The notes under the pieces were generated by a model that was not told the DNA's origin, did not search any database, and saw only the letters and a program-made list of their open reading frames with translations. From IMG/VR virus record IMGVR_UViG_3300025108_004353, positions 1 to 27,442 of that record: a stretch of DNA of 27,442 nt; one strand, given 5' to 3'. A program made the translations under genes and the position numbers. The stretch comes from a virus. Shown here in pieces: positions 1 to 27,442 of this stretch. Position 1 is the first letter of the stretch. Every line of letters begins with the position of its first letter.

Positions 1-1
1 A

Positions 2-202
2 AGCTGCTTCGCCAGCCAAGGTAAATCTTGTCTACTCGCTCTCAATGTCAATATGATTATCCTAAATTTGGCTCACGCTGCCGTTTCGACGATTTTAGCG
101 TTTGATGGCCGAACAGAGTTCATGATGTACTATCTGGTAAATATCATTGGTGTAGTATTGGGAATTAGAGGAATAGTTAGATGTCTGAAAAACGGGTCAT
201 AA
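2..202 (+). CDS. C-terminal end of a small membrane protein (5' partial)
   Basis: The reading frame is open from base 2 to the TAA at 200-202, giving 66 residues with no start in view, so the gene begins upstream. Two hydrophobic stretches are visible, at about residues 11-33 and 41-59 of the visible part, separated by a short polar turn with D, R and E. The tail is short and basic (ending CLKNGS). This two-helix hairpin near a C-terminus would suit a holin or another small phage membrane protein, but nothing identifies the family. It overlaps the RNase H start at 181 by 22 nt, typical of this genome. A chance open frame remains possible because the stretch is short. Confidence 0.5.
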   Translation, partial: SCFASQGKSCLLALNVNMIILNLAHAAVSTILAFDGRTEFMMYYLVNIIGVVLGIRGIVRCLKNGS

Positions 203-633
203 GAGTATCAGTAGACGGCGGTGGCGGCACTGGCAGTACAGTCTTTACTTATGGTGTTAAAATAACCGATGAAGAGACGGGGGCGGTTCTTCATACCTCT
301 TATGGGGTAGTTGAGTCTCAGCATGAGTTAACGAATAACATTGCTGAATATAGTGCGATGAAAACAGGGTTAGGGATAGCTTGGATGCACGCTGACAACG
401 TCAGCAAGGTTATCCTACAAGGTGACAGTCAATTGGTCATGCGTCAAGTTGAAGGTCTCTACAAATGTGGTACTGAGCATTTGAAACCCTTACTGGCTAC
501 GTGTCGAGGAATTATCGACAAACTGGTTGACAAAAACATCGAGGTTTGCTATAACTGGGTAAAGAGAGTAGAAAACCATGTCGCTGACAGTCTTGGTCAT
601 GCGGCACGAGAAGAATACGAAAAGGATAGATAG
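181..633 (+). CDS. RNase H-like ribonuclease
   Basis: A 150-residue protein with the layout of type I RNase H, which cuts the RNA strand of RNA-DNA hybrids and in phages removes lagging-strand primers. The four expected acidic catalytic residues are visible: D12 in the SVDGGGG strand, E56 in NNIAEY, D82 in QGDSQLV, and D136 in NHVADSLGH. The NNxAEY and GDSQLV motifs are typical of the bacterial/plant-like RNase HI branch. Length matches a single-domain enzyme. A GAGG sequence lies just upstream of the ATG. The stop codon TAG overlaps the GTG start of the next gene by one base, suggesting translational coupling. Confidence 0.88.
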   Translation: MSEKRVIRVSVDGGGGTGSTVFTYGVKITDEETGAVLHTSYGVVESQHELTNNIAEYSAMKTGLGIAWMHADNVSKVILQGDSQLVMRQVEGLYKCGTEHLKPLLATCRGIIDKLVDKNIEVCYNWVKRVENHVADSLGHAAREEYEKDR

Positions 634-1193
634 TGTCAATACGCTTATATTCACATGGAGGGTGTGGAACAGAATATTTTCAGCACGCCTTAGAAGATAG
701 GCATATAGCACAGACTATAGGAAAGCAGAGGGACAGACATAAAAGAAACCCTTCTGGTTTAGGGTCAAAAAGGGTTATTTATCTTTATGGAGACCCTAGG
801 AATACAATACTTTCTTTTTACCGTAGGCAATTTGGTGATGGGCCTATACATTGTAACAACCTAGGAATAAAATACGACCAGTTCTTTCCTAAGACCATAC
901 AGTGTTATATATGCCAGGATTATGACGCTTTTGGGTTAGAAGAACACTTTGATAACTGGACGGCCCTGAGAGATAGACCCAATACATTATTGGTCCAATA
1001 TGAATTATTGGAAAATGATGATTATCTAAAAAGGATTGAAGAGTTTATTGGTTGTGGAATGAGGAAAGTTGCTTTTAAGAAAAGAAATAGTGACTGGAAA
1101 GACTTTCCTCAGCTTACTACAATACATTCTAGCTTGCTAGAAAAAATAGAAAAAATTAACGGGGGTCTATCTCCTCAGTTTCCTAAACTGTAG
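633..1193 (+). CDS. sulfotransferase-like P-loop protein
   Basis: 186 residues starting at a GTG that shares its first base with the RNase H stop. The N-terminus (SHGGCGTEYF, residues 7-16) resembles the degenerate P-loop of sulfotransferases. GDPRNTILSFYRR (53-65) resembles the 3'-phosphate-binding strand and helix that holds PAPS in this family. Sulfotransferases move a sulfuryl group from PAPS to an alcohol or amine; the acceptor here cannot be guessed. At 186 residues the protein is shorter than most family members (about 250-300), so the C-terminal half may be reduced. Its last 33 nt overlap a tRNA-like element. Family assignment rests on two motifs only and is moderate. Confidence 0.55.
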   Translation: MSIRLYSHGGCGTEYFQHALEDRHIAQTIGKQRDRHKRNPSGLGSKRVIYLYGDPRNTILSFYRRQFGDGPIHCNNLGIKYDQFFPKTIQCYICQDYDAFGLEEHFDNWTALRDRPNTLLVQYELLENDDYLKRIEEFIGCGMRKVAFKKRNSDWKDFPQLTTIHSSLLEKIEKINGGLSPQFPKL

Positions 1194-1237
1194 AAAGAGT
1201 AATTGGATACATGTTGGTTCGAGTCCAACGACCCTCA
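1161..1237 (+). tRNA. tRNA-like element, possibly Arg(CCU), atypical D arm
   Basis: A 77-nt segment has a 7-bp acceptor stem (GGGGGTC at 1161-1167 with GACCCTC at 1230-1236, one G-U pair) and a perfect T arm (GTTGG / TTCGAGT / CCAAC, 1213-1229). A hairpin with loop TTCCTAA would give anticodon CCU (Arg). However, it sits immediately after the acceptor stem, leaving no room for a D arm and leaving about 21 nt of variable region. No canonical cloverleaf could be drawn. The 5' third overlaps the end of the sulfotransferase-like gene. It may be a decayed tRNA, an unusual functional tRNA or a tRNA-like RNA. Confidence 0.4.
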
Positions 1238-1245
1238 CTTATTAC

Positions 1246-1317
1246 GCTCCGGTAGTGAAATGAACATCACACTTCTCTTCTAAAGAAGTATTCTAGGTTT
1301 GATTCCTAGTCGGAGTA
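1246..1317 (+). tRNA. tRNA-Arg (anticodon UCU)
   Basis: A complete cloverleaf can be drawn. Acceptor GCTCCGG pairs with TCGGAGT; D stem is GTGA/TCAC; the anticodon stem CTTCT/AGAAG closes loop CTTCTAA with anticodon TCT; the T stem CTAGG/CCTAG closes loop TTTGATT. Discriminator is A and CCA is not encoded. The D loop lacks the usual GG, and the T loop begins TTT rather than TTC, so it is somewhat divergent. It would read AGA codons, which are common in the surrounding phage genes. It follows the tRNA-like element by 8 nt and is followed by a T-tract. Confidence 0.8.
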
Positions 1318-1345
1318 CTTATTTTTTTGCACTTGAAAGAAAAAA

Positions 1346-1477
1346 ATGCTAAGACTACTCCGTAAACTATTTCATCTTTGTCCAGACTGTGGTAGTCGAG
1401 TGTATAACTGCTCGGCTAACACCAACCCGCGAGGGAAGTTTTACTGGTGTAGAAAGTGTGAATCAAGAGCGTACTAG
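1346..1477 (+). CDS. 43-residue zinc-ribbon protein
   Basis: A short open frame between tRNAs, starting at an ATG preceded by a GAAAGAA purine stretch. The protein has two cysteine knuckles, CPDCG at residues 12-16 and CRKC at 35-38, the classic spacing of a zinc ribbon. The rest is basic (MLRLLRKLF start, many R and K), suggesting nucleic-acid contact. No larger family can be named. The paired CxxC motifs at this length make a chance frame unlikely. The stop codon lies in the 5' arm of a small hairpin. Confidence 0.55.
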   Translation: MLRLLRKLFHLCPDCGSRVYNCSANTNPRGKFYWCRKCESRAY

Positions 1478-1533
1478 GCCGCAGAAGCCTAATGACAACC
1501 CAGAAAGGTGGGTGACTGCTAGGATAGACTAGC
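1475..1533 (+). other. three consecutive short hairpins
   Basis: Three inverted repeats follow each other: TAGGC/GCCTA with a 7-nt loop (1475-1491), ACCC/GGGT (1498-1513), and GCTAG/CTAGC with a 6-nt loop (1518-1533). The first has anticodon-arm geometry, but its loop lacks the T before the would-be anticodon, and no acceptor stem or T arm matches. It is best described as a structured spacer immediately 5' of the next tRNA. Confidence 0.35.
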
Positions 1534-1536
1534 TTT

Positions 1537-1604
1537 GGTTTGTACTGTGGACAGTCGTTGGGTTTTCGAAGCCTAAATGGAGAGTTCGACTCTCTCACGA
1601 ACCA
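1537..1604 (+). tRNA. tRNA, probable Arg (anticodon UCG)
   Basis: Acceptor GGTTTGT pairs with ACGAACC (one G-U) and the T arm GAGAG/TTCGACT/CTCTC is perfect. The anticodon stem TGGGT/GCCTA closes loop TTTCGAA, giving anticodon TCG, which would read CGA (Arg). The D arm is very short (ACTG/CAGT around a 4-nt loop), so total length is only 68 nt. Discriminator A; CCA not encoded. The reduced D arm leaves some doubt about function. It is followed by a T-tract at 1611-1616. Confidence 0.6.
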
Positions 1605-1636
1605 CTAATATTTTTTAACTTGAGAAGAAAGACGCT

Positions 1637-2065
1637 ATGAGTACGCTTGGAAAAGCAATTGAAATTGCATATGAGGCCCATGAGGGTCAAACCCGCTGGG
1701 GTGGCGAGCCCTATATCACACATCCCGAAGCTGTTGCGGCGGCTGTTATAACAGAGGATGAAAAGATTGTAGCTTGGCTACATGATGTAGTTGAAGACAC
1801 CAATGTTACACTTGAAGACCTTATGGGAGAGGGTTTTTCTGGTGATGTCATTGATGGTGTTGACGCCATGACAAAAAAATCTGGTGTGAACTACAGCGAT
1901 TATCTCAATAATCTAGGCGATAATGAAATCGCCACGACTGTCAAAATTGCTGACATCAACCACAACCTTCTAACTTGCACTCGCAAGTATGCCCGCGACA
2001 AATACCAAGTCGCCCTTCTCTATCTCAATCTTTGTCAGGGAATCCATTTCCTTTTAGAAAAATAA
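1637..2065 (+). CDS. RelA/SpoT-type HD hydrolase (MESH1-like, possible ppGpp hydrolase)
   Basis: 142 residues with the HD-superfamily signature of the hydrolase half of RelA/SpoT and of small MESH1-like enzymes. The entry motif AHEGQTRWGGEPYITHP (14-30) supplies H29, WLHDVVEDT (47-55) supplies H49-D50 and the acidic follow-up, and KIADINHN (103-110) supplies D106. Together these are the expected metal-binding H...HD...D set. In this family the reaction is removal of pyrophosphate from (p)ppGpp; the substrate here is inferred from motifs only. No synthetase domain is present. The gene stands alone between a tRNA and a consensus promoter, with a GAGAAGAAAG purine stretch upstream of its ATG. 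Confidence 0.8.
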   Translation: MSTLGKAIEIAYEAHEGQTRWGGEPYITHPEAVAAAVITEDEKIVAWLHDVVEDTNVTLEDLMGEGFSGDVIDGVDAMTKKSGVNYSDYLNNLGDNEIATTVKIADINHNLLTCTRKYARDKYQVALLYLNLCQGIHFLLEK

Positions 2066-2067
2066 GG

Positions 2068-2096
2068 TTGACAGACTACCGTCTCGTTGCTATAAT
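2068..2096 (+). promoter_or_regulatory. consensus sigma-70-type promoter
   Basis: TTGACA at 2068-2073 and TATAAT at 2091-2096 are separated by exactly 17 bp. It lies 3 bp after the HD-hydrolase stop and 40 bp before the sigma-like gene. A GGGG-AAATA-CCCC inverted repeat (2097-2109) directly follows the -10 box and spans the expected start site. Confidence 0.85.
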
Positions 2097-2135
2097 AGGG
2101 GAAATACCCCACTTTTGCTATTGAAAGGCACATCT

Positions 2136-2750
2136 ATGACAGTTGTATTAATGGACATCGACGTTACCAAGCGTAAGAACAACGATTTTTACGGAGCTAA
2201 CGAAGATAAAATGTTTACTCTTGCAGAGTATCTTGAGATTGCGGAGAAGTGCATTGCTAAATTTGCCTCTCCCTCTATCGTATCCTCCATGTTGAATAAC
2301 GAAGATGCTATATCTTTTGTTGCTGAACACCTCATGGATGGGACTATCCGCTGGAAAGAAAGCGGTGGAAGAACCCTCAAGAGTTATCTCAACCAGTGTT
2401 CTATCTGGGCAATCACCCGATGGATTGGCAAGCAGACCTCAGCACTAGCTAAGGCACCCATGTCAATCAACCAGCAAAAAGACGAGGAGGAGAACCAGTT
2501 CTACAGTATGATTGCTGACAGGGACATCTCAGATTCCTCAGAAAGCTACTGGTCAGACATCTCGGACCAAGTTACGGAGATTATCACTAATCCTGTGTTG
2601 ACAGAGACACAGAGTGAGTGTATGAGACTCCGATACCAACAAGGCTACACCAATGCAGAAATTGGTGAACAAATGGGTTTCAGTAAGCAAGGTGCTAATA
2701 ATCATCTCCAAAACGCTATGAGGAAACTACAGGATGTCTATAGTCAGTAA
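2136..2750 (+). CDS. sigma-factor-like DNA-binding protein (region 4 HTH)
   Basis: The ATG at 2136 has an AAAGG site 8 nt upstream and is preferred over an in-frame TTG at 2115; it gives 204 residues. The C-terminal ~45 residues (ETQSECMRLRYQQGYTNAEIGEQMGFSKQGANNHLQNAMRKL) match sigma-70 region 4: two helices with a turn followed by a run resembling SxxxVxxxxxxAxxxLR, which contacts -35 DNA. A middle stretch (TLKSYLNQCSIWAITRWI) resembles sigma region 2, but weakly. It is transcribed from the promoter at 2068. It could be a phage sigma factor for later genes or a related activator. A second sigma-like gene lies at 6942. Confidence 0.7.
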   Translation: MTVVLMDIDVTKRKNNDFYGANEDKMFTLAEYLEIAEKCIAKFASPSIVSSMLNNEDAISFVAEHLMDGTIRWKESGGRTLKSYLNQCSIWAITRWIGKQTSALAKAPMSINQQKDEEENQFYSMIADRDISDSSESYWSDISDQVTEIITNPVLTETQSECMRLRYQQGYTNAEIGEQMGFSKQGANNHLQNAMRKLQDVYSQ

Positions 2751-3243
2751 CTTCGTGTCCGACCTATACGACGGACGTAAAGCCGAAGAGTTTATTGGTC
2801 ATCTTCTTAACGAGGCTGGTCTTCATACTGTTCCGGTGGACTCTAAAGGACCAAATCGACAATTTTGGGACTTAGAGACTACTGGACAGCTTGACTTCAA
2901 GACAGAGGTGAAGTATGATAAGATGGAGGAGAGAACGGGCAACATTGCCATTGAAATCTGGAATCCGAAGTCGTGTAAGCCAAGTGGTCTCACGATAACC
3001 AAATCGGACTTCTGGTGTCATGTGTTAAGCGATGCCGCCTGGATTGTTCCTACACAACAGTTGAGGGAATACCTTGACAATAATGTAGCATTTAAATTTA
3101 TTGGACAGGGAGGAGATAGTAATGCTTCTTTCTCTCTATATAAATCACATATCATCCTTCCTGCAATCTTTACTCGTATTGACCATCTGGAAGCAAGCGA
3201 ACTGAAAGAGAAAATTAACGAATTATGGCAGAGCATAAAGTAA
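2734..3243 (+). CDS. PD-(D/E)XK-like nuclease
   Basis: 169 residues, overlapping the sigma-like gene by 17 nt. The segment FWDLETTGQLDFKTEVKYDK (44-63) has the arrangement of a PD-(D/E)XK active site: D46 or D54 followed by E58-V-K60 on a strand. GLTITKSDFW (85-94) then fits the core strand and helix that often follow. Such folds occur in phage repair nucleases and restriction-type enzymes. No DNA-binding domain or closer family can be recognised, so the target is unknown. A GAGGA about 9 nt upstream supports the ATG. Confidence 0.5.
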   Translation: MSIVSNFVSDLYDGRKAEEFIGHLLNEAGLHTVPVDSKGPNRQFWDLETTGQLDFKTEVKYDKMEERTGNIAIEIWNPKSCKPSGLTITKSDFWCHVLSDAAWIVPTQQLREYLDNNVAFKFIGQGGDSNASFSLYKSHIILPAIFTRIDHLEASELKEKINELWQSIK

Positions 3244-3626
3244 ACGTCATCTTGTCGGCTATAGCAAGCGAAAGAGGAACGGAGAAGTTATTTATTCTTC
3301 TTTGTGAAGACCCTGATACAAAAATTCTTACTCTTCCAGCAGAGCCTCTTTCAGAAGAAGCAAGACCCGGCGAGGCAATTGTTGGTCTAGCTGGTCGTTA
3401 TATCGGTGCGAAAACAGATTGGTACTCAATATACCCCTCTACCTTTCTCAAAGATAATGGCGAAATCTATCTCTTGTATTGTACCAGGATGACAACCAAT
3501 ATCCGCACCCAAAATAATGCGGGGTGGTTTGCTCTGGAGTCTCTACATGATTATAAGGGGCGTATTGACCCCTCTCAATTACAACTTGTTCGATTAGGAA
3601 TTAACCATAGTGGGATTACTAGGTGA
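3225..3626 (+). CDS. hypothetical protein, possibly a degenerate Nudix fold
   Basis: 133 residues, overlapping its neighbours by 19 and 17 nt. An alternating strand pattern (KLFILLCEDPDTKILTLPAEPL, then AIVGLAGRYIGA, then EIYLLYCTRM, then AGWFALESL) is reminiscent of a Nudix fold, including the late W-F-A-L-E-S-L strand typical of that fold. The catalytic GX5EX7REUXEEXGU box is not present, so hydrolase activity cannot be claimed. It could equally be an unrelated phage protein. Position in the run leading to thymidylate synthase is compatible with nucleotide metabolism, but this is inference. Confidence 0.55.
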   Translation: MAEHKVNVILSAIASERGTEKLFILLCEDPDTKILTLPAEPLSEEARPGEAIVGLAGRYIGAKTDWYSIYPSTFLKDNGEIYLLYCTRMTTNIRTQNNAGWFALESLHDYKGRIDPSQLQLVRLGINHSGITR

Positions 3627-4014
3627 TAGCGGTCTTTTTGACGAACCGCAGAATGACGTACTTGATGCATTGTCTGCTAAGCCAGAACAAACAAGAGTGG
3701 CTTTGACAGAGGGGCAGGATATGGGGTTTGGGATGAACTTTTACTTAAGTCAGGAAGGGGAGCTAATGATTACGTTCCAAGAGCCTCCTGCCCATGAGGT
3801 TCACAAATACCCTGAGATTATGGGGAACTTCTTATATAAGCTGACAAACGGAATGCTTAATGAGTCATGCTCTCAGGCTTTTACTGACCTGTTGGGAGAT
3901 TGTGAGTTTACTTCTAAGGTGGTTGGTCAATGGGCAGCTAATATTCGTAAAGCCGCAGAGATGGTTGTTCCTTCTGGTCCCATCGTTTCCCCAGGAAAGG
4001 CGTTTGGAGAATAA
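3610..4014 (+). CDS. hypothetical protein
   Basis: 134 residues beginning at GTG, overlapping the previous gene by 17 nt and ending 6 nt before thymidylate synthase. No family is recognised. The N-terminus (GLLGDSGLFDEPQNDVLDAL) is acidic and probably flexible, the middle has two short strands (GMNFYLSQEGELMITFQ), and the C-terminal half is likely helical. No metal-binding or nucleotide-binding motif is visible. The GTG start is the first available and sets the usual short overlap. Confidence 0.55.
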   Translation: MGLLGDSGLFDEPQNDVLDALSAKPEQTRVALTEGQDMGFGMNFYLSQEGELMITFQEPPAHEVHKYPEIMGNFLYKLTNGMLNESCSQAFTDLLGDCEFTSKVVGQWAANIRKAAEMVVPSGPIVSPGKAFGE

Positions 4015-4020
4015 GATAAT

Positions 4021-5412
4021 ATGTGGCAATATTTAAAGATAGTAGACGACACTGTTTATCAAGGTGTCCGTAAGGTGAACAGAACAGGAATTGATACAAT
4101 TGTTATTCCTAATCAACACTTTAGTCATAACATGGAAGATGGATTTCCTCTTCTTACCACCAAGAAGATGCCCCTTAAGACTATAGCAGTAGAGCTTGAG
4201 GGTTTTATCGGCGGTATCACGAGCAAGAAGTGGTTTCAGGACCGTGGTTGTAAGATATGGTCAGAATGGAGTAGTCCCTTAGGGTGTCCAAGTTGGTTTA
4301 ACGACCAGGAAAGAAAAGAGCATCAGTTAAAGGATGTAGACCTGGGTCCAATTTACGGTTTCCAGTGGCGTTCTTTTAATAAGAGGTATCGTCCTGAACC
4401 TGTAATTATTGAGCCTAACCTTAAACCCTCAGTTTGTGGGGTTGCGTCATATGGACTACCTAAGAAATCAGAGTTAGCAAAAAAGCTTAAAGCTACATGG
4501 TACGCAATGATTCGTAGATGTTATGAACCAAAAGATAAGGACTATAGCCGCTATGGAGGAAGAGGAATCTACGTTGTTAATAGATGGTTAGTTTTCGACC
4601 AATTTTTAGAAGACGTAGATAAACTACCTGGATGGGATGATAAATTAAAAGATTGGTCTGGATACACTCTCGATAAAGATTATTATAAAGACGGATGTTA
4701 TGGACCTAACTCATGCATATGGTTAAGTCATGCTAATCAAGGAATATTAAAACAGTCTATTCAGAATTTTTATGCTATTGACCCTTGTGGTAATGTTGAA
4801 ATTGGACATAATATCAAGGAGTTTGCTGACGAACATGGGTTAGACCCATTTGGTATCTCTCATTGTATATCTGGAAAACAAAGTTCTCATAAAAAATGGC
4901 AATTTTGGAGAGATGAAGAACCAAAAGAAAATAGTAGACCTTACGACCAGCTATCAACCATAGTTAAAACGCTACACGAGAATCCTAATGATAGGCGTAT
5001 GGTCTGCTCGGCTTGGAATCCAAATCAAATATGCCAGATGGCCCTTCCTCCGTGTCACTTTGAATGGACCCTAACTCACATTGATGGAACGCTGAACCTA
5101 CATTGGACACAACGTAGTTGTGACCTTATGCTCGGAGTCCCCTTCAATATTGCAAGTTATGCTTTATTGTTGCTGTTGCTATCAAAGGAAGCTGGCATGA
5201 AACCAGGAAACCTCAGTGGGACGCTGTGTGACTGTCACATCTATGAAAACCAACTAGTAGCTGCCATGGAACAGTTGAAGAGAAAACCAGTAGATTTACC
5301 TCAGTTGGAAATAACTAATTTTACAAATATTTTTGACTGGACACATAAGGATATATTGCTAAAAGACTATGTTAGCCACAACAAGATTGACTTCGGTGAT
5401 GTTGCAGTATAA
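4021..5412 (+). CDS. thyA: thymidylate synthase with in-frame HNH/NUMOD-like insertion
   Basis: 463 residues, about 180-190 more than standard ThyA. The flanks are clear ThyA, which methylates dUMP to dTMP with methylene-tetrahydrofolate. N-terminal RTGIDT (21-26) contacts phosphate; DLGPIYGFQWRSF is at 107-119; the catalytic nucleophile is C345 in LPPCH; QRSCDLMLGVPFNIASY (364-380) carries N376, typical of dUMP specificity. Residues ~125-305 are foreign. WYAMIRRCYEP...YGGRGIYVVNRW and TLDKDYYKDGCYGPNSCIW (about 160-234) resemble a phage HNH endonuclease, and 250-296 resembles a NUMOD1 DNA-binding module. The frame stays open throughout and no intein motifs are visible. The insert falls between the FQWR strand and the DQLSTIV helix, possibly a surface loop; whether the enzyme folds and works is untested. 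GGAG lies upstream of the ATG. Confidence 0.9.
   Translation: MWQYLKIVDDTVYQGVRKVNRTGIDTIVIPNQHFSHNMEDGFPLLTTKKMPLKTIAVELEGFIGGITSKKWFQDRGCKIWSEWSSPLGCPSWFNDQERKEHQLKDVDLGPIYGFQWRSFNKRYRPEPVIIEPNLKPSVCGVASYGLPKKSELAKKLKATWYAMIRRCYEPKDKDYSRYGGRGIYVVNRWLVFDQFLEDVDKLPGWDDKLKDWSGYTLDKDYYKDGCYGPNSCIWLSHANQGILKQSIQNFYAIDPCGNVEIGHNIKEFADEHGLDPFGISHCISGKQSSHKKWQFWRDEEPKENSRPYDQLSTIVKTLHENPNDRRMVCSAWNPNQICQMALPPCHFEWTLTHIDGTLNLHWTQRSCDLMLGVPFNIASYALLLLLLSKEAGMKPGNLSGTLCDCHIYENQLVAAMEQLKRKPVDLPQLEITNFTNIFDWTHKDILLKDYVSHNKIDFGDVAV
4393..4935 (+). mobile_element. HNH + NUMOD1-like homing-endonuclease insertion inside thyA
   Basis: Boundaries are approximate, set by where ThyA similarity stops (after the FQWRSFNKRY segment) and resumes (RPYDQLSTIV). 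The encoded ~180 residues contain an HNH-like core (YGGRGI, LDKD, GPNSC) followed by a short module whose form (FYAIDPCGNVE, FADEHGLDPFGISHCISGK, WQFW) suggests NUMOD1. Almost the whole insert codes for these domains, leaving no room for a group I ribozyme. An in-frame protein-level insertion is therefore the simplest reading. Confidence 0.6.
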
Positions 5413-5428
5413 AGTTTAGTTTTTTAAC

Positions 5429-5458
5429 TTGACAATTATGCTATTAAGAGTGCAGAAT
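5429..5458 (+). promoter_or_regulatory. candidate sigma-70-type promoter
   Basis: A perfect TTGACA (5429-5434) is followed after 18 bp by CAGAAT (5453-5458), a 4/6 match to the -10 box. It lies in the 81-bp gap between thyA and the next gene and is preceded by a T6 tract at 5420-5425. The weak -10 keeps confidence moderate. Confidence 0.5.
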
Positions 5459-5499
5459 ACTATGAAGGTTTAATTCAATAATGCAATGGAGATATGAAT

Positions 5500-6222
5500 A
5501 TGTCAGATAGAAGGTTTAGGTGGGAAATTTGGTTAGACCCTCTCAACAGCAATTTAGACGCTGTAGAGTGGCCGGGTGTTGAAACACCTCTAGATGAACA
5601 TGGGGAAGTTCCGCAGGAACTTTTAGACCTTACAGAGACCGATACGTCTATTGTCCAGCCCTCTTGGGACGAAGATTCTGGTGTACATGCTATCATCCCC
5701 ATCAAGGTGGTTCAGACTAATCAGGGTTTTCTCACTCTCACAGATAACACTTTAGCCGCAAATCAGTTCAATTTCTACACCCTTCATGTTAATTTTGACA
5801 TAGGACACGCCGAAGCACTAGCTATTGAAGCATGTCCTGGTGTGGAGACATTAGACGTTGTCACACGCTATCGTGTAAGGATTGGGTTCCCAAAGACCAC
5901 ATTTCCTCGCTTTGAGGATGATATGTGGGACTTGTCGGCCATAAAACTAGGCGTAGAACACGCTCTTACAGCCTTGGATAAAAAAGAAGTAGTCGAAGAC
6001 TCTCATTTAAAAGCAATGCTCTCAGGGCCTCTTATGGAGAAAGTAGAGGCTCTTAAGAAAGAAATTGAAGGAAGTCGGCATTGGGCTATCCTAATCCTTC
6101 CTAATGGAGAGATTGAATCTATTGCCTCCGAGACCAAAAACGAGGCGTTTGAGGAAAGAATGAAATTATTTCAGGATTGTGAAGCTGGGACAGGGGGTCA
6201 CTTAATGACTTCGGGGGTATAA
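5500..6222 (+). CDS. conserved-looking phage hypothetical protein
   Basis: 240 residues from the ATG at 5500, which has GGAG 8 nt upstream; an ATG at 5494 is also possible but too close to that site. The central segment (FNFYTLHVNFDIGHAEALAIEACPGVETLDVVTRYRVRIGF) has a strand-helix-strand pattern and a TRYRVRIG motif of a kind seen in hypothetical proteins of large phages. Near the C-terminus, HWAILILPNGEIESI is a likely beta hairpin. No catalytic motif stands out and no function is proposed. It begins a transcription block after thyA, probably from the promoter at 5429. Confidence 0.6.
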   Translation: MSDRRFRWEIWLDPLNSNLDAVEWPGVETPLDEHGEVPQELLDLTETDTSIVQPSWDEDSGVHAIIPIKVVQTNQGFLTLTDNTLAANQFNFYTLHVNFDIGHAEALAIEACPGVETLDVVTRYRVRIGFPKTTFPRFEDDMWDLSAIKLGVEHALTALDKKEVVEDSHLKAMLSGPLMEKVEALKKEIEGSRHWAILILPNGEIESIASETKNEAFEERMKLFQDCEAGTGGHLMTSGV

Positions 6223-6245
6223 TGTAGTAGCTACCCAACCTACTA
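6218..6245 (+). promoter_or_regulatory. TATAAT box followed by a perfect inverted repeat
   Basis: TATAAT (6218-6223) overlaps the end of the preceding gene and is followed at once by TAGTAG-N9-CTACTA (6225-6245), just upstream of the clpP-like RBS (AGGAG, 6253-6257). No -35 box is visible at normal spacing. It could be a promoter needing an activator or phage sigma factor, an operator, or a 5' hairpin; chance is possible. Confidence 0.35.
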
Positions 6246-6267
6246 TTTCTACAGGAGTTATCTGATA

Positions 6268-6939
6268 ATGGCAAAAGCAAGAAGAAACGTATCTCAAAGA
6301 AGCGAACTTTTATATGACCTTCAAGAATACGGGATAAATCCTGACACCCGAGAGATATGGCTGCATGGATGTACAGCAAGTGAGGAAGAAGAGGGGGTTG
6401 ACTTCCGAATGGCGGTAATGTTCGAGAAGAACTTGAGCGTTATTTCTGAGGCTGATGATGGCCCTATTCTGATTCACATGCACTCAATCGGTGGCAATTG
6501 GACAGACGGGGCGGCTATTTATGACGCTATCAAAGCCTGCCCCTGTCATGTGACTATTCTGGCATATGCTAATGCTCGGTCCATGTCTAGCGTAATCCTC
6601 CAAGCTGCGGATACTCGTGTGTTGACTCCACACTGTCATTTTCTGATGCACGAGGGGTACTACGCCTTTGATGGAAATATGAGTTCTGCTAGGGCAGAAA
6701 TGGAGCAAGCTGTTAGAGACACTGACGCAATGATTCAGATTTATGCTGAACGTGCTGTTCATAGTGATTATTACATGCAAAAAGGATATGATGAGAAAAA
6801 GATTGTTAAAGACCTATATGAAATGATTAATAAAAAAGAGGAACTTTACCTAACCACAAGGCAGGCAATACGTTACGGCTTATGTGATGCTGTGTTGGGT
6901 GACGAAGGATACGAAAACACAAAGACCCTTAGAGGATAA
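6268..6939 (+). CDS. ClpP-like serine protease
   Basis: 223 residues resembling the proteolytic subunit of Clp protease. NARSMSSVILQAADTRVLTPHCHFLMHEGY (102-131) aligns with the ClpP core: S105 (in RSM) as nucleophile and H128 (FLMHEG) as the general base. The C-terminal LYLTTRQAIRYGLCDAVL (193-210) corresponds to the ClpP segment around the third triad residue. The usual Asp appears to be Glu (E192) by eye, which should be confirmed by alignment. HSIGG (72-76) matches the oxyanion-region glycines. Phage relatives act in capsid maturation or in turnover of host or phage proteins. It is next to a sigma-like gene rather than head genes, so a regulatory proteolysis role is possible. RBS AGGAG lies 10 nt upstream. 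Confidence 0.82.
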   Translation: MAKARRNVSQRSELLYDLQEYGINPDTREIWLHGCTASEEEEGVDFRMAVMFEKNLSVISEADDGPILIHMHSIGGNWTDGAAIYDAIKACPCHVTILAYANARSMSSVILQAADTRVLTPHCHFLMHEGYYAFDGNMSSARAEMEQAVRDTDAMIQIYAERAVHSDYYMQKGYDEKKIVKDLYEMINKKEELYLTTRQAIRYGLCDAVLGDEGYENTKTLRG

Positions 6940-6941
6940 AA

Positions 6942-7454
6942 ATGAAAAACGAAGTTAGTAATGAACAATACGAGGAAGCAAATGAAAACTCTGATAATAG
7001 TAATATAATCAGGTCGGTTACCAATAAATTCTCTAGTCTTTTAGATATAGATGAACGTCGAGAGTGTGGACTAGAAGGCCTTTGGAGAGCCCTTCAAAAC
7101 CACGATTACACAAAAAAACAGAAATTTACTACTTCCCTATACAAGTTTGTTCGATGGATGTGCCTAAGAAAAGTTACCAAAAAGCACAGAGACAAAATTA
7201 AGGCCGAAAAGATTGGTGTTTCTACTAGCCAGGAGTTCTACTACGACAGTAATCTTGAAAACAATGTGGTCCTTTCGGACTTAATGTCACAACTTAATGA
7301 CGAAGACCGGGTTTATATTGAACAAAAGCACCTGCAAGGTCATACATTGGAAGAAATTGGCGTTCTTCACGGCTTTACACGGCAGGCTGCAAGCCTAAAA
7401 GTTAAGGATGCAATGTCTAGGTTAAGAACTTTGGCGTATAATAGTGTAGAGTAA
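6942..7454 (+). CDS. sigma-70-family RNA polymerase sigma factor
   Basis: 170 residues, starting 2 nt after the clpP-like gene. The N-terminal half has a region 2-like helix set (DERRECGLEGLWRALQNHDYTKKQKFTTSLYKFVRWMCLRKVTKKHRDK), with the core order of sigma factors: an acidic polymerase-binding helix, then the aromatic/basic -10 binding helix. The C-terminus (LNDEDRVYIEQKHLQGHTLEEIGVLHGFTRQAASLKVKDAMSRLR) is a typical region 4 HTH. This two-domain layout at this size resembles compact ECF-type factors. It probably redirects host RNA polymerase to a subset of phage promoters. The next gene, at 7524, lacks a clear host-type promoter and is one candidate target. Confidence 0.75.
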   Translation: MKNEVSNEQYEEANENSDNSNIIRSVTNKFSSLLDIDERRECGLEGLWRALQNHDYTKKQKFTTSLYKFVRWMCLRKVTKKHRDKIKAEKIGVSTSQEFYYDSNLENNVVLSDLMSQLNDEDRVYIEQKHLQGHTLEEIGVLHGFTRQAASLKVKDAMSRLRTLAYNSVE

Positions 7455-7523
7455 GGAAATAGGAAGAGTAATTTCAGGAACTAAAGGACATAATATTAAC
7501 ATTGATATAAAGGTAATTAATCA

Positions 7524-8060
7524 ATGTCCACAACAACCGCAGGTGCCTCTCATGGCACAACCCGAAACAACGGTGCCACCGTTCTAAAAGGTGGAGACAT
7601 CGACACTAGTGCGACAGTAACAAACGCACCCTACGAAGGAATCGTATCTTTCCGTTCTGGAAAGCATGGTGGAGAACCAAATGAGAGTTCTTCCCACAAC
7701 CAAAAAGCAGTTAGTGCTGGTACTTGGGCTACAATGGTAGCCGGAAGCTACGTCACTCGCAAGATTGCAGAAACCCTTGCTGGTGTAGCTAACACTGTTC
7801 TCTTGTTTGGTAACTCCGACTACGGTCGTAGGTCTATCCATTACAAGACGAATCGTCGTTCTTACCAAATTACTGACTGGTCTTACATCACTGGTGCCCG
7901 AGAAGGTGTGACCACGAGTAATGACGCTTTTGGTGATGACCATGCTGCAACCCCAACTCGTGCCGTCCCAGGTGAATTGGTTTACTTTGACCATGCTCCT
8001 GCTGCGTCTGGTTCTCTCGCCGTACCATTGTACGATGATTACGAAGAGAAGACTGGTTAA
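7524..8060 (+). CDS. unknown protein, possibly virion-associated
   Basis: 178 residues rich in S, T, G, A and N, with an apparently unstructured N-terminus (MSTTTAGASHGTTRNNGATVLKGGD) and a strand-rich body. There are no cysteines and no enzyme motifs. The gene is isolated as a unit: a 69-bp leader with a good RBS (AAAGG) in front and a strong intrinsic terminator just after. It uses codons such as ACC, GGT, CGT, AAC and TAC more than neighbouring genes, suggesting high expression. Such features suit an abundant structural or decoration protein, but this is inference. A long + frame in another register (7921-8442) and a - frame (7584-8123) overlap it and are judged shadows. Confidence 0.65.
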   Translation: MSTTTAGASHGTTRNNGATVLKGGDIDTSATVTNAPYEGIVSFRSGKHGGEPNESSSHNQKAVSAGTWATMVAGSYVTRKIAETLAGVANTVLLFGNSDYGRRSIHYKTNRRSYQITDWSYITGAREGVTTSNDAFGDDHAATPTRAVPGELVYFDHAPAASGSLAVPLYDDYEEKTG

Positions 8061-8077
8061 TAGGCAGTTTCTAAAAA

Positions 8078-8112
8078 GGGGCTTGTCCTGTACGGGGCAA
8101 GTCCCATTTTTT
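8078..8112 (+). terminator. rho-independent terminator
   Basis: GGGGCTTGTCC pairs with GGGCAAGTCCC-type sequence downstream in an ~11-bp GC-rich stem (8078-8105), with a small loop, followed by A and T6 (8107-8112). It closes the unit encoding the 7524-8060 protein. Confidence 0.88.
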
Positions 8113-8152
8113 ATTACAATCAAGGGGTTATATACTACTAACTGGGGGCAGT

Positions 8153-8542
8153 ATGAGTATATTCCGAAAACCTATAAAGGCTGGGTTAAATCTAAGGATT
8201 CGCCTAGTCAAGTTTTGGGAGAACGAGAAAGTGAACAACGAATTCATCAAGTACATTGCCACTGTGCTGGTTACAATCGTAATCAGTATGACGGGTTTCT
8301 GGATGATGATGGGGCGAAATTACGTCACCAGAGCAGAGACAAAAGTTATAGCCGCAGAGAAGATGGTTATTGTAGAAGAAAGGCTAGAGATGTATCTCGG
8401 AAGAGAAGACAAGCTAGAGGCTTTAATCAACATGAATACTAAGGCCATTAATGAGTTTAGGGTTCAGACAGCCATTCTTAATCAGACGCTACAACACATG
8501 CAAAACCAAATGGAAGAAAAAGACCGTAATGTAAAGGAATAA
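8153..8542 (+). CDS. single-pass membrane protein with coiled-coil tail
   Basis: 129 residues. The first 33 are basic (KPIKAGLNLRIRLVKFWENEK) and probably cytoplasmic. A hydrophobic helix covers about 34-53 (YIATVLVTIVISMTGFWMMM). The rest is charged and heptad-like (AETKVIAAEKMVIVEERLEMYLGREDKLEALINMNTKAINEF...MEEKDRN), predicting a coiled coil. This topology matches inner-membrane spanins and other phage envelope proteins, but no family is recognised. It is followed after 6 nt by a cysteine-hydrolase gene, so a lysis- or envelope-related pair is plausible. A GGGGG stretch upstream of the ATG can act as RBS. Confidence 0.65.
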   Translation: MSIFRKPIKAGLNLRIRLVKFWENEKVNNEFIKYIATVLVTIVISMTGFWMMMGRNYVTRAETKVIAAEKMVIVEERLEMYLGREDKLEALINMNTKAINEFRVQTAILNQTLQHMQNQMEEKDRNVKE

Positions 8543-8548
8543 TAGATA

Positions 8549-9202
8549 ATGGAAAAAATACTAATTCCATATTCTCAAGCTAAGACCTTAATTGAGGAAG
8601 GAGACGTTCTCCTTTTTAGTGGAACTAGTCTTGTTTCTCGTTTAATCAAAAGGGCAAGTGAAGGAGATTATTCTCATGTTGGGATAGCCTCCTGGCACAA
8701 TGGTTCTAGGAAGGCTGACGCCTTACTGGAGTGTGTTGAGTTTAGCGAACAGCATGGTGGTCGTTCTTTAAACATGGATGTCTATGTAAAAAACGATAAA
8801 CGAAGGATTGACGTGTTTCGTCCAATTCCAAGTTTCTCCAATATTGAGTTTGACCACAAAACACTAACAACTACACATGTAAAAAACAAGTTCGACGCCA
8901 AGTCAGTAACTCGCTCTATGAGAGAACTTACTGGTCTTCCTTATGGATGGAAAAGAATTTTGTGGATTGCTAAACACAAACTTCCTATTTTAAGGTTGTT
9001 TTATAGTGTAGATTCTATTGTAAAAGACGGAAATGGTAAAAAGGATATTATCTATCCTGTATGCAGTACATCAATTGCTCACGCCTTTTCCAAAAGCGGT
9101 GCGGACTTGGTATATCATCGGTCAGACGAATGGACTGAACCATCTGATATTGCCCGGTCTACTAGGCTAAATTACCTGTTCACTTTGGATAAGGACGAGT
9201 AA
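8549..9202 (+). CDS. YiiX/YebB-like permuted NlpC/P60 cysteine hydrolase
   Basis: 217 residues with the order of a circularly permuted papain-like (NlpC/P60 superfamily) enzyme. GDVLLFSG (18-25) is the entry motif. YSHVGIAS (41-48) carries the catalytic H43 candidate. E61 lies in the following strand (LLECVEF). The nucleophile candidate is C172 in PVCSTSIAHAF (170-180), late in the chain as expected for the permuted class. Members cleave amide or ester bonds; some act on peptidoglycan or lipids. No signal peptide is seen, so export would need a holin-like route if the target is the wall. It follows a membrane/coiled-coil gene. Confidence 0.72.
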   Translation: MEKILIPYSQAKTLIEEGDVLLFSGTSLVSRLIKRASEGDYSHVGIASWHNGSRKADALLECVEFSEQHGGRSLNMDVYVKNDKRRIDVFRPIPSFSNIEFDHKTLTTTHVKNKFDAKSVTRSMRELTGLPYGWKRILWIAKHKLPILRLFYSVDSIVKDGNGKKDIIYPVCSTSIAHAFSKSGADLVYHRSDEWTEPSDIARSTRLNYLFTLDKDE

Positions 9203-9207
9203 TTCGG

Positions 9208-9236
9208 TTGACAAACGCCGAAAACAGAGGTATAAT
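9208..9236 (+). promoter_or_regulatory. perfect consensus promoter for the tRNA block
   Basis: TTGACA (9208-9213) and TATAAT (9231-9236) lie exactly 17 bp apart, immediately after the stop codon at 9200-9202. It faces the tRNA block at 9276-9552 and the genes beyond. Confidence 0.9.
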
Positions 9237-9238
9237 TA

Positions 9239-9273
9239 GATAGTCGAAACGGGAATGCCTCGTCTCGGCTATC
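9239..9273 (+). repeat. 9-bp inverted repeat at the transcription start
   Basis: GATAGTCGA (9239-9247) and TCGGCTATC (9265-9273) form a 9-bp stem with one G-T pair. Inside it ACGGG/CC-T-CGT adds a further short stem. The predicted start site (~9243) falls in the left arm, so it may be an operator or a 5' RNA hairpin. tRNA-Thr begins 2 nt after it. Confidence 0.45.
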
Positions 9274-9275
9274 AC

Positions 9276-9345
9276 GCCTGCGGGACATTGGCATGTCAGA
9301 GACTCTTGTAAAGTTTCTTATAGGGTTCGACTCCCTACGTGGGCT
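9276..9345 (+). tRNA. tRNA-Thr (anticodon UGU)
   Basis: Acceptor GCCTGCG pairs with CGTGGGC (two wobble pairs). A D arm with ACA/TGT or GACA/TGTC encloses TTGGCA. Anticodon stem AGACT/AGTTT closes loop CTTGTAA with anticodon TGT. T stem TAGGG/CCCTA closes TTCGACT. CCA is not encoded and the discriminator appears to be T. It would read ACA (Thr). Confidence 0.75.
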
Positions 9346-9399
9346 CTTTGGGTAGAAAGTACCATGAGACCGATTGTTGATTCGATAATCAAAACTTCG

Positions 9400-9474
9400 G
9401 TAAGGCGGTAGCGGTACTAGCATTTCGCAACCCAAGCATTGCACTTGTGCAAAAACAATAATCTGCCGTCTTAC
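9400..9474 (+). ncRNA. tRNA-sized structured element without a T arm
   Basis: GTAAGGCGG (9400-9408) and CCGTCTTAC (9466-9474) form a 9-bp closing stem with one G-T pair around a 75-nt span. Inside are two hairpins, GCGG/TCGC (9411-9428) and TTGCAC/GTGCAA (9439-9452). No TTCRA-type T arm or plausible anticodon loop is present. The right arm directly abuts the tRNA-like element starting at 9475. It may be a tRNA-like RNA, a processing spacer or a decayed tRNA. The 54 nt before it (9346-9399) hold only one weak hairpin. Confidence 0.35.
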
Positions 9475-9552
9475 GTCCCCATCGTAATAATGGTAATATA
9501 CTAGTCCATACAACAATGGCTTGGGATATGGGTTCGACTCCCATTGGAGACA
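9475..9552 (+). tRNA. tRNA-like sequence, isotype unresolved
   Basis: A perfect T arm (ATGGG/TTCGACT/CCCAT, 9528-9544) is followed by TGGAGAC, which pairs with GTCCCCA (9475-9481) at six of seven positions (one C-A mismatch). The D region has a short GTA/TAC stem around a loop with a GG pair. The anticodon arm is irregular: AGTCCAT/ATGGCT pairs only with a bulged T, around a 6-nt loop, so no anticodon can be assigned. It is either an unusual or a degenerate tRNA. Its 3' acceptor strand also contains the RBS of the next gene. Confidence 0.45.
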
Positions 9553-9555
9553 CTT

Positions 9556-9828
9556 ATGTTTAAAATCAGAACAACTCAAAAATTTAAATACGTCGTAGTC
9601 ATCACCGAATTAATCGAGGGTGATTTGATAACTCGTGAGGAAACTCGTGAGGCTCAACAGGGACGTATGATGATAGTAGAGGATGTTCCAGCAGAGACAG
9701 AAGATGATTACGTGGTTCACTTGACGGCAAGTGAAAGAACACTGTTCCCAAAGAACTTGACAGAAATCAATAATTGGGAACCCGATAACACAATGAAAGT
9801 AGGGACTTGTTGCAATCATGGCGGGTAG
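9556..9828 (+). CDS. small hypothetical protein
   Basis: 90 residues from the ATG at 9556; an upstream in-frame ATG (9544) lies inside the tRNA-like sequence and is disfavoured. GGAGA 5 nt before this start is part of the tRNA-like acceptor strand. The protein alternates strands and charged turns (MFKIRTTQKFKYVVVITELIEGDLITREET) and ends with CCNHGG, a possible partial metal-binding tail. No family is recognised. It overlaps the following gene by 11 nt. Confidence 0.55.
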   Translation: MFKIRTTQKFKYVVVITELIEGDLITREETREAQQGRMMIVEDVPAETEDDYVVHLTASERTLFPKNLTEINNWEPDNTMKVGTCCNHGG

Positions 9829-10201
9829 ACTAAGAGTAACGGCTAATGCCCATGTCAGTATCGAGAAAGCTGACGGAGATAAATACAGACACACACTTAC
9901 CTTTGGTAGGATGCTTTCTGTTGAAAAAATCGAATATAGTGATGACCCTGAATACTTCACTCTCTTTTTGGCTAGTGGAGACATCATTCGAGGAGTCAAG
10001 TGTAAGTTCTTTGAGATTCATGATGAAGGTGGTATAGAAATCACTTACGAAGATGAAACAATTGATGAAGTAATTCTTGATGAAGAAGAACCTCCTTTGA
10101 CTGAAATTGAAGACGACGAGAAGCCATGGGAGTACGTGTCTGATACCCCCTTAGAAGACGAAGACTGGGAAGACGAAGACCCAGACGACGACGAAGACTA
10201 G
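9818..10201 (+). CDS. hypothetical protein with highly acidic C-terminus
   Basis: 127 residues. The N-terminal ~75 residues look like a small beta-rich domain (RLRVTANAHVSIEKADGDKYRHTLTFGRML...YFTLFLASGDIIRGVKCKFFEI). The last ~50 are dominated by D and E and end in DPDDDED. Acidic tails of this kind recruit basic partners or mimic DNA in several phage proteins (for example single-strand binding proteins), but the N-terminal part is not recognisably an OB-fold, so this remains a guess. It overlaps the preceding gene by 11 nt. Confidence 0.55.
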   Translation: MAGRLRVTANAHVSIEKADGDKYRHTLTFGRMLSVEKIEYSDDPEYFTLFLASGDIIRGVKCKFFEIHDEGGIEITYEDETIDEVILDEEEPPLTEIEDDEKPWEYVSDTPLEDEDWEDEDPDDDED

Positions 10202-10220
10202 TCTCCAATAGGAGGATGAT

Positions 10221-10703
10221 ATGAATACGGAAGATACAAATCATCTTCAATTGGTCCTTCGTCATATAGACAATGTCCAGCAATCATGCCTTATTTTAGG
10301 CTATAAAATGATTGAGGCAGGAGACCAAAAAGATGGCTTACAGTTAATAGCAAACTCTCAAATTCACGACAACTCTAAACTCAGACCTGGGATTGAATGG
10401 CAGTACTTACGGGATGGATTCAACGAAAAACATTCTGAACTTTTCAAAGCTGCCCATCTTCAACATGTTTCTACAAATCCCCATCACCCCGAATACTGGC
10501 CTAATGGCATTAAAGACATGCCCCCGGTCTACATTGCGGAGATGGTATGTGATTGGAAAGCTAGGTCAAGTGAATTTGGAACTGATTTAAGAGGATATGT
10601 AAAGGACACGGCGACGAAACGTTTCGGCTTTACAGTGCAAAGTGCCCAGTATAAGCTGATTAAGAAATATTTGGACCTTCTATTAGGAACACCGTTTAAA
10701 TGA
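10221..10703 (+). CDS. DUF5662-like, HD-domain-type protein
   Basis: 160 residues with several conserved His/Asp clusters of the DUF5662 type. These are H15, IHDNSKL (48-54), a helix with H79 and H82, NPHHPEYW (87-94), and the acidic EMVCDWKARSSEFG (107-120). The H...HD...HH...D order suggests a metal-dependent HD-like fold, though the reaction of this family is unknown to me. An AGGAGG RBS lies 6-11 nt before the ATG, one of the strongest in the window. Its last codon and stop overlap the next gene's ATG (ATGA). Confidence 0.72.
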   Translation: MNTEDTNHLQLVLRHIDNVQQSCLILGYKMIEAGDQKDGLQLIANSQIHDNSKLRPGIEWQYLRDGFNEKHSELFKAAHLQHVSTNPHHPEYWPNGIKDMPPVYIAEMVCDWKARSSEFGTDLRGYVKDTATKRFGFTVQSAQYKLIKKYLDLLLGTPFK

Positions 10704-10963
10704 TTACCGCAGCACAAACAGAAAACAAGAGACAAATCAAGTTGTCCATGTTAGAGACTGTTAGAGATAATATCGACATGGCAAGCTTCTATGCCAAGAA
10801 GAAGTGTAAGGATTGTATTGGTCGAGGCGTGGTTACTCGCAGTCTCCCTCACGCAATTCATACTTCTCAAGGCTCTGCTAAAGGATGGAAAGAACAACGT
10901 GACGTTTGTCATTGTGTTATCAAAACCATCGACAAAGAAGCTACCTCTGCTGTGAAGGAGTAG
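10700..10963 (+). CDS. small protein with DnaJ-type cysteine motif
   Basis: 87 residues, coupled to the previous gene through an ATGA overlap. CKDCIGRG (36-43) is the CxxCxGxG repeat unit of the DnaJ zinc domain, and CHC (70-72) may supply the second half of one zinc site. The remainder is probably helical. No chaperone J-domain is present. A similar CxxCxGxG unit occurs in the HNH protein at 15058. The role is unknown; a small zinc-stabilised adaptor is one option. Confidence 0.55.
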   Translation: MITAAQTENKRQIKLSMLETVRDNIDMASFYAKKKCKDCIGRGVVTRSLPHAIHTSQGSAKGWKEQRDVCHCVIKTIDKEATSAVKE

Positions 10964-10965
10964 TT

Positions 10966-11511
10966 ATGAGCATCTACCGCTTATGGAGCCGGTACACCTC
11001 TAAACTAAAGGGGAAGACTCTGAGCTATATCAGCAAGGTTTCTGGAAATAATACTCCTGTTAGTGTCCCCTCATGGGACCAGACCTTTTTAGAGATGGCT
11101 TTTCTTATATCTAAGCGTAGCAAAGACGCACAGACTCAGCATGGTTGTGTCATTACTGACCAGGAGAATAGAGTTATTGGTATGGGGTATAATAGCTTTC
11201 CAAAAGGTATGCCTGACCATCTATTGCCGAACACGAGGCCTCACAAGTATAAGTGGATGGTTCACTCTGAGCGTAACGCCTTAGCTAATTGCGTTGTTCG
11301 CCCCGAAAATGGTATTGCTTATGTCACAGGACAACCTTGCCAGGACTGTGCCATGGCGATGTATCAGGAAGGTATTCGTAAGTTTGTATTGGCGAAACGA
11401 CATGGCTCAGCACTTCTAAACGAGGATGATGCCGCTTGTTTTGATATACTTACGACTGTAGGAAAAATTGATGTAAAATGGGTTGACTTTCAAGAGTCTC
11501 AGCAACTATAA
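10966..11511 (+). CDS. dcd-type: dCMP deaminase
   Basis: The ATG at 10966 with AAGGAG 5 nt upstream gives 181 residues and is preferred over an upstream in-frame start at 10906 that would lie inside the previous gene. Zinc-dependent cytidine/deoxycytidylate deaminase motifs are clear: HSERNAL (100-106) with H100 and catalytic E102, and GQPCQDC (122-128) with C125 and C128. SKDAQTQHGCVI (52-63) is the typical substrate-pocket strand. The enzyme converts dCMP to dUMP, the substrate of the thymidylate synthase at 4021. The first 35 residues are an unusual basic extension before the catalytic domain. Confidence 0.85.
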   Translation: MSIYRLWSRYTSKLKGKTLSYISKVSGNNTPVSVPSWDQTFLEMAFLISKRSKDAQTQHGCVITDQENRVIGMGYNSFPKGMPDHLLPNTRPHKYKWMVHSERNALANCVVRPENGIAYVTGQPCQDCAMAMYQEGIRKFVLAKRHGSALLNEDDAACFDILTTVGKIDVKWVDFQESQQL

Positions 11512-11512
11512 T
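11483..11512 (+). promoter_or_regulatory. sigma-70-type promoter upstream of the RNR unit
   Basis: TTGACT (11483-11488) and TATAAT (11507-11512) with an 18-bp spacer. The -10 box overlaps the stop codon of dCMP deaminase. It should drive the small gene at 11529 and the class II RNR at 11778. Confidence 0.72.
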
Positions 11513-11528
11513 AGAATGTGGGTTGATA

Positions 11529-11771
11529 ATGTTAGATAAGAAAAACAAAGAGAAAACAGATTTCGAAATTAGTATTGTGGTTCGTGACCCATTGGGGCGA
11601 CCACTTACACGCAAATCTTTCGGTAGTAATAGCGGCGACAGTCTATCAGACTGGTATACAAGAAATACATCAAATGAATTTGATAATCCAATGGCCGCTC
11701 GTAAGCATAAAAAGAAGAAAAAGAACAACCCTAAAAAGTCTCAAAAAAATCAATCAAAATCGAAGGGTTAA
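11529..11771 (+). CDS. small basic hypothetical protein
   Basis: 80 residues from the ATG at 11529 (an in-frame TTG at 11523 is possible). The N-terminal half is mixed (DFEISIVVRDPLGRPLTRKSFG), and the C-terminal ~25 residues are almost all K, N, S and Q with a run of five lysines. Such a tail can bind nucleic acid. No family is recognised, and the RBS is weak. It lies directly downstream of a good promoter and 6 nt before the RNR gene, so it is co-transcribed with it. Confidence 0.5.
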   Translation: MLDKKNKEKTDFEISIVVRDPLGRPLTRKSFGSNSGDSLSDWYTRNTSNEFDNPMAARKHKKKKKNNPKKSQKNQSKSKG

Positions 11772-11777
11772 TTCTTA

Positions 11778-14258
11778 ATGTCCTCTAGTAAACTATTTAC
11801 TCAAGAGGAAGCTATGTCGGCTTCCGTTGAGTACTTTGGTGGTGATGAACTTGCCGCTAATGTCTTCCTCTCCAAGTATGCTCTCCGAAACCCAAATAAA
11901 GACCTCACCGAAAAGACTCCCGATGACATGCACAGACGCATTGCTCGGGAGTTAGCTCGTGTTGAGCGTAAGAAATACAAGGACACAGAAGTTGCTCCTC
12001 TTACTACTGATGAAATCTATGAAGTTATAGCTGGATTCAAAAGGATTGTTCCGCAAGGAAGTCCTATGTATGGGATTGGAAACAAAGACCAGTACGTAAC
12101 TATCTCTAATTGTTATGTACTTGATTCTCCCACTGATTCATATGGAGGCATCCATTGGACAGATGAACAAGTTTCTCAGATTAGTAAGCGTCGAGGCGGG
12201 GTTGGTCTCGACCTTTCTCATTTAAGGCCTGTGGGTTCTACCACACGTAATTCTTCACGTACTAGTAGTGGCATTGCATCATGGATGGAACGCTACTCTC
12301 ACAGTACACGCGAGGTTGGTCAAGACGGTCGTCGTGGGGCTCAGATGCAGACATTGTCTGTTCATCATCCTGAGGTGCTGACGTTCGCCACAATTAAAAA
12401 TGACCTGACAAAGGTTACTGGTGCCAATATCTCCGTCCGTCTTTCTGACGAATTCCTAGAGGCCGTTAAAAAGGGTACTACCTATCAACAACGATGGCCC
12501 GTAGACTCCCCTAAGCCAACTATCTCTCAAGAGGTAGATGCCCGCTCAGTATGGCAAGAGATTATTAAGAATGCTCATAATATGGCCGAACCGGGCCTAT
12601 TGTTTTGGGATAACATTATTCGCAACTCTCCTGCTGATTGTTATGTGGAAGAGGGTTTCAGGACTATCTCTACGAACCCTTGCAGCGAACTACCTCTTTC
12701 TGCACTGGACTCTTGTCGGCTATTACTCCTTAACCTCTACAGTTATGTTATTGACCCGTTCACTAAGAAAGCAAGATTTGATTACGAAGCATTTTATGAA
12801 GATGCCAAACTAGCACAACGATTGATGGATGACATCATTGACCTGGAGCTAGAAAGTATTGAGCGTATCATTAACAAGATTAATTCAGACCCAGAGAATC
12901 CCGAGATTAAGCAACGTGAGCTTGACATGTGGAGAAAGGTTCATGACAACTGCCGTATTGGTCGTCGAACAGGAACAGGTATTACTGCTCTTGGTGACAC
13001 ACTAGCTGCACTAGGAATTCCCTATTCTTCTAATAAAGGAATTAGGGTAGCAGAGCAACTCTACAAAGTAGTTAAGTTTGCATGTTATGAGTCTTCTATT
13101 GATATGGCTGAAACACTTGGTGCCTTTGAATGTTGGGATGCCAAAAAAGAGAAGGGGTGTGAATTCTTTTCTAGGTTTAAGGAAGAAATCATTGACTTTG
13201 GGGGTCTCAAGGTTGACGGTAAGAAACTAGTTGCTAGAATGAATAGAGTCGGTAGGCGAAACATCGCTTTGCTAACAACGGCCCCTGCGGGTTCTGTAAG
13301 TATTCTTACACAAACAACCAGTGGTATCGAACCTCTGTTTATGACGTACTTTATTCGCAAGAAGAAAATCAATCCAAGTGATAAAGATGCACGAGTTGAC
13401 GAGACGGATGCTAATGGAGATAGTTGGCAACACTTCAAAGTGTACCATCCAAAGGTGCAGGATTGGATGGATGCGACCGGCGAAACTGATGTTGAGCTAT
13501 CACCGTGGTATGGTTCGTGTGCTGAAGAACTGGACTGGAACAAACGAGTTAAACTACAGGCTTCATGTGGAAAACATGTTGACCACGCTATTAGCAGTAC
13601 CCTCAATCTGCCTAACAGTGTTACTGCCGAAGAGGTTGGTGTTATTTATCAAACAGCTTGGAAGGCTGGTTGTAAAGGAATTACTGTCTATCGTAGCGGT
13701 TGTAGAGATGGCGTATTGGTTGATGCAAAAACAGTTAAGAAGAAGAAGAAAGAAGAAGTAGATAATAGAGAGCGTAAGCTCAAATGTGATGTTCATCATA
13801 TTACGGTCAAAGGGCAAGAATACTTCGTTTTGGTAGGAAAGAAAGAAGGTGAACCATATGAAGTCTTTGCTGGCAAGAACGGCTTTATGCCTAAGCATAT
13901 TAAAACCGGGACAATCATCAGACAGCGTAAAGGATTCTATAAAGTCCTTTTCGACGATAGCGATGTTGAGCTTAGTCCCGTCACAGCGGCTTGCGACGAA
14001 CATGAAGAAACTATCACAAGATTAACCTCTGCTTTGCTGCGGTCGGGGGCTCCAATGCACCTGATTGTACAACAGCTTGAGAAAGTTGGAGGTGATATGT
14101 ACAGCTTTGCCCGGTCGGTTTCTAGGGCACTTAAAAAATACATTCCAGATGGAACAGAGGAAAAAGGCGAAGCCTGCCCCGAATGTGGGGTTGAGCCGAT
14201 GGTCCGTCAGGAAGGTTGTGTGACTTGCAAGGGGTGTGGATGGTCTAAATGCATGTAA
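11778..14258 (+). CDS. nrdJ: adenosylcobalamin-dependent (class II) ribonucleotide reductase
   Basis: 826 residues. Class II RNR reduces ribonucleotides using B12 as the radical source. NCYVLD places C112 as the N-terminal redox cysteine. NPCSELPL (300-307) carries thiyl-radical C302 and E304. C313 in DSCRLL, 11 residues on, has the spacing of the second redox cysteine. Later motifs GKHVDHAISSTLNLP and GCKGITVYRSGCRDG fit the barrel end. The C-terminus has a TSCPD-like segment (KCDVHHITVKGQEYFVLVGK) and a cysteine-rich tail (CPECG...CVTCKGCGWSKC), which in the family regenerates the active-site thiols. No separate small subunit or radical partner is nearby, as expected for class II. It implies access to host cobalamin. 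Confidence 0.93.
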   Translation: MSSSKLFTQEEAMSASVEYFGGDELAANVFLSKYALRNPNKDLTEKTPDDMHRRIARELARVERKKYKDTEVAPLTTDEIYEVIAGFKRIVPQGSPMYGIGNKDQYVTISNCYVLDSPTDSYGGIHWTDEQVSQISKRRGGVGLDLSHLRPVGSTTRNSSRTSSGIASWMERYSHSTREVGQDGRRGAQMQTLSVHHPEVLTFATIKNDLTKVTGANISVRLSDEFLEAVKKGTTYQQRWPVDSPKPTISQEVDARSVWQEIIKNAHNMAEPGLLFWDNIIRNSPADCYVEEGFRTISTNPCSELPLSALDSCRLLLLNLYSYVIDPFTKKARFDYEAFYEDAKLAQRLMDDIIDLELESIERIINKINSDPENPEIKQRELDMWRKVHDNCRIGRRTGTGITALGDTLAALGIPYSSNKGIRVAEQLYKVVKFACYESSIDMAETLGAFECWDAKKEKGCEFFSRFKEEIIDFGGLKVDGKKLVARMNRVGRRNIALLTTAPAGSVSILTQTTSGIEPLFMTYFIRKKKINPSDKDARVDETDANGDSWQHFKVYHPKVQDWMDATGETDVELSPWYGSCAEELDWNKRVKLQASCGKHVDHAISSTLNLPNSVTAEEVGVIYQTAWKAGCKGITVYRSGCRDGVLVDAKTVKKKKKEEVDNRERKLKCDVHHITVKGQEYFVLVGKKEGEPYEVFAGKNGFMPKHIKTGTIIRQRKGFYKVLFDDSDVELSPVTAACDEHEETITRLTSALLRSGAPMHLIVQQLEKVGGDMYSFARSVSRALKKYIPDGTEEKGEACPECGVEPMVRQEGCVTCKGCGWSKCM

Positions 14259-14282
14259 CTCTAAAGAGGAACCAATATCTAA

Positions 14283-15098
14283 ATGAGACGCCGAAAACAA
14301 CAGAAGAAGCAACGTAGAAATAACAACTCTAAACCTAACCATAATGAAGATAAGACGAATAATCGTCCTAAAAAGAAACAGAAAGTTCTTGACCCGTTCT
14401 GGAAACCATATAGACTTAAACCAAGAAGTGATAATCAAGAAGACCTAATCAGGTCTATCAAGTCTAATACATTTACCTGTGTTCATGGACCCGCTGGTTG
14501 CGGAAAGACCCACATTGCGGTCGGTGTTGCTTTACAGCTTTACAAATCAGAGTTCCATTGCTATGATAAGATAGTCTTAGCTCGTCCCGCAGTCGAAGGT
14601 GGCGGGGAGCGACTAGGCTTTATGCCTGGGGACGCAAAGACCAAGGTTGGTAACTACATCGAACCTCTTAATGATGAATTGAGCTATTACATCTCCAAGT
14701 CGGGATTGGCTCAGTTAAAATCTGAAGAGAAGATAAAGATTCAACCCCTGGCCTTTATTCGTGGTAAAACATTCAATAATGCCATCATCATTGTAGATGA
14801 AGCACAGAATGCAACCTACGAACAACTTAAGATGGTGTGGACTCGTCTAGGTATTGACTCTAAGTTAATCTTCTTGGGTGATGTTGCACAAAGCGACCTA
14901 AAAAAGTTTGAACGGGGTGGATATGCCAAACTCCTTAAAAGGATGAAGGGTGTTCACAACTTCGAAATAGCTGAACTTGATATTGTAGACATCCAACGAA
15001 ACGCTATCGTTCGAGACATGCTTGAGCGAGACGCAGAACTTGACGAGGAAGAAGAAAATGCTGCCTCCACTAGGAACGAAGACGCTAGTACTGAATGA
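14283..15098 (+). CDS. phoH: PhoH-like ATPase
   Basis: 271 residues. After a very basic, N/K/R-rich 35-residue N-terminus comes the PhoH ATPase core: Walker A GPAGCGKT (69-76), the conserved KIVLARPAVEGGGERLGFMPGD (96-117), and Walker B IIIVDEAQN (168-176). GDVAQSDLKK then follows as in the family, and the C-terminus is acidic. PhoH proteins are common in phages; their function is uncertain, with links to phosphate stress and RNA handling. An AGAGGA site precedes the ATG by ~10 nt. The 3' end overlaps the HNH gene by 41 nt. Confidence 0.9.
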   Translation: MRRRKQQKKQRRNNNSKPNHNEDKTNNRPKKKQKVLDPFWKPYRLKPRSDNQEDLIRSIKSNTFTCVHGPAGCGKTHIAVGVALQLYKSEFHCYDKIVLARPAVEGGGERLGFMPGDAKTKVGNYIEPLNDELSYYISKSGLAQLKSEEKIKIQPLAFIRGKTFNNAIIIVDEAQNATYEQLKMVWTRLGIDSKLIFLGDVAQSDLKKFERGGYAKLLKRMKGVHNFEIAELDIVDIQRNAIVRDMLERDAELDEEEENAASTRNEDASTE

Positions 15099-15810
15099 CA
15101 ATTACATGCCCTTGGCGGCTGTACCCTGGAAGAAATCGCTTAAAAGGTTGATGGCAGACTCTATTTGTGACCGCTGCAATGGACGGGGTAAGACCCGACA
15201 TGGCAAATGTCCAGATTGTGGAGGCTTGCGAAGACTTCCTAGGGCTGTTTTGGTCTCTAGTTATGAGCAATACCCAATTAAGACGGGGAAGGTAGGCGTT
15301 GTTTATTACCCTCCTGCTGTAATTGCAAGTCAACATCATGTAAATAGGGCCTACAATAAGGCTCCCTATTCTCGTGATAATGTTTTCAAGCGTGATAATT
15401 ACACTTGTCAGTATTGCGGAACCCAGAAGAAAGACTTGAAGGAAGGCAATCCTCTGGAAATTGAGCATGTTGTTCCACGTTCGAGGTGGAATGGTAATGG
15501 TACGGCAACCTGCTGGGCTAATATTGTCACCTCCTGCTTGAAGTGTAATAGGTCTAAGGCTGACTTCTTTCTTGCAAGAGACGAGGATGAAGCCTCTCAA
15601 TCTGAACTTCATGTTCATATGCCGTTGTTCAAAGTGATAAACGGCCAAAAGGTTGAATATAAAAGACCAAAACAACCTTCGACGTTAGAAATCGGGCTAG
15701 GGTTTTCTCCATACGACCCTAAGCTACCAGAGCAATGGAAACCATATGTGTTGTCCATGTTGAGTGAAAAAGAGAGAAAATACCTGCAAGGTTCCCCCGT
15801 AAAGGCCTGA
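15058..15810 (+). CDS. HNH endonuclease with N-terminal zinc module
   Basis: The ATG at 15058 with GAGGA 8 nt upstream is preferred over a TTG at 15022, giving 250 residues. CDRCNGRG...CPDCGG (37-55) is a DnaJ-like four-cysteine zinc motif. The HNH core follows: YTCQYCG (115-121), IEHVVPRSRWNG (135-146) with H137, ANIVTSCLKCNRSKAD (154-169). The two CxxC pairs stabilise the fold and H137 is the general base. This arrangement matches bacterial and phage HNH proteins related to McrA-like enzymes. It may be a free-standing homing enzyme or a DNA processing nuclease. It closes the transcription unit; its final codons form the terminator's left arm. Confidence 0.85.
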   Translation: MLPPLGTKTLVLNDNYMPLAAVPWKKSLKRLMADSICDRCNGRGKTRHGKCPDCGGLRRLPRAVLVSSYEQYPIKTGKVGVVYYPPAVIASQHHVNRAYNKAPYSRDNVFKRDNYTCQYCGTQKKDLKEGNPLEIEHVVPRSRWNGNGTATCWANIVTSCLKCNRSKADFFLARDEDEASQSELHVHMPLFKVINGQKVEYKRPKQPSTLEIGLGFSPYDPKLPEQWKPYVLSMLSEKERKYLQGSPVKA

Positions 15811-15833
15811 TTCCTAGGCCTTCGGGGGTTTTT
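15794..15833 (+). terminator. rho-independent terminator
   Basis: CCCCCG and AAGGCCT (15794-15807) pair with AGGCCTT and CGGGGG (15815-15828), with two bulged bases and a 7-nt loop, followed by T5 (15829-15833). It overlaps the HNH stop codon and separates two transcription units. Confidence 0.9.
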
Positions 15834-15835
15834 AC

Positions 15836-15865
15836 TTGACTTTTAGACCACTTTTGAGGTATCAT
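15836..15865 (+). promoter_or_regulatory. sigma-70-type promoter
   Basis: TTGACT (15836-15841) and TATCAT (15860-15865), 18-bp spacer, start 2 bp after the terminator T-tract. It should drive the gene block from 15912 to 18304. Confidence 0.7.
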
Positions 15866-15911
15866 ATACTACAGAAGGGTAACTTTATATCTCCTAGGTA
15901 ATTCTAAACAT

Positions 15912-16307
15912 ATGCCATTTTACGACTACGAATGCGAAAACGAAGAATGTAAACATTGCTTTGAAGCAAAGCATGGTTTCCATGATAAACTCACAACCTG
16001 CCCCGAATGCGAGCAGGAATCTCTCACGCGACCCTTTAATGTTCCAGTGGTCAGCGTCCCCAAAACACTTGGTTCTTTAGCCGATAAGAATAGTGCAAAT
16101 ATGTCTACAGATGAAAAGACAGCATTTACTGAGCTACAGAAGAAGCGTAAGGATACCCTCAGCAAAAAGCTAGGAAAAGGACATAAGAAACTGGACAGCA
16201 CCCCAGGAGACAAGCCTTGGTACACTCAATACCAGACAAAGACGGACAAGCAAATCTCAACAATGACTCCAGAACAGAAAAAGAAATACGTCTCAAAAGG
16301 GAGTTAG
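15912..16307 (+). CDS. FmdB-type zinc-ribbon protein
   Basis: 131 residues. The N-terminus MPFYDYECENEECKHCFEAKHG...LTTCPECEQESLTRPF is the FmdB family zinc ribbon (C8, C13, C16, C30, C33), followed by a lysine-rich, probably flexible tail. FmdB-like proteins are frequent in bacteria and large phages and are assumed to be regulatory, without a proven reaction. Here it is the first gene after a new promoter. The 3' 91 nt appear to be shared with the next gene in another frame. Confidence 0.8.
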   Translation: MPFYDYECENEECKHCFEAKHGFHDKLTTCPECEQESLTRPFNVPVVSVPKTLGSLADKNSANMSTDEKTAFTELQKKRKDTLSKKLGKGHKKLDSTPGDKPWYTQYQTKTDKQISTMTPEQKKKYVSKGS

Positions 16308-16705
16308 CTAAAAAACAATGGGATGAAGGCGTTGAGCGTGTTATTAGTGGCAAAAGACGACCCATTAACAAGGAGTCTGCCGCTTATAAAGCCGAACGCG
16401 ACCCCAATTGGGATAAGCCTACCCGTCCAATAGACCCCACAGAACCCCTCTTTGTTACTGCTAACGATGGAGAAGAACATACTCTTTGGGAGGTTGAGCA
16501 GTATGACAATGATGGTTGTACCTGGATACTTAGGGGAGGTGAAGTACAAGACGTTTTAGATGGAATGGATATGGATACAGAATTCAGGATTCAAGAAGGC
16601 GAAGATGTTCACGGTCCAGTGTCCTTTTTGCACTTCAAAGACCCACAGCAAATAAATAAGATTAAGGAAGCGTTGAAAAATGGAACAGCAAGAAGTAGAG
16701 AATAA
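16217..16705 (+). CDS. hypothetical protein with TTG start
   Basis: 162 residues if translation begins at the TTG at 16217, which has AGGAG 7 nt upstream; no ATG or GTG occurs in frame until deep in the protein. This gives an unusually long 91-nt overlap with the FmdB-type gene. The N-terminal third is basic and helical (EIRLKRELAKKQWDEGVERVISGKRRPINK). The C-terminal half has strand-rich, acidic sequence (WEVEQYDNDGCTWILRGGEVQDVLDGMDM). No family recognised. If a later non-standard start is used the protein would be shorter, but the W- and E-rich C-terminal part looks genuinely coding. Confidence 0.55.
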   Translation: MVHSIPDKDGQANLNNDSRTEKEIRLKRELAKKQWDEGVERVISGKRRPINKESAAYKAERDPNWDKPTRPIDPTEPLFVTANDGEEHTLWEVEQYDNDGCTWILRGGEVQDVLDGMDMDTEFRIQEGEDVHGPVSFLHFKDPQQINKIKEALKNGTARSRE

Positions 16706-16937
16706 CCAAGTGCCTCATGTTGGGGTTTTCACAATTAGCTATGTAATTTACAAGCAACTACCAGATGGAAACTTCCATCCTAATACGGTAGACAAGGCAA
16801 ATATCCAATTATCGTTTGATTGTGATACAGCAGAAGAAGCCAAGGAACAAGCAGATATTCTTATAGAGGAACTACAAAAAACATGGAAAGAGAAACACCC
16901 GACGCAGTTAAAGTTAAAGCAAAAGATTTCAACCTAA
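16680..16937 (+). CDS. small hypothetical protein
   Basis: 85 residues, overlapping the previous gene by 26 nt and the next by 55 nt. It appears to be a small alpha/beta protein: strands VGVFTISYVIYKQL and NIQLSFDCDT with a helix AEEAKEQADILIEELQKTW, a dimeric-ferredoxin-like pattern common in small phage proteins. No active-site motif is visible and no function can be named. Confidence 0.55.
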   Translation: MEQQEVENNQVPHVGVFTISYVIYKQLPDGNFHPNTVDKANIQLSFDCDTAEEAKEQADILIEELQKTWKEKHPTQLKLKQKIST

Positions 16938-17269
16938 CAGGTAAAGATTTTGATGATGTTTATTCTGAAGTAGGGGATGGGGCAATTAACTCCCATCTTA
17001 CTGACGGTAAACATGTAGCATTTAACTGTTCTAACTGTGCTAAGCTATTAGCGAAGGTCTGGATAACTCAACCAAGCTTTCAAATGACTTCAAAAATAAC
17101 GGCTAATTGTCCTTATTGCGGAGATAAATCGTTCGAGAAACAGGTCGAAGGTGCGTTCCACTTAGAGCATACTGACGACACAACAATCGACCACACAGAA
17201 CAGGGAATGGATACTGACGAGAACGGTAGACTTGTTCAGACCGTGGTCCTAGATGTAAAGGTAGGGTAA
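16883..17269 (+). CDS. zinc-ribbon hypothetical protein
   Basis: 128 residues. Two CxxC knuckles (CSNC at about 49-52 and CPYC at about 76-79) frame a short strand-rich segment, forming a zinc ribbon. The C-terminal half is acidic and ends with a strand pair (GRLVQTVVLDVKVG). It belongs to a series of zinc-ribbon proteins in this block. No family name can be given. Its stop overlaps the ATG of the next gene by one base (TAATG). Confidence 0.6.
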   Translation: MERETPDAVKVKAKDFNLTGKDFDDVYSEVGDGAINSHLTDGKHVAFNCSNCAKLLAKVWITQPSFQMTSKITANCPYCGDKSFEKQVEGAFHLEHTDDTTIDHTEQGMDTDENGRLVQTVVLDVKVG

Positions 17270-17748
17270 TGCCCCGAGAATCAGATGCTAGTATAGCTGC
17301 CGCTATGGCACCAGCCAAAAGAACAGCACAGTCTAATAAACCAGACTTAACAGGAGAAACAGGAGGAGAGGTTGGTTTTGGAATTCCTACGGAATCCGAA
17401 CAGGCGACTCATGTTGTTCCCATTATGACGGTCGATGCAGACCAGAAAACAATCTCTAACAAGAACTGCCTTGCTAAAAAAGTTGACATTGTGGGACCAG
17501 AAGGGAATGTTCTGAGGCACAAATTTTTTGTCAAAGTAGGAATTGGAGGTTTTGTGTATGACCCCTGGGGGGCTCGTTCCGAAGGGACAAGCACTCGTTA
17601 TGCACGCACTCACGGTCGCCCAACGTGGGACTGGAAAGAGATGGACGAGGAAGCTTTTGCTTATTACTTGAAATACCTAAAAACTAGAAACAGAACGTGG
17701 TACTCACACGTAGATAGGAAACTAAGAAATGCCCAGACCACTAACTAA
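17269..17748 (+). CDS. hypothetical protein
   Basis: 159 residues, translationally coupled to the gene before it by a TAATG junction and overlapping the next by 20 nt. The first ~45 residues look flexible (A, G, T, E rich); the rest has a compact pattern with VDIVGPEGNVLRHKFFVKVGIGGFVYDPWG and an aromatic C-terminal helix (TWDWKEMDEEAFAYYLKYLKTRNRTWY). No motif assigns an activity. Confidence 0.55.
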   Translation: MPRESDASIAAAMAPAKRTAQSNKPDLTGETGGEVGFGIPTESEQATHVVPIMTVDADQKTISNKNCLAKKVDIVGPEGNVLRHKFFVKVGIGGFVYDPWGARSEGTSTRYARTHGRPTWDWKEMDEEAFAYYLKYLKTRNRTWYSHVDRKLRNAQTTN

Positions 17749-18304
17749 GACCGAAAAATTCTTCATTCTTAATAGCGAAGACTCCGATAAGGTAGTTGCA
17801 TCACAAATTGATGGTGTTGGAGAGAAGACCGTTGCTAAGTATCGTGCGGAACACGCCGATGAAAAGCAAGAGCCAACAGAGAATATCTCTGCGGCTGTAG
17901 CATCCGAGGAAAAACAGGATGCCAATACTCCTAAGCTACCACAGCAAGCAGACCCTAATGTGGCAAAAGCACTAGAGATTGCTCAACAAACTTCTGAAGA
18001 GGTTCGCAAGAGCCCTGAAACCCCTCCCCCAAATCCTGCCTCTCAGCAACACGCTGGTCTCAAGGTCGATGCCCTCTTAGGTCGAAGACTAAAGCCTGAC
18101 GGCTCCCATGACAGGGCCAAGGGTATCGTTGTGATGACCCCTGCTGCGTCCGAATTGGCAGATGATAGGAAGCGTCGTTCATATAAAAAGGACGATGTTA
18201 TGGAGGATGCCCGCGATATTCTAGCGGTTAAAACAGACCCTTTGGCTGGCAGTCGGAACAGTAAGCGAATTCATAAGATTCGCCCTGACGAATCCTCTCA
18301 ATAA
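17729..18304 (+). CDS. hypothetical protein with N-terminal HTH-like segment and flexible linker
   Basis: 191 residues. The N-terminal ~45 residues (LTKTEKFFILNSEDSDKVVASQIDGVGEKTVAKYR) may form a small helix-turn-helix: a helix, GVG turn, then a recognition-like helix. A long P-, E-, Q- and A-rich linker follows (about 45-110). The C-terminal ~60 residues are basic, with KRRSYKKDDVMEDARDILAV and SRNSKRIHKIRP. It ends the block before the promoter at 18346. It could be a small DNA-binding regulator, but this is unproven. Confidence 0.55.
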   Translation: MPRPLTKTEKFFILNSEDSDKVVASQIDGVGEKTVAKYRAEHADEKQEPTENISAAVASEEKQDANTPKLPQQADPNVAKALEIAQQTSEEVRKSPETPPPNPASQQHAGLKVDALLGRRLKPDGSHDRAKGIVVMTPAASELADDRKRRSYKKDDVMEDARDILAVKTDPLAGSRNSKRIHKIRPDESSQ

Positions 18305-18330
18305 CGAAACCCCCTTCTAGTAAGCAATTT

Positions 18331-18363
18331 CAACCTCGTTTAGGCTTGACCTGAGCGGGGTTG
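18331..18363 (+). repeat. inverted repeat overlapping a -35 box
   Basis: CAACCTCG (18331-18338) and CGGGGTTG (18356-18363) pair over 8 bp with one G-T; AGG/CCT forms a short inner stem. The -35 hexamer at 18346-18351 lies within the loop. No T-tract follows, so it is not a terminator; an operator is a reasonable guess. Confidence 0.4.
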
Positions 18364-18374
18364 GTTGCTATAAT
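18346..18374 (+). promoter_or_regulatory. promoter of the replication/recombination block
   Basis: TTGACC (18346-18351) and TATAAT (18369-18374) are 17 bp apart. The predicted start (~18381) is only ~12 nt before the ATG at 18393, implying a very short leader. It precedes the recA-like gene cluster. Confidence 0.82.
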
Positions 18375-18392
18375 ATAGTGGCTAATTGCGTT

Positions 18393-18830
18393 ATGAAAGA
18401 AAAATTCCCATCCAGATATTCGCCAGACCGACTGGTTACTCCCATCCAATATACTGCTGAGTATATGTGTGAGTGTATAGCTAAGGCCGAAAAGGTTGAC
18501 CTCCCAACTAAATTTTGGGAAGATGCCAAGTGGGCTAAGCTATATGTGAGAGAGATAACCTTCTGCAATAGACTGGTTAAGAAAGGGTACTATCCTAGAG
18601 CTATCATTTTGGCCTTGAGAGACAGGAAATGTTTTGGTATCAAAATGATGATATGGTTTGAGAAGATTGACAGATTTAAAAAGATTTTGGATAAACACCA
18701 AGCCATAGTAAAGCTTAAAATTGCGAAAGAAAAGAAACCAGAAGTGACAAAAGGTGCTGACGTAACCCAAAAGCCAAAACGTCCAGTTTCGTCACGTCGT
18801 TCCAAGATTAGTAAATTGAGAGGCTTATGA
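18393..18830 (+). CDS. hypothetical basic protein preceding recA-like gene
   Basis: 145 residues from the ATG at 18393. A GTG at 18378 would lie upstream of the predicted transcription start and is rejected. The body is mostly helical with repeated K/W/Y/F residues (KFWEDAKWAKLYVREITFCNRLVKKGYYPRAIILALRDRKCFGIKMMIWFEKIDRFKKIL), and the last ~35 residues are strongly basic and S/R/K rich. It overlaps the recA-like start by 4 nt (ATGA), so the two are tightly coupled. A recombination or replication accessory that binds DNA is suggested by context only. Confidence 0.6.
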   Translation: MKEKFPSRYSPDRLVTPIQYTAEYMCECIAKAEKVDLPTKFWEDAKWAKLYVREITFCNRLVKKGYYPRAIILALRDRKCFGIKMMIWFEKIDRFKKILDKHQAIVKLKIAKEKKPEVTKGADVTQKPKRPVSSRRSKISKLRGL

Positions 18831-20002
18831 GCAAAGAAAAAGCAAGAGATACTACCCCATTGTCGCTTACATTAGGTAGTAGAGACCCGTTTGAAATTGG
18901 TGCTGACTTGTTAACCAAGTACGGTAGCGGAATTATGAAAACAGGGACTCAAGTTGTTGACCGAAAAACGCAGTTGATTGGGGTGGCACCCAATATTGAT
19001 ATTGCCCTTGGGGGAGGAATCCCAGAGGGGTGTTTTGTTTTACTGGCAGGAGACCCTAAGTGTGGCAAGACTGTAACAGCCCTAATGATTTGCAAGAACG
19101 CAATCGACCAGGGGCGTAACGTGTATTTTCTAAACGTAGAAGGTCGATTAAAGAGGCGAGACCTTCTCGGTATTAAAGGCTTAGACCCTGATAAGATTGT
19201 CGTTATCGGCTCTTTCCTAGAGGAAGAAAAGGATGGCAAGGGTGGTAAGGTTGAAGGTAAGATTCTAAAGGGTGAGGAGTGGATTGCTATAGCCGAACAC
19301 TTCATCCATAATGACCCAGGTTGTGTAGTTGTCGTTGACTCATTCTCTCAGATTGCTACTGAGAAAGAACATAACATTGATATTGGTCAAGTTGCTGGTG
19401 ACGGCGGTTATCGCCTGCTGGCTCAGTTCACTAAGCGTGTTGCTACTGTCCTCCCTGTTAATCGTGTTACTGTTATTGGTATTCAACACTTGATTGCTAA
19501 TACACGAGCTAAGATGAACCAAAAGCAGAAGGGACGTTCTGGTGGTCGTAAGATTGGTTACGCTGTTGACGTTGACCTTGAGTGTACACATATTGAATTA
19601 ATGAAGGCTAGTTCTGCTGACGACGCTGATATTGTAGGACAAAAGGTAAACTGGGTGACTAAATCTACCGCTATCGTGGCACCCCACAAGAAGTTTCAAT
19701 CCACCATCCGTTATGGTATTGGAATCGACGAGGTCTACGAACTGATGGAACTTGGTCAACAGACAGGTTTTATCACTGGTTCCTCGTGGCTAACCCTGGA
19801 CTATATGCAGTACCACCTCGACCTCTTAGGGATAGATGAATGGACTGTGGACAAAAAAGGAAACCCTGATAAATCCTTCTCTAGTAAAGTGAAGGTTCAA
19901 GGGAAAGAGCAGATGGTTAAACTACTGAGAGATAACCCTGGCTACGTTGCGGCTTTAAAAAAGGAAATCTATGGCATGTTGGGATTAGAACAGGAAGTAT
20001 AG
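18827..20002 (+). CDS. recA-like: RecA/UvsX-type recombinase
   Basis: 391 residues. Walker A GDPKCGKT (75-82), E105 in the position of the RecA catalytic glutamate (NVEG), Walker B CVVVVDSFS (166-174), GIQHLIANT (218-226) with the sensing Q220, and loop 2-like RSGGRKIGYAVDVD (237-250). It forms nucleoprotein filaments on single-stranded DNA and performs strand exchange. The C-terminal extension (TGSSWLTLD...KVQGKEQMVKLLRDNPGYVAALKKEIYGML) matches the longer tails of phage recombinases. ATGA coupling to the preceding gene; only 1 nt separates it from the next gene. Confidence 0.92.
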   Translation: MSKEKARDTTPLSLTLGSRDPFEIGADLLTKYGSGIMKTGTQVVDRKTQLIGVAPNIDIALGGGIPEGCFVLLAGDPKCGKTVTALMICKNAIDQGRNVYFLNVEGRLKRRDLLGIKGLDPDKIVVIGSFLEEEKDGKGGKVEGKILKGEEWIAIAEHFIHNDPGCVVVVDSFSQIATEKEHNIDIGQVAGDGGYRLLAQFTKRVATVLPVNRVTVIGIQHLIANTRAKMNQKQKGRSGGRKIGYAVDVDLECTHIELMKASSADDADIVGQKVNWVTKSTAIVAPHKKFQSTIRYGIGIDEVYELMELGQQTGFITGSSWLTLDYMQYHLDLLGIDEWTVDKKGNPDKSFSSKVKVQGKEQMVKLLRDNPGYVAALKKEIYGMLGLEQEV

Positions 20003-20003
20003 T

Positions 20004-20411
20004 ATGAAAGTCTATGACTTTGACGACCGTGAGTACAACTGGCCTCCAAGTGGGCATGAGGTTGATATTGACGATAGGCGAAAGCGAAGCGATTTGCATT
20101 TGAGAACCAGGGCGATACTCAAAAGCCTCTACCCGACACAAAGTGTATTAGAGGAGGTTCCTCTCCCAGGTATGAGACTATTTTTGGACTTCTTTCTTCC
20201 TTCTCGTAAGGTTTGTATTGAAGTTCATGGACAACAGCACTATAACTACACCGAACACTTTCATGGTGATAAGATGGGGTTTCTTAGGGCTAAGGCTAAC
20301 GACAATCGAAAGATTGAGTGGTGCCACCATAATAATTTGAGAATTGTAGAACTTCCTTATAATGAGAGTGATGATGACTGGCGAGAGAAAATTATCCAGG
20401 GTGGAAACTGA
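20004..20411 (+). CDS. Vsr/HJR-like PD-(D/E)XK endonuclease
   Basis: 135 residues. LFLDFFLPSRKVCIEVHGQQHY (59-80) is the core of Vsr-like and related very-short-patch or junction endonucleases: D62 on one strand and E73-x-H75 on the next, with Q77/Q78 and H79. KANDNRKIEWCHHNNLRIVELPYNE (97-121) is the usual K-W-C helix followed by a strand. The usual catalytic K is H in E-V-H, as in several of these families. A role in recombination intermediate or nick processing fits its place between recA-like and the candidate mediator. ATG follows the recA-like stop by 1 nt. Confidence 0.72.
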   Translation: MKVYDFDDREYNWPPSGHEVDIDDRRKRSDLHLRTRAILKSLYPTQSVLEEVPLPGMRLFLDFFLPSRKVCIEVHGQQHYNYTEHFHGDKMGFLRAKANDNRKIEWCHHNNLRIVELPYNESDDDWREKIIQGGN

Positions 20412-20871
20412 TTGGAAAGCTGTAGAAGCTGAGCTTAATAGACTTATGGGTCAGTTCGCTCACTTCGAAAGTACTGAGGTTATTAAGTATCTCAAGACTA
20501 GCCAAGAGGTTTTGAGAAAAATGTGTTCAGAGGAATGTGCTGAGGCAGCTTATTTAATGCAGCAAGAAGCACTATATCTCCAACTACTTCTTAACGAACT
20601 TAAAACCAAGATGGACTGGGCGGCGAGACAAAGAGATAGAATTGTTGCCCCCCAGATGAAACAGTACGACAAGTTCTTGGGTGTGGCCAATATTAGAACC
20701 ATGGCTATTAATCAAGATAGTGCTGCCCAAGAATACCATAAGATTTATTGTAGGGCTGAGAGCCTTCACTCTCGTCTTAACTATATTCCTACACAACTAA
20801 ACAAGATGTCAGAAATGATGTCTCAGTATCAACGAACAAAGGATAGACAAAACTATGTCAACGCTACCTGA
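20401..20871 (+). CDS. helical protein, candidate UvsY-like recombination mediator
   Basis: 156 residues from the GTG at 20401 (11-nt overlap with the previous gene); ATGs at 20362-20374 are alternative starts with longer overlaps. It is predicted almost wholly helical. The order of features recalls T4 UvsY: an N-terminal helix (EVIKYLKTSQEVLRKMC), a long helix with many L/A (QQEALYLQLLLNELKTKMDWAARQRD), then a C-terminal pair (AINQDSAAQEYHKIYCRAESLHSRLNYIPTQLNKMSEMMSQYQ). Length is close to UvsY (137). UvsY loads UvsX onto ssDNA coated with SSB. Sequence identity is low by eye, so this is a hypothesis supported by position two genes after the recA-like gene. Confidence 0.6.
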   Translation: METDWKAVEAELNRLMGQFAHFESTEVIKYLKTSQEVLRKMCSEECAEAAYLMQQEALYLQLLLNELKTKMDWAARQRDRIVAPQMKQYDKFLGVANIRTMAINQDSAAQEYHKIYCRAESLHSRLNYIPTQLNKMSEMMSQYQRTKDRQNYVNAT

Positions 20872-21721
20872 AGCACTTAAAAAAGCCGTTCTCGAACAGG
20901 ATTGGACAATTGTTTGTAAGGTTTTTACCAGCATTACGGGGGAGCCGCTAGAGATTCCTAAGCCTCCCGAACCAGAAACCCCAGATTGGGCGACGTTAGA
21001 GGTTGACCTTGGCGACGAGGATGATATAATAAAACAACAAGCCGTCGCCCATGACATCAAAGAACCCGAAGAGGGGTCTAATTTGTGGTTACCGGGAGAC
21101 CCTGAACCAGGGGATGAAGTAGGATTTGACGAAGAGGATGACGAAGAGGATGATATAGCACCAGAAGTTGTTGCAAACCTATTCGCTCCAGAGCCAGAGT
21201 ATGCTACACAAGAAACCATTGATAAGATGTCTGAGGTTAACGCACCTAAGCTCTCAGGTAATCAAGGAAGAAATAATATGGTGGCGACTGCAAAATCACC
21301 ATCCAAGCCTGGGGAGTTATTTGAAAACGAAAATGGGGACTTCGAAAGCAGAAAGTCCCCCATGAATATTCCAGGTAAAAGAGTAAATCGTTTTACTGAC
21401 AATAAGAATGTTCATTCAAACCTTCTAGTTAGCAACAATCCCGACTTGGGGACCAAGCCTCAAATGGCGGGGGGAGATAGGTCTCTATTAGCAGGAGGAG
21501 TTGAAACTGGTAATACTGTTGATGTAGAGTGTGCCCTCTGTGAAACAAAAGAGACTGTCTATGAGAGACTAGCAACGGGATGGAACAAGAATCCTAAGCA
21601 CAATACTTACAGATGTAACGACTGCAATACTCGTGCTGGTCGCGAGAGAATTGAGCGTAAGAAGCTACGTGAAGAACGAGAGAATCCTGGTAGACGAGTT
21701 AACCGACAACAGTTTGAGTAA
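20855..21721 (+). CDS. acidic protein with C-terminal zinc ribbon
   Basis: 288 residues. A short N-terminal helix pair (LPEALKKAVLEQDWTIVCKVFTSITGEP) is followed by a long acidic, P-rich linker (about 35-110, with DEEDDEEDD). A low-complexity middle comes next, then a C-terminal zinc ribbon: CALC at about 226-229 and CNDC at about 253-256, and a basic tail (RAGRERIERKKLREERENPGRR). It sits between the candidate mediator and the replicative helicase. A replication accessory (loader or ssDNA-binding helper) is conceivable; no family is recognised. Confidence 0.6.
   Translation: MSTLPEALKKAVLEQDWTIVCKVFTSITGEPLEIPKPPEPETPDWATLEVDLGDEDDIIKQQAVAHDIKEPEEGSNLWLPGDPEPGDEVGFDEEDDEEDDIAPEVVANLFAPEPEYATQETIDKMSEVNAPKLSGNQGRNNMVATAKSPSKPGELFENENGDFESRKSPMNIPGKRVNRFTDNKNVHSNLLVSNNPDLGTKPQMAGGDRSLLAGGVETGNTVDVECALCETKETVYERLATGWNKNPKHNTYRCNDCNTRAGRERIERKKLREERENPGRRVNRQQFE
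21003..21030 (+). promoter_or_regulatory. candidate internal promoter upstream of the helicase
   Basis: TTGACC (21003-21008), 16-bp spacer, TATAAT (21025-21030), inside the acidic-protein gene. The -10 lies in two ATA isoleucine codons. It could boost helicase and primase expression. Confidence 0.45.
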
Positions 21722-21724
21722 AGA

Positions 21725-23212
21725 ATGCTAAAAACAGATAACGTAAAAGACTTAGGTGCAGAGAGAGCAGTTTTAACCGGAATGTTTTCTCATGGAGAAG
21801 ACGGTTATTTAGATGTGACAGACTTGGTTAGTGGAGCGGATAGTTTTACCGATACTGCTAATCAAGCTTTGTTCAACATCTTTCACGATATGTACGGACG
21901 ACAGGAAATGAAACGCCTGGACGAATCCTCTGTCGCTGCTACAGCCGAACAGATGGGCTATTCCTGGCTGTTCCAAAAACCTGATGACGTAAATCATGTT
22001 CGTACCATTCTAAACGGTAGGGTATTACCCGAGAACGTTTCTAAGTGGTCTGCTAAGGTTGAGAAGTTATCCATCACAAGACAGTTGATGGACCAGTTAA
22101 TGTTCGCTGGGAAGACACTAGAAGATATTAATGGTGACGAGCCAATCGAGCAAATTCTAGGTATGGTTGAGGAGCCCCTCTTCGACTTCTCTAACCGTCT
22201 ACAAGGCCCAAGTAATAATTCCCCCGAATTACTCGGTGTTGGAATGCGTGAACATCTGACTGCTTTAATGGACAACCCCGTTGAGCAGATTGGTATCTCT
22301 AGTGGTTACAAGTATTACGACGAACACATTGGTGGTGGATTCCGTCGAAATAGCGTTAACCTCCTGGGTGCCCGAACAGGTGTTGGTAAGTCCATGGTGA
22401 GTGTCAACATTGGTAAACATGTAGCCGGGACTCTAGGTATTCCTGTACTATACTTGGATACTGAAATGATTAATGAGGACCACTGGTATCGTGTTGCCGC
22501 CAACCTATCCAACCAGTCTATTGGGCTGATTGAAACAGGTAAGGTAGGATTTACTGAAGCTGGCAGACAAGCTGTTCTCGACGCCTGTGGTATTATGGAG
22601 GATATGCCCTTTCATTATCTGAATATTAGTGGTCGAGCATTCCCAGAGATTGTTGCTATTATGCGACGTTGGGTTATGCAGAATGTCGGATATAACGAAG
22701 ACGGCACAACTAAAGACTGCTTGATTATCTACGATTATATGAAGCTAATGAGTGGTGATGGTATGGCTGCACACATGCAGGAATATCAAATGCTTGGGTT
22801 TATGATGACCTGTTTGCATAACTTCGCTGTTAGGTACTCTCTCCCAATTTTCTCCTTGGTTCAGTTAAACCGTGACGGAATTGACGGTGAAGACACAGGT
22901 GTTATTGCCGGTTCTGACCGAATCGCTTGGCTTGCTACTAACATAGGTGTTTTTAAACCAAAGAGTGATGCAGAGATGGCGGCAGATGGGGGTGATGAAT
23001 TTGGCACCCATAAAATTGTTGTTATGAAAGCACGTCATGGTGGGGGAACTAAGTTCCCTGACTATATTAATTATCACATGGAGGGTAAGTACGCCCAAAT
23101 TGTGGAACTTGAAACGCATAGCAATCTGAAAGCGAAACAAGACGAAACGTTTGCAGATGCTCCTTCAGAGAACATGGTTGATATTGATGAATCAGAAGAC
23201 ATCCCAGTCTAA
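21725..23212 (+). CDS. dnaB-like: DnaB-like replicative helicase
   Basis: 495 residues with a RecA-type helicase core. N-terminal ~160 residues are the partner-binding domain. Walker A is GARTGVGKS (215-223), LDTEM (244-248) supplies the catalytic E247, Walker B is LIIYD (333-337), and SLVQLNR is the H3-like glutamine segment. The hexamer unwinds DNA 5'-3' at the fork. The C-terminus is a short acidic tail. It starts 3 nt after the previous gene and overlaps the primase start by 26 nt, a helicase-primase pairing common in phages. Confidence 0.9.
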   Translation: MLKTDNVKDLGAERAVLTGMFSHGEDGYLDVTDLVSGADSFTDTANQALFNIFHDMYGRQEMKRLDESSVAATAEQMGYSWLFQKPDDVNHVRTILNGRVLPENVSKWSAKVEKLSITRQLMDQLMFAGKTLEDINGDEPIEQILGMVEEPLFDFSNRLQGPSNNSPELLGVGMREHLTALMDNPVEQIGISSGYKYYDEHIGGGFRRNSVNLLGARTGVGKSMVSVNIGKHVAGTLGIPVLYLDTEMINEDHWYRVAANLSNQSIGLIETGKVGFTEAGRQAVLDACGIMEDMPFHYLNISGRAFPEIVAIMRRWVMQNVGYNEDGTTKDCLIIYDYMKLMSGDGMAAHMQEYQMLGFMMTCLHNFAVRYSLPIFSLVQLNRDGIDGEDTGVIAGSDRIAWLATNIGVFKPKSDAEMAADGGDEFGTHKIVVMKARHGGGTKFPDYINYHMEGKYAQIVELETHSNLKAKQDETFADAPSENMVDIDESEDIPV

Positions 23213-24359
23213 ACTTACCGATGATGAATTTCGACAGTCCTTGGTAGAGCTTCAAAATGAAGCCTGCGAGAACTTTGAATCCCTAATGACAGAAATAGGT
23301 GCAGACCTTAGGTGTCAGGGTAAAAAGTATGTAGGTCAATGCCCTGTCCATGGCGGCGATAATCCCACTGGTTTAAACATTTATCCCGAGGGGGATGAAA
23401 TCAAGGGAATTTGGCGTTGTCGCACGCATGGGTGCCATATGAAGAAGCATCCTGATACCAACCGTCTGATGTACGGACAGACCCTTCTCGGCTTTATCAG
23501 AGGGATTCAACACTATAACACTGGTAAGTATCCTAAACTTGGGGACGCAACTAAGGTGTTGTTAAAGTTCTGTGGGTATAAAAGTATCTATGATGTAAGA
23601 ATTCCTAATGTAGAAACACTAAAACGACGAATGATGAACAAGGCATTCGGTCGTCTAGCTTTGTCTCCAACTATGTCTAATAAGACATGGCCAAGAGAGA
23701 AGGTTCGTTCTTTATTGAGTATTCCTTCTCCATACTACCTAAACCGTGGTTACTTAGCCGAAACGCTTGACAAGTACGACGTAGGCACGTATAATCAAAA
23801 GAGAAGGGTTGCTGTTCCAGTTTACGACGACGATTACAAGGTCTGCGTTGGATTCTCGGGAAGAACGCTATATGACGAATGTGATAAGTGCAGTTTATAC
23901 CATGACAAAGACAAGGGGTGTCCTCAGACTAATCTTGAGAAAGCCTATTGCGTAAAGTGGAAAAATAACGATGGATTCAACACAGGTCACTACCTCTACA
24001 ATTACTGGTTCGCCAAAGACCACATCCTCAAGTCAGGAACAGTTATTCTTGTTGAGGGGCCAGGGGACGTATGGAAACTGGAAGAGGCCGGAATACACAA
24101 CGCAGTTGCCCTCTTTGGGACAAACCTCACCGACGAACAAAGAGTCATATTGGAGCGTTCGGGGGCTCTCTCCGCAGTTGTCCTCCTTGATGGAGACAAG
24201 GCTGGAAAAGACGCCATGGCGATTATTAAGGGACAGTTGGAAAGACAGTTCAGATTGTTCTTCCCAGATGTCACTGGTACTGGCGACCTTGGAGATTTGC
24301 AGACAGATAGCATTACGTCAGACATCAAACCAATCATAGAACAACTATCAACATATTAA
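23187..24359 (+). CDS. dnaG-like: DnaG-like primase
   Basis: 390 residues from the ATG at 23187; an earlier TTG (23151) would overlap the helicase by 62 nt. N-terminal zinc-binding module: QCPVHGGDN (51-59) and WRCRTHGCH (76-84), with C52, H55, C78 and C83 as likely ligands. A second Cys group, C232/C235/C245, may bind another metal. The TOPRIM catalytic centre is VILVEGPGDVW (286-296) with E290 and VVLLDGDKAG (331-340) with D335 and D337. It makes RNA primers at the fork with the helicase before it. Confidence 0.88.
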   Translation: MNQKTSQSKLTDDEFRQSLVELQNEACENFESLMTEIGADLRCQGKKYVGQCPVHGGDNPTGLNIYPEGDEIKGIWRCRTHGCHMKKHPDTNRLMYGQTLLGFIRGIQHYNTGKYPKLGDATKVLLKFCGYKSIYDVRIPNVETLKRRMMNKAFGRLALSPTMSNKTWPREKVRSLLSIPSPYYLNRGYLAETLDKYDVGTYNQKRRVAVPVYDDDYKVCVGFSGRTLYDECDKCSLYHDKDKGCPQTNLEKAYCVKWKNNDGFNTGHYLYNYWFAKDHILKSGTVILVEGPGDVWKLEEAGIHNAVALFGTNLTDEQRVILERSGALSAVVLLDGDKAGKDAMAIIKGQLERQFRLFFPDVTGTGDLGDLQTDSITSDIKPIIEQLSTY

Positions 24360-24370
24360 CAGGAGTAGAC

Positions 24371-25336
24371 ATGACAAACATTATCGCCTTTTCTGGCAAA
24401 AAGCAAGCAGGTAAAAGTGCTTCTGCTAATTTCCTCTTCGCTCTCGAAATGGTAGCGTTGCAAACCACAGATGGTGCCTTCGTAGACAAAGAAGGACTTC
24501 TTCGTGTTGTGAGTACAAGACCTGATGTTGAAGGTGGACTAGACATAGGTGTTTTGGACCCATGCAGCCGTAGACCAGAGGTTCAACGATGGTTTATCGA
24601 AACTGGTATATGGCCGACAATCAAGCTGTATTCGTTTGCTGAGTGGCTGAAGACCATTGCCACAGAGGTTCTCGGTCTTACTGATGAACAGGTCTATGGC
24701 ACTGACGAACAAAAGAATAGTCTTACACACTTGAAGTGGGAGGATATGCCTGGGGTCGTGACACAAGAACAGGTGGTTAGTCTTGTGGACGGCCTGCGAG
24801 TTCCACTAAGTGCGGACCTTTTAGAGGTTAATTGGCCTATGCCTTTAGACCCCGGCGGTCCAGATGTCGGTGGCAAACAAAGTTCTGTGCTAGACCAGAT
24901 TGGGGTTATTACTCACAGTCCTGGCCGAATGACTGGCCGTGAAGTCATGCAGCATCTTGGCACTGAAATCTTCCGTAAGATGTACTACGATGTGTGGGCT
25001 AAGGCTTGTATTCGCAAGATTCAAAAAGAGAAAGTGGGATTGGCTATTATTACCGATTGCCGCTTCCCCAATGAAGTAGAAGCAGTCCAAGAGGCTGGTG
25101 GTAAAGTCGTGCGTCTCACGCGAGATATATTTAAGGGTGAGGACCAACACCCTAGTGAAACTGCACTAGACCCTGAAAACTTCGACTGGGACAAGTTTGA
25201 TGCTATTATTGACAACTCTGAACTTTCCTTAGCTGGGCAGAACGAACTGGTTTTTAAACAACTGATGTCGTGGGGGGTTATCTCCGACACTGAAGATGAT
25301 GCCTACGACAAAACTCAAGAGGAAGCTTACGTTTAA
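24371..25336 (+). CDS. deoxynucleoside monophosphate kinase
   Basis: 321 residues. The N-terminal P-loop FSGKKQAGKSASA (7-19) and the segment IITDCRFPNEVEAVQEAGGKVVRLTRD are hallmarks of the phage dNMP kinase family related to T4 gp1. EVMQHLGTEIFRKMYYDVW and IDNSELSLAGQNELV fit its lid and C-terminal parts. The enzyme phosphorylates dNMPs (dTMP, dGMP, modified dCMP in T4). Here it can raise dTMP from thymidylate synthase to dTDP. An insertion of about 60 residues (VTQEQVVSLVDGLRV...SSVLDQIGV) makes it longer than T4 gp1 (241). RBS AGGAG lies 8 nt upstream. Confidence 0.85.
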   Translation: MTNIIAFSGKKQAGKSASANFLFALEMVALQTTDGAFVDKEGLLRVVSTRPDVEGGLDIGVLDPCSRRPEVQRWFIETGIWPTIKLYSFAEWLKTIATEVLGLTDEQVYGTDEQKNSLTHLKWEDMPGVVTQEQVVSLVDGLRVPLSADLLEVNWPMPLDPGGPDVGGKQSSVLDQIGVITHSPGRMTGREVMQHLGTEIFRKMYYDVWAKACIRKIQKEKVGLAIITDCRFPNEVEAVQEAGGKVVRLTRDIFKGEDQHPSETALDPENFDWDKFDAIIDNSELSLAGQNELVFKQLMSWGVISDTEDDAYDKTQEEAYV

Positions 25337-26370
25337 TGATTGTTACCTACTTTAGAAGTAGTAGTTTTAATAACTGGGATTTCTGCGAACAACAGTACTA
25401 CCTGAAGTATGTACTGGGTTTGCCAGATGTCTCGGGTAAAAAAGCTGAGATGGGGACGATAGTCCATAAGGTAATGGAAATCCTGGCCGTTGCTAAGGAA
25501 GGTCACCAGAATGGTGTTTATACCTTTACTGACGATGCCCTAGGAGACTTCACGTTTAGCGAGCAAGAACTGTTCGACGATGCATGGATGGATTACCTAT
25601 TAACTCTGAGCTACGATTACTACGCTGGCAAGTCTGTTCATAAGTGGACTAAGGGAGACAAAAAGAAATGTCTTCAGTGGTGTTATACTGCTGTAACAGA
25701 ACTTAACTGTTGCTTTGACCCACGTAAGCGTAAGATTATAGCCGCAGAGCCACACTTCGATTTTGTGTTGCCATATGAATGGGCCAAGTTCGAGTATGAG
25801 ATTAACGGCGAAAAGATTGAGGGTCAGTTGGCGATGAAGGGAACCATTGATATGGTGACTGAGGAGCGTCCTGGTATTCTAGAGAGTGTTGACTGGAAGA
25901 CTGGTAAGTGCATGAACTGGGCTACTGGTGAGACTAAGGGCTATAACTGTTTCACCAAAGACCCGCAGCTTCGAATCTATCATTATGCACTACATAAGCT
26001 GTTTCCAGAAGTGGAGCAGTTTATCCCAACTATCTATTGGATTAATGACGGTGGAGCCTACACCATGCCTTATGGTCCTAAAGACATTAAGGCTACTGAA
26101 GAAATGCTTCGTAGGAGATTTCAGGAAATTAAGAGAAGCACTAAGCCTAGCTTAATTGCCAATACTCGACAAAGATGGAAGTGCAAAACCCTCTGCGGTT
26201 TTGGAAAGACTCAGCACCCAAGTGGTGAAATTAATCCCTACACTGGAGACCCTCACACTATCTGTTCTATGGTCGCGGCCAAGATAAAGAGACAGGGTAT
26301 CGAGCGTACAACAATTGAAGAAAAGGCCCCAGGTCATGAGTTCAACAAGTACCAAGCACCGGGGGCGTAA
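25336..26370 (+). CDS. Cas4/RecB-like PD-(D/E)XK exonuclease, probable Fe-S protein
   Basis: 344 residues. SFNNWDFCEQQYYLKYVLG (10-28) and MGTIVHKVMEIL (39-50, H44) are the RecB/Cas4 entry motifs. GTIDMV (169-174, D172), VDWKTGK (185-191, D186 and K188) and QLRIYHYALHKL (211-222, Q211 and Y215) complete the active site. C17 near the N-terminus plus C283, C287 and C310 at the C-terminus have the arrangement of the 4Fe-4S cluster in Cas4/AddB-type enzymes. It would trim DNA ends in recombination or packaging. No cas genes or repeats are nearby. It shares one base with the previous stop (TAATG). Confidence 0.85.
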   Translation: MIVTYFRSSSFNNWDFCEQQYYLKYVLGLPDVSGKKAEMGTIVHKVMEILAVAKEGHQNGVYTFTDDALGDFTFSEQELFDDAWMDYLLTLSYDYYAGKSVHKWTKGDKKKCLQWCYTAVTELNCCFDPRKRKIIAAEPHFDFVLPYEWAKFEYEINGEKIEGQLAMKGTIDMVTEERPGILESVDWKTGKCMNWATGETKGYNCFTKDPQLRIYHYALHKLFPEVEQFIPTIYWINDGGAYTMPYGPKDIKATEEMLRRRFQEIKRSTKPSLIANTRQRWKCKTLCGFGKTQHPSGEINPYTGDPHTICSMVAAKIKRQGIERTTIEEKAPGHEFNKYQAPGA

Positions 26371-26752
26371 CCCCTGGAAAAAGTTAATTGGAAATATCAA
26401 AATATCAGGTAGGATGCGAGATGCCCATCTAGACAAAGACCCCCGCAGGATTGATGTTACATGGGAAGACCTACGTGATATATTCATTGACCAACAGGCT
26501 TGTTGTTACTGGTTTGGGTTTGAGTTAGACCCAGACGGTATCTTCACGTCCTACAACCCCCTCGCTATCAGTGCTGACCGCATTGATGATGACAGGGGGT
26601 ATGTTAAGGGCAATATCGTTATCTGTTCACGCATGGCAAATCTAGGCCGGGGGAAATGCCCCGCCCATGAATTTCAGAATATTTGTGACAATCTAAAAAA
26701 CTCTATAATAACAGACTGGCAAACTACAGAATTGATAGGGAAATTTAAATGA
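26336..26752 (+). CDS. HNH endonuclease-like protein
   Basis: 138 residues from the ATG at 26336, overlapping the previous gene by 35 nt. LAISADRIDDDRGYVKGNIVICSRMANLGRGK (77-108) is a phage HNH variant: D81 and D84, the GYV turn, N93 and N102. DLRDIFIDQQACCYWFGFELDP (46-66) precedes it with C56/C57 in the knuckle position. It resembles the HNH part of the thyA insertion in type but not in sequence. Likely a nicking endonuclease or homing-type enzyme located just before the polymerase cluster. The basic N-terminus (KHRGRNPWKK) may bind DNA. Confidence 0.7.
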   Translation: MSSTSTKHRGRNPWKKLIGNIKISGRMRDAHLDKDPRRIDVTWEDLRDIFIDQQACCYWFGFELDPDGIFTSYNPLAISADRIDDDRGYVKGNIVICSRMANLGRGKCPAHEFQNICDNLKNSIITDWQTTELIGKFK

Positions 26753-26937
26753 GCAAGATAATGAGCGACAAAAACATAGAGACTTTTCAGCAAGCCATAA
26801 AGGCTAATGATGGTATGATAACAGGAGGTGCTGTTCATCGTATCCTTGGAGACCTTAGAAAACTCAAAAGGCAATGCTCTCTCATTATCAAATACAGGTC
26901 TGAGGAATCAATTAAGGAATTAGAGGAGATGTTATGA
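26749..26937 (+). CDS. small hypothetical protein
   Basis: 62 residues, ATGA-coupled to the HNH gene and again to the next gene. It is predicted helical with two amphipathic segments (NIETFQQAIKANDGM, HRILGDLRKLKRQCSLIIKYRSEESIKELEEML). No family recognised. Chained ATGA overlaps on both sides are the best evidence that it is translated. Confidence 0.5.
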   Translation: MSKIMSDKNIETFQQAIKANDGMITGGAVHRILGDLRKLKRQCSLIIKYRSEESIKELEEML

Positions 26938-27368
26938 GTCAAGGAGTAAATCACGTATTTGAAGACTATGTTCGGGTAGAAAGCGAAAGGGTCAGAACAG
27001 AAGGCGACTACGTTAACGCCCATGAGGTTTATGGACACCTGATTGATAATATAGATACCTTCTGGGACCAAGTGAAACAATCTCAAGCAGAGCGAAACTA
27101 CGGCGATATGCTTATAGGATTGGTTCAGACAGCGGCTTGTTGTCAGAAGGGAGCAGAATCTCTCAATCTGGTTCCGGCGTCGAGGTTGACAAAAGGAGAC
27201 AACGATGCTAGAATAAGTGAGCTAGAAGACCTTCTTAATGAAGTCTTAGAGTTTATTGAAGAACGAGGAGAGTACCTGGAGCCCGCCCAGAAGGGGGGTC
27301 GCAGACCGTATTCTGTTGAGTTTGAGAAAGGTCAAATTCGTAATTATCGCGAAAGATTAGAGCAGTAA
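26934..27368 (+). CDS. hypothetical protein preceding DNA polymerase
   Basis: 144 residues, ATGA-coupled to the previous gene and immediately followed by the polymerase ATG. Mostly helical: N-terminal EDYVRVESERV, a middle YGHLIDNIDTFWDQVKQSQAERNYGDMLIGLVQTAACCQKGAESL, and a C-terminal coiled-coil-like ARISELEDLLNEVLEFIEERGEYL. The middle helix pattern recalls small phage proteins around MazG-like folds, without the catalytic E residues being identifiable. A promoter lies inside its 3' end. Confidence 0.55.
   Translation: MSQGVNHVFEDYVRVESERVRTEGDYVNAHEVYGHLIDNIDTFWDQVKQSQAERNYGDMLIGLVQTAACCQKGAESLNLVPASRLTKGDNDARISELEDLLNEVLEFIEERGEYLEPAQKGGRRPYSVEFEKGQIRNYRERLEQ
27186..27214 (+). promoter_or_regulatory. 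intragenic promoter driving the DNA polymerase gene
   Basis: TTGACA (27186-27191), 17-bp spacer, extended -10 TGC-TAGAAT (27209-27214). It lies within the preceding gene, ~155 bp upstream of the DnaE start, giving the polymerase its own transcript. Confidence 0.65.
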
Positions 27369-27442
27369 ATGTCAACATATTTCCCACTACATGTACATAC
27401 ACACGATAGTTTCCTTGACGGTCTCAGCAAACCTTCACAGGT
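27369..27442 (+). CDS. dnaE-like: DNA polymerase III alpha subunit (DnaE-type), 5' end only
   Basis: The first 24 codons are present before the window ends. They read MSTYFPLHVHTHDSFLDGLS followed by KPSQ, matching the start of the PHP domain of bacterial DNA polymerase III alpha (HxH metal motif, then SxLDG). The ATG directly follows the TAA of the previous gene. With DnaB-like helicase and DnaG-like primase just upstream, this points to a bacterial-type replicase rather than a T4/T7 family polymerase. Confidence 0.82.
   Translation, partial: MSTYFPLHVHTHDSFLDGLSKPSQ

Follow-up and report, generated by a model that had tools for sequence, protein, structure and literature searches.

A homing-endonuclease-like domain carried in frame inside thymidylate synthase, apparently without an intron or intein

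A common view of homing endonucleases is that association with self-splicing elements frees them to invade conserved coding sequence (PMC3943268). The thymidylate synthase (ThyA) gene td of phage T4 carries such a mobile endonuclease element with co-conversion of its flanks (PMC2988022), features shared by the insert described here; however, the T4 element is a group I intron encoding the GIY-YIG enzyme I-TevI, lies at another position and is spliced at the RNA level. Inteins with a homing endonuclease also lie in frame in conserved enzymes and spread by homing (PMC3943268), whereas no splicing domain or junction residues were found in the ThyA insert. The endonucleases mobE and mobA, in phage nrdA and gene 60, occupy critical coding regions with neither intron nor intein (PMC2988022), but they break their host gene up into coding regions that are separate, while the ThyA frame stays whole. 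Homing endonuclease domains are also fused in frame to an essential gene, fungal mitochondrial rps3 (mentioned in PMC5626475); this fusion is mitochondrial, involves another host protein and does not lie in an internal ThyA loop. The DNA polymerase genes of Herelleviridae have group I introns that encode PHROG_2081 HNH endonucleases (PMC11878797). These endonucleases share their profile family and an I-HmuI-like C-terminal domain with the ThyA insert, but each is an ORF with its own start and stop inside a self-splicing intron, whereas the insert is an in-frame internal segment. I-HmuI (1u3e), an HNH nicking endonuclease encoded in an intron of Bacillus phage SPO1, has a similar C-terminal domain; by contrast, the nuclease core of the insert has no clear solved match, and the canonical HNH His is not evident in the insert family, which has LDKD.

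The window analysed here is the whole of a viral DNA record (IMG/VR IMGVR_UViG_3300025108_004353; 27,442 nt, or 27.4 kb), with genes for ribonucleotide reductase, PhoH, a UvsX-like protein, a DnaB-like protein and primase. A DNA-level search of the window against phages found nothing. Elsewhere in the window, an HNH endonuclease ORF (15022-15810; PHROG_16726, 7e-22) overlaps the end of a phoH-like gene, and two separate ORFs (2115-2750 and 6942-7454) both match RNA polymerase sigma factor families. A deoxynucleoside monophosphate kinase (24371-25336) has a matched stretch about 60 residues longer than its profile and possibly carries an extra segment.

The thyA ORF (4021-5412, + strand) is a single uninterrupted frame of 463 codons with Pfam and PHROG matches. 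Pfam Thymidylat_synt (PF00303; 2.8e-81) matches it in two stretches, the second from residue 293, and about 185 additional amino acids (residues ~121-308) occupy a surface loop between them. Alignments with loci L004, L007 and L008 and with solved ThyA place the N-terminal part of the enzyme at residues 1-120 (4021-4380), ending in QWRSFN, and the C-terminal part at 4945-5412. Homology puts N120 and D309 on either side of the insert, with outer limits at 4381-4944 (residues 121-308), close to the 4393-4935 given in the original prediction; the loop measures 193 aa in the window vs 12-37 aa in uninterrupted relatives. The nearest relative found, L004, is 76% identical to the window over ThyA columns, appears from its sequence to have a similar downstream gene, and has a loop of only 35 aa with no insert. 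The original prediction had described an in-frame interruption without a stop and intact C345 and N376, and on each of these counts it was right. Also present are the QRSCD motif around the catalytic C345 and residues E58, W80, Y112, H346, Q364, R365, S366, D368, H406 and Y408. The prediction would have been refuted had uninterrupted relatives contained the same segment as a native extension, but they lack it.

Residues 133-304 match PHROG_2081 'HNH endonuclease' at 5e-49 (6.4e-50 with the insert alone), which is far beyond chance, and the profile matches 17 of 17 inserts. The family core reads W..M..RCY......Y..YGG.G[VI].V...W, followed by LDKD and then by the I-HmuI-like C-terminal domain. 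In the window, the nuclease-like core (W..M..RCY...YGGRGI...LDKDYY) spans 4471-4752 on the + strand, with AlphaFold pLDDT mostly above 90, and all residues invariant among the 17 inserts are retained. This putative nuclease core is assigned by family membership only. The C-terminal domain (4753-4923, +), predicted to bind DNA, is the sole domain with a solved structural match. A profile built from the 17 inserts (A4) matches 1u3e at 1.5e-5, and 1u3e is the top Foldseek match (1.4e-4; VIA Z 8.6 over 56 residues) of a separate AlphaFold model of the insert, the alignment being confined to this domain; the window's own match to I-HmuI_NUMOD-like (PF22083) falls below the Pfam cut-off. The HNH/NUMOD1-like label of the original prediction therefore needs amending: the endonuclease part agrees with the PHROG_2081 match, although no canonical HNH Pfam family was found at E<=1 in the window insert or in nine other fused proteins, while the DNA-binding module resembles I-HmuI_NUMOD-like and gave no match to Pfam NUMOD1. 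Longer inserts have an additional N-terminal domain, of which the window keeps just the last stretch, NLKPSVCGVASYG (4417-4455, +; aligned with L001, L014, L135 and others), the remainder being absent. The sequence HANQ in the window insert had raised the suspicion that a catalytic Asn was lost, but this was dropped, as the position varies across the family. The modelled C-terminal domain also resembles the anti-CRISPR AcrVA3 (9kja; Foldseek 0.022, VIA Z 6.2), so the two may have a fold in common. In phages BSP9, EFLK1 and Stau2, the DNA polymerase gene is in two pieces with a PHROG_2081 relative between them. A search for related loci using the insert alone found nothing.

The same insert family occurs in frame in more than 20 distinct ThyA ORFs and nearly always at the same loop. 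The carriers are phages infecting Bacillus, Klebsiella and E. coli, many IMG/VR contigs and two bacterial chromosomes. Same-loop carriers include Bacillus phage 015DV002 and the Klebsiella jumbo phages KP13-7 and phiKp_21; RB49-like phages (Krischvirus) have a decayed insert there, and that of L023 is truncated. A DNA pattern bridging insert and ThyA, run on IMG/VR and on bacterial and archaeal genomes, returned many more fused ORFs, counts that say nothing on frequency because the pattern was chosen for LDKD and a fixed spacing. Loop lengths fall into groups, with 12-37 aa in uninterrupted genes and near 190 aa or 250-285 aa in fused ones. We take the main insertion site to be between E. coli ThyA residues W101 and D110. 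A same-family insert occupies a second ThyA loop, between the IWxEW and LGxxYG motifs, in Enterococcus phage vB_EfaM_A2 (L230:1668-3143) and a Paenarthrobacter plasmid (L086:3980-5449), and the two loops used are presumably those with short native insertions in eukaryotic ThyA. On a tree of 57 ThyA sequences, presence of the insert changes at least 12 times, with seven changes forced by well-supported branches; patchy presence at one site alongside empty-site relatives is the distribution expected of a homing element.

Internal in-frame insertion looks peculiar to ThyA within the sample taken: among 80 ORFs of the broader YGGxG family from IMG/VR, none was fused to ThyA and one was fused N-terminally to a topoisomerase subunit. 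In L286, a YGGRGI-family endonuclease lies upstream of a topoisomerase subunit in one open frame. Two other candidate hosts were rejected. The 'portal protein' of Vibrio phage vB_VpP_BT-1011 (L229:2002-2676) is a misannotated free-standing HNH protein of the family, and the APSE-7 DNA polymerase carries what appears to be a true intein.

The two bacterial cases are Calidithermus chliarophilus DSM 9957 and Demequina iriomotensis NBRC 109399. In each, no ThyA was detected besides the interrupted one, and ThyX was not found; because both genomes are drafts, this absence is provisional. Thymidine salvage could mask a ThyA defect in either organism. Both genes appear to sit in an ordinary thyA-folA neighbourhood. 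In a family-level sample for Calidithermus, 18 other genomes have matches to both halves of ThyA and lack the insert (a nineteenth has a match to one half only), as do 36 genomes in a genus-level sample for Demequina. Between the end of one match to the fused gene and the start of the next lie 12 nt in one sister and 3 nt in another. As a separate observation, a Thaumarchaeota MAG (L217, L218; G003:C79) contains a 544-aa open frame with two tandem ThyX matches, and an interrupted ThyA lies on another contig of the same MAG.

Comparison with relatives revealed imported thyA sequence beside the insert. On either side of an 810-nt insertion, Bacillus phages 015DV002 and 015DV004 share about 99% identity; however, some 165 nt just downstream of it are about 60% identical, after which identity recovers. 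The dip is one-sided in D. iriomotensis (58-74% downstream vs 80-86% among sisters) and two-sided in C. chliarophilus (63-81% near the insert vs 92-100% further downstream), while in KP13-7, compared with phage Muenster, the entire centre of thyA has been replaced. The reverse view is offered by the IMG/VR phages L120 and L133, whose inserts are 86-97% identical at the nucleotide level and whose thyA ends are 66-77% identical, with synonymous divergence of 0.40 in the insert and 1.16 in ThyA. In the window, a probable co-conversion tract upstream of the insert (residues 81-121; 4261-4383, +) sides with the insert-bearing L108 and not with the nearest relative L004: diagnostic sites number 13 for L108 vs 3 for L004 within it and 12 vs 70 outside (Fisher p=3.5e-7), although the block was picked after inspection and L004 is 24% different, making this weaker evidence than the close pairs. 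Co-conversion of flanking thyA sequence, another mark of homing elements, is found in these cases, as a probable tract in the window. Such imported flanks are the footprint that would be expected of double-strand-break repair from an insert-bearing allele; they reveal recombination centred on the insert and by themselves are no proof that the inserted protein made the break. The thyA gene of Krischvirus LF73P4 (L235:301-1521) differs from that of RB49 chiefly within one tract, which follows the decayed insert on its downstream side and is possibly another conversion event.

The enzyme seems to accommodate its insert. AlphaFold models the window fusion with a pLDDT of 93.4 and a pTM of 0.86, the insert being folded, and the modelled ThyA core superposes on E. 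coli thymidylate synthase over 263 of 264 residues (1.2 A, Z 37.6); the ThyA fold is thus predicted to be complete despite the insert. Between L120 and L133, dN/dS is 0.11 for the insert and 0.23 for ThyA, and between two Krischviruses it is 0.16 and 0.17, respectively. These ratios indicate purifying selection on both parts, and ThyA appears to work with the insert in place.

The explanation that we favour, at a probability of about 0.74, is that a homing-endonuclease element resides within the thyA reading frame, needing neither intron nor intein, and is kept as a tolerated surface domain. The fused gene would be translated as one chain, with ThyA folding around the insert, which would protrude from the loop after the QWR strand. 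The PHROG_2081 (I-HmuI-related) module would then make a cut or nick in an uninterrupted thyA, either that of a co-infecting phage or that of a host, and repair from the insert-bearing allele would copy the insert together with some flanking thyA. Of the two options left by the original prediction, a tolerated surface-loop domain or an unrecognised splicing form, the former is the better supported, given the bacteria with a sole detected ThyA, the modelled core, the purifying selection on the insert and the open frames in every fused ORF examined.

The strongest competitor, to which we would give about one chance in four, is that the insert is a dead passenger, an old and immobile endonuclease insertion retained since exact in-frame loss is rare. 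The degenerate inserts of Krischvirus and the truncated one of L023 are what this would predict, as is the loss from the window insert of most of the N-terminal domain seen in longer inserts. However, the window insert retains every family-invariant residue, recent transfers are evident elsewhere (015DV002, Demequina, Calidithermus, L120/L133), and purifying selection on the insert is strong in L120 and L133. The window copy itself may be of either kind, dead or still mobile.

Protein splicing, in which a non-canonical intein-like insert would excise itself and ligate ThyA, is improbable. Many inserts, at both sites, begin and finish with common motifs (N-terminal VxVxPRI/V, C-terminal YRYxL), and the sequence of the essential host enzyme stays intact, as protein splicing would lead one to expect; the end motifs can also be read as a strand pair closing the domain at its base. 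The aligned inserts have no conserved Cys, Ser or Thr at the junctions and no His-Asn before the C extein, AlphaFold fits the insert without excision, and the degenerate Krischvirus insert persists while ThyA is still under purifying selection. The intein signature for which the original prediction had left room was looked for and not found: no Pfam intein domain matched in ten proteins, whereas a like search showed the intein in the APSE-7 DNA polymerase. That polymerase (L231:229-3210) has an apparent true intein with an initial Cys and a final HN followed by Cys. The ThyA fusions are presumably not spliced after translation.

Less probable again is a group I (or II) intron whose reading frame is open by chance and which is spliced at the RNA level. 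Precedent exists both in the intron-encoded PHROG_2081 endonucleases of phage DNA polymerase genes (PMC11878797) and in thyA as a known intron host (T4 td). A third parallel is the split thyA of the Bacillus licheniformis phage KKP_4048 (also KKP_4047 and KKP_4050), where a 292-nt stop-rich intervening sequence (L010:2068-2359), probably a group I intron undetected by Rfam, lies between CKLYQR and GDAFLG, a different site from that of the in-frame insert. Coding homology in the window spans nt 4417-4926 of the insert, however, leaving about 36 nt at the 5' end and about 18 nt at the 3' end, in which a ribozyme core would not fit. A stop directly follows the 5' junction in most group I introns (PMC3073962), and introns of the KKP_4048 type contain stops, whereas the frame is open over both junctions in every fused ORF examined; selection on the insert codons also acts at the protein level. 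These lengths agree with the earlier judgement that a group I intron has no room. The Rfam search was negative for introns in the inserts, which counts little because it also missed the certain or probable phage introns used as controls (DNA polymerase L088-L090 and KKP_4048).

That the segment is a regulatory extension native to ThyA and never was mobile is hardly credible. Natural length variation at the same loop speaks for it; the patchy distribution, the homology of the insert to endonucleases that are free-standing or encoded in introns, the sisters with an empty site and flank identity of up to 99%, and the second insertion site all speak against it.

The open-licence literature yielded no description of such an insert in ThyA, and an earlier description elsewhere is possible. 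The protein is of a known kind, a homing endonuclease, and no description of its way of life was found there: in frame, internal, recurrent and apparently unspliced within an essential enzyme. We lean, with modest conviction, towards a class of homing elements free of any splicing module, which enter a tolerant loop in frame, join their ends through terminal strands (VxVxPRI/V and YRYxL) and remain as a permanent domain. The phage pair 015DV002/015DV004, differing in the insert, and the two culturable type strains make the ThyA fusions directly testable.

The insert accounts for the odd length of td in RB49-like phages, and the recurrent fusions would amount to domain-insertion experiments done by nature on a classic enzyme. 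If such a class of elements exists, two free-living bacteria would have a chimera of ThyA and endonuclease as their sole dTMP synthase, and the dimeric state of ThyA would mean that the nuclease is displayed in pairs. Invasion of an essential protein by homing endonucleases may thus be possible with neither intron nor intein, and the ThyA fusions suggest another route into conserved coding sequence, by which the parasite becomes a domain of its host protein.
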